From Paenibacillus sp. NFR01 (GTDB lineage: Bacteria; Bacillota; Bacilli; Paenibacillales; Paenibacillaceae), in assembly GCF_900111565.1 (NCBI RefSeq), contig NZ_FOIK01000003.1:1-64000 (forward strand): a DNA stretch of 64,000 nucleotides, given 5' to 3'. A model generated the notes under the pieces. That model saw only the letters and a program-made list of their open reading frames with translations. It made no database searches and was not told the origin of the DNA. The position numbers and the translations under genes are program-made. Of this stretch, positions 1 through 64,000 are shown one piece after another. Every line of letters begins with the position of its first letter. Position 1 is the stretch's first letter.

Positions 1-212
1 CTCCGTCTTTCATCCTCTCTTCAGGCGAAAAGAGGAATTATCCGGTATTAGCTACCGTTTCCGGTAGTTATCCCAGTTCATGGGGCAGGTTGCCTACGTG
101 TTACTCACCCGTCCGCCGCTAAGCTTATCCCGAAGGATAAACTCCGCTCGACTTGCATGTATTAGGCACGCCGCCAGCGTTCGTCCTGAGCCAGGATCAA
201 ACTCTCCATAAA
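1..212 (-). rRNA. rrs: 16S ribosomal RNA, 5' end only (runs off the window)
   Basis: The reverse complement begins near base 212 with the conserved 16S start (GAGTTTGATCCTGGCTCAG) and continues through the invariant stretch that starts GACGAACGCTGGCGGC and the V1-V2 region, as in Paenibacillus. Only about 210 bases of the roughly 1,550-base gene are present. Transcription runs leftward, away from oriC. The leader between the promoters and the gene holds a boxA-like antitermination motif (GATCTTTGAAAACTG on the minus strand, 281-295), usual for Firmicutes rrn operons. Confidence 0.97.
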
Positions 213-341
213 AGTGTTTGACTTGCTCATTTAAAACATCTGACGAGAATTTGCATTCTCTTTAATACTCACTCGTTGTTCAGTTTTCAAAGATCAAACT
301 TTGTTTCGCCGCTGCAATTTCTCATCAGCAGCAACTCTTAT

Positions 342-370
342 ACTATATCATATCCAGCCGTTCGATGCAA
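342..370 (-). promoter_or_regulatory. rrn promoter P2 (proximal)
   Basis: On the minus strand TTGCAT (370-365) and TATAGT (347-342) are separated by exactly 17 bases. An A-rich tract precedes the -35, as in an UP element. It lies about 130 bases before the 16S start and shares its -35 and upstream A-tract with the distal promoter. Confidence 0.7.
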
Positions 371-426
371 GCTCTTTTTTTAACTTCATTCGAGCGTTTC
401 ATCTGATATTTCTTGGCCGGAATAAT

Positions 427-455
427 AATATACCATGTACAGAAGATGAATGCAA
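427..455 (-). promoter_or_regulatory. rrn promoter P1 (distal)
   Basis: On the minus strand TTGCAT (455-450) and TATATT (432-427) are separated by 17 bases, preceded by the same AAAAAAAG-type tract and GCTTGCAT core as P2. Tandem sigma-A promoters are typical of Firmicutes rRNA operons. Confidence 0.7.
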
Positions 456-476
456 GCTTTTTTTAAAACATTCCCT

Positions 477-1577
477 TTATGCAATAATCTCCTGAATATA
501 CAACTCCCGTTCCAACATCAAATTCACGATTTTTCCCTCGATCTGAACCATTGGTCTTGTAGGGTTACTGCGGTCTGTGAAGATAATCTCTCCATGCCGG
601 CCGTCGCTGAGCCGCACTTTTGTGCCATTATACAGTTCGGTGGCTTTTTGAATAAAGATTTGTACAATGGCCGGGTCGAGTTTGCCGAAGCTTTCTTTGA
701 GTATTTGCTCTAATACCAGATAAGGCGACTGCGCTTTACGGTAGGACTTTTCCAGCGTCATGGCATGAAAGATGTCGGCAACCGCGACGATTTTGGCATA
801 GGCATGAATTTGCGTGCCATCGAGATGCAGCGGATAACCAGTGCCGTCCACCTTCTCATGATGCTGCAAAGCTGTTAAGCGAACACCTTCGTTGATCGCC
901 GTTACCGTACGGAGAATCTGATAGCCAAGCGTTGTATGCTTACGCACTTCTTCCGCTTCCGAATGTGTTAATGTCATTGGCTTATGTAAGAGGAAGTTAT
1001 CAACTTTCGTGTTGCCGATATCGTGAAGCAGACCGGCAAACGCCACCTGCATCCAATCCTTTTGCGGATAGGCGCACCACTGGGCCAGTTTGTACGACGT
1101 CAGGGAAGATAATACCGCATTGTGGTAGTTGTAATCCTCTTCACGCAATGCCCGTGGAACAAATTTAAGCACATGGTAATCTTTAAGATGAGCAATCAGC
1201 GCCTCGAGTTGGCCGCGCAGCTCAAGCATCGGCAACGGGGCCGCGCCGGCAGAGCGGTAGCATTGCTTAATCAGAGACAGCATCTTGTCATATTCATCAT
1301 GTAGCGGAGAATTACTCTTGGAGAGCAGCGCTTCATTGACGACCGCGCCTGCTTTGACCGTATTCGTTTTTGCAGCTTTTGGACCCTCACCCGGCTTAGG
1401 CTCAGCGGCCTGAACCCCTTCAATCTCCACCTGTTGGATTAAAAAGGCCTGCAAAATCTCAAGATCGCGCGGCAATATGACTTTTCCTTTGGTAAAGAGC
1501 GTTCCTCCCAGTGGAGTAACAACATCTTTGATGATTTTCGAACCCGGTTTGATCTCTGATACCGCAACGTACGGCAT
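477..1577 (-). CDS. HD-GYP domain protein, probable cyclic-di-GMP phosphodiesterase
   Basis: A 366-residue cytoplasmic protein. The C-terminal half is an HD-GYP phosphohydrolase domain with LLHDIGN around residue 185 and HHEKVDGTGYP around residue 239. The family hydrolyses cyclic di-GMP to GMP. No membrane segment is visible, and the N-terminal 130 residues match no domain I recognise. The usual HDxGK lysine is replaced (HDIGNTK), so activity is likely but not certain. The start at 1577 was chosen because AGAGGGG lies 8 bases before it; an upstream in-frame ATG at 1652 has no ribosome site. A TATAAT sequence (minus strand, 1635-1630) about 50 bases upstream may be its own promoter. It lies between gyrA and the rRNA operon. 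Confidence 0.85.
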   Translation of the reverse strand: MPYVAVSEIKPGSKIIKDVVTPLGGTLFTKGKVILPRDLEILQAFLIQQVEIEGVQAAEPKPGEGPKAAKTNTVKAGAVVNEALLSKSNSPLHDEYDKMLSLIKQCYRSAGAAPLPMLELRGQLEALIAHLKDYHVLKFVPRALREEDYNYHNAVLSSLTSYKLAQWCAYPQKDWMQVAFAGLLHDIGNTKVDNFLLHKPMTLTHSEAEEVRKHTTLGYQILRTVTAINEGVRLTALQHHEKVDGTGYPLHLDGTQIHAYAKIVAVADIFHAMTLEKSYRKAQSPYLVLEQILKESFGKLDPAIVQIFIQKATELYNGTKVRLSDGRHGEIIFTDRSNPTRPMVQIEGKIVNLMLERELYIQEIIA

Positions 1578-1667
1578 ATGCTCAGCCCCTCTATCCCAAA
1601 ACTTCACGTGGTTAAAATTTGTCCATTTTATTATAGTATGGATACTTATCATCGGCTAGATAGACAG

Positions 1668-1696
1668 AAAAAAAAGAGCACGGTTCCCCGTGCCCT
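1668..1696 (-). terminator. Rho-independent terminator of gyrA
   Basis: The minus strand reads GGGCACGG, loop GGAA, CCGTGCTC, then eight T. The stem starts about 10 bases after the gyrA stop. Confidence 0.85.
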
Positions 1697-1706
1697 TTAC
1701 GTCGTA

Positions 1707-4220
1707 TTATTCGTTTTGGTCTTCGGATGTGTCTTGGAATGTTTCTTCTGATGCGCCTTCATCGGACGATTCCAAATCGGCTTCATGATCAGATTCTTCT
1801 TCCTTGTCGGCCCGGCACAATGTAGCTACGGCGTCATCCTCACGGATATTGATCAGCTTCACGCCTTGGGCATACCGGCCCATCGTCGAAATTCCATCCA
1901 TGCTCATCCGGATCAGCGTACCGCTGGTTGTAATAATCATCAGGTCCTCATCGGTTTTAACGACCTTCAGACCGACGACAAGACCGTTCTTCTCGGTCAG
2001 GTTGATCATCTTGATCCCCTTGCCGCCGCGTGTCTGGAAGCGGAAATCGCTTGCTGGCGTCCGTTTGCCATAGCCGTTGGCCGTGACAATCAGCACTTCA
2101 AGTTCCTTATCGACGCAGTCCATACCGATGACATGGTCATTCTCATCCAAGGTGATGCCTTTGACCCCTGTGGCACTGCGGCCCATAGAGCGCACATCGT
2201 TTTCAGAGAAGGTAATGGACATGCCGTTGGCGGTACCGATAATCAGATTTTGCGCGCCATCGGTCAACTTGACTTCGATCAGGGAGTCTTCTTCACGAAG
2301 GTTAATCGCGATCAGGCCGCCTTTGCGGATGTTGTTATAGTCCTCAAGCGGCGTCTTCTTCACAATGCCTTCGCGTGTAGCAAAGAACAGATATTTATCG
2401 CTGTCGCTTTCCTCAACCTGAATGACCGCGCTGATCTTCTCTCCTTGTTCGATTTGAATCAGGTTAATGATCGGAGTTCCCCGCGCAGTCCGGCCAAGCT
2501 CCGGAATCTCGTAGGCCTTGATCCGGTAGACTTTACCCTTGTCGGTGAAGAACATCAGGTAATTATGCGAGTTGCTCACAAAGAGATGCTCGACAAAATC
2601 CTCGTCTTTGGTATCCATGCCGATAACCCCGCGCCCGCCCCGCTTCTGGCTGCGATATGTGTTTACTGGCAGCCGCTTGATATAGCCGGTATGGGTAACC
2701 GTAATGACAACCTCTTCGCGCGGGATCAAATCCTCATCCAGAATGCTTTCTTCGCCGATCGTAATCTCCGTCCGGCGTTCGTCGGAATAACGGTCGCGGA
2801 TATCCTGCAGCTCATTGCCGATAATCTCCAGCACGAGATGCTCATTAGCCAAAATCTCACGATATTCGGCAATCTTGGCGATCAGCTCGTTATATTCGTT
2901 TTCGATTTTTTCCCGTTCCAGACCGGTCAGGCGTTGCATCCGCATGTCCAGAATCGCCTGGGCTTGCTCCACGCTAAGGCTGAAGGTCTCCATCAATCCG
3001 TCGCGGGCAATCTCCGTTGTACGGGATGCGCGAATCAAGGCGATGACCTCATCCAGATGGTCGAGTGCTACCCGCAAGCCTTCGAGAATATGCGCACGGG
3101 CTTCCGCTTTCTTCAGATCGAAAATCGTCCGGCGACGGATGACTTCGATCTGATGCTGCAGATAATGGTGCAGGACATCGCGAAGATTCAGGATCTTCGG
3201 CTCATTGCCGACGATCGCCAGCATGTTGATGCCGAAGGTCGACTGCATGGCCGTATGTTTATACAAATTGTTCAGAACGACATTCGGGTTAACGTCGCGC
3301 CGCATTTCCACAACGATACGCATCCCGTTGCGGTCCGATTCATCTCTGAGGTCGGTAATGCCTTCAATCCGTTTTTCACGGACCAGCTCGGCGATTTTCT
3401 CCACCAGTCTCGCCTTATTCACCTGATAAGGCAGCTCGTGGACGATGATCCGCGCCTTACCGTTGTTGTCTTCAATCGTCGCTTTCGCGCGCATCGTCAC
3501 CGAGCCGCGGCCGGTACGATAAGCCTGGCGGATCCCTTCACGGCCAAGAATATAGCCGGCAGTCGGGAAATCCGGACCTTTGATATATTCCATGAGCTCC
3601 ATAGGCGTGATATCGGGATTCTTGATCATCGCCTGCACGCCGTCGATGACTTCGCCGAGGTTATGCGGCGGAATGTTCGTAGCCATCCCTACGGCAATGC
3701 CGGAGACTCCGTTTACAAGCAGATTCGGATAACGGGAAGGCAGGACAACCGGTTCATTTTCTTCGCCGTCATAGTTGGGTGCAAAATCAACCGTCTCCTT
3801 GTTCAGATCGCGCAGCATTTCACCAGCGATTTTGGAGAGACGGGCTTCGGTATACCGCATAGCCGCCGCCATGTCACCGTCGATCGAGCCGAAGTTGCCG
3901 TGGCCGTCGACCAGCATATAACGCATGGAGAAATCCTGGGCCATCCGGACCATCGTTTCATAGACCGCGGAATCGCCGTGCGGGTGGTATTTACCGATGA
4001 CTTCGCCCACGATTCTCGCTGACTTCTTATGAGGTTTATCCGCAGACATCCCAAGTTCCGACATCGCAAACAAAATGCGTCGGTGAACAGGCTTCAGTCC
4101 GTCCCGCACATCCGGCAAAGCCCGGCTAACGATGATGCTCATCGCGTAATCCATAAAGGAATCGCGCATCTCCACACCAATGTCCCGATCTCTGATTTGC
4201 GGGTTATTTTGTTCAGCCAT
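1707..4220 (-). CDS. gyrA: DNA gyrase subunit A
   Basis: The 837-residue breakage-and-reunion subunit of gyrase, which introduces negative supercoils as an A2B2 complex with GyrB. The catalytic tyrosine is Y123 in [10 protein letters not shown]. The quinolone-resistance region reads GDSAVYETM with S84 and E88, the susceptible-type residues. The C-terminal beta-pinwheel carries a GyrA box, QKRGGRG (QRRGGRG is canonical), and the acidic tail is typical. Start ATG 4220 follows GGAGG by 10 bases. Unlike the adjacent gyrB-gyrA pair of Bacillus subtilis, it is separated from gyrB by a plus-strand gene and has its own promoter and terminator. Confidence 0.98.
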
Positions 4221-4261
4221 GTGTTGCTGGACCTCCTTCAGTTAAAAAACCGCTACCCCTA

Positions 4262-4290
4262 ATTATATTACTTTCACAAAAACTGCACAA
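4262..4290 (-). promoter_or_regulatory. gyrA promoter
   Basis: On the minus strand TTGTGC (4290-4285) and TATAAT (4267-4262) are 17 bases apart, about 40 bases before the gyrA start. A second TATAAT with a TG extension lies near 4448-4457 on the same strand and could give a longer leader. Confidence 0.7.
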
Positions 4291-4506
4291 TTAAACGCCT
4301 GATGGCTTATCCGTCTTCAAAGAACTCTTTTTTTAGAGCAAGCAGGGGTATTCGCCCTTTCCGCCACTATCACACCTACATAGACTGTAGAAAAAGAGCT
4401 GCGGCGATTGTCCATCATTCGTCAATTAAGGGGCTCTCGCATCCTTATATTATAACATTGTTTACTAAGCTTGTCCTGATATTTCAGCCTGCATAGGAGG
4501 AAGATG

Positions 4507-5421
4507 ATGAGTATACAACGGGTTTCAAGCAAATGGGCTAAAACAAAAGTCATCCTGCAAAATCCCCGGCTCTCTCCCTATATTCCTGAAACACGAGTAT
4601 ACACCAGCTCGGGTTTATCCACGTTGCTCGGACTATACGAAACCGTTTATATAAAGCCTGACCGCGGCACGTACGGTGTCGGCGTGATGCGTGCGGAACG
4701 GCATGTGCTGATGCCGCAAGTCAGCAGTCTGGATCCAGAGCCTGAGGATGCAGAGCTCCCTCCCGAAACGGATGAGCAGCTGCAGCCGGCCGTAGCTGTA
4801 ACCGAGGAACCCCAGACGCTGTACATTCTCCGCCATGGCAAAGAGTCGCACTCTTTTATGACAGTCGAAGCCCTGAATAATGCCATCGCCCAGCGGATTC
4901 AGAAACGAAAGTATCTAATTCAGCAAGGCATTCAGCTTCTCTGCCATGAGCGGCTGCCGTTTGATTTGCGGATCCTGACACAAAAAAATCCCCATGGTGG
5001 CTGGGAAACGACCGGTATGGTGGGCAGAGTAGCGGCTCCGCAGAAAATCGTAACCAACTATCATAACGGGGGCAAAGTAGAATGGGTCAGCAAGCTCCTG
5101 AAAGATCATATGAGTCCCATCGAGGCAGCCGCAACGATCAAAAAACTAAAATTGCTCGGACAGCGGATCGGGCAGCAACTGGAGAGCGCTTATCCGTCGA
5201 TCAAGGAAATCGGCCTGGACGTTGCCATCGATGAGCATCATGACTTGTGGCTGCTGGAGGTCAATACGCTTCCCGCTATCTTTATTTTCAAACAGTATCC
5301 CGATAAAACCGTTTATGAAAAAATCCACCGCTACGCATCGGCATACGGCCGACTCAAAAAGAATAAACCGGCGGCTACCTCTAGACGAAAATCACCCGCC
5401 AGACGTTCCAGCCGGAGATGA
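4507..5421 (+). CDS. YheC/YheD-family ATP-grasp protein, probably spore-associated
   Basis: A 304-residue protein of the YheC/D ATP-grasp family, which occurs in endospore formers; some members are spore-coat associated. Visible features are the ATP-grasp lysine segment YIKPDRGTYGVGV (around residue 48), the middle strand FDLRILTQKN, and the metal-binding end IGLDVAIDEHHDLWLLEVNTLPA. The tail is rich in Lys, Arg and Ser. The substrate is unknown. ATG 4507 was preferred to ATG 4504 because AGGAGG (4495-4500) is then 6 bases away. It is transcribed against the neighbouring gyrA and gyrB, and against fork direction. Confidence 0.8.
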   Translation: MSIQRVSSKWAKTKVILQNPRLSPYIPETRVYTSSGLSTLLGLYETVYIKPDRGTYGVGVMRAERHVLMPQVSSLDPEPEDAELPPETDEQLQPAVAVTEEPQTLYILRHGKESHSFMTVEALNNAIAQRIQKRKYLIQQGIQLLCHERLPFDLRILTQKNPHGGWETTGMVGRVAAPQKIVTNYHNGGKVEWVSKLLKDHMSPIEAAATIKKLKLLGQRIGQQLESAYPSIKEIGLDVAIDEHHDLWLLEVNTLPAIFIFKQYPDKTVYEKIHRYASAYGRLKKNKPAATSRRKSPARRSSRR

Positions 5422-5422
5422 C

Positions 5423-5468
5423 AAAAAAAGAACCTCCGCCTGTTCATACGAACAAGGAAGGTTCTTTA
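5423..5468 (-). terminator. Terminator of gyrB, possibly bidirectional
   Basis: An AAAGAACCT...AGGTTCTTT stem with an inner CTTGTTC/GAACAAG-type pairing lies between the convergent YheC/D gene and gyrB. The A-run on the plus-strand left side supplies the U-tract for gyrB; the plus-strand side has only TTT. Confidence 0.75.
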
Positions 5469-5482
5469 GGTTTGTGCCGCTG

Positions 5483-7659
<2,177 letters not shown>

Positions 7660-7675
7660 CGTCTTCCTCCGCTCT

Positions 7676-8794
7676 TTAGAACTCCACGCTTCCGTCATGG
7701 ACATGATACAGGCATGCGCCCTTCAGCTTTCCGGTGTTCAGCCCTTCGACGCCCGTAGCGGTAATAAAGGTCTGAACCTTGCTTTGAAAGGTTTCGATCA
7801 GCTGGGTTTGGCGGTACGGGTCAAGCTCGGATAATACATCATCCAAAAGCAGCACCGGATATTCACCGATCTCTTCGTGAATCAGCTCGATTTCCGCCAG
7901 TTTAAGCGACAGCGCCGCCGTGCGCTGCTGCCCTTGCGAACCGTATACCTGAGCTTCCCTGCCATTGATAAAAAAGGACAGGTCATCCCGGTGGGGGCCC
8001 GTCAGCGTCATGCCGCGCCTGATTTCCTGATCTCTTGTTTGTGATAACTTTAACATAAAATTGTCCAATAAGACAGCTTCATCTTCCTCTTCGCGTTCGC
8101 CAAACGACGGAACATAGGCTAATTTCAGCTCTTCCCCGCCGCTAGTAATCCCTCTATGAATGCTTTCGGCCCACACTTGCAGCTTCTTTATGAATTGTTT
8201 CCTCTTTTTGATAATTTTAACACCGTGCTCGGCCAATTGGGTATCCCAGATCTCCAGAAGTTCTCTTGCGGAACCTTCTTTCCCCCATAATTGCTTTAAC
8301 AGATTTCCTCTCTGTACCAGCACTTTCTGGTATTGGGACAAATGAAACAGATAGCCGGGCTGTACCTGGCCGATCTCCATATCGAGAAAACGGCGCCGTA
8401 CCCCCGGCGTGCCTTTCACAATTTCCAGATCCTCAGGCGCGAACATCACCACATTTAGCGATCCGACGAATTCACTCAGCCGGCGCTGCTCCAGCCCGTT
8501 GATTTTGGCTTTTTTACCTTGCGGCGAAAGCATCAGCTCCAGCTTCAATTCGCCGTATTTGCGTTCCACCTCGGCAATAATATGGGCGGAACCAGAGGGA
8601 GCATCGAAAGCGATCAACTCCCGGTCTTTGGTTGTACGGTGACTCTTCGTCATGGCCAGCACGAACAGTGCCTCCATGAGATTGGTTTTGCCCTGGGCGT
8701 TTTGCCCGAGAATCAAATTGACATCGCCCAAGCTCTCCAGGCGCAGTATGCCGTAGTTGCGGTAATGCTGCAATCCGATATTTTTGACAAACAC
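7676..8794 (-). CDS. recF: DNA replication and repair protein RecF
   Basis: A 372-residue SMC-like ATPase that loads RecA onto gapped DNA together with RecO and RecR. Walker A is GQNAQGKTN (30-38), the ABC signature region is YGSQGQQRTAALSLKLAE, and Walker B is PVLLLDDVLSELD. The start is GTG at 8794, with GGAGG about 10 bases upstream. Length and position between yaaA and remB are standard. Confidence 0.96.
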   Translation of the reverse strand: MFVKNIGLQHYRNYGILRLESLGDVNLILGQNAQGKTNLMEALFVLAMTKSHRTTKDRELIAFDAPSGSAHIIAEVERKYGELKLELMLSPQGKKAKINGLEQRRLSEFVGSLNVVMFAPEDLEIVKGTPGVRRRFLDMEIGQVQPGYLFHLSQYQKVLVQRGNLLKQLWGKEGSARELLEIWDTQLAEHGVKIIKKRKQFIKKLQVWAESIHRGITSGGEELKLAYVPSFGEREEEDEAVLLDNFMLKLSQTRDQEIRRGMTLTGPHRDDLSFFINGREAQVYGSQGQQRTAALSLKLAEIELIHEEIGEYPVLLLDDVLSELDPYRQTQLIETFQSKVQTFITATGVEGLNTGKLKGACLYHVHDGSVEF

Positions 8795-8824
8795 GTAATG
8801 CGCGCCTCCTCCGGATCGCTCTTC

Positions 8825-9052
8825 CTATTCCCGGCTTCCACCGTCCTCGACGATGAACACTCCGTTGTCCTCGACCTCTATTTTATCACCTGGGTAAAGC
8901 TTCCGGCCACGCCGTTCTTCAAGTTCACCGTTTACGCGTACGGCTCCTTCCTGCAGCAGCGCCTTCGCCATACCGCCTGTGGATACGCAATCGGAGAGCT
9001 TCAAAAACTGGTCCAGCTTAATATATCCACTGTGGATAAGTATTTTTTTCAT
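8825..9052 (-). CDS. yaaA: S4-domain RNA-binding protein YaaA/YlmH-like (recF leader gene)
   Basis: A 75-residue S4 domain: KLDQFLKLSDCVSTGGMAKALLQEGAVRVNGE is the RNA-binding core. This family always sits between dnaN and recF in Bacilli, and a role in ribosome biogenesis has been suggested from genetics. Codons 5-8 overlap a perfect DnaA box (9031-9039), so coding and origin signals share this sequence. Confidence 0.9.
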   Translation of the reverse strand: MKKILIHSGYIKLDQFLKLSDCVSTGGMAKALLQEGAVRVNGELEERRGRKLYPGDKIEVEDNGVFIVEDGGSRE

Positions 9053-9083
9053 CGTTCGTTATTCCTTCCCTCACTTATCCACA
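9031..9083. promoter_or_regulatory. Two inverted DnaA boxes between yaaA and dnaN
   Basis: Perfect boxes are TGTGGATAA at 9031-9039 (TTATCCACA on minus) and TTATCCACA at 9075-9083 (plus). They face each other 35 bases apart, flanking the yaaA start. Confidence 0.7.
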
Positions 9084-9101
9084 GTCGTGCGGACAGTGAT
9101 C

Positions 9102-10244
9102 TTAGTTGGTTGTACGGTACGGCAGAATGACATAAAGCGCGCGGCTGTCGTCCAGTGGACGCAGAATAATCGGACTCATCATTCCGGTAAAAGCAATGGT
9201 CAACTGCTCGCTGTCCACGACCTTCAGCACGTCAAGCATATATTTGGAGTTGAAGGAGATCCGTAGCGGTTCGCCTTTGAAATCGGCAACTTCGAGCTCC
9301 TCCCGTACCTTTCCGAGTTCCGACGAGCTGGAGGAGATTTCGATATCTCCGTTATCGAGCGTCTGCATGCGCACAATATTCGTTTTTTCCTCACGGGACA
9401 GCAAATAAGCGCGATCGATGGAATCGGTCAGTTTTTTTGTGTCCAAAGTGAGTTCTGTTTTGAAGGCTGTCGGAATAATTCTAGAAGTATCCGGATACAC
9501 GCCGTCCAGAATTCGCGTGTAGAACAGCACTTTGTCGATTTTGAACAGCACCTGGTTGTCGGCGACGACGATGTCCACGAGCATATTCTGATCCGGAATG
9601 ATTTTGCTGAGCTCGTTCAGCGTTTTACCGGCAATGACGATGTTTCCGAATTGAACATTGTCCGTTCCTTCAAGACTTGCCGAGCGGGTGGCCAGGCGGT
9701 GGCGGTCCGTCGCGGTGAATTTGAACTCGTTATTGCTTAGGTTCCAGAGAATGCCGGTCAGAATCGGCGTTGTTTCCTGGGTGGAAATCGAAAAAGCCGT
9801 TTGCTTGATCATATTCTTCAGCAGATCGCCAGGAAGGGAGATCATATCGTTCTCTTCGATGCTCGGCAGCACCGGGAATTCCTCCGGATCTAGGCCGACG
9901 ATTTGAATTTCTGTCGATCCCGAGGAGATAAAGGTTTGAAACCCTTCCTTCACTTCCATCTGGATTTCTTTGGACGGCAGCTTTTTGATGATTTCAACGA
10001 AAAATTTGGCAGGCAAAACAACGCTTCCCGGTTGTTCGACCTTCACAATGGTGTGATTGTCATCTTCCGCTGGAATAAAGGATTGGATAGAGATGTCGGT
10101 ATCGCTTGCGGTAAGCGTTACGCCATTGTAATTTACTTCAAACTTGATGCCGGTCAGAATCGGTATGGTTGTACGGCTGGAGATGGCTTTCGATACGTGG
10201 CCAATGGATTCGTTAAGCTCATTTTTGAGAATGGTGATTTTCAT
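9102..10244 (-). CDS. dnaN: DNA polymerase III sliding clamp (beta subunit)
   Basis: The 380-residue processivity clamp. It starts MKITILKNELNESIGHVSKAIS and ends with MMSPIILRPLDDSRALYVILPYR, the conserved clamp C-terminus that forms the binding pocket for polymerase and other clamp partners. Three repeated clamp domains account for the length. ATG 10244 follows AGGAGTGA. It lies second in the dnaA operon, separated from dnaA by a 193-base gap containing origin elements. Confidence 0.98.
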   Translation of the reverse strand: MKITILKNELNESIGHVSKAISSRTTIPILTGIKFEVNYNGVTLTASDTDISIQSFIPAEDDNHTIVKVEQPGSVVLPAKFFVEIIKKLPSKEIQMEVKEGFQTFISSGSTEIQIVGLDPEEFPVLPSIEENDMISLPGDLLKNMIKQTAFSISTQETTPILTGILWNLSNNEFKFTATDRHRLATRSASLEGTDNVQFGNIVIAGKTLNELSKIIPDQNMLVDIVVADNQVLFKIDKVLFYTRILDGVYPDTSRIIPTAFKTELTLDTKKLTDSIDRAYLLSREEKTNIVRMQTLDNGDIEISSSSSELGKVREELEVADFKGEPLRISFNSKYMLDVLKVVDSEQLTIAFTGMMSPIILRPLDDSRALYVILPYRTTN

Positions 10245-10302
10245 AGTTTCACTCCTAGCGAGAATTTGGAGAATGGTCTGCGGAAGCTGCTGTGCAGCGC
10301 CG

Positions 10303-10369
10303 CTTTTTATGATGAATTAATTATAGTTATTAATAGTATTAGTAGTAGGCGGGACGATTATGTGGATAA
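10303..10369. other. oriC unwinding element: DnaA box, GC-rich spacer and DnaA-trio repeats
   Basis: Read on the minus strand, a perfect DnaA box TTATCCACA (10369-10361) is followed by GC-rich CGTCCCGC, then TACTACTAATACTATTAATAA (about 10348-10328) and an AT-rich tract. This reproduces the DnaA-box, GC-spacer and DnaA-trio order of the Bacillus subtilis basal unwinding system, also located between dnaA and dnaN. Two partial TATACACA boxes lie nearby (about 10405-10425). Confidence 0.75.
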
Positions 10370-10437
10370 CCTGGACAAGCGCATAAAATTAAGCCTACCC
10401 ACATGTGTATAGATTGTGTATAGGCTCTTTGTTCCTC

Positions 10438-11784
10438 TTAGGAAGGATTTTTAATTTTCTCTGCGATGTTGTTTACCACTTTATAAAGCTCCTGATCCTC
10501 TTTCATCGACTGCGTTATCTTCTCGTGGGCGTGGATGACGGTGGTATGGTCGCGCCCGCCGAATGCCTCCCCGATCTTAGGCAGCGAATAATCGGTCAGC
10601 TCCCTGGATAGGTACATGGCGATCTGCCGCGGAAAAGCTACGGCTTTGGTGCGTTTGCGCGCCTTGAAATCCTCCATCCGCAGGTTGTAATATTCGCCGA
10701 CCTTCTGCTGAATGTCTCCGATCGTAATCATCTTCGGCCGGCTGGACGGGATAATGTCCTTCAGCGCTTCGGCAGCCAAATGGGTCGTGACATCCTGGTT
10801 CGTCAATGAAGAATAGGCGACGACGCGGATGAGCGCTCCCTCCAGCTCGCGGATGTTCGTATCGATCTGGTTGGCAATATACATCATCGCTTCGTTTGGA
10901 ATATCAAGGTTCTCCGCTTTTGCTTTCTTGCGCAAAATGGCGATCCGCGTCTCCAGATCCGGCGGCTGAATGTCGGTGATCAGGCCCCATTCGAAACGGG
11001 AGCGCAGCCGCTCTTCCAGCGTCGGAATTTCCTTGGGCGGCCGGTCGCTGGAGATAATAATCTGTTTGCGTTCCTCATGCAGCGCATTGAATGTATGGAA
11101 AAACTCCTCCTGCGTCGATTCCTTGCCGGCCAAAAACTGAATATCGTCGATGAGCAGAATGTCGACATTGCGGTATTTGTTGCGGAAGCTTTCGCCGCGG
11201 TTGTCGCGAATAGAGTTAATGAATTCATTCGTAAATTTCTCAGAGGAAATATAAATAACCTTATGATTCGGATTATGTTCCAGCACATAATGCCCGATGG
11301 CATGCATCAGGTGGGTTTTACCGAGTCCAACGCCGCCATACAGAAACAGCGGGTTATAAGCCTTGGCCGGAGCTTCGGCGACAGCTAGCGAAGCGGCATG
11401 GGCAAAACGGTTGCCGGAGCCGATGACGAAAGTATCGAACGTATATTTCGGGTTAAGCAGATGCGTCTGGGCTTCCTCGCGGGATACCGCTGGAGCCGGA
11501 GCGGCCTGCTGAATGACCGGCTCAGCCGGCTTGTTCTCTTCGATGACGAATCTGACGTCGACTTGTTGCCCGGTCACTTCCATGACCGTGGCGCCGACCA
11601 GCTTGGTGTAGCGGCTCTCGAGCCATTCCACGGCAAATGTCGTCGGAGCGGAGATAATCAGCGCATCGGAAGAAAAGGTTAACGCTTTCGTCGCTTTAAA
11701 CCATGTATCGAAGCTGGGTTTGCTTAATTTGGTCTGGATAATCGATAAAATTTGCTGCCATAATTCGGAAGTATGGCTGTCCAC
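10438..11784 (-). CDS. dnaA: Chromosomal replication initiator DnaA
   Basis: The 448-residue AAA+ initiator that binds DnaA boxes and melts oriC. Domain I is residues 1-85, followed by a Pro/Ala-rich linker (86-105). Walker A is GGVGLGKTH (150-158) and Walker B LLIDDIQF (about 210-217). The C-terminal helix-turn-helix signature is [16 protein letters not shown]. The start is GTG 11784, 7-8 bases after AAGGAGTGA. It is flanked on both sides by DnaA boxes, so it probably represses its own transcription. Confidence 0.98.
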
Positions 11785-11865
11785 AGACTGTCACTCCTTT
11801 AAATCTTCCAAATGTGGCGTCAGCCATGAAGTGGAATGTCGAAGAAAATAGGTTGGTGCAGAAAC

Positions 11866-12221
11866 TTATCCCCAGCAAGCAGTATCAAGAGACACAAAAA
11901 TATGGATAAATTTGAATTGTTCACAACTTTATCCACAGCTTGTTGATAATATAGAGAACTAACAAATCTATTCACAATCAAAAGTAATACCATCATAGCA
12001 AAACCACCCTTGTTTTTCAATGAGCGGCGATAATTTATCCACAAATTCAAGCGCTTGTGTACAATTCTTAATAACAACACTACATATTGTTGATATGTTG
12101 TTCACCGTTCGACAAGTTCCGTCAGGGGACTTGTTTTTTTGTGCACAGCTTATGCTCAGTCGTTCAGGTTCGACGGCATTCGCTTAACCACAGGTGGATA
12201 ACTGCCGAAAGCTGTGGATGA
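11866..12221. other. oriC: oriC: DnaA-box cluster between dnaA and rpmH
   Basis: The 625-base AT-rich gap holds perfect boxes TTATCCACA at 11929-11937 and 12035-12043. Near matches are TTATCCCCA (11866-11874), TATGGATAA (11901-11909, minus), GGTGGATAA (12193-12201, minus) and TGTGGATGA (12213-12221, minus). The cluster sits where genes on the two sides diverge, as expected for a bipartite Bacillus-type origin. No gene is seen in this gap. Confidence 0.85.
11948..11977 (-). promoter_or_regulatory. Candidate dnaA promoter
   Basis: On the minus strand TTGTGA (11977-11972) and TATATT (11953-11948) are 18 bases apart, giving a leader of about 160 bases. A perfect DnaA box lies just downstream, which would allow autorepression. 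Confidence 0.45.
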
Positions 12222-12281
12222 ATCTACTTGCGTGTCTAAACGTGCATAATAGGAAGCTTTTTTGGAGAAGGAAGATCAAGG

Positions 12282-12311
12282 TTGACTTCTATGTATGGGT
12301 TGTGCTTTAAT
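12282..12311 (+). promoter_or_regulatory. Candidate rpmH promoter
   Basis: TTGACT (12282-12287) and TTTAAT (12306-12311) are 18 bases apart, about 100 bases before rpmH. The -10 is a weak match; TAATAT and TATATA lie next to it. Confidence 0.45.
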
Positions 12312-12409
12312 ATATAAAGGTGTTTTCTGTGAGGTTGTTGTCCGTAAATCAAGGACGGCTCGTCCGTTAATATGACATTAATGAAGATCCTGTAAGGGAG
12401 GTGCAATAC

Positions 12410-12544
12410 ATGAGACCGACGTTCAAACCGAATGTGAGCAAACGCAAAAAGGTGCATGGTTTCCGCGCAAGAATGAGCACGAAAAACGGCCGTAAAGTGC
12501 TGGCAGCCCGCCGCCTGAAAGGCAGAAAAGTTCTGAGTGCGTAA
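12410..12544 (+). CDS. rpmH: 50S ribosomal protein L34
   Basis: A 44-residue protein, exactly the normal length, reading [20 protein letters not shown] at the N-terminus and ending GRKVLSA. It is highly basic and binds 23S rRNA. AAGGGAGG lies 9 bases before the ATG. It is the first gene to the right of oriC and, as in nearly all bacteria, precedes rnpA. A strong terminator follows 15 bases after the stop, so rnpA is probably expressed from a separate promoter or by readthrough. Confidence 0.97.
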
Positions 12545-12559
12545 GCGAGGCCACTTAGA

Positions 12560-12585
12560 GGGACCACTACGGTGGTCCTTTTTTA
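12560..12585 (+). terminator. Terminator of rpmH
   Basis: GGACCAC, loop TAC, G(G)TGGTCC followed by TTTTTT, 15 bases past the rpmH stop. Confidence 0.9.
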
Positions 12586-12618
12586 GTAATATCAGAAGTA
12601 TAATTTCATGGATGATTT

Positions 12619-12687
12619 AGGTTCTGGGGTCCCCTCAAGGTTGCTTGGCAAGGCTTCAAAGTCAAGGCATGCTTTGTGGGGTATTTT
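12619..12687 (+). repeat. Hairpin repeat element, copy 1
   Basis: A roughly 64-base element beginning AGGTTCTGGGGTCCCC and ending CTTTGTGGGG, with CCCC.CAAGG pairing to CTTTGTGGGG across about 35 bases. A second copy at 49439-49507 matches at most positions. Both lie about 20-35 bases past a strong terminator. The rest of the gap to rnpA (12688-12881) shows no gene; a GC-rich stretch at 12839-12866 followed by TTTTT may be a weak terminator. Confidence 0.65.
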
Positions 12688-12881
12688 ATATGGGGCGATA
12701 ATCGGGTTCCACAGCTGCCGATTGTGACGGAAACGGCACATTCCTTCCATCAAGGGGGAGAGGGACCTTTGTTTAGACCGATGTAATTTACCGTTTATGG
12801 CGGTGTCCATGTGACCATACTAATAAGAAGAAAAAAATTCGGACCGCGGCAGGCGGCCCGGTTTTTGAATAGGGGATTGCC

Positions 12882-13232
12882 GTGCACAAAAGTTTACGAT
12901 TACGAAACCGCGCCGACTTCAGCCGCGTATACCGCCATGGGAAGTCCTTTGCAAATCACCAGTTCGTCGTATACTGGAACAACAGGAAAGAGGTGGAGCG
13001 GTTTAGGCTAGGAGTATCGGTCAGTAAAAAGGTAGGCAACGCCGTAGTCCGCAACCGCATGAGACGGCTGGTGAAGGAGATTATCCGCCATCACGAGACA
13101 GAGATCGCCGAGGGGCTGGACATGGTGTTTATCGTAAGAAAAGGTGCGCTGTCGAAGGATTACGCGGAGCTCGAAAAAAGCGCGCTGCATGTGCTGCGCA
13201 AAGCCAAGCTGCTCAAGGCTTCACGCAAGTAA
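12882..13232 (+). CDS. rnpA: Ribonuclease P protein component
   Basis: The 116-residue protein subunit of RNase P, which helps the RNA subunit bind and cleave pre-tRNA 5' leaders. The signature helix KKVGNAVVRNRMRRLVKE carries the RNR motif. The start is GTG 12882, preceded by AGGGGA. Order rpmH, rnpA, yidC is conserved. The protein is highly basic, as expected. Confidence 0.96.
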   Translation: MHKSLRLRNRADFSRVYRHGKSFANHQFVVYWNNRKEVERFRLGVSVSKKVGNAVVRNRMRRLVKEIIRHHETEIAEGLDMVFIVRKGALSKDYAELEKSALHVLRKAKLLKASRK

Positions 13233-13270
13233 GGCCTTCTAAGGGGCTTGTTTATTTGTATTCATAATTA

Positions 13271-13279
13271 TGGTATGAT
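13271..13279 (+). promoter_or_regulatory. Candidate extended -10 promoter for yidC-jag
   Basis: TGGTATGAT is an extended -10 element, 40 bases before the chosen yidC start; no good -35 is seen. Confidence 0.4.
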
Positions 13280-13317
13280 TTACGGTGCAATGGAATGTTT
13301 ATGAGAGGGGTTATGAA

Positions 13318-14190
13318 GTGTCTCTATTGAAGACTAGACGAGGAAAATGGTTTCTCCTCCTCGCTGTAATGATGATGTCGTTACTGGTGCTTTCAGGCTG
13401 CTCGCCGTCGGCGAATGTAACGCATACTACGGAGGATTTGAAAAATGGTGGCTTCTGGCAGAGCAATGTAGTTTATTACTTCGCCATTGCCCTCAATAAG
13501 TTCGCTGAGTGGTTTAATGGACAATATGGTCTGGCCGTGCTTGTCATGGTGATCATCGTCCGTACAATAATTTTGCCGCTTACTATCAAGCAGGTGAGAA
13601 GCTCGCGCGCGATGCAGGCCATTCAGCCGGAGCTTGAGAAGATCAAGAAGAAATACAAGGATCAGCCGGAAAAAGTGCAGCAGGAAACGATGCGCCTCTT
13701 CCAGGAGAATAAAGTTAACCCGATGGCAGGCTGTCTGCCGCTGATCGTGCAAATGCCGATTTTTATCGCCCTGTACAACTCGATCTATTACAATCCGGCG
13801 CTGCGCGAGCATTCGTTCCTCTGGCTCCAGCTCGGCAAACCGGACCATTACTTCATTTTGCCTTTGCTGGCTGCAGCGACTACATTCCTGCAAACCCGGA
13901 TGATGACCAAAATGAATCCGGTACAGCAGCAAGGCCCGATGCAGTTCATGATGATGGTGTACCCGGTACTGATTTTCATCATGTCCTACAACTTCCCGGC
14001 CGCACTTCCGCTGTACTGGTGTTACAGTAACTTGTACACCATCATTCAGAACTATTTTTTATATCGCAACAAGAACAAAACGAATACCAATTTGGCTGTT
14101 GCGGGTGCCGGAAGCGGCAAAAGTACTGCTGCTCCTGCCGTGAAGAGCACTGGCGGCAAAGCTTCGAAGGGAGCTAAAAAGTCGAAATGA
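13318..14190 (+). CDS. yidC: Membrane protein insertase YidC/SpoIIIJ
   Basis: A 290-residue Oxa1/YidC insertase for membrane proteins. Bacilli paralogues of this type are needed for sigma-G activity in the forespore (SpoIIIJ). The N-terminus is a lipoprotein signal with lipobox LVLSGC. Five membrane segments follow: the first near VVYYFAIAL, then the LAVLVMVIIVRTIILPLTIKQ segment, whose Arg sits in the hydrophilic groove, then LPLIVQMPIFIALY and two more. The tail is Lys-rich. The start is GTG 13318, 7 bases after GAGAGGGG; an upstream in-frame ATG (13285) lacks a ribosome site. It overlaps jag by four bases. Confidence 0.94.
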   Translation: MSLLKTRRGKWFLLLAVMMMSLLVLSGCSPSANVTHTTEDLKNGGFWQSNVVYYFAIALNKFAEWFNGQYGLAVLVMVIIVRTIILPLTIKQVRSSRAMQAIQPELEKIKKKYKDQPEKVQQETMRLFQENKVNPMAGCLPLIVQMPIFIALYNSIYYNPALREHSFLWLQLGKPDHYFILPLLAAATTFLQTRMMTKMNPVQQQGPMQFMMMVYPVLIFIMSYNFPAALPLYWCYSNLYTIIQNYFLYRNKNKTNTNLAVAGAGSGKSTAAPAVKSTGGKASKGAKKSK

Positions 14191-14921
14191 GCAAAGTCGT
14201 CGCGACAGGGAAAACCATTGAAGAAGCTGTAGAACGGGGACTGAATCAGCTTGGCGTTCAAAAGGACCGGGTTACGGTCCAGATACTCGAACAGCCGTCA
14301 AAAGGGTTCCTTGGATTGATCGGTGCGAAGGGAGCCAAGGTAGAACTTACCTTGATTGCCGAAGCCGCACCGGTATCAGCGGCGAGTGCTCCGTCTACTC
14401 CTCAGCAGTCATCTAAGGAGAACATACAAGAGGCGACCGGCGGTGTACCGCGCCAAGATTCCGGACAACCGGCAAAGGATGCTTACCAGGAGGCCGTTCA
14501 TTTCATTGTGGATGTAGCCCAAAGCATGGGACTTGTAGTTGAAGTAGAAATCGCTCATAGCAAGGAATCGACTACGCTGCAAATATCCGGTCCGGATCTG
14601 GGTCTCTTGATCGGCAGAAGAGGACAAACCCTCGATGCTTTGCAGTATTTGGCCAATATTGTGGCCAACCGTTATTCCGACAGTTTTATTCGTCTCGTGC
14701 TGGATGCGGAGAATTTCCGCGAACGGCGCAAAAAGACGCTGGAAGAGCTGGCTGACCGGCTGGCCAGCCGGGTGGTACGAACCCGGAAGGAAGTTGTCCT
14801 GGAGCCGATGTCTCCCCAGGAACGCAAGATCATCCATTCGAGGCTTCAGGACCACCGTCAGGTCAGCACCCTGAGCAGGGGTGAAGAACCGAATCGCCGT
14901 GTCGTAATTACGTTGAAGTAA
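14187..14921 (+). CDS. jag: RNA-binding protein Jag/KhpB (SpoIIIJ-associated)
   Basis: A 244-residue protein with an N-terminal Jag_N domain (VVATGKTIEEAVERGLNQLG...GFLGLIGAKGAKVE), a linker, a KH domain with GRRG in LLIGRRGQTLDALQYL, and a C-terminal R3H domain. KhpB binds RNA with KhpA and affects cell elongation in Firmicutes. Its ATG overlaps the yidC stop (ATGA), so the two are translationally coupled. A terminator follows directly. Confidence 0.94.
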   Translation: MSKVVATGKTIEEAVERGLNQLGVQKDRVTVQILEQPSKGFLGLIGAKGAKVELTLIAEAAPVSAASAPSTPQQSSKENIQEATGGVPRQDSGQPAKDAYQEAVHFIVDVAQSMGLVVEVEIAHSKESTTLQISGPDLGLLIGRRGQTLDALQYLANIVANRYSDSFIRLVLDAENFRERRKKTLEELADRLASRVVRTRKEVVLEPMSPQERKIIHSRLQDHRQVSTLSRGEEPNRRVVITLK

Positions 14922-14934
14922 AGAATATTGCCGC

Positions 14935-14972
14935 AATGACTCCTTGACCATTTAAGGGGTCATTGTTTTTTT
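14935..14972 (+). terminator. Terminator of yidC-jag
   Basis: AATGACTCCTT, loop, AAGGGGTCATT and then TTTTTTT just past jag. Confidence 0.88.
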
Positions 14973-15011
14973 AGATGAGCGTAAATTCTATTAATTGAGG
15001 TGAAAGCAGCA

Positions 15012-16388
15012 ATGATCAGTGATACAATCGCAGCCGTCTCTACCGCGCTCGGCGAAGGTGGGATTGCGGTCATTCGGGTCAGCGGGCCGGAGGCCATTGC
15101 CCAGGTTCATCCGCTGTTCCGCAGCCGGATTCCGCTGAATGAGGCGGAAAGCCATACCGTTCATTATGGACATATCATTCACCCGGAACATGGAGAACGG
15201 ATGGAGGAAGTGTTGGTTACCGTAATGAAGGGACCGCGTTCTTTTACCACTGAAGATGTTGTGGAGATTAGCGCGCATGGCGGAATTATCGCCGTACGGC
15301 GCATTATGGATTTGCTGCTGCAGCAGGATATCCGACTGGCCGAGCCCGGTGAATTCACGAAACGCGCTTTTTTGGGAGGGCGGATCGATCTGTCTCAGGC
15401 AGAAGCGGTTATCGACCTGATTCGCTCCAAATCAGACCGGGCGTTCTCAATTGCCCTGAAGCAAGTGGACGGGTCACTGTCCGATAAAATTGCCAACCTC
15501 CGTCAAACCCTGATCGAGATGCTGGCGCATATCGAGGTAAACATCGATTATCCGGAGCATGATGTCGAATCGCTCACGGCTGAATATATCAAGGATAAAA
15601 GCAAGGAAGTTATGGAAGGCATCAACAGGCTGCTCAAAACAGCCAATGAAGGAAAAATTCTGCGTGAGGGGATTACGACGGCGATTGTCGGCCGGCCGAA
15701 CGTCGGCAAATCCTCGTTGCTGAATGCGCTGGCCCGCGACAATAAAGCGATTGTGACCGACATTCCGGGCACGACGCGTGATGTGATAGAAGAATATGTG
15801 ACGATTAACAATATTCCGCTCAAACTGCTTGATACTGCGGGAATTCGCGAAACGATGGATATTGTGGAAAAGATCGGCGTTGAGCGTTCCAAAGCCGCTT
15901 TCGGAGAAGCCGATTTAATTCTGCTGGTGCTGAATGCAGGAGAAGAGCTGCATGAAGACGAATTGGCTCTGATGGAACAAATCCACGGTAGACAAGCTTT
16001 GGTCATCATGAATAAAATGGACTTACCGACGCGTCTGGATCAAGGGCAACTGCTGGCTTATTTTAAAGAATCCAGTATTGTGCCGATGTCGGTGCTGGAG
16101 GAAGAGGGATTGGATAAGCTGGAGGATGCCATTTCACAGCTTTTCTTTGAAGGAAAGCTGGAATCAGCCGATATGACTTATGTCAGCAATGTACGGCATA
16201 TCGCCCTGCTGAAGAAAGCCTACAAATCGCTGCAGGATGCTTATGAGGCCGCGGAGATGCTGATTCCGATCGATATGATTCAGATCGATGTCCGGCTCGC
16301 TTGGGAGCAGTTGGGCGAGATTGTCGGGGATACGGCTGCGGATTCGCTGCTGGATCAGATTTTCTCCCAGTTTTGTTTGGGCAAGTAG
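15012..16388 (+). CDS. mnmE: tRNA modification GTPase MnmE
   Basis: A 458-residue GTPase that with MnmG makes the 5-carboxymethylaminomethyl group at wobble U34 of several tRNAs. An N-terminal folate-binding domain (DTIAAVSTALGEGGIAVIRVSG) precedes the helical domain and inserted G domain: G1 GRPNVGKSS (227-235), G3 DTAGIRE, G4 NKMD. The C-terminus FSQFCLGK carries the essential cysteine. ATG 15012 lies 9 bases after GAGGTG; the in-frame GTG at 15000 is part of that ribosome site. It is followed by its partner mnmG. Confidence 0.97.
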   Translation: MISDTIAAVSTALGEGGIAVIRVSGPEAIAQVHPLFRSRIPLNEAESHTVHYGHIIHPEHGERMEEVLVTVMKGPRSFTTEDVVEISAHGGIIAVRRIMDLLLQQDIRLAEPGEFTKRAFLGGRIDLSQAEAVIDLIRSKSDRAFSIALKQVDGSLSDKIANLRQTLIEMLAHIEVNIDYPEHDVESLTAEYIKDKSKEVMEGINRLLKTANEGKILREGITTAIVGRPNVGKSSLLNALARDNKAIVTDIPGTTRDVIEEYVTINNIPLKLLDTAGIRETMDIVEKIGVERSKAAFGEADLILLVLNAGEELHEDELALMEQIHGRQALVIMNKMDLPTRLDQGQLLAYFKESSIVPMSVLEEEGLDKLEDAISQLFFEGKLESADMTYVSNVRHIALLKKAYKSLQDAYEAAEMLIPIDMIQIDVRLAWEQLGEIVGDTAADSLLDQIFSQFCLGK

Positions 16389-16445
16389 CTTTGACTGCGC
16401 ACCGGAGCAAGGTGCGATGACTATATATGTACAGGAGGAAAAGCA

Positions 16446-18332
16446 ATGAGTTACGAAGGAGGCAGCTATGACGTTATCGTCATCGGCGCCGGCCATGCCG
16501 GCAGTGAAGCTGCGCTGGCAGCAGCCCGGATGGGCTGCCGTACGCTGATGATTACAATTAATCTGGATATGATCGCTTTTATGCCGTGCAACCCGTCGAT
16601 CGGCGGTCCGGCCAAAGGTCATGTTGTGCGGGAAATCGATGCCCTGGGCGGTGAAATGGGCCGCAATATCGACAAAACCTTTATTCAGCTGCGTATGTTG
16701 AATACCGGGAAGGGTCCTGCAGTGCACGCGCTGCGCGCGCAGGCGGATAAATTCCTGTATCAGCATGAGATGAAAAAAACAATGGAAGAAACACCGAATC
16801 TGACACTCCGGCAGGGGATGGTCGAAGAGCTGATCGTCGAAGACGGCCGCTGCGCGGGCGTTGTGACGAAGACAGGCACAGTCTACCGCAGCAAAACGGT
16901 CATTTTGACGACAGGCACCTATCTGCGCGGCAAAGTGATCATGGGTGAGCTGACCTACGAATCCGGCCCTAACAACCAGCAGCCTTCCGTAAAGCTGTCT
17001 GAGAACCTGCGCGGGCTTGGTTTTGACCTGGTCCGCTTCAAGACGGGTACGCCGCCGCGCGTGCATAAGGATTCGATTGATTTTTCAAAAACAGAAATTC
17101 AACCGGGGGATGAAAAACCGAAGTTTTTCTCCTTCGAAACGAAATCATCGGATAACGAGCAACTCCCGTGCTGGCTGACTTATACTTCGGAAGTTACGCA
17201 TCAAATCATCAATGATAACCTGCACCGTGCACCGATGTTCACCGGCATTATTGAGGGAACCGGACCCCGGTATTGCCCTTCCATCGAAGACAAGGTCGTC
17301 CGATTCAGCGACAAGTCGAAACATCAGATTTTCTTGGAGCCGGAAGGTAAAAACACCTCCGAATATTATGTGCAGGGTCTTTCGACCAGCCTTCCCGAAG
17401 ATGTACAGCTGGCAGTGCTGCGTTCCATCCCGGGGATGGAGAAGGTAGAGATGATGCGCAACGGGTATGCCATCGAATATGACGCGGTCGTGCCGACACA
17501 GCTATGGCCTTCGCTGGAAACCAAACGTTTGCCGGGGCTGTTTACTGCGGGACAAATCAACGGCACTTCGGGTTATGAAGAAGCAGCTGGACAAGGCATT
17601 ATGGCCGGAATCAATGCTGCACGTAAGGTGCAAGGCAAAGAGCCGGTAGTGCTGGACCGTTCGCAAGGTTATATTGGCGTTCTAATTGATGATCTCGTCA
17701 CTAAAGGAACCGCTGAGCCTTATCGTCTGCTGACTTCGCGGGCGGAATACCGGCTTCTGCTGCGTCACGATAATGCCGACCTCCGTTTGACTCCCATTGG
17801 CCATGACATCGGTTTGATTCCGGAGGCCCGTTATCAAGCATTTATCGATAAAAAAGAACGGGTGGAGCGGGAAATTGTCCGCCTGCAGGAAACAAAGGTT
17901 AAACCGTCGGAAGTCAACGAAGCTTTGGCACGTTATGAATCCGCTCCGATTGTGGACGGCAGCAATCTGCTGACATTGATGCGGCGGCCGGAAGTGGGCT
18001 ATCATTTCGTGGAAGAAATTTCGCCGTCTCCGGAAGCGCTGGATGAAGATATGAAAGAGCAAGTGGAAATCCAGATCAAATATGCTGGTTATATCGAAAA
18101 ACAATTGATGCATGTGGAGAAGCTGCAAAAGATGGAACAGAAGAAAATTCCGGAAGATATCGATTATAACGAAATTCACGGACTTGCCATCGAAGCGCGT
18201 CAGAAGTTGACGAAGATTGCCCCAATCTCCATTGGTCAGGCTTCGCGGATCTCAGGGGTAACGCCGGCTGACATTTCAATTCTTCTGGTGTATCTGGAAC
18301 ATTATAACCGGGTCACGGCAGCGAAAGGATAA
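16446..18332 (+). CDS. mnmG: tRNA uridine-5-carboxymethylaminomethyl modification enzyme MnmG (GidA)
   Basis: A 628-residue FAD enzyme and partner of MnmE in wobble-uridine modification. The N-terminal FAD motif is [19 protein letters not shown], followed by [12 protein letters not shown] and [12 protein letters not shown]. The late segment [20 protein letters not shown] closes the FAD domain, and a helical C-terminal domain contacts MnmE. ATG 16446 follows AGGAGG. It ends 3 bases before rsmG, so mnmE-mnmG-rsmG probably form one transcript. Confidence 0.97.
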
Positions 18333-18335
18333 TTT

Positions 18336-19058
18336 ATGGATACAACAGTGTCTCAATTTACGACTTTGCTCCAGGAGCATCATATAAAGCTTGAGGCAGC
18401 GCAGCTCGTACAGTTCGAACAGTATTATACCGAGCTGGTAGCATGGAACGAGAAAATGAATTTAACCGGCATTACCGAGCGGGACCAGGTGTATATGAAG
18501 CATTTTTATGATTCGCTGACCCTTTCCATCTATGTAAATATGAGCGAAGCAGAACGTCTTGCGGATATCGGCTCTGGTGCCGGCTTTCCGGGAATCCCAC
18601 TAAAGATTTGTTTTCCGCATCTAAAGCTAACCATAGTTGATTCTTTAAGCAAGCGTATTACGTTTTTGCAGCATATTTGCGATACCCTGCAATTAAAGGA
18701 TGTCACACTCATTCACGGTAGGGCAGAGGATATTGCCCGATTGACAGAGCATCGGGATGCTTACGATGTGGTTACTGCACGGGCTGTGGCAAGACTGTCG
18801 CTGCTAAATGAGTTTTGCTTGCCCTTTGCCCGCAAGGGAGGTTTATTTGCCGCTATGAAAGGCAGTGATCCTGCAGAGGAAGTACGCGAGGCAAAGCGCA
18901 GCCTTAAGGAATTACGGGCGGAACTGACCAAAGTTGAATCGTTTACGTTGCCGGTTGAGGATTCGGCGCGGCACATTATTTTGATCCGGAAAACCATGGA
19001 AACACCGGCTAAATATCCCCGCAAGGCAGGCGTTCCCGCCAAGTCGCCATTAATCTAA
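18336..19058 (+). CDS. rsmG: 16S rRNA (guanine-527-N7) methyltransferase RsmG
   Basis: A 240-residue SAM-dependent methyltransferase; loss of its modification gives low-level streptomycin resistance. The SAM motif is ADIGSGAGFPGIPLKI, and NLTGITERDQVYMKHFYDSL is a family hallmark. AAAGGA precedes the ATG. It ends immediately before a perfect parS site. Confidence 0.95.
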   Translation: MDTTVSQFTTLLQEHHIKLEAAQLVQFEQYYTELVAWNEKMNLTGITERDQVYMKHFYDSLTLSIYVNMSEAERLADIGSGAGFPGIPLKICFPHLKLTIVDSLSKRITFLQHICDTLQLKDVTLIHGRAEDIARLTEHRDAYDVVTARAVARLSLLNEFCLPFARKGGLFAAMKGSDPAEEVREAKRSLKELRAELTKVESFTLPVEDSARHIILIRKTMETPAKYPRKAGVPAKSPLI

Positions 19059-19060
19059 AA

Positions 19061-19076
19061 TGTTTCACGTGAAACA
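19061..19076. promoter_or_regulatory. parS: parS centromere site, perfect palindrome
   Basis: TGTTTCACGTGAAACA, a 16-base perfect palindrome matching the Spo0J/ParB recognition sequence. It lies between rsmG and noc, about 7 kb from oriC. Confidence 0.95.
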
Positions 19077-19092
19077 TTTGGAAAATCCCTTT

Positions 19093-19124
19093 AGAGACCA
19101 AATCACATGATTTGGTCTCTTTCG
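19093..19124 (+). terminator. Probable terminator after rsmG
   Basis: A 12-base perfect stem (AGAGACCAAATC / GATTTGGTCTCT) with loop ACAT. The following T-tract is short (TTTC), so termination may be partial. Confidence 0.6.
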
Positions 19125-19162
19125 GTTGCAGGAAAAATAGGACTATACGGAGAATAGGATTA

Positions 19163-19191
19163 TTGGCTGAAAAGTGATAGAATGATATAGT
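19163..19191 (+). promoter_or_regulatory. Candidate noc promoter
   Basis: TTGGCT (19163-19168) and TATAGT (19186-19191) with a 17-base spacer, 113 bases before the noc start. Confidence 0.6.
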
Positions 19192-19304
19192 AAGACTTTT
19201 GCAGGAACCGGCATCATGAAACGGTATTTCTTGCTGTACGATAAGCTTTTGCCATAGAGCGTATGAGGATCGTACTATAACGAAATTAGGTGGTTATGAA
19301 CGGA

Positions 19305-20126
19305 ATGAAAGAACAATTCACCAAGCTTTTTGGGTTTACCGAGCGGAGCAGCGGAGAAGAGATCAAACAAATCCCGGTCCAAGAGGTTGTCAGCAGTCCT
19401 TATCAGCCACGGACTATTTTTGATGACGAGAAGATCGATGAGCTGTGTCAAACCATTAAGACTCATGGCGTCATTCAGCCCATTGTCGTCCGGCAGCGCG
19501 ATTCGCATTACGAGATTATCGCCGGAGAACGTCGCTGGCGTGCGGTAAAAAAACTAGGCATGGAGACAATTCCCGCCATTATCCGCGAATTCAACGATTC
19601 TCAGGCTGCATCAATCGCCCTGATTGAGAACCTGCAGCGTGAAGGGTTAACCTCAATCGAAGAAGCTATCGCCTATCAAAAATTGATTGATATCCATCAA
19701 CTGACACAAGAGAGCTTAGCTCAGCGCCTCGGCAAAAGCCAATCCACCATTGCGAATAAAATTCGACTGTTGCAGCTGCCTGAAGAAGTGAAGAAGGCAC
19801 TTATGGAACGCCAGATTACTGAACGGCATGCGCGTTCGCTTCTATCGCTGGACAGCGTAGAGATGCAACTGAAGGTTCTCGCAGAGATCATCGCTAAAGG
19901 CTTGAACGTCAAGCAAACCGAAGCAAGAATCGCTTTCTATAAAGCCGTGACGCAAGAAGCGGCCAAAAAGTCCAAACGCATCTCTTATACCAAGGATGTC
20001 CGGCTGGCACTGAATACGATCCGACAATCGATCGACATGGTCACCGGCTCTGGTATGGAAATCAAAACATCGGAAAATGATCGCGGGGATCATTACGAAA
20101 TCGTGATTCAGATTCCAAAACGCTAA
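19305..20126 (+). CDS. noc: Nucleoid occlusion protein Noc
   Basis: A 273-residue ParB-family CTPase that binds its own DNA sites and prevents septum formation over the nucleoid. The N-terminal [11 protein letters not shown] is the amphipathic helix used for membrane attachment. The ParB CTP-binding part includes [15 protein letters not shown] and [10 protein letters not shown], followed by IENLQRE and the helix-turn-helix [27 protein letters not shown] 19305 was chosen because it gives this canonical N-terminus and lies 11 bases from AGGTGG; GTG 19290 and ATG 19296 are too close to that site. ParB lies 0.9 kb downstream; the pair are recognised paralogues. Confidence 0.92.
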
Positions 20127-20143
20127 TTGAATCATGCGATACA

Positions 20144-20176
20144 AAGGCGGCCCTAAGGTGAGTTGGCCGCCTTTTC
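20144..20176 (+). terminator. Terminator of noc
   Basis: AAGGCGGCC...GGCCGCCTTTTC, a GC-rich 9-base stem with a short T-tract. Confidence 0.75.
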
Positions 20177-20279
20177 TGTGACCTGTATACCATGATATAA
20201 GCAGGGGGATTGAGATCGTCGCCTGCCAACAACTTACGACCTACAAGATGATTCTTTCTAACAATTCGAGGTGAAATAC

Positions 20280-21041
20280 GTGTCCAAGATTATTGCCATA
20301 GCTAATCAAAAGGGCGGTGTCGGCAAAACAACTACATCGGTTAACCTTGGAGCCAGCTTGGCTACACTAGGGAAAAGAGTGCTTTTGGTTGACATCGATC
20401 CGCAAGGCAACACAACCAGCGGCGTTGGCGTCAACAAAGCTGATGTCGAAAACTGTATCTACGATATCCTTATTAATGAAGTGAATCCGCAGGATACAAT
20501 TCAGCAGACGGAAGTTGAAGGGCTTCATATCATTCCGGCAACTATCCAACTGGCTGGTGCGGAGATCGAGCTGGTATCTACCATCTCCCGGGAGCTAAAG
20601 CTTAAAAAAGCACTGCACACCGTCAAAAAGAATTATGATTATATGATTATTGATTGCCCGCCATCCCTTGGCATATTAACAATTAACTCGTTGACTGCAG
20701 CTGATTCCGTCATTATCCCGATTCAATGTGAATATTACGCGCTTGAAGGACTCAGCCAATTGCTGAATACCGTTCGGCTGGTGCAAAAAAATCTTAATCC
20801 GCATCTGCAGATTGAGGGAGTGTTGCTGACCATGCTGGATGCCCGGACAAATTTGGGGATTCAAGTTATTGAAGAAGTGAAAAAGTACTTTCAGGAAAAG
20901 GTCTACAAAACGATTATCCCGCGTAATGTCCGCCTGAGCGAGGCGCCGTCCCATGGCCAATCCATCATTACGTATGACTCGCGTTCCAAAGGGGCGGAAG
21001 TATATTTGGAGTTGGCGAAGGAGGTAATCTCCTATGAATAA
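20280..21041 (+). CDS. parA: Chromosome partitioning ATPase ParA/Soj
   Basis: A 253-residue deviant Walker ATPase that moves origins with ParB and also modulates DnaA. Motifs are KGGVGKTTTSVNL (P-loop with the signature lysine), VDIDPQGN (Walker A') and IIDCPPSLG (Walker B). The start was set at GTG 20280, 5-6 bases after GAGGTGA, giving the usual Soj N-terminus (S)KIIAIANQKGG; GTG 20271 is part of that ribosome site. It overlaps parB by eight bases. Confidence 0.95.
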   Translation: MSKIIAIANQKGGVGKTTTSVNLGASLATLGKRVLLVDIDPQGNTTSGVGVNKADVENCIYDILINEVNPQDTIQQTEVEGLHIIPATIQLAGAEIELVSTISRELKLKKALHTVKKNYDYMIIDCPPSLGILTINSLTAADSVIIPIQCEYYALEGLSQLLNTVRLVQKNLNPHLQIEGVLLTMLDARTNLGIQVIEEVKKYFQEKVYKTIIPRNVRLSEAPSHGQSIITYDSRSKGAEVYLELAKEVISYE

Positions 21042-21879
21042 GCGATTGGGGAAAGGTCTGGATGCACTGATCCCATCTCTGTCCATTAATGAAGACGATA
21101 AAGTCGTTGAGATTCCTTTGGCGCAGTTGCGGGCTAATCCGTACCAGCCGCGGAAGGATTTTAATGAAGAAGCGATTCAAGAACTGGCAGAATCCATTCG
21201 GCAACATGGCGTTATACAGCCGATCATCGTTCGCAGTGTTTTAAAAGGGTACGAAATCATTGCCGGTGAACGCCGGTTCCGGGCTTCGCAATACTGCGGC
21301 AAAGCGACGATTCCGGCAGTCGTCCGCAATTTCAGTGATCAGCAGGTTATGGAAATCGCTTTGATCGAGAATCTCCAGCGGGAGAATCTGAATGCGATGG
21401 AAGTAGCGGTTGCTTATCAAGGCTTGATGGACCAATTCACATTAACCCAAGAAGAGCTTTCACTCAAGGTAGGGAAATCCAGATCGCACATCGCCAACTT
21501 TCTGCGGCTTCTTTCCTTGCCGGAGGAAGTAAAGGAATATGTTTCACGTGGAACAATTTCTATGGGACATGCCCGTGCCATCGTTGGTTTAAAGAATACA
21601 AATACCATTAAGCAATTGGCTGAACAATGCGTCGAGCAACAATGGAGCGTCAGACAATTGGAAGAAGTGGTTAAGAACCTGGATCGTAAGCCGGCAAATG
21701 CGGTGAAAGGAAAAATAGTTAAACGCGATCCCTACATTGATAATGTAGAGGAAACATTGCGTGAAAGATTTAAAACTACCGTTAAAATCAAACCCGCAAA
21801 AGACAAAGGGAAAATTGAAATCAATTACTATAGTGCTCAGGATCTCGAAAGACTGCTGGAACTTTTGGGCAACGGATAA
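21034..21879 (+). CDS. parB: Chromosome partitioning protein ParB/Spo0J
   Basis: A 281-residue CTP-dependent DNA clamp that loads at parS and spreads. It has RLGKGLDALIP at the N-terminus (the segment that stimulates ParA), then [43 protein letters not shown] and the helix-turn-helix EELSLKVGKSRSHIANFLRLLSLP. The start overlaps the parA end, with GGAGG upstream. The coding region contains a near-perfect parS site (21540-21555), as spo0J does in Bacillus subtilis. Confidence 0.96.
   Translation: MNKRLGKGLDALIPSLSINEDDKVVEIPLAQLRANPYQPRKDFNEEAIQELAESIRQHGVIQPIIVRSVLKGYEIIAGERRFRASQYCGKATIPAVVRNFSDQQVMEIALIENLQRENLNAMEVAVAYQGLMDQFTLTQEELSLKVGKSRSHIANFLRLLSLPEEVKEYVSRGTISMGHARAIVGLKNTNTIKQLAEQCVEQQWSVRQLEEVVKNLDRKPANAVKGKIVKRDPYIDNVEETLRERFKTTVKIKPAKDKGKIEINYYSAQDLERLLELLGNG
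21540..21555. promoter_or_regulatory. parS: parS site inside parB
   Basis: TGTTTCACGTGGAACA differs from a perfect palindrome at one position and matches ParB sites that use either arm form. Confidence 0.88.
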
Positions 21880-21966
21880 AGGAACATCCCCGAAACATAT
21901 CTCGAAATATCCTGTAAGAGGGTATGGTGAGATATGTTTTTTGAACTAAAAGAAAAGGGGGAGACT

Positions 21967-23127
21967 ATGGAACGATTGGTGTATCTTGATCATGCGGCAA
22001 CTTCCTGGCCAAAGCCGTCAGAGGTGGCTGCTGCGATGATGGACGCGCTGGACCATGCGGCTGCGAATGCCGGACGCGGGAATTACTCGTTAGCTTTAGA
22101 TACCGGTAGAGTGCTTATGAGAGCCAGAATGCAGCTTGCAGAACTATTTGGAGTAACCCATGCCCACGATATTGCTTTTACCCATAATACGACCATGGGG
22201 CTGAATATGGCGATTCAAGGTTTTCTCCGCCCGGGGGATCATGTCTTGTCCACCATGACCGAACACAATTCGGTCCGCCGGCCGCTAGAGCATCTGCGCA
22301 AAAGTATTGGTATCGAAATTGATTATGTAAAAGCCGATGCCGCCGGACAAGTTGATCTTCATCAAATGAATCGCCTGTTTAAAACCAATACGCGAATGGT
22401 GATTTGTAATCATAGCTCCAATCTGCTTGGCAGCATATTGCCGGTCGGTGACATTGGTGATCTGACAAAATCGCATGGAGCGACGTTTCTGGTCGATGCC
22501 GCGCAAAGCGCAGGATCGATTGCAATCGATGTGGGAAGCATGAATATCGATATGCTTGCTTTTCCCGGCCATAAGGGATTGCTGGGGCCGCAAGGGACAG
22601 GAGGCTTGTACATTTCGCCGCGCATCGATTTGGAGCCGCTATTGCTTGGAGGCACCGGCAGCCAATCGGAAAACAGCGACCAGCCGACCGTTCGTCCTGA
22701 CCGTTATGAAGCGGGCACGCAAAATACGGTGGGGATTGCGGGCTTGCTTGCCGGCGTGAATAAAATCAAATCGCTGGGAATCAGGAATATTCATCAGCAT
22801 GAATGGCAGCTTGTACAACGGTTGATGGAGGGGCTGGAACGAATTCCGGGATTAAAGCTGCTGGGGCCGGCAATCGGACTTCCGCGCAGCGGAATTGCGG
22901 CTTTTACTGTCGAAGGGCAGGACTCAGCGGGAGTTGCCCACCAACTGGACCGCGAATACCACATAGCTGTACGCGCAGGTATGCACTGCACGCCGCTTGC
23001 GCACCAGACCGCAGACACGATGGCCAGTGGAGCCGTTCGGGCGAGTGTTGGACCAAGCACCACCGAAGAAGAAGTGGATTATCTGCTGCACGCAATGAAC
23101 GAACTGTACGGAAGTAAAAACAAATAA
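21967..23127 (+). CDS. Cysteine desulfurase family protein (class V aminotransferase fold)
   Basis: A 386-residue pyridoxal-phosphate enzyme. It starts YLDHAATSWPKP; the cofactor lysine is in AFPGHKGLLGPQGTGGLY (about residue 203) and the candidate persulfide cysteine in RAGMHCTPLAH (about 340). This arrangement fits the SufS/CsdB-like family that mobilises sulfur from cysteine, but the exact acceptor is unknown. ATG 21967 follows AGGGGGAG; an in-frame upstream ATG (21934) has no ribosome site. It lies 87 bases after parB. Confidence 0.85.
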   Translation: MERLVYLDHAATSWPKPSEVAAAMMDALDHAAANAGRGNYSLALDTGRVLMRARMQLAELFGVTHAHDIAFTHNTTMGLNMAIQGFLRPGDHVLSTMTEHNSVRRPLEHLRKSIGIEIDYVKADAAGQVDLHQMNRLFKTNTRMVICNHSSNLLGSILPVGDIGDLTKSHGATFLVDAAQSAGSIAIDVGSMNIDMLAFPGHKGLLGPQGTGGLYISPRIDLEPLLLGGTGSQSENSDQPTVRPDRYEAGTQNTVGIAGLLAGVNKIKSLGIRNIHQHEWQLVQRLMEGLERIPGLKLLGPAIGLPRSGIAAFTVEGQDSAGVAHQLDREYHIAVRAGMHCTPLAHQTADTMASGAVRASVGPSTTEEEVDYLLHAMNELYGSKNK

Positions 23128-23227
23128 TAGATGGAATGCCAATTGAAGCCGAGTTGGCAATGTCGCTGGCTCTTCTTTGGCAGAAGCTTCTCATGAAATA
23201 TCAGGAAAACAAAGGATGGGTCCCTAC

Positions 23228-23728
23228 ATGTCACAGTTAAATGAAACGATAAGCGATCAATTGGGATGGTTCGTTATCGGGTTTACAGCAGTTTCACTGA
23301 TCTTGTTATTGATTGCAATTGTGCAAGGGGTTAAGCTGCGTAAAATGCGGCGGCGGTATGAAGCCATGATTAAGGGAAGCGGTGTCGAAGACCTGGAATC
23401 CCTGCTGATTGATTTGCGGACGCAAAGCGACCAGTTGGAGGATACCCAAAATGCACATAAAGACATGATCGAATCGATACAAACTAGAATGCGCGGGATG
23501 AAAGCAAACGTAGCAATGAAGCGTTATAACGCCTTCGGAGAGCGCGGCAACGACCTTAGCTTTTCATTGGCTATTCTTGACGACAATAAGGATGGGCTGG
23601 TGCTGACAAGTTTGTACAACCGCGAGAATTCCTATCTTTACTCCAAAGGATTGACCGGCGGTGAAGCGCAGGTGCAATTATCTCCGGAGGAAAAAGAGGT
23701 TATTGCTCTCGCGTCGCAGCGGATCTAG
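23228..23728 (+). CDS. DUF4446 family membrane-anchored coiled-coil protein
   Basis: A 166-residue protein: one N-terminal membrane segment (WFVIGFTAVSLILLLIAIV), a basic turn (KLRKMRRRYEAM), a coiled-coil stretch to about residue 95, then a compact domain with VAMKRYNAFGERGNDLSFSLAILDD and DGLVLTSLYNRE. This matches DUF4446 proteins, usually found next to parB in Firmicutes; the function is unknown. ATG 23228 follows AAAGGATGG. Its 3' end overlaps convergent yyaC by 29 bases. Confidence 0.8.
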   Translation: MSQLNETISDQLGWFVIGFTAVSLILLLIAIVQGVKLRKMRRRYEAMIKGSGVEDLESLLIDLRTQSDQLEDTQNAHKDMIESIQTRMRGMKANVAMKRYNAFGERGNDLSFSLAILDDNKDGLVLTSLYNRENSYLYSKGLTGGEAQVQLSPEEKEVIALASQRI

Positions 23729-24308
23729 CATGCAGTTTCCATTGCTTCAGTGCAGAATAGAGACTGACAGCAATAATATCCGATAAACGCATTACGAGGC
23801 TTAACCGGGTGTTCTGGAGCACGAAATACTCCATAAAGCCGCCGACATTCACGATGCCGGTTAAATGGATATCACCCACCGGGGAGAGCTGTTTATTGAC
23901 TCCCGCGCCGGGACGCAGTGGTCCATCGATAACCTGAATGGAGCCGACGCTTCCGGAATGGCCAAGGCAGGCGTCGATGGCAATAACAAAAGGATTTTCG
24001 TGGTCCTTGTGGATTTGTTCCAGCGTCTCTTCTAAATTAACGGCATGGACCGGTTCATCCAGAGTGCCGTATAAATGGAAAAGCGGGCTGCGAAAGCGGG
24101 CCAAGGCGGTGCCGACCAGCGGACCCAGGGAGTCGCCCGTTGAACGGTCCGTACCGACACAGACGATGACAAAAGGAGTTTCGGGTCGGGTACGGGCAAA
24201 ATAAAATAGCAGACGGTGAGTGATGGCAGAATAGATGTCGGGATCGGTATGTGCTATTTTTAAACAAGACGGTTCTTGCTGAGGTATGGCTTTCGATAAG
24301 AAGTTCAT
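23700..24308 (-). CDS. yyaC: Spore protease YyaC
   Basis: A 202-residue protein of the YyaC/DUF1256 family, related to the spore germination protease GPR. Conserved features include VIVCVGTDRSTGDSLGPLVG and FVIAIDACLGHSGSVGSI, whose acidic residues resemble those of GPR-type peptidases. It is encoded against its neighbours, as often seen for sporulation genes here. GGAAGGATG precedes ATG 24308. A sigma-F/G-like promoter lies upstream (24398-24427). Confidence 0.88.
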   Translation of the reverse strand: MNFLSKAIPQQEPSCLKIAHTDPDIYSAITHRLLFYFARTRPETPFVIVCVGTDRSTGDSLGPLVGTALARFRSPLFHLYGTLDEPVHAVNLEETLEQIHKDHENPFVIAIDACLGHSGSVGSIQVIDGPLRPGAGVNKQLSPVGDIHLTGIVNVGGFMEYFVLQNTRLSLVMRLSDIIAVSLYSALKQWKLHARSAATREQ

Positions 24309-24397
24309 ATCATCATCCTTCCCGAAGACGGCGAAACTTCCAGTGGAAGCATAGACCGATAGATTTGGCGCACTGCATGAATGTCTGGTAATGTTCC

Positions 24398-24427
24398 TAG
24401 TATATGGATGAAACTTGGTTTTTATAC
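24398..24427 (-). promoter_or_regulatory. Possible forespore (sigma-F/G type) promoter for yyaC
   Basis: On the minus strand GTATA (24427-24423) and TATACTA (24404-24398) are 18 bases apart, close to the sigma-G form GHATR-N18-CATXHTA. It starts about 90 bases before yyaC. Confidence 0.35.
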
Positions 24428-24474
24428 TTCAGCAAAAGATAGAATTATTCGCTTTAAGAGGGGGAGGGGAAGCG

Positions 24475-24759
24475 ATGGACCAGGAACTGCTGATTGCCTT
24501 TGACTCGACGCAACAGGCGCTGCGCGCGGAAATGCTGCTGGAGTACGCAGAAGTGGAGATTGATATTTTCCCGACTCCCAAAGAAATCACGGCAGGCTGT
24601 GCAATGTCGATCCAGTTTTACCGCAGTGCTTTGGCTGAAGTGAGGACGATCATTGCTGAGCAAAATGTGGAGATCCGCGGGATATTCGGCAAAGACGAAA
24701 AAGGCGGGTATCAATGGATTGATGGACAGGAGGAGTTGAATGAAAACCTGGATGCTTAG
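24475..24759 (+). CDS. DUF3343 family protein
   Basis: A 94-residue protein starting MDQELLIAFDSTQQALRAEMLL with the central motif PTPKEITAGCAMSIQF, which is the DUF3343 (putative Se/S carrier-like) pattern with its conserved cysteine. The function is unknown; relatives often neighbour cysteine desulfurases, and one lies 2.5 kb upstream here. ATG 24475 follows AGGGGGAGGGG. It overlaps the next gene by 20 bases, so they are probably co-translated. Confidence 0.78.
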   Translation: MDQELLIAFDSTQQALRAEMLLEYAEVEIDIFPTPKEITAGCAMSIQFYRSALAEVRTIIAEQNVEIRGIFGKDEKGGYQWIDGQEELNENLDA

Positions 24760-25771
24760 TGCATTGGCTGAGGCTACAGACGTGAAGCAATTAGAAAACT
24801 TTAAGGACAAGGTCGTGAACTGGGTTACGGATGCCGATATGTGGGCGGGCGTGCTGTTTGCTGGTATCCGGATCATTGTGATCTATCTTTTGACACGTCT
24901 GATCATTCGCTTTGTCTCCAAAGTCATTGATCGTTCCATTGAGCGGGAGAACCCCCGCGGACTGCTCAACAACAGCCGTCGTGTATCGACGGTAGGGGGA
25001 CTATTAAAAAATGTCACGAGCGTGATCTGCAATTTCGTGATGATCATGCTGATTTTGTCCGAATTCCATTTTGACCTGGCACCGCTGTTGGCTGGAGCGG
25101 GAGTGGTGGGGTTAGCCATCGGTTTCGGGGCGCAAAGTTTAGTCAAAGATGTCATTACCGGCTTCTTTATCATTTTTGAGGATCAGTTTGCAGTGGGCGA
25201 CGTCATTCAGACTGGAACTTATAAAGGGACGGTGCAGGTCATCGGCCTGCGGACGACGAAGCTGCTGAGCAGCACCGGCGAAGTGCATATTATCCCCAAT
25301 GGTTCGATTGCCAATGTGACGAATTATTCGCTCGCGAATGCCCTAGCCGTAGTCGATGTGCCGATCAAAATGGAGCGCAGCCTGGAAGCCTCTCTGGCTT
25401 TGATTAGCGGGGCGCTTCGCGGCATCGAAGAGCGCAACCCGAATGTGGTTGAATTCCCGAATGTTCTTGGCATTCAATCCATGAATACCTCCGAATACGT
25501 CATCCGGGTGGCGGCGAGCTGTCTGCCAAACGGACGGGAAGCGGCGGAGCGGCAAATCCAAAGCGATATCAAAGTAGCACTCGAAACACAGACCGCGCTG
25601 GAGGCAGCTCAAGCGGAAACGGCGGCCAGGGCCGCGGAAGAAGCGGCTAAACGGCAGGCGGCGGATGAAGCTGATGCGGAAAGGCGAAAGAGCGGGGAGG
25701 CTGCTACAGACAGCGACGTGAAGCGGGAGGCAGCAGCGGCCCAAGAAAACAACAAGGAGGAGAAGCGGTAG
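24740..25771 (+). CDS. Small-conductance mechanosensitive channel, MscS family
   Basis: A 343-residue channel. Three membrane segments are visible: about 36-58, 92-112, and the pore helix 118-140 AGAGVVGLAIGFGAQSLVKD, with Gly/Ala packing as in MscS. The beta domain follows (FFIIFEDQFAVGDVIQ, IGLRTTKLLSSTGEVHIIPNGSI). The last 70 residues are an Ala/Glu/Lys-rich charged tail not found in the minimal MscS fold. The family opens at high membrane tension to release osmolytes. GGAGG precedes ATG 24740. Co-transcription with DUF3343 and DUF951 genes is likely. Confidence 0.9.
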   Translation: MKTWMLSALAEATDVKQLENFKDKVVNWVTDADMWAGVLFAGIRIIVIYLLTRLIIRFVSKVIDRSIERENPRGLLNNSRRVSTVGGLLKNVTSVICNFVMIMLILSEFHFDLAPLLAGAGVVGLAIGFGAQSLVKDVITGFFIIFEDQFAVGDVIQTGTYKGTVQVIGLRTTKLLSSTGEVHIIPNGSIANVTNYSLANALAVVDVPIKMERSLEASLALISGALRGIEERNPNVVEFPNVLGIQSMNTSEYVIRVAASCLPNGREAAERQIQSDIKVALETQTALEAAQAETAARAAEEAAKRQAADEADAERRKSGEAATDSDVKREAAAAQENNKEEKR

Positions 25772-25983
25772 TGGAACGGAAGGTCTTCGGTTTGGGCGAC
25801 ATCGTACAAATGAAGAAGCCGCATCCTTGCGGAAGCAATGAAATGGAAATTATACGCATGGGGATGGATATCCGGATCAAATGCACCGGCTGCCAGCACA
25901 GCGTACTGATCCCCCGGGCCAAGTTTGAAAAAAATCTTAAAAAAGTAGTGCATTCCGCGGCAGAAACCGAGCAAAATAATTAG
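25771..25983 (+). CDS. DUF951 family protein (YyzM-like)
   Basis: A 70-residue protein with KKPHPCGSNEMEIIRMGMDIRIKCTGCQ, the conserved DUF951 core; its three cysteines suggest a small zinc- or nucleic-acid-binding fold, though no function is established. The start is GTG 25771, which shares a base with the mscS stop; AAGGAGGAG lies upstream. Tail residues are charged. It is last in its run before a tRNA gene. Confidence 0.85.
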   Translation: MERKVFGLGDIVQMKKPHPCGSNEMEIIRMGMDIRIKCTGCQHSVLIPRAKFEKNLKKVVHSAAETEQNN

Positions 25984-25985
25984 GC

Positions 25986-26014
25986 TTGTCAAAGCCGGTT
26001 CAGCGTGATATAAT
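25986..26014 (+). promoter_or_regulatory. tRNA-Ser promoter
   Basis: TTGTCA (25986-25991), 17-base spacer, TATAAT (26009-26014), 13 bases before the tRNA. It begins directly after the DUF951 stop. Confidence 0.85.
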
Positions 26015-26026
26015 AAATCTTGCTGC

Positions 26027-26117
26027 GGAGAGGTACCCAAGAGGCCCAAGGGGGCTGACTCGAAATCAGCTAGGCGTGTCAAAGCGTGCGTGGGTTCGAA
26101 TCCCACTCTCTCCGCCA
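26027..26117 (+). tRNA. tRNA-Ser, anticodon CGA
   Basis: Acceptor arm GGAGAGG/TCTCTCC, discriminator G and an encoded CCA. The anticodon arm GCTGA-CTCGAAA-TCAGC gives anticodon CGA (reads UCG). A long variable arm (class II) and T arm GTGGG-TTCGAAT-CCCAC are present. Length is 91 bases including CCA. Confidence 0.95.
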
Positions 26118-26134
26118 CCTAGCCCATAAATGAC

Positions 26135-26167
26135 AATCCTTTGCCTGAAGGCAAAGGATTTTTTTGT
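26135..26167 (+). terminator. Terminator of tRNA-Ser
   Basis: AATCCTTTGCC, loop TGAA, GGCAAAGGATT, then TTTTT. Confidence 0.92.
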
Positions 26168-26196
26168 GCCCAATTCACTAAGTTAACAGTAAATGC

Positions 26197-26228
26197 AAAA
26201 AAAAAGAAGGACCCTTTCGGGTCCTTCC
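26197..26228 (-). terminator. Terminator on the minus strand, serving yjzC
   Basis: The minus strand reads GAAGGACCC, loop GAAA, GGGTCCTTC and a run of eight or more T. It is 225 bases past the yjzC stop. Confidence 0.85.
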
Positions 26229-26452
26229 ATAGGCGGCACATCAATGATGTTCGGATTTCTCTGTTTGTAGCCGCTAAAGTGGCGGGCCAGCTCAGGCTGT
26301 TGCCTTTACACTTCCCGGATGACAATAGTTGCTGGAATCAGAATCCTTGTGATCGTGTTCGTCTACGACGTTCAACGGAACCACACCTCTCTTTTGTACC
26401 GCCTGAGTATAGTATGGCCGGCTTTGCCCGTTCTATACTTCAAATTCGAAAA
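26229..26452 (-). other. Unexplained transcript segment between yjzC and its terminator
   Basis: No confident gene. The minus strand contains GAGAGGTG followed by a TTG-initiated ORF of about 28 codons (rich in Asp, His and Ser), and an imperfect inverted repeat GTATAG...CTATAC near 26405-26440. Either could be chance. Confidence 0.25.
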
Positions 26453-26650
26453 TTAGTGCACGCGCGCCTTCTCGACTTTTTTCCACTTGCGATCCTTGTT
26501 GCTGGTTTCCGGGAAGCGTTCACCCTTTTCCAGTTCAATCCGCTTTGGATCCTGAATCTCCGTATGGAAGCTTCGCGCCTCGCCAACCTCCACATAGATG
26601 CCCGGATTCGGGGCACGGTCGCCTTTTTCAAATTCGGTACGTTCACCCAT
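26453..26650 (-). CDS. YjzC family small protein
   Basis: A 65-residue protein: MGERTEFEKGDRAPNPGIYV then EVGEARSFH, IELEKGERFPETSN and a basic end. The pattern PN.G.Y.E.GE...V...GD.FP.T.N matches the YjzC family of Bacilli; no function is known. ATG 26650 was chosen since GGAGGA lies 8 bases upstream; a longer in-frame start at 26665 would place the ribosome site inside the gene. It is transcribed against its neighbours. Confidence 0.75.
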   Translation of the reverse strand: MGERTEFEKGDRAPNPGIYVEVGEARSFHTEIQDPKRIELEKGERFPETSNKDRKWKKVEKARVH

Positions 26651-26760
26651 TGCTGCTTCCTCCATCTCATGAGTAGAATAGATGCCGTTTTATTGTGCGC
26701 CGCAACGCATTGCTTCATGTAGTTGGTTTTTAACCATGATCTGCCGAGCCTAGATATAGC

Positions 26761-26789
26761 TTGCAATGCTGCGGACAATTTGGTATATT
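26761..26789 (+). promoter_or_regulatory. rpsF-ssb-rpsR promoter
   Basis: TTGCAA (26761-26766), 17-base spacer ending TGG, TATATT (26784-26789), about 80 bases before rpsF. The leader contains a hairpin GCTCCTGA/TCAGGGGC at 26824-26844, where S6:S18 autoregulatory leaders occur in other Firmicutes; I could not confirm that motif. Confidence 0.7.
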
Positions 26790-26869
26790 AATACGGTGCG
26801 AGTTTACATTTGTGCTCGTCCTTGCTCCTGACTTGATCAGGGGCCTCAGACCATAAGGAGGTGAAAATT

Positions 26870-27154
26870 ATGCGCAAATACGAAGTGATGTACATTATTC
26901 GTCCTGACATTGAACAAGAAGCCGTTCAAGCAGCAGTCGAAAAATTCCAAGGCGTCATCTCCAACGGCGGAGAAATTACAAAGCACGAAGTGCAAGGTAA
27001 ACGCCGTCTTGCGTATGAGATCAAGAAATTCCGTGATGGCGTTTATGTTCTTGTTAACTTTACTGCAGAACCTGCAGTCGTTACCGAGCTTGAGCGTCAA
27101 ATGAAAATTTCTGACGAAGTCATTCGTTATCTCATCACGAACGACGTAGCCTAA
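26870..27154 (+). CDS. rpsF: 30S ribosomal protein S6
   Basis: A 94-residue protein starting MRKYEVMYIIRPDIEQEA, with KHEVQGKRRLAYEIKKFRDGVYVLVNF typical of S6. It binds S18 on the 30S platform. ATG 26870 is 6 bases after AAGGAGGTGA; the GTG nine bases earlier is part of that site. It is first of the conserved rpsF-ssb-rpsR operon. Confidence 0.97.
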   Translation: MRKYEVMYIIRPDIEQEAVQAAVEKFQGVISNGGEITKHEVQGKRRLAYEIKKFRDGVYVLVNFTAEPAVVTELERQMKISDEVIRYLITNDVA

Positions 27155-27200
27155 GACTTACCGAGCTTTGCAATGAATTGCCCAAAGGAGGGGACCTGAA

Positions 27201-27698
27201 TTGTTGAACCGTATCATTTTGATCGGCCGGTTGACGCGTGACCCGGAACTTCGTTATACTCCAGCCGGCGTGGCGGTAACCCAGTTTACGCTTGCCGTAG
27301 ACCGACCGTTTACCAGCCAAGGCGGCGAACGCGAAGCGGACTTCATTCCCGTCGTAACGTGGAGACAGCTGGCGGAGACCTGTGCCAATTATTTGCGCAA
27401 AGGCCGTCTGACAGCCGTAGAAGGACGCATTCAGGTACGGAATTACGAGAATAACGAAGGTAAACGTGTATACGTGACCGAAGTGATTGCCGATAATGTC
27501 CGTTTCCTTGAATCTTCGCAAAACCGTGAGGGCGGCAACGCTCCAAGCGGTGCGAGTATGCCTGAAGAGCCATCCTACGGTGGCGGCAACAGTGGACGCG
27601 GTAACAATAATAACTACTCGCGTAACAACAATAATCAAGATCCTTTTTCGGGCGATGGAAAACCGATCGATATTTCGGATGATGATTTGCCATTTTAA
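27201..27698 (+). CDS. ssb: Single-stranded DNA-binding protein SSB
   Basis: A 165-residue protein with the OB fold in the first 110 residues ([38 protein letters not shown]), an Asn/Gly-rich flexible tail and the acidic tip DISDDDLPF, which recruits repair and replication proteins. The start is TTG at 27201 or 27204, after AAAGGAGGGG; no ATG is available. It lies between rpsF and rpsR as in Bacillus subtilis. Confidence 0.97.
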
Positions 27699-27720
27699 TT
27701 AGGAAGGACTGACAACTGAC

Positions 27721-27993
27721 ATGGCTTTCAAACAAAGAGAAGGCGGAGACAACGACAAAAGACCAGCACGTCGTGGTGGACGCAACAAGCGCAAAAAAGT
27801 GTGCTACTTCACTGTGAACAAAATTACTCACATTGACTATAAAGATACTGATTTGCTGAAGAAATTCATCAGCGAACGTGGTAAAATTTTGCCGCGCCGT
27901 GTAACCGGCACAAGTGCGAAATACCAACGTGCTCTGACCATTGCTGTAAAACGCTCGCGTCAAATCGCGCTGCTGCCTTACACAACGGAATAA
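27721..27993 (+). CDS. rpsR: 30S ribosomal protein S18
   Basis: A 90-residue protein with the S18 core [39 protein letters not shown] and [12 protein letters not shown]-like end. It binds S6 on the 30S platform. The N-terminal extension is basic. Last gene of the operon, followed by a strong terminator. Confidence 0.97.
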
Positions 27994-28002
27994 GCTTACA
28001 GA

Positions 28003-28030
28003 AAGCGGCCGGATTCCCGGCCGCTTTTTT
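28003..28030 (+). terminator. Terminator of rpsF-ssb-rpsR
   Basis: AAGCGGCCGG, loop ATT, CCGGCCGCTT followed by TTTT. Confidence 0.93.
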
Positions 28031-28073
28031 AATTCGGAAATTTATTTTACTGCTCCGCTGCTGCCCGGTGCAA

Positions 28074-28102
28074 TTGACGCCGGCCTGAGAATATAGTACA
28101 TT
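28074..28102 (+). promoter_or_regulatory. Promoter of the mutS2-like leader transcript
   Basis: TTGACG (28074-28079), 17-base spacer, TACATT (28097-28102). The start would be near 28109, about 405 bases before the coding region, leaving room for the structured leader. Confidence 0.6.
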
Positions 28103-28133
28103 ACAGATATCCTAAGCCAAAGGGGAAATTTTG

Positions 28134-28157
28134 ATGTCGGTGAGCGTTCTTAACTAA
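28134..28157 (+). CDS. Candidate seven-codon leader peptide (MSVSVLN)
   Basis: AGGGGA (28121-28126) lies 7 bases before ATG 28134; the ORF reads Met-Ser-Val-Ser-Val-Leu-Asn-stop. Its last four codons, including the stop, are exactly the left arm of the leader's long stem. A ribosome on these codons would open the stem. Confidence 0.5.
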   Translation: MSVSVLN

Positions 28158-28320
28158 GCAATTTCATATCACGGTTCAATAAGCGAGCGGTGCTTTAAAG
28201 TACCTGCTTTGTTTGCATCTGCTTGAAGGCGGAAGCATCTTGTTGAAGTGATGAAATTAGTTAAGAACACGCAAAGCGTCAACATTGGCCTCATTCCGGC
28301 TAACTGTTCACTTTGAGATT

Positions 28321-28348
28321 ACCGTGCTCTTGCAGCACGGTTTTTTTG
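28321..28348 (+). terminator. First leader terminator
   Basis: ACCGTGCT, loop CTTGC, AGCACGGT followed by TTTTTT. It lies about 170 bases before the MutS2-like gene. Confidence 0.88.
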
Positions 28349-28420
28349 CGTTCAAGGAAGGTTGCCCCTGTAAAGGCAGCCTGGTTTGAGCGCTGCAAAG
28401 GAGGACAATCCGGAAGCGAA

Positions 28421-28462
28421 GAGGGCAAAGACAGCGAACGCGCTGTTTTTGCCCTCTTTTTT
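28421..28462 (+). terminator. Second leader terminator
   Basis: GAGGGCAAAGACAGCG, loop AAC, GCGCTGTTTTTGCCCTC then TTTTTT: a stem of about 15 pairs, 54 bases before the MutS2-like start. The stretch between the two terminators (28353-28420) holds a small GCAGC/GCTGC hairpin and AAAGGAGG, but no ORF follows it. Confidence 0.85.
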
Positions 28463-28515
28463 ACGTTTAGGCGTCTATTTTAAAGCAAGACGAATGCGAT
28501 CGGAGGAATAGAAAA

Positions 28516-30483
28516 ATGAAATGGCAAAGCATCAATATTCTTGAATACGAACAAATCAAAGCGGATCTGCAAAATCATATCGTATCTTATGAAGGCAAAA
28601 GGCATGTAGAGGAACTCATGCCGATGACATCGCTGGCGGCAATCGGGCGGGCCATGGAAGAGACGGAAGAAGCGAAGGAGCTCCTGGACAAAGGGGCAAG
28701 CGTACCGATTCCTTCCCTTGAAGGAATGGAGTGGATGATGTCCCTGCTGGGCACGGGATATTTATTTACGGAAGGCGATCTTACGGCGGTTGCTACTTTT
28801 CTGAACAGCTGCAGCCAGCTGCGAAAATATATGGCTGCCAAGGAAATGTTCGCGCCGCGGATCGCGGCCTATGCCGGTTCGCTGCTGGAGCTGCGGCAGG
28901 TGCGTGAGGAGATTGAACGCTGTATCCGATTTGGCGTCATTGAAGATGATGCCAGCAAAGGGCTGGAGAAGGTACGTAAGCGCCTGGCAGTAGCTAAAGA
29001 AAGGCTGCACCGCAAGCTGGATAGCCTGATGGCAAAACACCAAAGTATTCTGCAGGAGAACTTGATCAGCATGCGCGGCGGACGATATGTCATTCCGGTC
29101 AAACGCGAATACCATAAGCAAATCAAAGGAGCGGTACTGGACCAATCGACCAGCGGCCAGACGGTATTTGTCGAGCCGTATGAAATTGCTGCACTTCAAG
29201 GAGAGATGGAGCTGCTCAGTGCCGAGGAAGCCAGGGAAGAGGCTATCATTCTGAGCCAGCTAACGGCCATGGTGGAGCGGGAGCAGGAAGCGCTGCGGCT
29301 GAATATTGAGATCACCGGCAATTACGATTTCATCTTTGCCAAAGCGAAATACGCCCGTACGCTGGGAGCCAAGCGCGTCTCGCTGAATGAGCGAGGAATC
29401 TTCAAGCTGAATGGCGGGCGGCATCCGAAGCTGGCGCAAATGATCCCTGTCAGCCTGGAGTTCGGACGGGGATACAAGTCACTGATTATCACCGGCCCGA
29501 ATACGGGAGGCAAGACCGTTGTGCTGAAGACGCTGGGGCTCCTTGCCGTTATGGCACAATCCGGACTTCTGGTGCCGGCGGAGGCGGACAGTGAATTTGC
29601 CGTTTTTGGCGACGTGATCAGCGTCATTGGCGACGGACAAAGCCTAACGCAGTCGCTCAGCACCTTTTCCGCGCAAATGAAAAGCATTGAAGGGATGCTG
29701 CGGCAAGCCGAGCCGGGCGTGCTGCTGCTGATTGACGAGCTGGCGGCAGGAACAGACCCGGGCGAAGGCTTTGCCCTCTCCATTGCGATTCTGGAAGAGC
29801 TGAGCCGCAAGGGGGCCAATATCGTCGTTACCACCCATTTCAACGAACTAAAGACGTTTGGCGCCACCGCGGAAGGTTTCCGCAATGCAAGGATGGAGTT
29901 TGACAAGGAGACGCTCCAGCCGCTGTATAAGCTGACGATTGGCGAAGCCGGGGAAAGCTATGCGCTGCAAATCGCCGCGAAACTCGGCATTCCGGAGGCG
30001 GTGATCGGCCGCTCCCGCGAGCTCGTCGGCGCCCGGCAGCCGCAGGGGAGCAATATCGGCCTTTTGCCCATAACTCCGCAGCTTACTATGGAAAGAGACC
30101 AACTGGCGGGCAGGCCAAACCGGCCTTCCAAGCCGGAGCAAGCCCAAAACGTGTCTCATGAGATAATGGAGGAAGTATCGGAACTGCCGAAATCGTCTAA
30201 AGGGTTTGCCATCGGGGATGCGGTCTATGTGACCTCGCTTCGCCGGACAGGGATTGTCTATGCCGAGCAGGATCCCATGGGGATGGTCGGGGTTATGATC
30301 CAGAAACAGAAGTTGCGCTTTAACCATAAGCGGCTGAAGCCTTATTTATCCAAGGATGAGCTGTATCCGGAGGAATACGACTTTGACATTATTTTTGAAA
30401 GCAAGGAAAACCGCAAGAAACGGAAGCTGATGCGGCGTAAGCATGTCGAAGGAATGAGCATTATCAAAACGGAGGATGAATAA
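28516..30483 (+). CDS. MutS2-like ATPase lacking the Smr nuclease domain
   Basis: A 655-residue MutS-family protein. Clamp and lever helices are rich in coiled coil (residues 130-260), with MRGGRYVIPVKREYHKQIKG and GAVLDQSTSGQTVFVEP typical of MutS2. Walker A is GPNTGGKT (327-334), Walker B VLLLIDELAAGTDPGEG (about 402-418). A KOW-like segment follows (GFAIGDAVYVTSLRRTGIVY). Standard MutS2 is about 780 residues with a C-terminal Smr domain; this protein ends in a basic tail instead. In Bacillus subtilis MutS2 (RqcU) acts on collided ribosomes; whether this paralogue does is inference. CGGAGGA precedes the ATG. Two terminators precede the gene. Confidence 0.85.
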   Translation: MKWQSINILEYEQIKADLQNHIVSYEGKRHVEELMPMTSLAAIGRAMEETEEAKELLDKGASVPIPSLEGMEWMMSLLGTGYLFTEGDLTAVATFLNSCSQLRKYMAAKEMFAPRIAAYAGSLLELRQVREEIERCIRFGVIEDDASKGLEKVRKRLAVAKERLHRKLDSLMAKHQSILQENLISMRGGRYVIPVKREYHKQIKGAVLDQSTSGQTVFVEPYEIAALQGEMELLSAEEAREEAIILSQLTAMVEREQEALRLNIEITGNYDFIFAKAKYARTLGAKRVSLNERGIFKLNGGRHPKLAQMIPVSLEFGRGYKSLIITGPNTGGKTVVLKTLGLLAVMAQSGLLVPAEADSEFAVFGDVISVIGDGQSLTQSLSTFSAQMKSIEGMLRQAEPGVLLLIDELAAGTDPGEGFALSIAILEELSRKGANIVVTTHFNELKTFGATAEGFRNARMEFDKETLQPLYKLTIGEAGESYALQIAAKLGIPEAVIGRSRELVGARQPQGSNIGLLPITPQLTMERDQLAGRPNRPSKPEQAQNVSHEIMEEVSELPKSSKGFAIGDAVYVTSLRRTGIVYAEQDPMGMVGVMIQKQKLRFNHKRLKPYLSKDELYPEEYDFDIIFESKENRKKRKLMRRKHVEGMSIIKTEDE

Positions 30484-30497
30484 GACAGGATACACGG

Positions 30498-30524
30498 TCC
30501 GCCCGCAGGGGCGGGCTTTTTTTT
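30498..30524 (+). terminator. Terminator of the mutS2-like gene
   Basis: GCCCGC, loop AGGG, GCGGGC followed by TTTTTTTTT. Confidence 0.92.
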
Positions 30525-30548
30525 CGTTAACCGCCTTTTTATTAATTT

Positions 30549-30573
30549 GGAACAAATTTGCCAAGCAAACGTC
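30549..30573 (+). promoter_or_regulatory. Possible ECF-sigma promoter for the LCP gene
   Basis: GGAAC (30549-30553), a 16-base spacer, CGTC (30570-30573): the form recognised by cell-envelope stress ECF sigma factors such as SigM/SigX. The predicted leader is about 200 bases and contains ACAATA-GAAA-TATTGT and CGGG...CCCG hairpins. Confidence 0.45.
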
Positions 30574-30781
30574 ATATACATATGTAAAATCCGCGACCTG
30601 TTGCAGAAAATGTCGTTAATTGTTATTTCCTTTTGCAAGCCAAGTGTTTACAATAGAAATATTGTTTGTTTCAAGCACGGAAGGGGGAAATTAAAATACG
30701 GGGTTCATCCCGCATTCATTCGTGTAAAGTCATGTGAGGATCTGTTCATATATATTCCATTATAAAGAAGGTAAATTTAAT

Positions 30782-31810
30782 ATGAAAAAACTGAAAAAGC
30801 GATATATCGCGCTTCTTGTATTGTTCCTTGTCGTTGCCGGCGGGTATATATTCCGCAATTCGCTGGCAGTACTCGCCTTTGATTTATTTTTGTCCGATAA
30901 GGTGGAAGCCAAATTGGAGCAGGAGTCGTATAAGCCGCTCGATAATGAGGGAGTCACGGTCAAACCCGAGCCGGTCGTTTATAAAAGCGATCCGTTTTCG
31001 GTTATGTTGCTCGGTACCGACCAGCGTGCTGAGGAGCCGGCCCGTTCCGATACGATGATCTTCGCCGTGGTGCGCCCGGAGGATTACAAGCTGCTGCTGA
31101 TCTCCATTCCGCGCGATACGTATACCGAAATCATCGGCCATAAAGACAATAAAAAAGACAAGATTACGCATGCCTACGCATTCGGCGGACAGAAGATGGC
31201 CAAAGATACGCTGGAGGCGCTGCTGGATAATGAAATCCAGTATTATGCCACCATCAACTTCCAAGGTCTTAAAGACGCGGTTGACGCCATTGGCGGCCTG
31301 CCGCTGCCGATTCAGAAGGATATTGTCAACAAAGGTAAAGACCATGAGAAATTTTCGATCGAAGGCGGAAAATCGAATTATAACGGCGAAGAGTCGCTGA
31401 ACTATACACGATACCGCGAGGACAGCGATTTTAACCGGACCAAACGCCAGCAGGTCTTTATTGACGTCTTCGCGAATAAAATGTTATCGATCAGCCAAAT
31501 CGGCAAAATTCCGGAGCTGCTCGATATCATGGGCAAAAATTTCACGACCGACATGCAGCCGTCCATGATTATCAGCCTCGCCAAGAAGTTCATGACCGGC
31601 AAAGATATGGACATCTCAAGCTTCACGGTAATGGGCGAAAGCGAACGGATCAACGGCATTTATTACGATATTCCCGATGAAGAGGATCTGACCGAAGCGA
31701 GAAAGCTGATCGACAATTGGATGAACGCCGCTACGCCGGCCAATCAGCTGATCGAGCCGGGCAAAGCAGAAAATGCGCTTAAGCCTTCTGCCACGCCGGC
31801 AGCACAGTAA
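30782..31810 (+). CDS. LytR-CpsA-Psr (LCP) family cell-wall polymer ligase
   Basis: A 342-residue protein: a basic start (MKKLKKR), one membrane anchor (YIALLVLFLVVAGGYIF), and an extracellular LCP domain with MLLGTDQRAEEPARSDTMI, ISIPRDTYTEI, and NYTRYREDSDFNRTKRQQ. The Arg and Asp residues bind polyprenyl pyrophosphate. The family attaches teichoic acids and other anionic polymers to peptidoglycan. The tail is Pro/Ala-rich. ATG 30782 follows AGAAGG; the longer frame from 30734 has no ribosome site. An ECF-type promoter upstream fits the family's envelope-stress control. Confidence 0.9.
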   Translation: MKKLKKRYIALLVLFLVVAGGYIFRNSLAVLAFDLFLSDKVEAKLEQESYKPLDNEGVTVKPEPVVYKSDPFSVMLLGTDQRAEEPARSDTMIFAVVRPEDYKLLLISIPRDTYTEIIGHKDNKKDKITHAYAFGGQKMAKDTLEALLDNEIQYYATINFQGLKDAVDAIGGLPLPIQKDIVNKGKDHEKFSIEGGKSNYNGEESLNYTRYREDSDFNRTKRQQVFIDVFANKMLSISQIGKIPELLDIMGKNFTTDMQPSMIISLAKKFMTGKDMDISSFTVMGESERINGIYYDIPDEEDLTEARKLIDNWMNAATPANQLIEPGKAENALKPSATPAAQ

Positions 31811-31853
31811 TCAAGCATTCTTTATGATCTCCTTATAGCTTATTTAAAAGATC

Positions 31854-31894
31854 GGCAGCCATTTGTAACAACCAGGTGGCTGCTGCTTCTTTTG
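31854..31894 (+). terminator. Probable terminator of the LCP gene
   Basis: GGCAGCCA ... TGGCTGC(T) with an 15-base loop, followed by the T-rich GCTTCTTTTG. The weak T-tract lowers confidence. Confidence 0.5.
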
Positions 31895-31898
31895 TTCA

Positions 31899-31907
31899 TG
31901 CTATAAT
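31899..31907 (+). promoter_or_regulatory. Extended -10 promoter of the CBS gene
   Basis: TGCTATAAT, a perfect extended -10, about 50 bases before the gene. No clear -35. The same ATGCTATAATGGA string recurs before the MazG-like gene. Confidence 0.65.
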
Positions 31908-31957
31908 GGAAAAGAACAAGGATAATCTTTCGAGATCTTCTCGAGGAGGAGCAACAG

Positions 31958-32383
31958 ATGAACATTGCGTTTTTTTTGCTTCCGAAACAGGAAGTGGCGT
32001 GCGTAACACTGGACTCCACACTGCGCCAGACGCTTGAACGGATGGAGTACCACCGCTACACGGCGGTGCCGATTTTGACCCATCAGGGCGAATATGCCGG
32101 GACGGTAACCGAAGGCGATTTGCTGTGGTACATGAAGGATTCGGGCGGAACGATCAATTTTGAGAATGCATCCAAATATTTGCTTAAGGATGTGCCGCTG
32201 CGGATGAATAATCTGCCGGTGTCCATCGACGCCGATATGGAGGATTTGATCAAGCTGGCCAAGGTTCAGAATTTCGTGCCGGTGGTGGACGACATGAACC
32301 GGTTCATTGGTATTGTCCGCCGCAGTCAAATCATTGAATACTGTGAGAAGATCGTCTCGCGCCAATCCCAGGAATCATTTTAA
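31958..32383 (+). CDS. CBS-domain pair protein
   Basis: A 141-residue protein made of two CBS motifs, about residues 10-60 (TLDSTLRQTLERMEYHRYTAVPIL, YAGTVTEGDLLWY) and 80-130 (VSIDADMEDLIKLAKVQNFVPVVDD, FIGIVRRSQII). CBS pairs bind adenine nucleotides. Small stand-alone CBS proteins of Firmicutes (DarB, CbpB) sense cyclic di-AMP, and the c-di-AMP phosphodiesterase gdpP lies 1.4 kb downstream; that link is inference. GAGGAGGAG precedes the ATG. A weak hairpin (32408-32455) follows. Confidence 0.82.
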   Translation: MNIAFFLLPKQEVACVTLDSTLRQTLERMEYHRYTAVPILTHQGEYAGTVTEGDLLWYMKDSGGTINFENASKYLLKDVPLRMNNLPVSIDADMEDLIKLAKVQNFVPVVDDMNRFIGIVRRSQIIEYCEKIVSRQSQESF

Positions 32384-32496
32384 ACCGATTTCATACAGGG
32401 TTCACCAGGCCTGCAGCCCCGCCAAACCAGCGGTCCTGCGGGCCTTTCCGGCTTTTGATGGGGGCAGGGAAGGTTTGTGTGGCCGGGAAATATTTA

Positions 32497-32505
32497 TGCT
32501 ATAAT
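32497..32505 (+). promoter_or_regulatory. Extended -10 promoter of the MazG-like-yybS-gdpP-rplI run
   Basis: TGCTATAAT, 36 bases before the MazG-like gene. Confidence 0.65.
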
Positions 32506-32540
32506 GGAGAATAATGCTTTTTACCCGGAGGTAGAGAGAA

Positions 32541-32852
32541 ATGCCCAATATGCCGAAGGATCTGGATGTAGCCAAACGCGCCAAAGTCATTGAATGGTTA
32601 AAAACCGAAGTCATTGACCAGGTCTCGCGGTTATTCAAAGCGCTCTGGGAAGGCAGTACGGCCCGTGTCGGCGACAGTTTGGCCAGTCTGCTGATGAGTG
32701 CGTATATACTGGGACGCAGGCTTGGAATTCCTTACCGCGAGATGGATGAACTGCTGCTGGAGAAGCTCCGCAAGCACAGACAGGAAGGTCACCAGCTTGA
32801 GGAATGGTATCAGGATATATCCGCGTTAGAAGAACATATGCGTAAGAGGTGA
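32541..32852 (+). CDS. MazG-like family protein
   Basis: A 103-residue all-helical protein: IEWLKTEVIDQVSRLFKALWEGSTARVGDSLASLLMSAYILGRRLG resembles the alpha-helical MazG/dUTPase-like nucleotide pyrophosphohydrolase fold. The clear EExxE metal motif of active MazG is not evident in this reading, so activity is uncertain. CGGAGG precedes the ATG. It ends 6 bases before yybS. Confidence 0.7.
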   Translation: MPNMPKDLDVAKRAKVIEWLKTEVIDQVSRLFKALWEGSTARVGDSLASLLMSAYILGRRLGIPYREMDELLLEKLRKHRQEGHQLEEWYQDISALEEHMRKR

Positions 32853-32858
32853 ATACTG

Positions 32859-33788
32859 TTGAAATTTCGCTGGAATTCCGTGGCATGGAGCATCGTCTAT
32901 CTGCTTTTGCTGCTATCCTTGTCCACCCCGCTGATTATTGTTACTACCCTGTTTTTGATTATTCCCGCCGCATTATTGTTTGCAACCTTAAACAACAGGC
33001 AGTTTGTACTTCATATCCTGCCGATTTTGCTGATCGTGGGTCTCATTACACCGGTATATGTGCTGATTGCTGTGTATTTTCTGATTCCGGCCCTCGTCAT
33101 GGGCCACTGGTACCGGAAAAGGGCTTCGGCCATGTCGACGCTCATCGCCGGCACAGTAACGATTCTGGGCGAGTTTTTGCTGCTGCTGCTGCTGGGAACT
33201 CTGTTGTTTGATTTCAGTCTGTCGGCGTATATTAATGATTATGTCAGCGATCTGTACGGACTGTTGACTTCGCCGTTGTCCGGCTTGAATACAGGCAACC
33301 CGCTGGCCACCGATCTGAAGCTCTCCGCCGATGATATCAGCAAAATAAGCACGATGACCCTGCAAATTATTCCAATGATGCTGATTCTCAGCTCGATGGT
33401 CCTGTCGGTCATTACGCATATCATTGTACGTCCGATTCTGAACAGCATGGAATATGCCGTTCCAAAGCTGAAGCCGGCCCGCGACTGGCGGATCCCGCGC
33501 TCCTTTATCTGGTATTACCTGCTGGCGGTAATTGTCAGTATGCTGTTCGGCCATTCGGACAGCGGCTTTATCGTCATGATTACGCTCAATTTGCTGCCGC
33601 TGCTGCGGTTGGCGTTCAAAGTGCAGACGATAGGCTTCCTCTTCTTCCTGGTCCATGAGCGGAAATGGAGCAAATTTGTAGCGGTGGTTCTGGCCATTCC
33701 AGTGCTGCTGCTGCCGGGATTATGGATTATCGGTGTCATTGACACCGTCTTCCCGCTGCGGGAGTATGTGAAGAAATCGAAACGATAG
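32859..33788 (+). CDS. yybS: YybS family multi-pass membrane protein (DUF2232)
   Basis: A 309-residue integral membrane protein with about eight hydrophobic segments, beginning SIVYLLLLLSLSTPLIIVTTLFL and ending PVLLLPGLWIIGVI. It matches the DUF2232/YybS family, almost always next to gdpP; some relatives resemble transporter S components. The function is unknown. The start is TTG 32859, with GAGGTGA (overlapping the previous stop) 6 bases upstream. Confidence 0.82.
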   Translation: MKFRWNSVAWSIVYLLLLLSLSTPLIIVTTLFLIIPAALLFATLNNRQFVLHILPILLIVGLITPVYVLIAVYFLIPALVMGHWYRKRASAMSTLIAGTVTILGEFLLLLLLGTLLFDFSLSAYINDYVSDLYGLLTSPLSGLNTGNPLATDLKLSADDISKISTMTLQIIPMMLILSSMVLSVITHIIVRPILNSMEYAVPKLKPARDWRIPRSFIWYYLLAVIVSMLFGHSDSGFIVMITLNLLPLLRLAFKVQTIGFLFFLVHERKWSKFVAVVLAIPVLLLPGLWIIGVIDTVFPLREYVKKSKR

Positions 33789-33799
33789 GGTGAGAGCTC

Positions 33800-35812
33800 A
33801 TGCCTAAATTTCTGCAACGACGCTGGCACGGCTATCATACCGTCTGGGCGTTTCTGCTGCTGCTGATCCTGATCATTATCGTCAGCATTTATTCGTGGGT
33901 ACTTGGCGTGGCCAGCATGTTTCTGGCCGGAATGCTTTGTTTCTCCATGCTGAAATCGGAGCTGTCGTTCCGCCGGAATCTGGTGGAGTATATCAGCGGC
34001 CTTTCTTTTCGCATCAAGCGGGTGGAGGGCGAGGCCGTCAGCACGCTTCCGCTGGGCATTATCCTATACAGCGAGGACCGGACCGTAGAGTGGAATAACC
34101 GGAATGCCGGGGATATCTTCTCCCGGAAATCGCTGGTGGGCGAAGCGCTGCAGGAGCTGCTGCCGGAAATGTTCCCGCTGATGCAGGCGCCGGCAGCGGG
34201 TCAAACCAAACGCGAGCCGGTTAAGGAAAACGGGTCGAAAGAGGTCCGGCAGGAGATCATGGTCGACGGCCGGCATTATCAGATTGTAATTATCCCTAGT
34301 GAGCGAATGATCTATTTGCAGGATATCACGGAGCTAGTCGTGCTGCGCGAGCGGTACGAGGACGAGAAGCTTGCCGTCGGTATCGTTCTGATGGATAACC
34401 TGGATGAAGCTGCGCAGGGCATGGACGATCAGCAACGGACATCGTTGATCGCCAAGGTGGCCAGCGAGATTACGGAATGGAGCAAGCAGTACGAGGTATA
34501 TTTGCGCCGATTGTCTTCGGAGCGGTACCTGATGCTGCTTAACCACCGCAGCCTGCAGGCGCTGGAGGAGAGCCGTTTCGTCATTCTCGATGAAATCCGC
34601 GAGATGACGGCGGATTTGAAGGTGCCGATGACGCTGAGCATCGGCCTCGCTTTCGGTGCCGAGTCGGCCAGTGAGCTCGGCGCGCTGGCGCAGTCGAGCC
34701 TTGATATGGCGCTCGGCCGCGGCGGCGACCAGGCCGCTGTAAAAGCCGGCCAGCGGCTGTCCTTCTACGGCGGCAAGAGCAACGCCGCCGAGAAACGCAC
34801 GCGGGTGCGCGCGCGGGTCATCGCCCACGCGCTGCGGGACTTGATGCAGGAAAGCGACCGGGTGCTGATCATGGGGCACCGGGTGCCGGACATCGACTCG
34901 ATCGGGGCGGCCATCGGCCTGCTGAAGGCGGCGCAGATGTATAACGTTGATGCGGCGATCGTCTCGGACGGGCCGAACCCGTCCATCGCTAAGATGATGG
35001 AGCAGATCCGCAAGGATGAGGAGCTGAATCAATCCTTTATCTCTGCCGAGCAGGCGCTTCAGATCATGACGGAGCATACGCTGCTCATCGTGGTGGATAC
35101 CCATAAAGGCTCGATGACCATCGAGCCACGGCTGGTGCAATACGCCAGCCGGATCGTCGTCGTCGACCATCACCGCCGGGGCGAGGAGTTTATCAACGAC
35201 GCGGTGCTCGTCTATTTGGAACCGTATGCGTCCTCCACCTGCGAGCTGGTCACCGAATTGTTGCAGTATATCCATGACAAGATCCGGCTGAGCCCGCTGG
35301 AAGCCACGATGCTGCTGGCCGGGATCACCGTGGACACGAAGCATTTTGCGCTGCATACCGGATCGCGGACATTTGAAGCTGCGGGGTTCCTGCGGCGGAT
35401 CGGGGCCGATACGATTCTGATCCAGCGGATGCTCAAAGAGGATCTGGAGGAGTATCTCTCCAAAGCGGAAATCATCAAGCATGCACGGATGGTCTACGAC
35501 CACATTGCGCTGGTAGTGACCGAACCGGGTATGAAGATTCCGCAGCTGCTGATCGCGCAAGCCGCGGATACGCTGCTGGGCATGACCGATGTCGTCGCTT
35601 CCTTCGTGGTCAGCGAACGTCCGGACGGCCTAATCGGCATCAGTGCCCGTTCGCTTGGACGAATGAATGTGCAAGTGGTGATGGAGAAGCTTGGCGGCGG
35701 CGGCCATTTGTCCAATGCGGCAGTGCAGCTGGAAGGGACATGCAAGGAAGCAGAAGCCAGACTGCTTGAAGTGCTGGCGGAAATCGAAGCGAAAGAGGGG
35801 CTATTCGAATGA
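33800..35812 (+). CDS. gdpP: Cyclic-di-AMP phosphodiesterase GdpP
   Basis: A 670-residue membrane-anchored enzyme that cleaves cyclic di-AMP. Two membrane helices (about 14-55) precede a PAS-like domain ([18 protein letters not shown]), a degenerate GGDEF domain ([32 protein letters not shown]) and the catalytic DHH-DHHA1 domains: [15 protein letters not shown] (about 357), [10 protein letters not shown] (about 453) and [10 protein letters not shown] (about 632). All metal ligands seem present. AGGGTGAG precedes the ATG. It overlaps rplI by four bases, a coupling conserved in Firmicutes. Confidence 0.96.
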
Positions 35813-36255
35813 AAGTAATATTCCTAAAAGACGTTAAAGGCCAAGGCAAAAAAGGACAAATCAAAGAGGTATCCGAAGGATACGCTACAAACTTCCTGCT
35901 GCCGCGCGGACTGGTCCGTCCGGCAACCGACGGCAACGTGAAGACGCTGGAGAACCAAGCCGCGGCCGAAGTGCGCAAGAAGGAACAGGAAAAGGATGAA
36001 GCGCGTCAGCTGGGCGCTAAATTGGACGAGCTGACCCTGACCATGAAAGCGAAAGCCGGAGAAGGCGGACGCCTGTTCGGCGCGATCACCAGCAAGCAAA
36101 TCGCCGAATCGCTGGCCGCGACCCATGGCATCGCCATCGACAAACGCAAAATCGAACTGAACGATTCGATCCGCCATATTGGAACCTTTAATGTGCATGT
36201 GAAACTGCATACCGAAGTGAAGGCGAACCTTACCGTTCATGTGACGGAGGAATAA
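35809..36255 (+). CDS. rplI: 50S ribosomal protein L9
   Basis: A 148-residue protein with the N-terminal signature [21 protein letters not shown] and [15 protein letters not shown], the long connecting helix rich in Glu/Lys, and a C-terminal rRNA-binding domain ([14 protein letters not shown]...[12 protein letters not shown]). The start overlaps the gdpP stop (ATGA). dnaB follows after one base. Confidence 0.97.
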
Positions 36256-36256
36256 T

Positions 36257-37618
36257 ATGGGCGGAGAGCTCTTTTTCGACCGGATTCCTCCGCAGAATCT
36301 GGAGGCGGAACAGGCCGTGATCGGCGCCGTTCTGCTGCAGGACGAAGCGCTGATCACGGCGATGGAGCGGGTTAACACCGAGGACTTCTACGATAAAGCG
36401 CATCAAATGATCTTCGAGGCGATGGTCCAGCTCGGCGAAGAAAGCCAGCCGATCGATCTGGTCACCTTAACCTCGAAGCTGCAGGATAAAGGACAGCTGG
36501 AGGATATCGGCGGCGTCAGTTATTTGGCCAAGCTGGCTCATGCGGTACCGACCGCAGCCAACGTCGAGTATTACGCCCAGATTATTGAAGAAAAAGCGAT
36601 GCTCCGCCGGCTGATTCGCACAGCCACGCAGATCGTCAGCGAAGGCTACACCGGCGGCGAGGATGTCGGCGATCTCTTAAGCGATGCCGAACGGCGGATT
36701 TTGGAGATCTCCAACCGGCGCAGCGGCAGCGGCTTTATCGCCATCCGCGATGTGCTAATGGAGGTCTTTGACCGGGTGGAGCTGCTCCATCAGAATAAAG
36801 GGAATACTTCGGGGATCCCGACGGGCTTCGTCGATCTCGACAAGATGACCAACGGCTTCCAACGCAACGACCTGATTATCGTGGCCGCCCGGCCTTCTGT
36901 GGGTAAAACCGCCTTCGCGCTGAATATCGCGCAGAACGTGGCGGTACGTGCCAAAGAAACGGTCGCCATCTTTAGTCTGGAAATGTCGGCGCCGCAGCTG
37001 GTGCAGCGGATGATTTGCGCGGAGGCCAATCTGGATGCGAACATCATGCGGACCGGCGACTTCAAAAGCGATGACGATTGGGCCAAGCTGACGATGGGCA
37101 TCCAGTCGCTGTCGGAGTCGGAGATCTATATCGACGATACGCCGGGCGTCACGGTGCAGGATATCCGCTCCAAATGCCGCCGGCTGAAGAAGGAAAAAGG
37201 GCTGGGGATGATTGTCATCGACTACCTCCAGCTCATTCAAGGCCGGGGTAAAGCCGGCGAGAACCGCCAGCAGGAAGTATCTGAAATCTCTCGTACACTG
37301 AAGCAAATTGCCCGTGAGCTGGACGTTCCGGTCATTGCCTTGTCCCAGCTCAGCCGGGGCGTGGAGCAGCGGCAGGATAAACGCCCGATGATGAGTGACT
37401 TGCGCGAATCCGGTTCCATCGAGCAGGACGCCGATATCGTCGCTTTTTTGTACCGGGATGATTATTACAATCAAGATACGGAAAAAAAGAATATTATCGA
37501 AATCATTATTGCCAAACAGCGTAATGGTCCCGTGGGCACCGTCGAGCTTGTTTTTTTGAAAAATTTTAACAAGTTCGTCAACTACGAGCGCACGCATGCA
37601 GAACCTTTTGCAGGTTAG
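36257..37618 (+). CDS. dnaB: Replicative DNA helicase DnaB (DnaC of Bacillus)
   Basis: A 453-residue hexameric 5'-3' helicase. The N-terminal domain begins RIPPQNLEAEQAVIGAVLL; the RecA-like motor has Walker A AARPSVGKTAFALNIA (about 211), Walker B LGMIVIDYLQLI, and SLEMS and SQLSRGVEQR motifs. GGAGGA overlaps the rplI end. Gene order gdpP-rplI-dnaB is standard. No intein is present. Confidence 0.97.
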   Translation: MGGELFFDRIPPQNLEAEQAVIGAVLLQDEALITAMERVNTEDFYDKAHQMIFEAMVQLGEESQPIDLVTLTSKLQDKGQLEDIGGVSYLAKLAHAVPTAANVEYYAQIIEEKAMLRRLIRTATQIVSEGYTGGEDVGDLLSDAERRILEISNRRSGSGFIAIRDVLMEVFDRVELLHQNKGNTSGIPTGFVDLDKMTNGFQRNDLIIVAARPSVGKTAFALNIAQNVAVRAKETVAIFSLEMSAPQLVQRMICAEANLDANIMRTGDFKSDDDWAKLTMGIQSLSESEIYIDDTPGVTVQDIRSKCRRLKKEKGLGMIVIDYLQLIQGRGKAGENRQQEVSEISRTLKQIARELDVPVIALSQLSRGVEQRQDKRPMMSDLRESGSIEQDADIVAFLYRDDYYNQDTEKKNIIEIIIAKQRNGPVGTVELVFLKNFNKFVNYERTHAEPFAG

Positions 37619-37632
37619 GCGATTTCCGCACA

Positions 37633-37680
37633 ATATCCGAACGATTGCACATTTTAATGGGTGATCGTTCGTTTTTATTT
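37633..37680 (+). promoter_or_regulatory. PurBox-like inverted repeat, also usable as the dnaB terminator
   Basis: ATATCCGAACGAT (37633-37645) and its inverted partner ATCGTTCGTTTTT (37664-37676) each match the PurR consensus AWWWCCGAACWWT with one or two mismatches, 18 bases apart. The same bases form a CGAACGAT/ATCGTTCG stem followed by TTTTTATTT. A -35-like TTGAAA starts at 37685. Confidence 0.5.
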
Positions 37681-37797
37681 GACTTTGAAAAGTACCGCTG
37701 GTACACTGGTTATTGTGCTTTAGTGGGTTAAACCGCTTTAGCGGCCAGAGGGGCTACGTAGGGAAGTGCGCTACAAGCCCATATTTTTGAAAAATAA

Positions 37798-39117
<1,320 letters not shown>

Positions 39118-39127
39118 GATCATCGAA

Positions 39128-39155
39128 GGGGCCTCCTTGGGGAGGCTCCTTTTTT
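39128..39155 (+). terminator. Terminator of purA
   Basis: GGGGCCTCC, loop TTGG, GGAGGCTCC followed by TTTTTT. Confidence 0.92.
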
Positions 39156-39260
39156 GCGTTTTATGGAAGCTTTACGAAATCTCCCATGCAGGTTTTTTCC
39201 GGAGACTTCCGGTCAATACTGGAAGAGTAGGATAGAAGAGAGCAGCGGGAGGGATTGAAC

Positions 39261-39836
39261 ATGACCTGGTTAAAACGAGGGCTGGTGGTATGCCTGATTG
39301 TAGTGTTGGCCAGCGGCTTATCGGTGTTGACGACGGCGTATGTAGTAAATACGTATATCCAATCGGCGCTGGCAAGCTTCGATATCGAACTGGATGGAGC
39401 GAAACCCGGACTTGGCGGATTCATAGATCTATTGACCGGCAAAGACAGCAAAACTACTTCTGACGCTACGAAAGCACCGGAGGCTACGCCGAAACCGAGC
39501 GAAGCGCCGGCTGGAGAGAAGGTGCCCGAGGATTCATTGGCCGTCATGGGGCAGGCTTCGGATGCAGAAGAGCAAAGCCAGGATCTGGTCATGACGCCGG
39601 GTGCGATGAGCTCGATGAAAGATAACCTTGGCACCGATGAAAAATCCAATATTTTCAATATCTTGATGACCAAGGTTCCGGCAGAGGAGATGCAGAAGAT
39701 CTCAGCAGCCATGGAAAACGGGCTGACCGAAAGCGAAGTCATGGACATCCAGCAGATTATCGCCAAATATGTGTCGGATGAGGAATATGACTCTTTAATG
39801 AAAATGCTTACACCGGATAAGACCTCTGAACCTTAA
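39261..39836 (+). CDS. Hypothetical membrane-anchored protein
   Basis: Not recognised. A 191-residue protein with one N-terminal membrane segment (GLVVCLIVVLASGLSVLTTAYVV), a low-complexity Lys/Thr/Pro/Ala/Glu linker (about 60-90) and an acidic helical C-terminal half (SNIFNILMTKVPAEEMQKIS, VMDIQQIIAKYVSDEEYDSLMKML). The topology suggests an exported domain on a flexible stalk. GGGAGGG precedes ATG 39261; TTG 39255 is too close to it. It lies alone between terminators, ahead of the cell-wall gene set. Confidence 0.7.
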   Translation: MTWLKRGLVVCLIVVLASGLSVLTTAYVVNTYIQSALASFDIELDGAKPGLGGFIDLLTGKDSKTTSDATKAPEATPKPSEAPAGEKVPEDSLAVMGQASDAEEQSQDLVMTPGAMSSMKDNLGTDEKSNIFNILMTKVPAEEMQKISAAMENGLTESEVMDIQQIIAKYVSDEEYDSLMKMLTPDKTSEP

Positions 39837-39897
39837 GTGGAAAATTATTGTCGTTTTTTGGACAAAGTTTGGCGTAAAAACTACATCTTTAAACCTA

Positions 39898-39925
39898 AAA
39901 CCCGCGATTTATGCGGGTTTTTTAC
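39898..39925 (+). terminator. Terminator of the hypothetical membrane protein gene
   Basis: AAACCCGC, loop GATTTA, TGCGGGTTTTTT. Confidence 0.88.
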
Positions 39926-39936
39926 GTAGATGAAAG

Positions 39937-39965
39937 TTGAAATTTTTCTTCCGGCTATGTTAAAG
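39937..39965 (+). promoter_or_regulatory. Candidate promoter of the M23 peptidase gene
   Basis: TTGAAA (39937-39942) and TTAAAG (39960-39965), 17-base spacer; the -10 is weak. Confidence 0.35.
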
Positions 39966-39977
39966 TAAAAAAGGACT

Positions 39978-40008
39978 AAAAGGGGTTAATTTTTTGTAAC
40001 CTTTTTTT
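39978..40008 (+). terminator. Terminator-like hairpin in the M23 peptidase leader
   Basis: AAAAGGGGTTA, loop ATTTTTTG, TAACCTTTTTTT, directly after the candidate promoter and about 115 bases before the gene. It could be an attenuator or a second terminator of the upstream gene. Confidence 0.6.
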
Positions 40009-40123
40009 GCGCTTTCATCAGGATCTACATCTATAGTCGCAACTATAAATAGACGCAGCAGAACACATATAAAGGGGTCGTACTACAGCCAACCGTTTGA
40101 TGCGGGTTGAAAGGGAGAGTTTC

Positions 40124-41632
40124 ATGAAAGGAACAAGTTTCTTGCGCCGGATGGGGAAACTGCGAAGCCGTGAAGAGCGGCCTGCAGAATCCGGGGCAGA
40201 GGGCCGTCAAGGAAGGAAAAGAACCATTCGGATCACCTGGATCGCCGCTTCCGCGGGACTGATTGTTCTGGCCTCTGTATTGGTCGGAGCGGAGAAGAAG
40301 TACGTAACTGCAAATACCGAGACCTATTACAAGGTAATGGTTAAGGGAACGGAGATCGGCACGATTCATGAGGTCGCTGAGCTTGACCAGCTGTTCGAGC
40401 AGAAGCGTGAGGCGTACCAGGAGAAATATCCGAAGGTTGAAATGGTGCTTCAAACGAGCGGAATCACGACCGAAGCAGCAAAGGACTACAAGCCTGAAAT
40501 CGACAGTGAAGCGACGCTGGACAAGCTGGACGGAATGCTGAAAGCCTATGCGGTCGGCGTGGAGCTGGTCGTGGACGGAAAATCGCTTGGCATCGTGAAG
40601 GATCAGGCGACGGCCGCGGCTGTTTTGGAGAAGGTCAAAGCGCATTATGCGCCTCAGGCTGCAGCAGCAAAAACTACCGGCCTGATGAAGACGGCGGCGT
40701 CCATATCCGCCAAAACGACGGATACGGACAGCAGCAAAGTGGAGTCGGCGGAAATCCAGGAAGACGTTACCGTCGTTCCGGTCAAAGCGGATCCGAATAA
40801 GGTGCTCAGTGTAGACGAAGCAGTGCAGATGCTTACGAAAGGCAAGGAAGCACCAATGGTATATACCGTACAGGAAGGCGATACCATTTCAGCAATTGCC
40901 AAGCGGTACGGCGTGACCCAGGCGGAGCTGTTCCGCAACAATCCGGATATCAAGGAACTGACGCTGCAGATCGGCGACAACCTGAAGCTCACCGTGCCGC
41001 AGCCGGATCTGACCGTTGTGACGGTAGAGCAGATTACGGAGCAGCTGGTTACCGAACCGGAAGTCATCGTCCGTAAAAGCGCCGATCTGGCCGCAGGCAA
41101 AACCAAGGTCGTGCGCGAAGGACAGACGGGACTCAAGGAAATGCAGTACCGGGTAACCAAGGAGAACGGATTGGTCGTTAAGGAAGAGTGGCTCGGGCAG
41201 GCCGTGCTGAAGGCATCGCTTCCGGAGGTTGTGTACAGCGGGACCAAAGTGGCTGCCGAAAGTACGGGCCGGTTTGCATGGCCGGTGGTCGGTGCCACCT
41301 TATCCAGCAGCTACGGGGAACGTTGGGGCCGGGTACATAAAGGCGTCGATCTTGTATCCAGCAACCGTAACATCAAAGCGGCGGATGCCGGTGTCGTTAC
41401 CTTTGCCGGGGTGCAAAACGGATACGGCAATGTCGTCATCGTCGACCACCGCAACGGTTATGTTACCTATTACGGCCATTTGAAATCGATCTCGGTATCG
41501 GTCGGCCAGAAGCTTCAGCAAGGATCCAAAATCGGCATCATGGGCAGCACCGGCCGTTCAACCGGAACGCATTTGCATTTCGAAATCCGGAAAAACGGGG
41601 TTGCCGTCAACCCGCTTAAGTATTTGAAATAA
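40124..41632 (+). CDS. LysM/G5/M23 peptidoglycan peptidase
   Basis: A 502-residue secreted or membrane-anchored cell-wall hydrolase. Order: basic cytoplasmic start, membrane segment (about 40-58, ITWIAASAGLIVLASVLVG), an unassigned helical region, LysM (about 245-292, YTVQEGDTISAIAKRYGVTQ), a G5 domain (about 300-375, ending EWLGQAVLKASLPEVVYSG), and a C-terminal M23 LytM endopeptidase with zinc ligands in HKGVDL and THLHFEIR. It should cut peptide cross-links. AAAGGGAGAG precedes ATG 40124. It lies directly before walRK, which controls such hydrolases in Bacillus, but I did not find a clear WalR box. Confidence 0.9.
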   Translation: MKGTSFLRRMGKLRSREERPAESGAEGRQGRKRTIRITWIAASAGLIVLASVLVGAEKKYVTANTETYYKVMVKGTEIGTIHEVAELDQLFEQKREAYQEKYPKVEMVLQTSGITTEAAKDYKPEIDSEATLDKLDGMLKAYAVGVELVVDGKSLGIVKDQATAAAVLEKVKAHYAPQAAAAKTTGLMKTAASISAKTTDTDSSKVESAEIQEDVTVVPVKADPNKVLSVDEAVQMLTKGKEAPMVYTVQEGDTISAIAKRYGVTQAELFRNNPDIKELTLQIGDNLKLTVPQPDLTVVTVEQITEQLVTEPEVIVRKSADLAAGKTKVVREGQTGLKEMQYRVTKENGLVVKEEWLGQAVLKASLPEVVYSGTKVAAESTGRFAWPVVGATLSSSYGERWGRVHKGVDLVSSNRNIKAADAGVVTFAGVQNGYGNVVIVDHRNGYVTYYGHLKSISVSVGQKLQQGSKIGIMGSTGRSTGTHLHFEIRKNGVAVNPLKYLK

Positions 41633-41652
41633 TACCATACTCTAATGATGAG

Positions 41653-41678
41653 ACCGTCCGGAGCCATCCGGGCGGTTT
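41653..41678 (+). terminator. Terminator of the M23 peptidase gene
   Basis: ACCGTCCGG, loop AGCCAT, CCGGGCGGTTT, with a short T-tract. Confidence 0.6.
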
Positions 41679-41731
41679 CCGCGTTTATAAGGGCTGGCGC
41701 CCGATGGTGGGATGTGAGGCGTAGACAGGTA

Positions 41732-41740
41732 TGTTAGAAT
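41732..41740 (+). promoter_or_regulatory. Candidate extended -10 promoter of the wal operon
   Basis: TGTTAGAAT, extended -10 form, 41 bases before walR; no good -35. Confidence 0.45.
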
Positions 41741-41781
41741 AAAGGGAAGGAAAAGTACTTGCGGAAAGGTGACACGGAGCG

Positions 41782-42513
41782 ATGCGGATGGGAACGATTC
41801 TGGTTGTGGATGATGAGCAGCCGATTGCAGATATACTCAAGTTTAATTTGGAAAAAGAAGGATACGACGTCATCTGCGCCTTTGACGGCATCAGCGCCGT
41901 GGAGCTGGCCTTGTCCAAGCGGCCCGATTTGATGCTGCTGGATCTGATGCTGCCCGGCAAGGATGGCATGGACGTATGCCGCGAAGTGCGGCAGGCCCAT
42001 CTGGATATTCCCATCATTATGCTGACCGCCAAAGACGGGGAGATCGATAAAGTACTTGGCCTGGAGCTGGGTGCGGACGACTATGTGACCAAGCCGTTCA
42101 GTACGCGCGAGCTGCTCGCCCGGGTCAAAGCGCAGATGCGGCGGCAGCATAAGCCGGTTCCGCAGGAGTCGGTCAGCGAGCCGCTGGAGAGCAAGCAAGG
42201 CATCCAGCATTTCGGCTTATTCGTCGACACCGATATGTATATGGTCTACAAGGACGGCGAACCGCTCGATTTGACCCACCGGGAATACGAGCTGCTGTAT
42301 TATATGATCCGCAATGCCGGCAAGGTCATGACCCGCGAGCATCTGCTCCAGGCGGTTTGGGGCTTTGAATACTTCGGCGATGTGCGCACCGTCGACGTAA
42401 CCATCCGCCGGCTTCGGGAGAAAATTGAAGAAAATCCAAGCAAGCCGGAATATATATTCACCCGCCGGGGACTCGGGTATTTAATGCATAGCCCGAAAAA
42501 CGGAGGCCTGTGA
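41782..42513 (+). CDS. walR: Essential response regulator WalR (YycF)
   Basis: A 243-residue OmpR-family regulator. The receiver domain has ILVVDDEQP, the phospho-accepting Asp in [13 protein letters not shown] and the lysine in VTKPF. The winged-helix domain ends with [31 protein letters not shown]. It controls cell-wall hydrolase genes and is essential in most Firmicutes. ATG 41782 lies 9 bases after AAAGGTGA; the second ATG at 41788 is also possible. It overlaps walK at the stop. Confidence 0.97.
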
Positions 42514-44345
42514 TGAAAGGGCTGTCCTTTTTTCGGACGATTCAAGCCAGACTGATCATTATTTATGTGCTGCTCATCCTGATTGCGATGCAGTTAATCG
42601 GGGTGTATTTCGTCAGTTCGATGAAGAATTCGCTGACCGACAACTTCACCAAGGACTTGAAGGCCCGGGCCGAGATGCTCTCCATTCTGACTGCCGATAA
42701 ATTCGCCAGCGAAGCGGGAACGGCGGATGAGGAGTCCGCGGTGGAAAGCCTGCGCGGTATGGTCAACAATCTGTATATCAACGGCGCGGAGATTCAGGTG
42801 CTGGATGCCAGCGGAAAAATCATTACGACTTCCGTTCCGTCGCAGACCGACTATGTCGGCCAGCGCAATACGCAGACCGTGGTCAACCGCGCCCTGCAGG
42901 GCATCAGCGACAACGAGGAATACATTATTGCCGATGACAATGTGCGCAAGAAGGTGGTCGCAAAGCCGGTGATCTCCGGCGACAAGGTCGTAGGCGCGAT
43001 CTATATTGCTGCCGACATGAAGGATCTGTACGCCACCATGCGGCGGATCAACAGCGTATTCCTGTCCGGGTTGCTGCTGGCGCTTGCTTTGACTGCCGTG
43101 CTTGGCGTCATTCTGGCCCATACCATTACGCATCCGATCAAGGAAATGACCAAACATGCGACGGCTTTGGCCGAGGGGAAATTCAACCGGAAGATGCCGC
43201 TGTTCGGCAATGACGAGATCGGCCAGCTCAGCCAGGCATTCAACTATATGACCGAACGGCTGCGCGAGGCGTTGTCGCAGAACGAGGAAGAGAAGGAGAA
43301 GCTGGAGTCCATTCTCGCCAATATGAGCGACGGCGTCGTCGCCGCCGACGAGGGCGGCCGGGTGATGTTAATGAATACCCGTGCTGCCGGCATGCTCGGA
43401 TCGGAAGGGCCGCTGCCTGACGGGGCGCCGCTGTACGAGCTTTTGTCCCTCAGCACGGAGCAGACCGGCTCGCTGGCCGAGGGCAACGCCCAGTCGGCGA
43501 TGCTGCATCTGTCGCCGATGGGCGGCGATGATCCGAAGATCGTGCGCGTCACGTTTACGCCGATCCACCGCCGGGAAGACGGGGGCATCGCCGGCACGAT
43601 CGCCGTGCTCCAGGACGTCACCGAGCAGGAGAACCTGGAGGAGTCGCGGCGCGAATTCGTGGCGAATGTCTCGCATGAGCTGCGGACGCCGCTGACGACC
43701 ATCAAGAGCTATGTTGAAGCGCTGGACGACGGCGCGCTGGACGATCAGCAGCTGGCGGTGCGGTTTGTCGGCGTCATCCGAAACGAAACCGAGCGGATGA
43801 TCCGCCTGGTTACCGACCTGCTGCATCTTTCGCGGCTCGATTCCAAGGAATCCAGCCTGCGGATTCAGCAGACCGACATTGCCGAGATGCTGGAGGATGT
43901 AGCGGACCGCTTCTCCTTCCAACTCCGCCAGAAGCGGATTCATGTCAGCACCCAGGTGCGCAAGGATGCGGCCGTCGCCTGGCTGGACCGCGACCAGATC
44001 GACCAGGTGCTGGGCAATCTGGTGTCCAATGCGCTGAAATATACCCCTGAAGGCGGAATGATTCAGCTGGCTGCCCTCAAAAATGAAGAAGGCATGCTCT
44101 CCATCTCGGTGCGCGACTCCGGGATCGGGATTCCAAAGAAGGATATCGAGCGCATATTCGAACGCTTTTACCGGGTGGATAAAGCGCGCTCGCGGAATAT
44201 GGGCGGTACGGGACTCGGCTTATCCATTGCCCGGGAAATTGTGAAGGCGCACGGCGGTTCCATTTCCCTGCAGTCCGAATTGAATGAAGGCTCGCTGGTC
44301 ACCTTTACGCTGCCTATGAAAGAGCAAAGGGGGAGTGAGCAGTGA
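42513..44345 (+). CDS. walK: Essential sensor histidine kinase WalK (YycG)
   Basis: A 610-residue kinase: two membrane helices (about 13-35 and 183-205) enclosing an extracellular sensor domain, a HAMP domain (HTITHPIKEMTKHATALAEGKF), a PAS domain (ILANMSDGVVAADEGGRVMLMN), HisKA with phospho-histidine in SHELRTPLT (about 387) and HATPase (NLVSNALKYTPEGG, GTGLGLSIAREI). It phosphorylates WalR in response to lipid II and cell-wall state. ATG 42513 follows GGAGG and overlaps the walR stop; GTG 42510 is an alternative. Confidence 0.97.
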   Translation: MKGLSFFRTIQARLIIIYVLLILIAMQLIGVYFVSSMKNSLTDNFTKDLKARAEMLSILTADKFASEAGTADEESAVESLRGMVNNLYINGAEIQVLDASGKIITTSVPSQTDYVGQRNTQTVVNRALQGISDNEEYIIADDNVRKKVVAKPVISGDKVVGAIYIAADMKDLYATMRRINSVFLSGLLLALALTAVLGVILAHTITHPIKEMTKHATALAEGKFNRKMPLFGNDEIGQLSQAFNYMTERLREALSQNEEEKEKLESILANMSDGVVAADEGGRVMLMNTRAAGMLGSEGPLPDGAPLYELLSLSTEQTGSLAEGNAQSAMLHLSPMGGDDPKIVRVTFTPIHRREDGGIAGTIAVLQDVTEQENLEESRREFVANVSHELRTPLTTIKSYVEALDDGALDDQQLAVRFVGVIRNETERMIRLVTDLLHLSRLDSKESSLRIQQTDIAEMLEDVADRFSFQLRQKRIHVSTQVRKDAAVAWLDRDQIDQVLGNLVSNALKYTPEGGMIQLAALKNEEGMLSISVRDSGIGIPKKDIERIFERFYRVDKARSRNMGGTGLGLSIAREIVKAHGGSISLQSELNEGSLVTFTLPMKEQRGSEQ

Positions 44346-45622
44346 AAGAGAAAATCAAATCCTGGCTGCTCTTCCTGCTGGTCGTGGGGAGCCTGGTGGA
44401 GAGTTATTACCTGATCTACCGGCTCCCGGGCAGCGACTCGGCGGTGCTGTCGGAGAATCTGTATGTAAAGACGGACAATATGGGGCCGGAGGAGAAGGTC
44501 GAGAACCTAATCTATCCGGATAAAATGATCATTCATATGGGGGAGAACAAGCACACGTTGTTTTATCCCGATTCCACCTTTTACGATCTGATCTTCAACC
44601 GGCTGAAGGGCCGCAGCTTTGAGAGCTTTCAGCGGCATTCGGTGGTCGATTTCGACTGGAACAAGATTCGAAGCGAAAATTCGGGGATCGAGCTGAGCTT
44701 CGGGGCCGGCATTCCCGTGACGCTGCTGCAGCGCGTGATGCAGCTGTCGCCCGATTCGCTGTTCGAAGGCGAAAGCATCAACCGGATCTGGATCTACAAT
44801 GTGAAAAACGATACCAAAGCCCATGCGGTGTTCTTCAGCACCCGGGGCGATGTCGTCTATGAAGCGGCCAAGGTCGACTTGACTATGCAGGACGTGCAGC
44901 AGCATGTCGACTTCGGGAAAAATTGGACGCCGTACACGCTGGCCGGCGGCGGCGCCTATTATATGCCGGAGGCGGAGTTGTCGCTTGTCCAGGCAGAGAT
45001 GCCTTCCAGCATGTTCACGATTGAGCAGATGCAGAGCAATTTGTTCTCCGATGCCGGGAGCACCCGGTACATTCCGGAAAAGGATGGCTCGAAGATCTAT
45101 ACCGACAGCAAACGCAGCTTGCAGGTCGACCAAGAGCAGAACTGGATGAGCTTCAGCGATCCGGCGGCACTGTCGGCCGGCGACAGCACGCCGGCCAAAG
45201 ACGTGCTCGAGGCCGTCGACTTCGTGAATCAGCACGGCGGCTGGAACGGCGCCTACCGGCTGGCTGCCGCAGAGGAGAGCCGGCAGGAACGCGAAGTGTC
45301 TTTCCAGCAGTATTACGGATCATATCCGATTATGAGCAAGCCGCATCTCCAGTACGGGGTGATTCAGCTGGTGCTGCAGCAGGGCGCGGTCTCTTCTTAT
45401 GAACGTTCGCTGATGAACATCGACGAGAGCCTCGCCGTCAAAAAAGTGGTGACGCTCCCGGGCGGAGATACGCTGCGCGAGCGGCTTGCCGCGGTCGGAC
45501 AATCGGCAACCGTTCGCGATCTGACGCCGGTGTACGTGCCGCTTGTCTCCGAGGGCAAGCTTCGGCTGTCCCCGGCGTGGCAGGTTACGCTCGCTGACGG
45601 AACCGTGCTTACATTGAATTAA
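44342..45622 (+). CDS. yycH: WalK regulator YycH (WalH)
   Basis: A 426-residue protein with one N-terminal membrane helix (WLLFLLVVGSLVESYYLIY) and a large extracytoplasmic domain of the YycH family. With YycI it binds WalK in the membrane and tunes its activity. The start is GTG 44342, overlapping the walK stop by four bases. Gene order walR-walK-yycH-yycI-walJ is complete here. Confidence 0.9.
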   Translation: MKEKIKSWLLFLLVVGSLVESYYLIYRLPGSDSAVLSENLYVKTDNMGPEEKVENLIYPDKMIIHMGENKHTLFYPDSTFYDLIFNRLKGRSFESFQRHSVVDFDWNKIRSENSGIELSFGAGIPVTLLQRVMQLSPDSLFEGESINRIWIYNVKNDTKAHAVFFSTRGDVVYEAAKVDLTMQDVQQHVDFGKNWTPYTLAGGGAYYMPEAELSLVQAEMPSSMFTIEQMQSNLFSDAGSTRYIPEKDGSKIYTDSKRSLQVDQEQNWMSFSDPAALSAGDSTPAKDVLEAVDFVNQHGGWNGAYRLAAAEESRQEREVSFQQYYGSYPIMSKPHLQYGVIQLVLQQGAVSSYERSLMNIDESLAVKKVVTLPGGDTLRERLAAVGQSATVRDLTPVYVPLVSEGKLRLSPAWQVTLADGTVLTLN

Positions 45623-45658
45623 TTCAGCACCGCATTATGCGTTAAGGAGGAATCCGGG

Positions 45659-46399
45659 ATGGACTGGGGACGGGCCAAAAATGTGCTCATCTACGCTTTT
45701 TTGGTATTGAATCTCATCTTGTGTTACCAGCTGTGGATTGATCTGCGCGACCAGGCCAGCGCCAACCTGGATTTCACCTCTTTGTCGGAGGAGACGCAGG
45801 CGGTGATGGAGCAGAAGGGGATCCGGGTGTTATGCCCGATCCCGGCGGCGACGCCGAAGCTCCCCAATATTACGTACCGCTATTCCGGCGACGAGCAGAA
45901 TCAGGATCCGGTCAAGCTGAAGGAGCCGATCGACAGCGGGCTAATGTATTCTTCGTTCGCCGATTTAAGCAAAGCGCTGGCCGGGCAGATTCCGGACATC
46001 GGCAGCTACCAGTTTGACTCGCAGGAGAGCGAGGTCGGCAAATTTGTGCTCCATCCCCTGGTCGACGGGAAATGGCCGATGTATCAGATCCGGCTGGAGC
46101 TGCTCAACAGCAATCAGAAGATTGTCGCCTACCGCCTGCCCAAGCTTGAGCTGGGTGCGACCGGTACCGCGGACGTGCAGAAAGTCCTGCCCGCGTCGCA
46201 GGCGCTGAGCAGCCTGATTGAGAAATATTTGCCAACCGATTCCATTGTGAAGGAAATTGAGCTAGGCTATTACGGGGAGCTTTTTAATTCGGAGAGCCAG
46301 GTGGCTTCGCCGATGTGGCGGTTTATGCTGGAGAACGGCAGCGCCTACTACGTGGATGCCATCAGTGCGGACATTATCAGTCCGAAGACAACAGAGTAA
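45659..46399 (+). CDS. yycI: WalK regulator YycI (WalI)
   Basis: A 246-residue single-pass protein starting MDWGRAKNVLIYAFLVLNLI, the typical YycI anchor, followed by an extracytoplasmic domain similar in fold to YycH. It acts with YycH on WalK. AAGGAGG precedes ATG 45659. It ends 18 bases before walJ. Confidence 0.9.
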   Translation: MDWGRAKNVLIYAFLVLNLILCYQLWIDLRDQASANLDFTSLSEETQAVMEQKGIRVLCPIPAATPKLPNITYRYSGDEQNQDPVKLKEPIDSGLMYSSFADLSKALAGQIPDIGSYQFDSQESEVGKFVLHPLVDGKWPMYQIRLELLNSNQKIVAYRLPKLELGATGTADVQKVLPASQALSSLIEKYLPTDSIVKEIELGYYGELFNSESQVASPMWRFMLENGSAYYVDAISADIISPKTTE

Positions 46400-46417
46400 A
46401 AGCAGGGAGAGAGAAAC

Positions 46418-47224
46418 ATGGGAATTTCATTTTCGGTGCTGTCCAGCGGGTCTACCGGCAATGTGACGGTGGTGCGCAACGGAGAGACTACGCTGATGAT
46501 CGATGCCGGGCTCAGTGCGAAGCGGATCGACGAGCTGCTCGCGATGCGCGGGCTGACGGGCCGGGACATCCACGGCATACTGGTCACGCATGAGCATTCG
46601 GACCATATCAAAGGGCTGGGAGCGATGGCCCGCAAATACGAGCTTCCGATCTATGCCAACTCGAATACATGGGCGGCTATCGAAAAGGGAATTGGCGCTA
46701 TCGAGGATCATCACCGGATGATCCTGGAGACGGGAGCTGCGCGTGATTTCGGCAGCCTTCGGGTGGAGTCGTTTGCCATCTCCCACGATGCGGCCGAGCC
46801 GGTGGGATATAATTTTTATGACGGGAATGAGAAGCTGTGCGTGGCCACCGATCTGGGATATGTCAGCGACAAAGTGAGAACGGCCATATCCGACGCCGAT
46901 GTGCTGGTGCTCGAGGCGAATCACGATATTGAAATGCTGCGGATGGGGCGCTATCCGTGGAATACAAAGCGGCGCATTCTCGGGGACCTGGGACATCTGT
47001 CGAACGAAGCAGCCGGGGCGGCGCTCAGCGAGATTTTAACCGGACGAACGAAGCGGACCTATCTGGCCCACCTCAGCCGGGACCATAACATGATGGATTT
47101 GGCCAAAATGTCGGTGCGGGGGGCGATGGAGGACCGCGGGTGCTTTTACAAGGACAGCGAGTTCAGGCTTTGCGACACGTATTACGATCAGCCTACGCCA
47201 TGGGATAAGGTGAGCCAATCATAA
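46418..47224 (+). CDS. walJ: Metallo-beta-lactamase-fold protein WalJ (YycJ)
   Basis: A 268-residue MBL-fold protein, likely a nuclease-type hydrolase. Metal-binding motifs are THEHSDHIKGL (about 56), FAISHDAAEP, ATDLGYV, and AHLSRDHN. It starts SFSVLSSGSTGNVT, as in YycJ proteins. Its exact substrate is unknown; links to cell division and DNA repair have been proposed. Last gene of the wal run. Its 3' end overlaps a convergent small gene by 32 bases. Confidence 0.92.
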   Translation: MGISFSVLSSGSTGNVTVVRNGETTLMIDAGLSAKRIDELLAMRGLTGRDIHGILVTHEHSDHIKGLGAMARKYELPIYANSNTWAAIEKGIGAIEDHHRMILETGAARDFGSLRVESFAISHDAAEPVGYNFYDGNEKLCVATDLGYVSDKVRTAISDADVLVLEANHDIEMLRMGRYPWNTKRRILGDLGHLSNEAAGAALSEILTGRTKRTYLAHLSRDHNMMDLAKMSVRGAMEDRGCFYKDSEFRLCDTYYDQPTPWDKVSQS

Positions 47225-47399
47225 GCTTGTCCATCTGGGCGGCTTTCCCTTCGATTTCCTTGCGGGTGAATACGCCTTTGTCGATTAACACTTCGATCAT
47301 GGCGCTTTGAAGCAGCAGCAGCTGGTAATGCTCTTCTTTGAGATCGCCCAGCTTGCCGATAAATTGAACCAGATCCATACTTGAGGAGAATGCCTCCAT
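47193..47399 (-). CDS. Hypothetical 68-residue protein
   Basis: Not recognised. MEAFSSSMDLVQFIGKLGDL, a helical middle (HYQLLLLQSAMIEVLIDKGVF) and TRKEIEGKAAQMDKL. It is probably a cytoplasmic helical protein. AAGGAG lies about 10 bases before ATG 47399. It is convergent with walJ, overlapping its end by 32 bases, and divergent from htrA. Confidence 0.65.
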   Translation of the reverse strand: MEAFSSSMDLVQFIGKLGDLKEEHYQLLLLQSAMIEVLIDKGVFTRKEIEGKAAQMDKLMIGSPYPMA

Positions 47400-47627
47400 G
47401 ATCTATCAGCTCCTTACTTGTTAAAAATTATCAGCGTGTTTATGACAGAAAAGACAAGGCCTGCGGGCCGTCCTGTGTTACAATTATAGCTGAGCGTATT
47501 TCAATACAGGATTGGCAGTTCCTTCTATTATTATAATCTTCGAAGCTGTAAAATATTCCGAATTCGTAGAACAGACACTGCCGATAGCATTGCAAAATGA
47601 GAGACCCTTAGAGGGGAGAGATGAACG

Positions 47628-48875
47628 GTGGGACTGTTTGATGACGATTTCTATTCGACAAAGGTATCGCGGCGAAGTCATCGAGAATCGAAAGACTCGA
47701 AGAGGTTTGGCAGCCGCAAGTGGGCGGTAAGCCGGCCGAGACGCAGTCTGGCAACCTGGCAGGTATCGGTAATCAGTTCCGTCATCAGCGCGGTGGTAGC
47801 CGTACTCCTGTTTGGCGTGGTCACCGGGGAACTGACCGATGAGCATGCAGGAAGCTCAGCCGTCATCGACAAGGTGGAGATGAGCAGCGGGGATCCGTAT
47901 GACCGCCTCATTCAGGCCGCAGCTGCGGTGCGCCCTGCCGTGGTAAGCATCATCAACCATAAGGAAGACAACAAAGAAGAAAATGTTCTCGACGAGTCCT
48001 CGCTGGGCTCGGGTGTTATTTATAAGAAAGACAAGGATAAAGCACTGATCATTACGAATAATCATGTCATCGAAGGTTCAGGCAAGCTGGAAGTGGTGAC
48101 GGTCGACGGGGAGACGCGCAAGGCGGAGCTGGTCGGCGCGGACAAGGTGACCGATATTGCCGTATTGTCGGTGGACGCAGCAGGCATCAACACGGTCGCG
48201 CAGATCGGCGACTCCTCCAAGCTGCGGCTAGGCGAGACGGTCATCGCCATCGGTAACCCGCTCGGACTGGGCGATACCCTGACCTCGGGGATCATCAGCT
48301 ATACGGACCGGACCATTCCGGTCTCGCTCAATCAGGACGGCGTCTACGATTGGGAGCAGGATGTCATCCAGACCGATGCAGCCATTAACGAAGGCAACAG
48401 CGGCGGCGCACTCGTTGACCTTAACGGCAAGGTCATCGGCATCAACACGATGAAGATTTCCGATACCGGGGTTGAGGGCCTGGGCTTCGCCATTCCGGCT
48501 AACCATGTCATGGAAACGGCCGATGAACTGGTGGCGAACGGAAAAATTGCGCGTGCCTATCTGGGCGTGTATTCCGTAGATTTGAACAACCCTTATGTGC
48601 CGCTCGACGAAGAGCAGCGCAAAGCGCTGAATCTGCCGGATAGCGTCAAGGAAGGCGTAGTGGTGCTTGATGTGGTCGGACCGGCCAAAGAAGCGGGTCT
48701 GAAGCTGAATGATGTCATTACGGCGTTTAACGGTGAGCCGATTACCTCAACCTTATCGCTGCGCAAATATTTATACGATAAAACCAAAATCGGCGATGAT
48801 TTGATGGTTACGTATTACCGTGATGGGGTAAAGAATGAAGTGAAGGTGAAACTTCTCGAAAAACCGGAGGAATAA
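47628..48875 (+). CDS. htrA: HtrA/DegP-family serine protease (YycK)
   Basis: A 415-residue membrane-anchored quality-control protease: cytoplasmic start, membrane helix (about 45-67), trypsin-like domain with the triad H146 (NNHVIEG), D176 (TDIAVL) and S258 (NEGNSGGAL), then one PDZ domain (about 300-405, VVLDVVGPAKEAGLKLNDVI). It degrades misfolded exported proteins. The start is GTG 47628 after GAGGGGAGAG. A TGTTACAAT extended -10 at about 47476 may be its promoter. The stop codon lies within a CCGGAGG/CCTCCGG hairpin. Confidence 0.95.
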   Translation: MGLFDDDFYSTKVSRRSHRESKDSKRFGSRKWAVSRPRRSLATWQVSVISSVISAVVAVLLFGVVTGELTDEHAGSSAVIDKVEMSSGDPYDRLIQAAAAVRPAVVSIINHKEDNKEENVLDESSLGSGVIYKKDKDKALIITNNHVIEGSGKLEVVTVDGETRKAELVGADKVTDIAVLSVDAAGINTVAQIGDSSKLRLGETVIAIGNPLGLGDTLTSGIISYTDRTIPVSLNQDGVYDWEQDVIQTDAAINEGNSGGALVDLNGKVIGINTMKISDTGVEGLGFAIPANHVMETADELVANGKIARAYLGVYSVDLNNPYVPLDEEQRKALNLPDSVKEGVVVLDVVGPAKEAGLKLNDVITAFNGEPITSTLSLRKYLYDKTKIGDDLMVTYYRDGVKNEVKVKLLEKPEE

Positions 48876-48885
48876 TCCCTCCGGA

Positions 48886-49058
48886 TCCGGTATATAATAA
48901 TGAGGCAAACGGCAGAGGGAATGCAGCCGCCGGCTCCCTGAAGGAGAGGCGGTTGACCCCTAACCTTTTTAAGGGAATACAGGATAAATACGGATACGCC
49001 CAACTTGCTTTAGCTAAGCAGATGTGATAACATAACATTAAATCTACTTTTGGTACCC
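48886..49058 (+). other. Structured gap between htrA and the cold-shock gene
   Basis: No gene is seen. TATAAT at 48893-48898 is followed by a hairpin with GCCGCC...GGCGGT and inner CTCC/GGAG (about 48924-48953), a CCCT/AGGG hairpin, and TGCTT/AAGCA. It may be an untranslated leader or a small RNA ending at the terminator 49059-49116. Confidence 0.3.
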
Positions 49059-49116
49059 AATTCACATAATGAAAAGGGCTGTCAATGGAACACAACCCTT
49101 TTCAATGTGTGAATTT
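49059..49116 (+). terminator. Long terminator upstream of the cold-shock gene
   Basis: AATTCACAT and GAAAAGGG pair with CCCTTTTC and ATGTGTGAATT around a 17-base loop, followed by TTTT. Confidence 0.7.
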
Positions 49117-49173
49117 TTTCTTTGTCTGAAGATAAAAAGAACATATTAATTTAAATTTGTGGAGGTAACACAC

Positions 49174-49374
49174 ATGCAAACAGGTACAGTTAAATGGTTC
49201 AACGCAGAAAAAGGCTTCGGTTTCATCGAAGTTGAAGGCGGAAGCGACGTATTCGTACACTTCTCCGCTATCGTTGGCGACGGCTTCAAAACTTTGGACG
49301 AAGGCCAACGCGTTGAATTCAACGTGGTTCAAGGCAACCGCGGACCACAAGCTGAAAACGTTGTAAAACTGTAA
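49174..49374 (+). CDS. Cold-shock protein, CspA/CspB family
   Basis: A 66-residue OB-fold RNA chaperone: [20 protein letters not shown] with RNP1 KGFGFIEV and RNP2 VFVHFSAI. It is slightly acidic and of normal length. ATG 49174 follows GGAGGT by 8 bases. A TTGTCT-16-TATTAA promoter may lie at 49122-49149, giving only a short leader; cold-induced csp genes usually have longer ones. Confidence 0.96.
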
Positions 49375-49387
49375 TAACCGAAGAAAC

Positions 49388-49421
49388 GCCGTTCCCGCTT
49401 TAGCGGGGGCGGCTTTTTTTT
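49388..49421 (+). terminator. Terminator of the cold-shock gene
   Basis: GCCGTTCCCGC, loop TTTA, GCGGGGGCGGC followed by TTTTTTTT. Confidence 0.93.
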
Positions 49422-49438
49422 GCAAGATCAGAAACTAT

Positions 49439-49507
49439 AGGTTTTCGGGGTCCCCGCAAAGTACCTGACTCAGCTTCGAAGTCAAAGCCCCACTTTGTGG
49501 GGTTATT
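49439..49507 (+). repeat. Hairpin repeat element, copy 2
   Basis: A 64-base relative of the element at 12619: AGGTTTTCGGGGTCCCC at one end, ACTTTGTGGGG at the other, with CCCCGCAAAGT pairing with ACTTTGTGGGG throughout and GACT/AGTC inside. It is followed by TTATTTTG. Like copy 1 it starts just past a terminator. Confidence 0.65.
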
Positions 49508-49582
49508 TTGTGTCAAAATGTTCCGCGCAACGTTCACAAAAACGAAGAAACTCCTTATTATTTTTACTTTCTAAATGTGTTA

Positions 49583-49600
49583 TTGTGATTTTAGTCACAA
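49583..49600. promoter_or_regulatory. Rex/Fnr-type operator 1 upstream of cydABDC
   Basis: TTGTGATTTTAGTCACAA, an 18-base palindrome matching the Rex form TTGTGA-N6-TCACAA; the inner TGTGA-N6-TCACA also fits Fnr/Crp. It lies 114 bases before cydA. Confidence 0.75.
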
Positions 49601-49635
49601 ATATTTTAAGATTTGGCGCTAAACAGCTGAATTAA

Positions 49636-49651
49636 TGTGATATATATCACA
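49636..49651. promoter_or_regulatory. Rex/Fnr-type operator 2 upstream of cydABDC
   Basis: TGTGATATATATCACA, a perfect 16-base palindrome 53 bases after operator 1. Its centre TATATA may be part of the cyd -10 region; a TTGGCG lies 17 bases upstream of TGTGAT. Confidence 0.75.
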
Positions 49652-49713
49652 CATCAATACTTAAATTTTTGACAGAATAGACGTATTGAATGGGGAGAAG
49701 GAAGGGGAGAACA

Positions 49714-51120
49714 ATGGATACAGTAATGCTGTCGCGCATACAATTTGCATCAACGACAATCTTTCATTATTTCTTTGTTCCAGTGTCAATTGGTCTTGCG
49801 CTTTTGATTGCGATTATGGAGACGATGTATGTACGCAAAGGCAATGACGAGTACAAAAGAATGGCCCAGTTCTGGGGCAAGCTGTTCCTGATCAACTTCG
49901 CGGTAGGCGTGGTGACAGGAATTCTGCAGGAGTTCCAGTTCGGCATGAACTGGTCGGATTACTCTCGGTTCGTCGGCGATGTGTTCGGAGCTCCGCTTGC
50001 GATCGAAGCGCTGCTTGCGTTTTTTCTGGAGTCCACATTTATCGGGATCTGGATTTTCGGCTGGGATAAAGTCTCGAAGAAGGTTCACCTGGCCTCGATC
50101 TGGATGGTTGCCCTCGGCACTATGCTGTCGGCTTTCTGGATTTTGGCGGCCAACTCGTTTATGCAGCATCCGGTAGGCTTTGCCATTAACAACGGCCGTG
50201 CCGAGATGAATGATTTCCTTGCACTTATCACGAATGGACAATTGCTGGTTGAGTTCCCGCATACCGTGCTTGCGGCTTATGCGACCGGAGCGTTCCTGGT
50301 AACGGGGATCAGTGCTTATAAACTGCTTAAGAAACAAGATGTTTCGTTCTTCCGCAAATCGTTTGAAATCGCCGCGATTGTCGGCATCGTGTCTTCGCTC
50401 GGCGTAGCGGTTGCCGGACATGCCCAGGCGCAATATCTGGTGAAGACCCAGCCGATGAAAATGGCTGCTTCCGAAGGCATCTGGGAAGACAGCGGCGACC
50501 CGGCCGCCTGGACGGTATCGGCGTTTATCGACCCGGACAGCAAAACCAACTCGGGCGAAATTAAAATTCCTTATCTGCTCAGCTTCCTGTCCTACAGTAA
50601 GTTCTCCGGCGAAGTTAAAGGGATGAACACGCTGCAAGCGGAATACGAACAAAAATACGGTCCCGGGGATTATATCCCGCCGGTGCGCACGACCTTCTGG
50701 AGCTTCCGGATCATGGTTGTTGCCGGCTCGCTGATGTGTGTGCTTGGACTGTATGCAATGTATCTGATTTGGCGTAAAAAGATGGACCGTCCGAACACCT
50801 GGTTCATGCGCTTTATGCTGTGGGGCCTTCTGCTTCCGCCGATTGCGAACACCGCAGGCTGGATCATGACGGAGATCGGGCGCCAGCCATGGACGGTATT
50901 CGGTCTGATGACGACGGAAGACAGCGTATCGCCGAATGTATCGGCCGGATCGGTACTGTTCTCGGTAATTTCGTTCACGGCCATTTATGCTATTCTCGGC
51001 GCAGTGATGATTGGATTGTTCATTAAAGTTATCAAAAAAGGTCCTTATGCGACAGACCTGACGCATGAAGGCGAGTCGCATGATCCATACAGCAAGGAGG
51101 GATCGCATGCTTTCTCTTAA
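49714..51120 (+). CDS. cydA: Cytochrome bd ubiquinol/menaquinol oxidase subunit I
   Basis: The 468-residue catalytic subunit of cytochrome bd, the high-affinity terminal oxidase. The b595 heme ligand is H18 in SRIQFASTTIFHYFF; the b558 ligands lie in EFPHTVLAAY and the later Met segment. GRQPWTVFG is the conserved signature. The Q-loop is short, as in Firmicutes. About nine membrane helices. ATG 49714 follows GGAAGGGGAG; the upstream frame from 49690 has no ribosome site. Two Rex/Fnr-type sites upstream point to control by redox state or oxygen. Confidence 0.96.
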   Translation: MDTVMLSRIQFASTTIFHYFFVPVSIGLALLIAIMETMYVRKGNDEYKRMAQFWGKLFLINFAVGVVTGILQEFQFGMNWSDYSRFVGDVFGAPLAIEALLAFFLESTFIGIWIFGWDKVSKKVHLASIWMVALGTMLSAFWILAANSFMQHPVGFAINNGRAEMNDFLALITNGQLLVEFPHTVLAAYATGAFLVTGISAYKLLKKQDVSFFRKSFEIAAIVGIVSSLGVAVAGHAQAQYLVKTQPMKMAASEGIWEDSGDPAAWTVSAFIDPDSKTNSGEIKIPYLLSFLSYSKFSGEVKGMNTLQAEYEQKYGPGDYIPPVRTTFWSFRIMVVAGSLMCVLGLYAMYLIWRKKMDRPNTWFMRFMLWGLLLPPIANTAGWIMTEIGRQPWTVFGLMTTEDSVSPNVSAGSVLFSVISFTAIYAILGAVMIGLFIKVIKKGPYATDLTHEGESHDPYSKEGSHAFS

Positions 51121-52123
51121 TGAATTGTGGTTTGTGCTGATCGCGGTACTCTTTATCGGATTCTTTTTCCTGGAGGGCTTCGACTTCGGCGTAGGGATGG
51201 AAACACAGATTCTGGCTAAAAATGATACCGAACGCCGGGTACTGATCAACTCTATCGGACCGTTCTGGGATGCCAACGAAGTATGGCTATTGACCGGCGC
51301 CGGCGCGATGTTCGCCGCTTTTCCAAACTGGTATGCCACGTTGTTCAGCGGATTTTACATTCCGTTCGTATTCGCCCTGCTGGCGCTCATCGCCCGCGGC
51401 GTCGCCTTCGAATTCCGGGGCAAACGCAATTCGCTCGCATGGAAAAAAACCTGGGACGCCTGCATTTTCTTCGGCAGCTTCCTGCCGCCGTTCCTGCTTG
51501 CTGTAGTCTTCGCCAGCTTCATTAAAGGGCTGCCGATCGACGGCGATATGCAAATGCATGCCGGTTTCTTCGACATCGTTAACGGGTATACCGTTGTAGC
51601 GGGACTTACCGTTGTAATGCTCTGCCTCGTGCATGGCCTGATGTTTACGACGCTGCGTACGGTTGGCGATCTGCAGGAACGCGCCCGCAAGCTGGGACGT
51701 GTGCTGCTGGTTCCGCTGGCTGCGCTGCTCGTAATCTTTGTAATCATGACTTACACCATGACGGATGTGTTCGATCATCGCGGCGCGCTGCTGTGGGTGG
51801 TTGTCGTTCTTGGCGCTGCAGCCTTCGTATTGTCCGGTTATTTCATGAACAAGAAAAAAGACGGACTGGCTTTTGGCATGACCGGTGCCGTGATGGCGTT
51901 GTCGGTACTGTCCGTATTCATGGGACTGTTCCCGCGGGTTATGATCAGCTCGCTCGACCAAGCGTTTAACCTGACGATTACGAATGCCGCTTCGGGTCAT
52001 TATTCCCTGAAGGTCATGACGATTGTGGCGCTGACGCTGCTGCCGTTTGTGCTCGGCTATCAAATCTGGAGTTACTTTATCTTTCATAAACGGGTTCACG
52101 AGAAGGAGCATCTGGAATACTAA
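51107..52123 (+). CDS. cydB: Cytochrome bd oxidase subunit II
   Basis: A 338-residue membrane subunit pairing with CydA. The N-terminal helix carries FFFLEGFDFGVGMETQ, the family signature, with about eight further helices. ATG 51107 follows AAGGAGG and overlaps the cydA end by 14 bases; the longer frame from 51065 lies within cydA. cydD overlaps its stop by one base. Confidence 0.95.
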   Translation: MLSLNELWFVLIAVLFIGFFFLEGFDFGVGMETQILAKNDTERRVLINSIGPFWDANEVWLLTGAGAMFAAFPNWYATLFSGFYIPFVFALLALIARGVAFEFRGKRNSLAWKKTWDACIFFGSFLPPFLLAVVFASFIKGLPIDGDMQMHAGFFDIVNGYTVVAGLTVVMLCLVHGLMFTTLRTVGDLQERARKLGRVLLVPLAALLVIFVIMTYTMTDVFDHRGALLWVVVVLGAAAFVLSGYFMNKKKDGLAFGMTGAVMALSVLSVFMGLFPRVMISSLDQAFNLTITNAASGHYSLKVMTIVALTLLPFVLGYQIWSYFIFHKRVHEKEHLEY

Positions 52124-53976
52124 TGGATAAAAATTTGCTTAGGGTCAAAGGAGTGAAGCCGGTCTTTGTGATCGTCGGCTTCCTCACCCTGGTGCAAAGC
52201 TTATCTATCCTTCTGCTGGCGAGTTCGCTGGCGGAAGTTGTATCTGCGCTGTTTGCGGGTGAACCGCTGAAGGAACAAGGGGCGAAGTCGCTCTTGTTCC
52301 TTCTTGCGTTTCTTGCGCGTCATGCCTGTGCGCTCTTGATGAGCCGCATCTCCTACCGGTTCGCCGAAGCGACCGGCAGCAGCCTGCGCAGACAAATGAT
52401 GGACAAGCTGTTTCAGCTGGGGCCAAGATTGGCCGGCGGACGGGGAACGGGGGATTTGGTGACCCTGGTCCTCGAAGGCGTCGCCAAATACCGTACTTAT
52501 CTCGAATTAATCATTCCGCGGATGGTCAGCATGGGCATTACGCCGTGGCTGCTGCTTCTGTACGTCTATATGAAGGATATTACGAGCGGCATCATTCTGA
52601 CGTTGACGATGCCGATCATCGTGGTATTCATGATTCTGATCGGCATGACGGCGCAGAAGCAGATGGACCGGCAATTAAAATCGTACCGGACGCTCTCCAA
52701 TCATTTTGTCGATTCGCTGCGCGGCTTGGAGACGCTCAAGTTTCTCGGGCGTAGCCGCGCTCACAGCGAGAGCATTGCGGTTGTCAGCGATCGTTACCGC
52801 TCGGCGACGATGCGTACGCTGCGCGTTGCGTTTTTGTCTTCGTTCGCATTGGACTTTTTTACGATGTTGTCCGTTGCCACGGTAGCGGTAAGCCTGGGCT
52901 TGCGGCTCGTCAATGAACAGATGACGCTGGTCACCGGGCTGACGATTCTTATTCTGGCGCCGGAGTATTTCCTGCCGGTGCGGCTTGTCGGGGCAGACTT
53001 CCACGCGACCTTGGATGGCAAGGAAGCCGGGCAAGCGATGCAGGACATCATCGACCGCGAGACGGTGGGAGCGAAACTGCTGGGCGAGGGTGAAGCAGTA
53101 GCTGCTGCACCGCCGGGCGGGGAAGAGCCGGGTGCGGGTTCCAAACGGAAGATCCGACCGGGGAAAATGCGGAGGAGTTCAGCGGCGGTAGAGCCGCAGG
53201 TTCCCCCGGTTCCTGCGGACACTTGGGTATGGAAGGCGGACAGCCGCCTTGCGTTGGAGCAGGTCGGCGTCGATTACGGCGAAGGCTCAAAGGCCTCGCT
53301 GCAGGATGTGAATCTGACGATTCAGGGCAACCTCAAAATCGGCATTATCGGAGAGAGCGGCGCGGGCAAGTCGACGCTGATCGATCTGCTCGGCGGCTTT
53401 CTGCATCCGACCTCAGGCAGCATTACGCTGAACGGGACCAGACTCAGCAGCCTGACCGCGGATGCCTGGCGCAGCCAGACGAGCTACATCCCGCAGGCGC
53501 CGTATCTGTTTAGCGGCACGCTGGCCGACAATGTGCGCTTCTACGCCTTAGGTGCATCGGATGAGGCAGTACAGGCAGCCGTCAAAGCCGCCGGCCTGTC
53601 GGCGCTGGTGGATGGCCTGCCGAACGGGCTGGGCGAGGCGATCGGCGGCGGCGGACGCCAGCTCAGCGGCGGGCAGGAGCAGCGCGTGGCGCTGGCCCGG
53701 GCGCTGCTGAGCGACCGGCCGGTGATGCTGCTCGATGAGCCGACCGCCCATCTCGATATCGAGACCGAATACGAGCTGAAAGAGACGATGCTGCCGCTCT
53801 TTGCCGGTAAGCTGGTGCTGCTCGCGACGCATCGCCTCCATTGGATGGCCGACATGGATCTTATCGTCGTGATGCAGGGCGGCCGCGTTGCCGAGATCGG
53901 GACGCATGAAGAATTGGCAGCCCGCCGCGGCGCTTATTACGATCTAATTCAATTGCAATTGGAGGGAGTCCGGTGA
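52123..53976 (+). CDS. cydD: ABC transporter CydD (thiol exporter for cytochrome bd assembly)
   Basis: A 617-residue fused ABC exporter half; CydDC exports glutathione/cysteine or related thiols (and binds heme) and is needed for bd assembly. A six-helix membrane domain precedes the ATPase with Walker A GESGAGKST, signature LSGGQEQRVALARAL and Walker B VMLLDEPTAHLD. Between them, about residues 319-366 form a low-complexity Gly/Pro/Ala/Lys linker that looks like an insertion relative to the family. ATG 52123 overlaps the cydB stop. Confidence 0.93.
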   Translation: MDKNLLRVKGVKPVFVIVGFLTLVQSLSILLLASSLAEVVSALFAGEPLKEQGAKSLLFLLAFLARHACALLMSRISYRFAEATGSSLRRQMMDKLFQLGPRLAGGRGTGDLVTLVLEGVAKYRTYLELIIPRMVSMGITPWLLLLYVYMKDITSGIILTLTMPIIVVFMILIGMTAQKQMDRQLKSYRTLSNHFVDSLRGLETLKFLGRSRAHSESIAVVSDRYRSATMRTLRVAFLSSFALDFFTMLSVATVAVSLGLRLVNEQMTLVTGLTILILAPEYFLPVRLVGADFHATLDGKEAGQAMQDIIDRETVGAKLLGEGEAVAAAPPGGEEPGAGSKRKIRPGKMRRSSAAVEPQVPPVPADTWVWKADSRLALEQVGVDYGEGSKASLQDVNLTIQGNLKIGIIGESGAGKSTLIDLLGGFLHPTSGSITLNGTRLSSLTADAWRSQTSYIPQAPYLFSGTLADNVRFYALGASDEAVQAAVKAAGLSALVDGLPNGLGEAIGGGGRQLSGGQEQRVALARALLSDRPVMLLDEPTAHLDIETEYELKETMLPLFAGKLVLLATHRLHWMADMDLIVVMQGGRVAEIGTHEELAARRGAYYDLIQLQLEGVR

Positions 53977-55748
53977 AACGCGAAGGATGGTTTGCTCCCT
54001 ATATCTCCGCTTATTTTTGGCGCTTTCTCGGCATTGTGCTATTAGGCGGATTGACCGTATTTTCGGCTTCCTCCCTGATGTTTACTTCAGGGTTCCTGAT
54101 CTCCAAGGCATCGATTCCGCCGGAAAATATTCTGCTCATCTACGTGCCGATTGTCGGCGTGCGCACCTTCGGTACGAGCCGGGCAGTCATTCATTATGCC
54201 GAACGCCTGGTCAGCCACAGCGCCATCCTGCGCGTGCTGGCCAAAATGCGCGTCCGGCTCTACAATCTTTTGGAGCCGCAGGCCTTGTCATTGTCCTCGC
54301 GTTTTCAGACCGGGGATATCCTCGGAATGCTGGCCGACGACATCGAATATTTGCAGAACGTATACTTGCGGACGGTATTTCCGAGTATCGTGGCGCTGCT
54401 GCTCTATGCGGCTGCCGTTATCGCTTTGGGCACCTTTGACTGGGCTTTCGCCCTGCTGATGGGGCTGTTCATCCTGGTGCTGGTGGTTGTTTTCCCGCTG
54501 ATTTCGCTGGCCTTCACGCGCACGAAACAGCGGCTGGTCAAACAGGAGCGTAACCGGCTGTATCAAAAGCTGACCGACGCCGTGCTCGGCATGGGCGATT
54601 GGATGATCAGCGGCCGGCAGCGCGAGTTCGTGGCCTCCTATGAACAGGATGAGCAGGCCGTTGCCCGCACGGATGGTTCGCTGCGGCGCTGGGCCCGGCT
54701 GCGGATGTTCCTCAGCCAGGTTGTCATCGGACTGGCTGTGCTGTCGATGATCTACTGGGCCGGGGGCGAAGTGGCCGACGGGAAGCTTGCCGGCACCTTC
54801 ATCGCCGCTTTCGTTCTGATCGTCTTCCCGCTGGCCGATGCTTTTCTACCCGTATCCGATGCCGTAGAGAAGATTCCGCAGTATCAGAATTCGCTGGAAC
54901 GGCTGACCGGCGTGGAGGCATCTAGCCTGCGCGACAGCGAGGCGCAGGCAGGTGTCGCTTCTGCGGCCGAGACGGAGGCCGCTGTAGCGGAGACCGGCCG
55001 GATGAAGCAGGACGGCCGGTGCCGGATCAAGCTTGAGGGTGCCGGGTACAGCTATCCCGGTACCGAAAGCTGGTCGCTGCGCGGCCTGGATCTCGATATT
55101 CCGCAGGGGCGGAAGATCGCCATCATCGGCCGCAGCGGGGCCGGCAAATCAACGCTGCTCAAGTTGATTCAGGGGGTGCTGCCGCCGACCGCGGGGACGG
55201 CGGCGATCAACGGAATCTCCGCCGCCGCTTACGGCGAGCAGATTCCACGGCTCATTGCGGTGCTCAACCAGAGCCCGCATCTGTTCGATACGACCGTGGC
55301 GAATAACATCCGCCTCGGGAACCCGGACGCTTCCGATGAAGACGTGAAGCGTGCCGGAGAACTGGCGAAGCTGGATGCGCTGATCTCTTCGCTGCCGGAA
55401 GGCTACGCCACGCCGGTCCGCGAGGCCGGCAGCCGCTTCTCCGGCGGCGAGCGCCAGCGGATCGCGCTGGCCCGCATCCTGCTGCAGAACACGCCGGTCG
55501 TCATTCTCGACGAACCGACTGTAGGGCTCGACCCGCGCACCGAACGCGAGCTGCTGTCCACGATGTTTGCGGCGATGGAGGACAAAACCGTCATCTGGGT
55601 GACGCATCATCTGGTCGGCGCCGAAACGATGGACGAAGTCATCTTTATGGAGAACGGCCAGGTCGAAATGCGCGGCACCCATGCCGATCTGATGGCGACC
55701 GAACCGCGCTATCGGCGGCTGTATGAACTGGACCGGCCGATGAAATAA
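53973..55748 (+). CDS. cydC: ABC transporter CydC (partner of CydD)
   Basis: A 591-residue partner ABC half-transporter. The membrane domain occupies about residues 15-300; the ATPase has Walker A GRSGAGKST, signature RFSGGERQRIALARIL and Walker B VVILDEPTVGLD. An Ala/Glu-rich linker lies at about 325-345. The start is GTG 53973 after GGAGGGAG, overlapping cydD by four bases. Last gene of cydABDC, followed by a terminator. Confidence 0.93.
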   Translation: MKREGWFAPYISAYFWRFLGIVLLGGLTVFSASSLMFTSGFLISKASIPPENILLIYVPIVGVRTFGTSRAVIHYAERLVSHSAILRVLAKMRVRLYNLLEPQALSLSSRFQTGDILGMLADDIEYLQNVYLRTVFPSIVALLLYAAAVIALGTFDWAFALLMGLFILVLVVVFPLISLAFTRTKQRLVKQERNRLYQKLTDAVLGMGDWMISGRQREFVASYEQDEQAVARTDGSLRRWARLRMFLSQVVIGLAVLSMIYWAGGEVADGKLAGTFIAAFVLIVFPLADAFLPVSDAVEKIPQYQNSLERLTGVEASSLRDSEAQAGVASAAETEAAVAETGRMKQDGRCRIKLEGAGYSYPGTESWSLRGLDLDIPQGRKIAIIGRSGAGKSTLLKLIQGVLPPTAGTAAINGISAAAYGEQIPRLIAVLNQSPHLFDTTVANNIRLGNPDASDEDVKRAGELAKLDALISSLPEGYATPVREAGSRFSGGERQRIALARILLQNTPVVILDEPTVGLDPRTERELLSTMFAAMEDKTVIWVTHHLVGAETMDEVIFMENGQVEMRGTHADLMATEPRYRRLYELDRPMK

Positions 55749-55778
55749 ACTGAATGGAGCCGCTTTGACTCTGATTGA

Positions 55779-55811
55779 GCCTCCCGCCCGCATGGGCTGG
55801 GGGCTTTTTGG
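55779..55811 (+). terminator. Terminator of cydABDC
   Basis: AGCCTCCCGCCC, loop GCAT, GGGCTGGGGGCT followed by TTTTT. Confidence 0.8.
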
Positions 55812-55846
55812 CTTGAAGGCGCCTGAGTGCGCCGTTTGCTCAACGA

Positions 55847-55868
55847 TAACGGCAAAAGTGCCGTTATT
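55847..55868 (+). terminator. Secondary hairpin after cydC
   Basis: ATAACGGCA, loop AAAG, TGCCGTTAT then TTCT: a 9-base perfect stem with a poor T-tract. From here to 56050 I see no gene. Confidence 0.45.
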
Positions 55869-56050
55869 TCTGCCGTCTACGCTACCACCCGCGCCGCTGT
55901 GCCCCAATGACTGGACGGTTCCGGGTCCAGCCTCCAGTGTGCCTTATGCAAACAGTCGCCCCCGCCATTTTTCAAACCTGCCTCTACCGCGCCAGTCAGT
56001 CCATCAGTCATACTCCCGGCCGAGATAATAAAAATTTAAAATTTTACAAA

Positions 56051-56087
56051 CGAACGGTTGTTCGCGGGGTGGATTCGATGATAAGAT
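56051..56087 (+). promoter_or_regulatory. MFS pump promoter with overlapping TetR-type operator
   Basis: The palindrome CGAACGGTTGTTCG (56051-56064) overlaps the -35 TTGTTC (56058-56063); TAAGAT (56082-56087) follows after 18 bases. The CGAAC-N4-GTTCG form resembles TetR-family operators. No regulator gene is adjacent. Confidence 0.45.
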
Positions 56088-56131
56088 GGGAAAATAACAA
56101 AAGATACAGATAGGTTAAGGAGGGAAACTGC

Positions 56132-57586
56132 TTGAGTATTTCAGCGGCTATGGCTGGCTCAAACCAAGATCTGACTGGAATTAAACGTGGCCCGATCGTC
56201 GCCTCGCTCATCATCGGCGCATTCGTGGCGATCCTGAACGAAACGCTGCTCAATATCGCTTTTCCGGATCTGATGATTGAATTTGGCATTACGGCAGCGA
56301 CCATCCAGTGGCTCTCGACGGCGTACATGCTCGTCATCGGGATTCTTGTCCCGGTAACGGCACTGCTGCAACAATGGTTTACAACCCGGCAAATGTTCCT
56401 GTCGGCGATGATCCTGTTTCTGGTCGGAACGATTATCTGCGGCGTCGCACCGGCCTTCAGCATTTTGCTGGTCGGACGCGTCGTTCAGGCACTCGGCACA
56501 GGGCTGATGCTGCCCGTCATGATGAATACCATCCTCGTCATCTATCCACCCGAAAAACGCGGCGGTGCGATGGGCATGATTGGTCTTGTCATCATGTTCG
56601 GTCCGGCCATTGGACCCACGCTTGCCGGGCTGATTATCGACCAACTGAACTGGCGCTGGCTGTTCTACCTGGTAGTTCCGCTTGCGGCTTTTTCGATTAT
56701 TTTCGCGGCGTCTTATTTGCGCAATGTGTCCGACCTGACCAAACCGAAGGTGGATGTCCTGGCGATCGTGCTCTCCAGCGTTGCTTTTGGCGGTATCGTG
56801 TACGGTTTCAGCAAAGCGGGCGAAGGCTCCTGGTCGGCGCCTGAAGTGATCTGGACGCTGGTGGCCGGGGGAATCTCGCTGGTTCTGTTCGTGATCCGGC
56901 AGCTGACGGTCCGCGAGCCGATTCTCGATCTTCGGGCATTCAAATATCCGATGTTTACGCTCGTCACCGTTATGATGCTTGTGCTGATGATGACGTTGTT
57001 CTCGACGATGATTCTGCTTCCGCTCTTCCTGCAGACGGCGCTGATGATGACCGCATTCAAAGCCGGTCTGACCCTGATGCCGGGCGGCATCGTCAACGGG
57101 ATTATGGCACCGGTCTCCGGCAAGCTGTTCGACAAGTTCGGGCCGCGCGTATTGGTCATTCCCGGTCTTATTCTCGTGCTTCTGGCGGTTTGGCTGTTCA
57201 CCGGCATCTCCGTGGAGACGACAACGGCTCATGTGGTGACGCTGCACATCATTCTGCTGATCGGCATTTCGCTCGTAATGATGCCTGCGCAGACCACCGG
57301 TCTGAACCAACTTCCGCGCCACCTGTACCCGCATGGTACGGCAATTCTGAACACGCTGCAGCAGGTGTCCGGCGCCATCGGGACGGCGCTGTTTATCAGC
57401 ATCATGTCCTCGGGCACGAAGGATTACCTTGCGACTGCGACCAATCCGAATCCAGCCGAAGGGCTGGTGGCCGGGCTGCATGACGCTTTTGTCGTCGCAT
57501 TGTGCATCGGTTTTCTGGCGCTCGTGCTCGGCTTCTTCATCAAGCGGGTGCAGCCGCCGCAAGAGGAGAAGGAAGCTTCGCATTAA
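56132..57586 (+). CDS. MFS multidrug exporter, DHA2 (EmrB/QacA) family
   Basis: A 484-residue transporter with about 14 hydrophobic segments. DHA2 hallmarks are FPDLMIEFGITAATIQWLST, the motif RVVQALGTGLMLPVMMN, and AIGPTLAGLIIDQLNWRWLFY (motif C). It probably exports lipophilic drugs or metabolites using the proton gradient; the substrate cannot be read from sequence. The start is TTG 56132 after AAGGAGGG. It is a single-gene unit with its own promoter, operator-like palindrome and terminator. Confidence 0.9.
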   Translation: MSISAAMAGSNQDLTGIKRGPIVASLIIGAFVAILNETLLNIAFPDLMIEFGITAATIQWLSTAYMLVIGILVPVTALLQQWFTTRQMFLSAMILFLVGTIICGVAPAFSILLVGRVVQALGTGLMLPVMMNTILVIYPPEKRGGAMGMIGLVIMFGPAIGPTLAGLIIDQLNWRWLFYLVVPLAAFSIIFAASYLRNVSDLTKPKVDVLAIVLSSVAFGGIVYGFSKAGEGSWSAPEVIWTLVAGGISLVLFVIRQLTVREPILDLRAFKYPMFTLVTVMMLVLMMTLFSTMILLPLFLQTALMMTAFKAGLTLMPGGIVNGIMAPVSGKLFDKFGPRVLVIPGLILVLLAVWLFTGISVETTTAHVVTLHIILLIGISLVMMPAQTTGLNQLPRHLYPHGTAILNTLQQVSGAIGTALFISIMSSGTKDYLATATNPNPAEGLVAGLHDAFVVALCIGFLALVLGFFIKRVQPPQEEKEASH

Positions 57587-57597
57587 TCGGCTAACGA

Positions 57598-57633
57598 CAA
57601 ACGGTTCGTCCTTTGGGGGCGGGCCGTTTTTTT
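57598..57633 (+). terminator. Terminator of the MFS gene
   Basis: AAACGGTTCGTCC, loop TTTG, GGGGCGGGCCGTTT followed by TTTT; several G.T pairs. Confidence 0.8.
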
Positions 57634-57776
57634 GTGCTGCACGACACTTTTTTCCGCATGAACGGGTGCTGGATGACAGAACCTAAAGGGTAACGGGCGG
57701 AGTCCCCTAAGGGCGCAGTTCGGCAGGAGGCGAAGCCGGAAATATAAAATTTTTAGAAAAAAGTCTTTTATAAATA

Positions 57777-57791
57777 TTACACATGATGTAA
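57777..57791. promoter_or_regulatory. Palindrome upstream of the glutamate dehydrogenase gene
   Basis: TTACACATGATGTAA, a perfect inverted repeat 63 bases before the gene, just past an AT-rich tract with TATAAA (57769-57774). The regulator is unknown. Confidence 0.4.
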
Positions 57792-57854
57792 CATGTACTT
57801 TAATTAACTTTAATGCGGTGAACCGCAAAATCAGATGGAGAGAGGGCGAAGCCT

Positions 57855-59126
57855 ATGAGCACGACACCGAACGCAGCACTGTCGCAGGAAACCTTGAACC
57901 CCTTTGAAATTGTGCAACAACAAATTGATGAGGCGGCTGCCCATTTGCAGCTTCCCAAGCATGTCACCGATATTCTGAAAAAACCGAAACGCGTACTGAC
58001 CGTGAACTTTCCGGTTAAAATGGATGACGGCAGCGTCACCGTTTTCGAAGGCTACCGTTCCCAGCATAACGATGCCATCGGGCCGGGCAAAGGCGGCATC
58101 CGCTTCCACCCCGACGTAACGCTGGACGAGGTCAAAGCGCTGTCGATGTGGATGTCCTTCAAATGCGGCGTCGTCGGCCTGCCGTACGGCGGAGGCAAAG
58201 GCGGCGTCATCTGCGATCCCCACGCGCTCAGCAAAGGCGAGCTTGAACGCGTCAGCCGCGGTTTTATGGAGGCCATTGCCGATTTTATCGGCCCCGACAA
58301 AGATATTCCTGCGCCGGATGTCTACACGACCCCGGAAATTATGGGCTGGATGATGGATACATACAGTCGCCTGAAAGGCGTGAACACGCCGGGCGTCATC
58401 ACCGGTAAACCGCTGATCCTTGGCGGCTCCAAAGGCCGTAATGAAGCGACCGCGCAAGGCTGCGTGTATACGATACTGGCTGCGCTTAAGGAGCTGGGCA
58501 TGTCTCCGCTCGGTGCGACGGTGGCGGTGCAGGGCTTCGGCAATGCCGGGCGGATTGCGGCCCGATTGCTGGCAGAGCAGGGCTGTAAAGTGGTCGCGGT
58601 CAGCGACTCGAGAGGCGGGCTGTACCAGGCGGAAGGACTGGATCTGCCGAGAGTGTTCGCGCTCAAAGACCATGCCAAGCTGGCGGATTATGGCAGCGCC
58701 TATGTCATTACGAACGAAGAGCTGCTGGAGCTGGACGTGGATATCCTCATCCCTGCTGCGCTGGAGAACGTCATTACGGGCGCCAATGCGGACAATATCC
58801 AGGCGAAGATCATCGCTGAAGCGGCCAATGGCCCGACGACCCCGGAAGCGGACAAGATTTTGCAGGAAAAGGGCGTGCTCGTCATCCCTGACATTCTGGC
58901 GAATGCGGGCGGCGTCACCGTATCGTATTTCGAATGGGTGCAAAACCTCGCGAACTTCTACTGGACGGAGGAAGAGGTGCTGGAGCGTTTGTCCCAGCGG
59001 ATGTACGCCTCGTACGGTGCGGTCCGCGCGTTGTCCCGGGAACATGGCACCGATCTGCGCACGGCGGCTTTCATGATCTCCATTAAACGGATCAGCGAGG
59101 CGATGAGCGCCCGCGGCTGGATCTGA
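57855..59126 (+). CDS. Glu/Leu/Phe/Val dehydrogenase, probably glutamate dehydrogenase
   Basis: A 423-residue dehydrogenase of the RocG/GudB type interconverting glutamate and 2-oxoglutarate plus ammonia. The catalytic lysine is in LPYGGGKGGVICDP; GPGKGGIRFHP is the substrate loop, and VAVQGFGNAGRIAARLL the dinucleotide site. The aspartate in APDVYTT is conserved. The length fits the hexameric 420-residue class. AGAGAGGG precedes the ATG. ddh follows 33 bases later, so the two are likely co-transcribed. Leucine dehydrogenases are usually shorter (about 365). Confidence 0.9.
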   Translation: MSTTPNAALSQETLNPFEIVQQQIDEAAAHLQLPKHVTDILKKPKRVLTVNFPVKMDDGSVTVFEGYRSQHNDAIGPGKGGIRFHPDVTLDEVKALSMWMSFKCGVVGLPYGGGKGGVICDPHALSKGELERVSRGFMEAIADFIGPDKDIPAPDVYTTPEIMGWMMDTYSRLKGVNTPGVITGKPLILGGSKGRNEATAQGCVYTILAALKELGMSPLGATVAVQGFGNAGRIAARLLAEQGCKVVAVSDSRGGLYQAEGLDLPRVFALKDHAKLADYGSAYVITNEELLELDVDILIPAALENVITGANADNIQAKIIAEAANGPTTPEADKILQEKGVLVIPDILANAGGVTVSYFEWVQNLANFYWTEEEVLERLSQRMYASYGAVRALSREHGTDLRTAAFMISIKRISEAMSARGWI

Positions 59127-59159
59127 CCGAATACGAATTGAAGCGGAGGAAAAAATAAA

Positions 59160-60137
59160 ATGAGTAGACCCATCACCATCGGCATCGTCGGCTACGGCAA
59201 CCTCGGGCGAGGTGTCGAAGCGGCGATTAAGCAGAATCCGGATTTGAAGCTGGAGGCGATTTTTACCCGCCGTAATCCGAGCGCTGTAGAAGCGGGCACA
59301 CAAATGGTGTCCATTCACGATATCGAATCGTACCAGGGAAAAATCGATGTGCTGATCCTGTGCGGCGGTTCCGCGACCGATTTGCCGGAGCAGGGTCCGG
59401 CACTGGCGAAGCTTTTTCATACGGTGGACAGCTTCGATACCCATGCGAAAATTCCGGAGTACTTTGCGGAAGTGGATAATAGCGCCCGTGCGGCAGGAAA
59501 AATCAGCGTCATCTCCACCGGCTGGGACCCGGGGCTGTTCTCGCTGAACCGTCTGCTGGCTGAAGCGGTGCTGCCGGAAGGCAGCGAGTTCACCTTCTGG
59601 GGCAAAGGCGTCAGCCAAGGCCACTCCGATGCGATCCGACGCGTGCCGGGCGTCAAGAACGGCATCCAGTACACCATTCCGCGTGAAGAAGCTGTAGCGC
59701 GCGTGCGCAGCGGGGAGAACCCGGAGCTGGCCACACGCGACAAACATTTGCGTGAGTGTTACGTGGTCGCCGAGGAAGGCGCGGACCGTGAAGCGATTGC
59801 GGAGACGATCCGCAGCATGCCGAATTATTTTGCCGACTATGAGACGGTGGTTCATTTCGTGAGCGCGGAGACACTGGCTGCCGAGCACGGCGCGATGCCG
59901 CATGGCGGCCATGTCATCCGCAGCGGACGGACCGGAGCGGGGAATACGCAGATCGTCGAGTTCAGCCTGAAGCTGGACAGCAACCCGGAATTTACGGCCA
60001 GCGTGCTGGTCGCTTATGCCCGCGCAGCCTATCGTCTGGCGCAAAAAGGCCAATCCGGCGCGCATACGGTATTCGATATTCCGTTCGGTCTGCTCTCGCC
60101 AAAATCGCCGGAACAGTTGCGCAAGGAATTGCTGTAG
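59160..60137 (+). CDS. ddh: meso-Diaminopimelate dehydrogenase
   Basis: A 325-residue NADPH enzyme converting tetrahydrodipicolinate and ammonia directly to meso-diaminopimelate, a one-step route to lysine and peptidoglycan. GIVGYGNLGRGVE is the NADP-binding turn; CGGSATDLPEQGP, DSFDTHAKIPEY, STGWDPGLFSLNR and SQGHSDAIRRVPGVK are typical of Ddh. AAGCGGAGGA precedes ATG 59160. Both it and the preceding dehydrogenase handle ammonia. Confidence 0.93.
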   Translation: MSRPITIGIVGYGNLGRGVEAAIKQNPDLKLEAIFTRRNPSAVEAGTQMVSIHDIESYQGKIDVLILCGGSATDLPEQGPALAKLFHTVDSFDTHAKIPEYFAEVDNSARAAGKISVISTGWDPGLFSLNRLLAEAVLPEGSEFTFWGKGVSQGHSDAIRRVPGVKNGIQYTIPREEAVARVRSGENPELATRDKHLRECYVVAEEGADREAIAETIRSMPNYFADYETVVHFVSAETLAAEHGAMPHGGHVIRSGRTGAGNTQIVEFSLKLDSNPEFTASVLVAYARAAYRLAQKGQSGAHTVFDIPFGLLSPKSPEQLRKELL

Positions 60138-60238
60138 CGTTTCGGGCGGCGGGTGGTTCCTTTTTCACGGGAAGTGTGGTAGAACAATAAGAGGAGCACC
60201 GCCCGCCGGGGCGAGACAGAAAGGGATGCTGGGTAGGA

Positions 60239-60406
60239 ATGTATGTAGTGTGCAAAGAACACTTGGAGTTGGCCATTGATAAATTTGTCGACGAGTACGA
60301 AGACGCGCCTGATGTTGTGGATCTCAAGGAGACCGAATTCTCCGATTGGGACCCGCCGGCCAAATGCGCCGAATGCGAGCAGGACGCCAAATTTCTCGTC
60401 GTCTAG
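60239..60406 (+). CDS. CxxH/CxxC small protein (YyzH-like)
   Basis: A 55-residue acidic protein: MYVVCKEHLELAIDKFVDEY, a conserved PDVVDL, and CAEC near the C-terminus. The CKEH and CAEC pairs suggest one zinc site. This type of small protein sits just before rlmH in Bacilli; function unknown. AAAGGGA lies 12 bases upstream, and the closer GGTAGG touches the ATG. Confidence 0.75.
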   Translation: MYVVCKEHLELAIDKFVDEYEDAPDVVDLKETEFSDWDPPAKCAECEQDAKFLVV

Positions 60407-60431
60407 GCAACACAAACGAATAGAAGCGGCT

Positions 60432-60474
60432 AAAGGGACGGGGTACATGCTCATGTATACGTCCCTTTGTTTAT
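60432..60474 (+). terminator. Hairpin/terminator between the CxxH gene and rlmH
   Basis: AAAGGGACG and GTACATG pair with CATGTA and CGTCCCTTT; the following sequence GTTTATATTTT is T-rich but interrupted. Confidence 0.6.
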
Positions 60475-60536
60475 ATTTTGGGCGGAAAATGGAAGACCAC
60501 ATGGCGAGGAAATAGATACGTTGGAGGAATAAAGAT

Positions 60537-61016
60537 ATGCTTATTCAGATCATTGGCGTCGGCAAATTGAAGGAAAAATATTTGGCGGACGGCATCGCGG
60601 AATACGCGAAACGCCTGACGCCGTACCTCAAATTCCAAGTGATTGAGGTCGCGGATGAAAAAGCGCCGGACAACCTCAGCGACGCTGAAGTTGTCCAGGT
60701 AAAGGCGCGCGAGGGCGAACGCATCCTCGCGCAGATCAAGAGCGAAGCGCATGTCATTGCGCTCGCGATCGACGGCAAGCTCTGGAGCTCCGAGGAGCTT
60801 GCCGCGGAAATCGACCGGCTCGGCACCTATGGGACGAGCCATGTCGTGTTCGTCATCGGAGGGAGCCACGGGCTCTCCGATGAGGTCATGCGCCGCGCGC
60901 AGCAGCGCATGAGCTTCGGGCGCATGACGCTGCCCCATCAGCTCATGCGCCTGGTGCTGGTAGAACAGATTTATCGGGCGGTGAAGATAAATCGCGGGGA
61001 ACCGTATCATAAGTAA
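60537..61016 (+). CDS. rlmH: 23S rRNA (pseudouridine-1915-N3) methyltransferase RlmH
   Basis: A 159-residue SPOUT methyltransferase modifying position 1915 in helix 69 of 23S rRNA. It starts [20 protein letters not shown], with the SAM knot [13 protein letters not shown] and the C-terminal [26 protein letters not shown]. Length is exactly normal. GGAGGA precedes ATG 60537. It is the last of the conserved origin-proximal genes in the window; beyond it gene content looks lineage-specific. Confidence 0.97.
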
Positions 61017-61123
61017 AGGTGAGTTTTTTGGGTTGAAAAGCATTTGTTCCCGAAATCTCAGGGAAAAACGTTTTATAATGGTTATAGACGATGATCATAA
61101 GCCGTTCTAAAGAGCGAAAAACC

Positions 61124-61966
61124 ATGCAAACTCCAAACGAGTATTTCAGTTATCGAGCTCGCGATGGCGCGGAGCTGCCCTATCGTTTTATTGCAGGCCC
61201 TTCGGAAGTTGTGCTCATATTTTTGCACGGCATCACTGAGCCCAGCCTCTATTTGCGTGAATTTGGTCGGTACGTGGCAGAAAAAGGGCATGCGACCGTG
61301 TACTTGCCGGATTTGCGAGGTTACGGGACTAACCCGATCCGGCGAGGAGATATTGATTACATCGGTCAGTTTGACGACGATATCGAAGATCTGTTCCGTC
61401 ATGTACAAGAGCGTCATCCAGGTGCCAGCATCGTATTCGGTGGCCATTCGGCCGGAGGTGCAACCGCTCTAAGACAAACGATTAGACCGATACATAGGGA
61501 CGTGCATGCATACCTGCTTCTTGCACCGGGGCTCAGCCCGAGTTCACCCTTAGTTCGAAAAGATAGAGGCGTAAATGATTCGAGGGTAAATGTACCAAAA
61601 TACGCCATGCTTATGGGATTGAACGCATTGGGCATTCATAGCTGGGATCATACCATTGTATACCGCAGGATTACTCCTACAGAGAAACTTCATGGAACGG
61701 AATCATGTCATCTTAGTTACCGATTGGCATTATCGCGAATGGTGAGCAACAACTACTCAAAGTATTTGTCAGAACTGCACCAACCAACTCTCGTCTTAGT
61801 CGGTGAGGAAGACGAAGTGTTTCTTGCGGATGAATATGAACCACTTTACCACCGCTATTGCGGAGCCGAAGTACAGCTTTTGCCCGGTCACAACCATGAC
61901 CATATCATACAAACCGAACAAGCTCACGTCATTGTCGGCGAATGGTTGAAGAGGCTGCGGGGGTAA
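61124..61966 (+). CDS. Alpha/beta hydrolase (monoacylglycerol-lipase-like)
   Basis: A 280-residue serine hydrolase. Triad: nucleophile in GGHSAGGATAL, acid in VGEEDEVFL, histidine in LPGHNHDHI. The oxyanion turn is LHGITEPSLYLREFG. The family hydrolyses esters such as monoacylglycerols; the substrate is unknown. ATG 61124 is uncertain: only AAAGAGCG lies upstream, and ATG 61091 has no site at all. TATAAT at about 61074 may be the -10. Codon use looks richer in A/T than in the neighbouring genes, which hints at separate origin. Confidence 0.78.
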   Translation: MQTPNEYFSYRARDGAELPYRFIAGPSEVVLIFLHGITEPSLYLREFGRYVAEKGHATVYLPDLRGYGTNPIRRGDIDYIGQFDDDIEDLFRHVQERHPGASIVFGGHSAGGATALRQTIRPIHRDVHAYLLLAPGLSPSSPLVRKDRGVNDSRVNVPKYAMLMGLNALGIHSWDHTIVYRRITPTEKLHGTESCHLSYRLALSRMVSNNYSKYLSELHQPTLVLVGEEDEVFLADEYEPLYHRYCGAEVQLLPGHNHDHIIQTEQAHVIVGEWLKRLRG

Positions 61967-62151
61967 TGGTTAGGATCGTTTAACCATTAAGATAAAAGAT
62001 GAGCGTGACGTTTATTTGCAGTACACTGGAAAGACAACCGAATAAAAGGATGGTATGGCCGAAAATTTCAAGAAAGGGATTCCTTGATAGGGGGACAATC
62101 CAATTAACTGTCGAATAATGTTGTAACAAATTCGTCAAAATTGGAGGATCT

Positions 62152-62286
62152 ATGAAACTCTCGTCGAGCAGCACCGATATTTCGGCCTATACCTTGTTTA
62201 CGATGCCAGCTAACCGATCACAACGCAGGATTACACTCCTGATCGGTGCCATACTGGCCTGTGTGACGCTCGCAGCGGTTCCTTAG
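62152..62286 (+). CDS. Small 44-residue membrane ORF or remnant of a longer gene
   Basis: Not recognised. MKLSSSSTDISAYTLFTMPA, a basic turn (NRSQRR), then a hydrophobic segment ITLLIGAILACVTLAAVP ending at TAG. GGAGGA lies 5 bases before the ATG, so translation is plausible. It looks like the start of a transporter or membrane protein cut short after its first helix; no continuation is seen in the other frames. A terminator follows at 62361. 61967-62151 shows no other gene. Confidence 0.4.
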   Translation: MKLSSSSTDISAYTLFTMPANRSQRRITLLIGAILACVTLAAVP

Positions 62287-62360
62287 GTGTACCACATGGA
62301 GGATGGAAGGTTGTCTTTGGTTCCTTAATTCCCAGAGCGGATTGAGTTAACCTAACGACC

Positions 62361-62393
62361 AATAGCCTGTGTTTCGAACACAGGTTATTTTTT
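62361..62393 (+). terminator. Terminator after the small membrane ORF
   Basis: AATAGCCTGTGTTTCGAACACAGGTTATTTTTT: CCTGTGTT/AACACAGG core. Confidence 0.85.
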
Positions 62394-62578
62394 CGCCGTT
62401 AGCCCCGCTACGGTGAACCGTATCACAAATAGTGGTAAAGCGTAACCCAGCCGTTTCTTTAAAATGGATTTTTGACATGTCTTTAAGGTTTCGAGCATCT
62501 CGGACCGACCTTCCCAATCATAAAACGATAGCTGAATAGAACGTTTCAGAGACAATGGACTAAAGGCGATCAAGACGG
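62394..62578. other. Gap without a convincing gene
   Basis: A 76-codon minus-strand frame (62385-62615) crosses it but starts at TTG without a ribosome site and runs into the terminator stem. No other signal is seen. Confidence 0.3.
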
Positions 62579-62607
62579 TTGACATCCATTTAATGCCTAC
62601 GTATACT
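62579..62607 (+). promoter_or_regulatory. Promoter of the riboswitch-amidohydrolase transcript
   Basis: Perfect -35 TTGACA (62579-62584), 17-base spacer, TATACT (62602-62607). The start near 62614 is about 13 bases before the aptamer. Confidence 0.88.
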
Positions 62608-62626
62608 AATAGCAAATTTACAGGTT

Positions 62627-62692
62627 GTTCGTATAACCCCGATAATCGGTTCGGGGGCTCTACTGGGGTCCGTAAAAATCCTAACTACGAAC
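62627..62692 (+). promoter_or_regulatory. Purine-family riboswitch aptamer with a variant core
   Basis: A 66-base aptamer. P1 GTTCGTA (62627-62633) pairs with TACGAAC (62686-62692); TATAA follows P1 as in guanine riboswitches. P2 is CCCCGA/TCGGGG, P3 TGGGGT/ATCCTA with loop CCGTAAAA, and the last joining bases AC place a C at the position (74) that selects guanine-type ligands. J2/3 ends CTCTAC, keeping the U51-type contact, but reads GGCTCTAC instead of GTTTCTAC, so the U47-type contact is changed. Altered ligand preference is therefore possible. Confidence 0.8.
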
Positions 62693-62731
62693 GCAATATC
62701 TACGATATTGCGCTCGCGGTTGGGATTTTTT
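62674..62731 (+). terminator. Riboswitch terminator sharing aptamer strands
   Basis: A stem of about 25 positions with two A.C mismatches and loop TAC: AAAAATCCTAAC and CGCAATATC on the left, GATATTGCG and GTTGGGATTTTT on the right. Its left arm contains the 3' strands of P3 and P1, so aptamer folding and full terminator formation exclude each other. Confidence 0.88.
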
Positions 62732-62760
62732 GCATTTTACATTTCAAAGGGAGGTTTGGC

Positions 62761-64000
62761 ATGAACACATTGCTGATCAAGAATGCCCGCAACCTTATCA
62801 CCATGGACTCGCAGCGCCGCTGCTACCCCGGAGGAAGCCTGTTCATCGAAGGGCAGGAAATCAAAGCCATCGGGACGGACATTCCCTACGAGGACGCCGA
62901 CACCGTCATTGACGGCTCGGGGAAGATCGTCTATCCCGGGCTGATCAATACCCATCATCACTTATACCAGACCTTTACCCGGAACATCCCCCGAGCCCAG
63001 GACTGCGAGCTGTTCGACTGGCTGCTGACGCTGTACGAAATATGGCGCCACATGAGGCCGGAGGATGTTTATCTGAGTGCCATGGTAGGCCTCGGCGAAT
63101 TGCTGAAGACTGGCTGCACGACCGCTTCCGATCACTTTTATTGTTTCCCGGACGGCGTGAGCGGAGAGCTGATCGACGAGGAAATCCGCGCCGCCGGAGA
63201 GCTCGGCATCCGCTTTTACCCGACACGGGGCTCCATGAACCTGGGCAGGTCCCAAGGAGGGCTTCCGCCGGACGAGGTGACGCAGACGGCGGAAGTCATT
63301 CTGAGGGACACCCGCCGGGTCATTGAAACCTATCATGACGCCTCCAAATTCTCCATGGTCCGCGTCGGCGTCGCGCCCTGCTCGCCTTTTTCGGTGTCCG
63401 AGGATCTTCTGCGGGAATCCGCCCGCCTGGCGCGCAGCTACGGCGTCCGGATGCATACCCACCTGGCCGAGACGAAGGATGAAGAGGAATTCTGCCAAGC
63501 AAAACTCGGACTCCGGCCTCTCGAATACATGGAGAAGACGGGCTGGATCGGACGCGATGTGTGGTACGCGCACGGCATCCATTTCAGCGGCGATGAAATC
63601 CGCCGGATGGGCGCCTGCGGGTGCGGCGTCGCCCATTGTCCGAGCAGCAACATGAAGCTGTCATCGGGGGTATTCCCTATACGAAGCATGCTGCAGGCGG
63701 GTGTTCACGTCGGACTCGGCGTGGACGGCTCGGCGTCCAACGACGCGTCCAATCTGCTCGGAGAAGCGCGACAGGCCTACCTGTTGCACAAGCTGACCGC
63801 CGGAAGCGCGGGTCCGACGGCTGAAGAAAGCTTATGGCTTGGTACGGTCGGATCGTCGAGAGTGCTCGGCTGGGAGGACGCGATTGGCTCTCTGGAGGTC
63901 GGCAAGGCGGGAGACCTGTTCATGATTGACTCGCAAAGGCTGGAATATGCCGGCGCTTTGTTCAACGACACGGCTCTGCCTGTCGTCACGGGCATCAGCC
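62761..64000 (+). CDS. Amidohydrolase, 8-oxoguanine deaminase / hydroxyatrazine-hydrolase-like (cut at window end)
   Basis: The first 413 residues of a COG0402-type amidohydrolase; the stop lies beyond the window. Metal motifs are INTHHHLYQTFTRN (about 63-76), MHTHLAET, YAHGIHF and LGVDGSASNDASN. The stretch TRNIPRAQDCELFDWLLTLY is typical of 8-oxoguanine deaminases and of the AtzB-like group. If correct it would deaminate 8-oxoguanine to urate; activity on guanine or another purine is possible. AAAGGGAGG precedes ATG 62761. It is preceded by a promoter, purine-type aptamer and terminator, which supports a purine substrate. Confidence 0.85.
   Translation, partial: MNTLLIKNARNLITMDSQRRCYPGGSLFIEGQEIKAIGTDIPYEDADTVIDGSGKIVYPGLINTHHHLYQTFTRNIPRAQDCELFDWLLTLYEIWRHMRPEDVYLSAMVGLGELLKTGCTTASDHFYCFPDGVSGELIDEEIRAAGELGIRFYPTRGSMNLGRSQGGLPPDEVTQTAEVILRDTRRVIETYHDASKFSMVRVGVAPCSPFSVSEDLLRESARLARSYGVRMHTHLAETKDEEEFCQAKLGLRPLEYMEKTGWIGRDVWYAHGIHFSGDEIRRMGACGCGVAHCPSSNMKLSSGVFPIRSMLQAGVHVGLGVDGSASNDASNLLGEARQAYLLHKLTAGSAGPTAEESLWLGTVGSSRVLGWEDAIGSLEVGKAGDLFMIDSQRLEYAGALFNDTALPVVTGIS

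Follow-up and report, generated by a model that had tools for sequence, protein, structure and literature searches.

A purine-family leader before an 8-oxoguanine deaminase gene in Paenibacillus sp. NFR01: a probable ON riboswitch for 8-oxoguanine

Genes and features of the locus

The DNA analysed here is a stretch of 64,000 nucleotides from Paenibacillus sp. NFR01 (the window), whose right end is occupied by a deaminase gene and its leader. The features identified in this region are as follows.

62579..62607, + strand: promoter-like site of the sigma-A type, TTGACA-17-TATACT (11/12 consensus positions)
62626..62693, + strand: purine-class aptamer (cmscan Purine match of 58.6 bits and folds of the aptamer part)
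62626-62633/62686-62693, + strand: P1
62637-62642/62651-62656, + strand: P2
62657..62663, + strand: J2/3, GCUCUAC, 7 nt, one less than guanine-I (cmscan alignment)
62664-62669/62678-62683, + strand: P3
62684..62685, + strand: J3/1, A73 and C74 (cmscan; C74 is the C at 62685)
62674..62731, + strand: intrinsic terminator, left arm formed by the P3 and P1 3' strands, followed by T6 (folding)
62746..62754, + strand: ribosome-binding site AAAGGGAGG (by eye)
62761..64000, + strand: 8-oxoguanine deaminase gene, 470 aa, running past the window end to about 64173 (NCBIfam NF006055)

A sequence-only reading of this DNA had described the gene as oxopurine-deaminase-like, and it can now be named an 8-oxoguanine deaminase by a curated cut-off. 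The full protein scores 598.1 bits against NCBIfam NF006055 (8-oxoguanine deaminase, an equivalog model with a cut-off of 532) and its in-window part 564.2 bits; the two guanine deaminase models listed score the full protein far under their cut-offs. The segments NTHHH-YQ, HTHLAE, AHCP-SNM and GVDGSASND are kept, and the in-window part is 98% identical to the counterpart in P. ihuae. The nearest solved structures are 3hpa (an amidohydrolase, 429.7 bits), which we take to be the entry of the Sargasso Sea 8-oxoguanine deaminase, and 7ww2 (8-oxoguanine deaminase, 423.9 bits). The Sargasso Sea enzyme was characterised by Hall et al. 2010, as told in PMC6186785, which gives urate as the product of 8-oxoguanine deaminase and describes related enzymes acting also on guanine, with xanthine as the product, and on isocytosine. 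Because of these further substrates, the identity of the gene alone does not fix the ligand of its leader. A larger operon was considered and rejected, since no further + strand ORF of 100 aa or more begins until about 370 nt past the deaminase stop; by reading, that ORF resembles a U32 peptidase. At the other end, the window begins at contig base 1, and the contig starts inside a 16S rRNA gene (window 1-212, - strand).

The aptamer and its short junction

The aptamer is matched by Rfam RF00167 (Purine) at 62609-62707 (+) with 58.6 bits against a gathering score of 37, over model positions 1-102 of 102 (cmscan), and it is the one Purine aptamer found by Rfam in the window. This is the covariance search that the sequence-only reading had proposed; it bears out the claim of a purine-class variant, and the alignment has a gap of one position in J2/3. 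The GTATAA and CCGTAAA segments and C74 are present, so that the TATAA and CCGTAAA segments and the ligand-reading C of that reading are all in place. At this score the element has the three-stem form of guanine-I, and U22, U51 and C74 are as in guanine-I (numbering per PMC9295807), where C74 pairs with the ligand (PMC9295807). Loop L2 carries GG and L3 carries CC, the kissing-loop contact between them being judged by eye. A chance match is ruled out by 58.6 bits at a 37-bit threshold together with the same core in 15 genomes.

The main peculiarity is in J2/3, which in the cmscan alignment has one position deleted relative to the 8-nt GUUUCUAC of the model. It had been noticed before that this junction differs from the usual one, and this stands; the 8-nt GGCTCTAC then given for it does not, its first G being the last base of P2. 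Folded alone, the aptamer part forms the three helices at -23.2 kcal/mol (z -1.6), and 14/200 shuffles fold as low, so the significance of the aptamer comes from the covariance model and not from its energy.

Terminator and predicted direction of the switch

The transcript up to the T-run (62726-62731) folds as a terminator, with the hairpin at 62674-62730, an MFE of -50.7 kcal/mol and a z of -6.0, and none of 200 shuffles is as low. The folds agree with the sequence-only reading that the left arm consists of the 3' strands of P3 and P1, and the promoter it had called consensus is likewise found, with 11 of the 12 positions. A simple terminator scan listed no terminator in the leader, probably owing to the length of the stem and its internal mismatches. 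When the aptamer is held in the window leader, the best energy changes from -46.0 to -32.5 kcal/mol, a cost of 13.5 kcal/mol, and the terminator base beside the T-run is taken away, while the upper hairpin remains. As the held aptamer removes the terminator base, a bound aptamer should let the polymerase pass, which is an ON design. The wiring of the leader as an ON switch, also proposed earlier, is thus supported by the folds predicted for the window leader and for 14 relatives. These mutually exclusive folds, like the aptamer family, the gene family and the conservation, are computed results.

Comparison of 15 leaders

The leaders compared are 15 in number, including 13 of the same genus (the one studied here among them) and two of the sister genus g2. 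All 15 have the promoter-like site; in all 15 the aptamer part alone gives the P1-P2-P3 fold, and in all 15 the full leader gives the terminator fold that takes P3' and P1'. These leaders bear on the reading that the element is a purine aptamer that has decayed or lost its function, before a gene expressed constitutively, as the one core nucleotide missing relative to guanine-I might suggest. We regard this as extremely improbable, since the aptamer core is nearly identical in the 15 genomes, with variation in the 5' flank and in the loop and right arm of the terminator, and both exclusive folds are kept in every one.

Among the 15 leaders the aptamer helices show hardly any variation and no double change. 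For the terminator helix 95.0% of the cells are paired, against at most 44.9% when the helix is slid. Double changes in the terminator amount to three pairs (18/500 shuffles as high) and six cells (3/500), one of the three pairs being an apical pair, which is mostly unpaired, and the count of pair types shows no increase (396/500 shuffles as high). A terminator slid by one column still gives two pairs and five cells with double changes, and the covariation is weak against this one-column slide.

Distribution among relatives

In the same genus, the deaminase is found at E <= 1e-100 in 13 of 100 genomes, the one studied here among them, and the variant aptamer stands just upstream of the gene in all 13, with 13 distinct leaders. 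The GCUCUAC form, which alone was searched for, occurs in the 100 genomes only before the 8-oxoguanine deaminase. Two further switches are found in genus g2 among 394 genomes of the family, which include the 100 of the genus; their deaminase-type gene was read by eye from the translation. The loose pattern TATAAN{16,28}GCTCTACN{3,9}CCGT gives many chance matches: in the 100 same-genus genomes it hits 39 places in 33 genomes. The real element accounts for 13 of these places; the other 26 cannot form P2 by their letters and were discarded by eye. The backward control of the pattern gives at least as many places. Over the 394 family genomes it matches in 71, and those retained by eye are the 13 together with G101, G134 and G386. 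A stricter pattern, run on 392 genomes of the order, matches in 11 genomes, namely nine of the genus, G134 and G386, with no match outside the family.

A named collection was also searched; of its 584 deaminase-like stretches, the 80 best were examined. Among these 80, a Purine match lies directly upstream in four, all Paenibacillus (P. rhizophilus, P. sinensis, P. zanthoxyli and P. ihuae). One more of the 80, L024, has a Purine match about 1.4 kb upstream of the deaminase, which was not counted as adjacent, and for the remaining 75 no Purine match reaches the gathering score within the stretch examined. As most of the deaminase homologues examined are without the switch, the switch is narrower in spread than the enzyme.

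Seven purine aptamers in one genome

The genome itself has seven Purine matches, before seven different genes, and apparently of four types: four are guanine-I-like, one guanine-II-like, one xanthine-II-like and one of the 8-oxoguanine type. Those beside the window's element include the following.

L001: 8-nt J2/3, without J3/1 insertion, before purE
L002, 1501-1623: guanine-type aptamer, before a FAD-dependent protein
L003: 8-nt J2/3, without J3/1 insertion, before a permease of the xanthine/uracil family
L004, 37-1599, - strand: guanine-type, C74, 8-nt J2/3, before a gene whose protein passes the cut-off for 5'-deoxyadenosine deaminase
L005: J3/1 insertion, U51, before a phosphoribosyltransferase-domain protein; like guanine-II
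L007: U51G, J3/1 insertion, before allantoinase; like xanthine-II

The features and genes used for the likeness of L005 and L007 are those of guanine-II and xanthine-II in PMC9295807. In the cmscan alignment four of the seven have an 8-nt J2/3 and are without a J3/1 insertion, and the window's element is the only one with a 7-nt J2/3, against 8 nt in the six others. The terminator stands apart from the aptamer in the L003 leader and, at one of two T-runs, in that of L001 (the other being mixed). Terminator and aptamer overlap in L002, L005, L006 and L007, and in L004 as well, where the overlap is clear only at the second T-run. Guanine-I is described as OFF, and guanine-II and xanthine-II as ON (PMC9295807), and the predicted folds in this genome fit these three directions. 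For two of the guanine-I-like aptamers, L002 and L004, ON-like folds are predicted. A genome with seven such aptamers is a natural set well suited to comparing how ligand choice responds to small changes in the junction.

Relation to known riboswitch classes

The 8-oxoguanine riboswitch class, as Hamal Dhakal et al. are said to have reported, is confined to Paenibacillaceae, always stands before 8-oxoguanine deaminase and acts as an ON switch. This family range, gene and ON direction all agree with our findings: the downstream gene is an 8-oxoguanine deaminase (598.1 against 532 bits), and the ON platform is predicted by the folds of 15/15 leaders and by the held-aptamer fold of the window leader. 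The variant class announced earlier is presumably tied to the same deaminase gene. In that announcement, Breaker and colleagues describe a guanine-I-like variant class that 'selectively senses' 8-oxoguanine (PMC9295807); in addition, a rare candidate class that selectively binds 8-oxoguanine is mentioned in PMC9971707, the class is also named in PMC9881172, and PMC11625349 cites the complete account by Hamal Dhakal et al. (PNAS 2023, doi 10.1073/pnas.2307854120). The window's element has the same guanine-I-like three-way junction, altered from guanine-I by its 7-nt J2/3, and no known difference from the class, the two being likened by the junction form described in PMC9295807 and by gene, direction and family. 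It is therefore most likely a member of this published class, and it adds a further instance of a rare riboswitch whose kind is already known.

The other classes of the scaffold differ from it in one way or another. Guanine-I shares the three helices, the GG of L2, the CC of L3, U22, U51 and C74; however, J2/3 in the window is one nucleotide shorter than its 8 nt, the window leader is ON by prediction while guanine-I is OFF, and the gene here is catabolic, unlike the purine synthesis, salvage or uptake genes of guanine-I. Xanthine-II and guanine-II share the scaffold, the predicted ON design and their occurrence in Paenibacillus (PMC9295807). Guanine-II was set aside, as it has junction insertions with U51, while in the window aptamer J2/3 is shortened by a deletion and J3/1 has no insertion; xanthine-II was set aside as well, as it has U51G with insertions in J2/3 and J3/1, while U51 is kept here and there is no insertion. 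The adenine riboswitch has the same scaffold, and in some relatives a deaminase gene downstream (adenine deaminase), but it needs U74, where the window aptamer has C at 62685.

Ligand and proposed mechanism

Given the gene association, the direction of the switch and the published class, 8-oxoguanine is the likely ligand, and the leader is very probably a transcriptional ON riboswitch that senses it. The sequence-only reading had named guanine, xanthine, 8-oxoguanine and urate as candidates; of these, 8-oxoguanine is favoured by the gene, the 13/13 association and the published class. From these we infer the ligand, its effect on readthrough and the physiological role. In the unliganded RNA, the downstream arm would pair with the 3' strands of P3 and P1 to form the terminator, and transcription would stop at 62726-62731. 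8-Oxoguanine may arise by oxidation of DNA, RNA or nucleotides; once it is bound in the junction, both P1 and P3 would be held and the terminator base could not form; RNA polymerase would then read on into the deaminase gene, and the enzyme would turn 8-oxoguanine into urate.

Guanine itself has to be weighed here, in an ON switch that tolerates the short J2/3 and has the enzyme made at guanine excess. With U22, U51 and C74 kept, the same 7-nt J2/3 before purE in the distant Bacillota genus g71, and homologues of the enzyme that also convert guanine to xanthine (PMC6186785), such a switch is conceivable, yet we consider it distinctly improbable: the genome already has four 8-nt aptamers without J3/1 insertion besides a guanine-II-like one, GCUCUAC stands only before this deaminase in the 100 same-genus genomes (searched in that form alone), and the announced variant class selects 8-oxoguanine (PMC9295807). 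If the ligand were instead a different product of purine oxidation or breakdown, for instance xanthine or urate, the leader would be a substrate- or product-side control, in keeping with urate as the product of the enzyme (PMC6186785) and with xanthine-sensing variants of the scaffold that look like ON switches (PMC9295807). This is very improbable for an aptamer that has neither the U51G nor the insertions of xanthine-II, in a genome where a U51G aptamer (L007) stands before allantoinase.

The same short J2/3 before purE in genus g71

Two narrow patterns, the 8-nt one of which finds just one of six aptamers of the own genome, were run on 289 genomes across Bacillota. The 8-nt pattern GTATAA...GTNTCTAC...CCGTAAA gives 63 places in 54 genomes, and the 7-nt pattern three places in three genomes, that is, the window's and two in genus g71, which belongs to another family, both before purE. 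In a draw of 398 genomes, GCTCTAC is found in the window and in three g71 genomes. Six genomes of the g71 family were then searched with the Purine model, five of g71 and one of a sister genus, with purE recognised by eye from the translations. In the purE leaders of g71 J2/3 reads GCUCUAC in three of the five genomes and GCACUAC in two, whereas the sister genus (one genome) has the 8-nt GUCUCUAC there. The five leaders are listed below.

L180 (G821), around 1501-1601: purE purine aptamer, 7-nt J2/3
L182 (G843), around 1501-1601: purE purine aptamer, 7-nt J2/3
L183 (G675), around 1501-1601: purE purine aptamer, 7-nt J2/3
L184 (G863), around 1501-1601: purE purine aptamer, 7-nt J2/3
L185 (G528), around 1501-1601: purE purine aptamer, 7-nt J2/3

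In L183 an aptamer of the ykkC scaffold comes next (Guanidine-I model, 54.9 bits, under the gathering score of 63, E 2.4e-9); by eye the other g71 purE leaders resemble this ykkC-type part, but no match in them reaches the gathering score. Three of the five g71 leaders were folded, and each forms its terminator when the purine aptamer is held. The arrangement resembles the guanine-PRPP tandem switches, in which the first aptamer binds guanine (PMC5912903), and guanine is the expected ligand of the g71 purE aptamers. Since the same deletion stands where guanine is expected, a short J2/3 alone is no proof of 8-oxoguanine sensing.

In g71, one nucleotide of J2/3 seems to have been lost a second time, independently. 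A wider reading, which we find rather unlikely, is that the short J2/3 has arisen twice, before the deaminase in Paenibacillaceae and before purE beside a ykkC-type aptamer in g71, and that either the deletion alone is not what sets the ligand or the purE switches also sense oxidised guanine. In the former case the 8-oxoguanine pocket would need something else, and in the latter purine synthesis would be tied to oxidative damage. The g71 purE aptamers are a cheap contrast on whether the deletion sets 8-oxoguanine specificity. As a separate observation on J2/3, at two loci of G386 (L148 and L154) adenine deaminase is preceded by an adenine-type aptamer (U74) whose junction has GGCUCUAC, where six congener loci have GUCUCUAC, so that one base is changed in G386, at position 47 by count.
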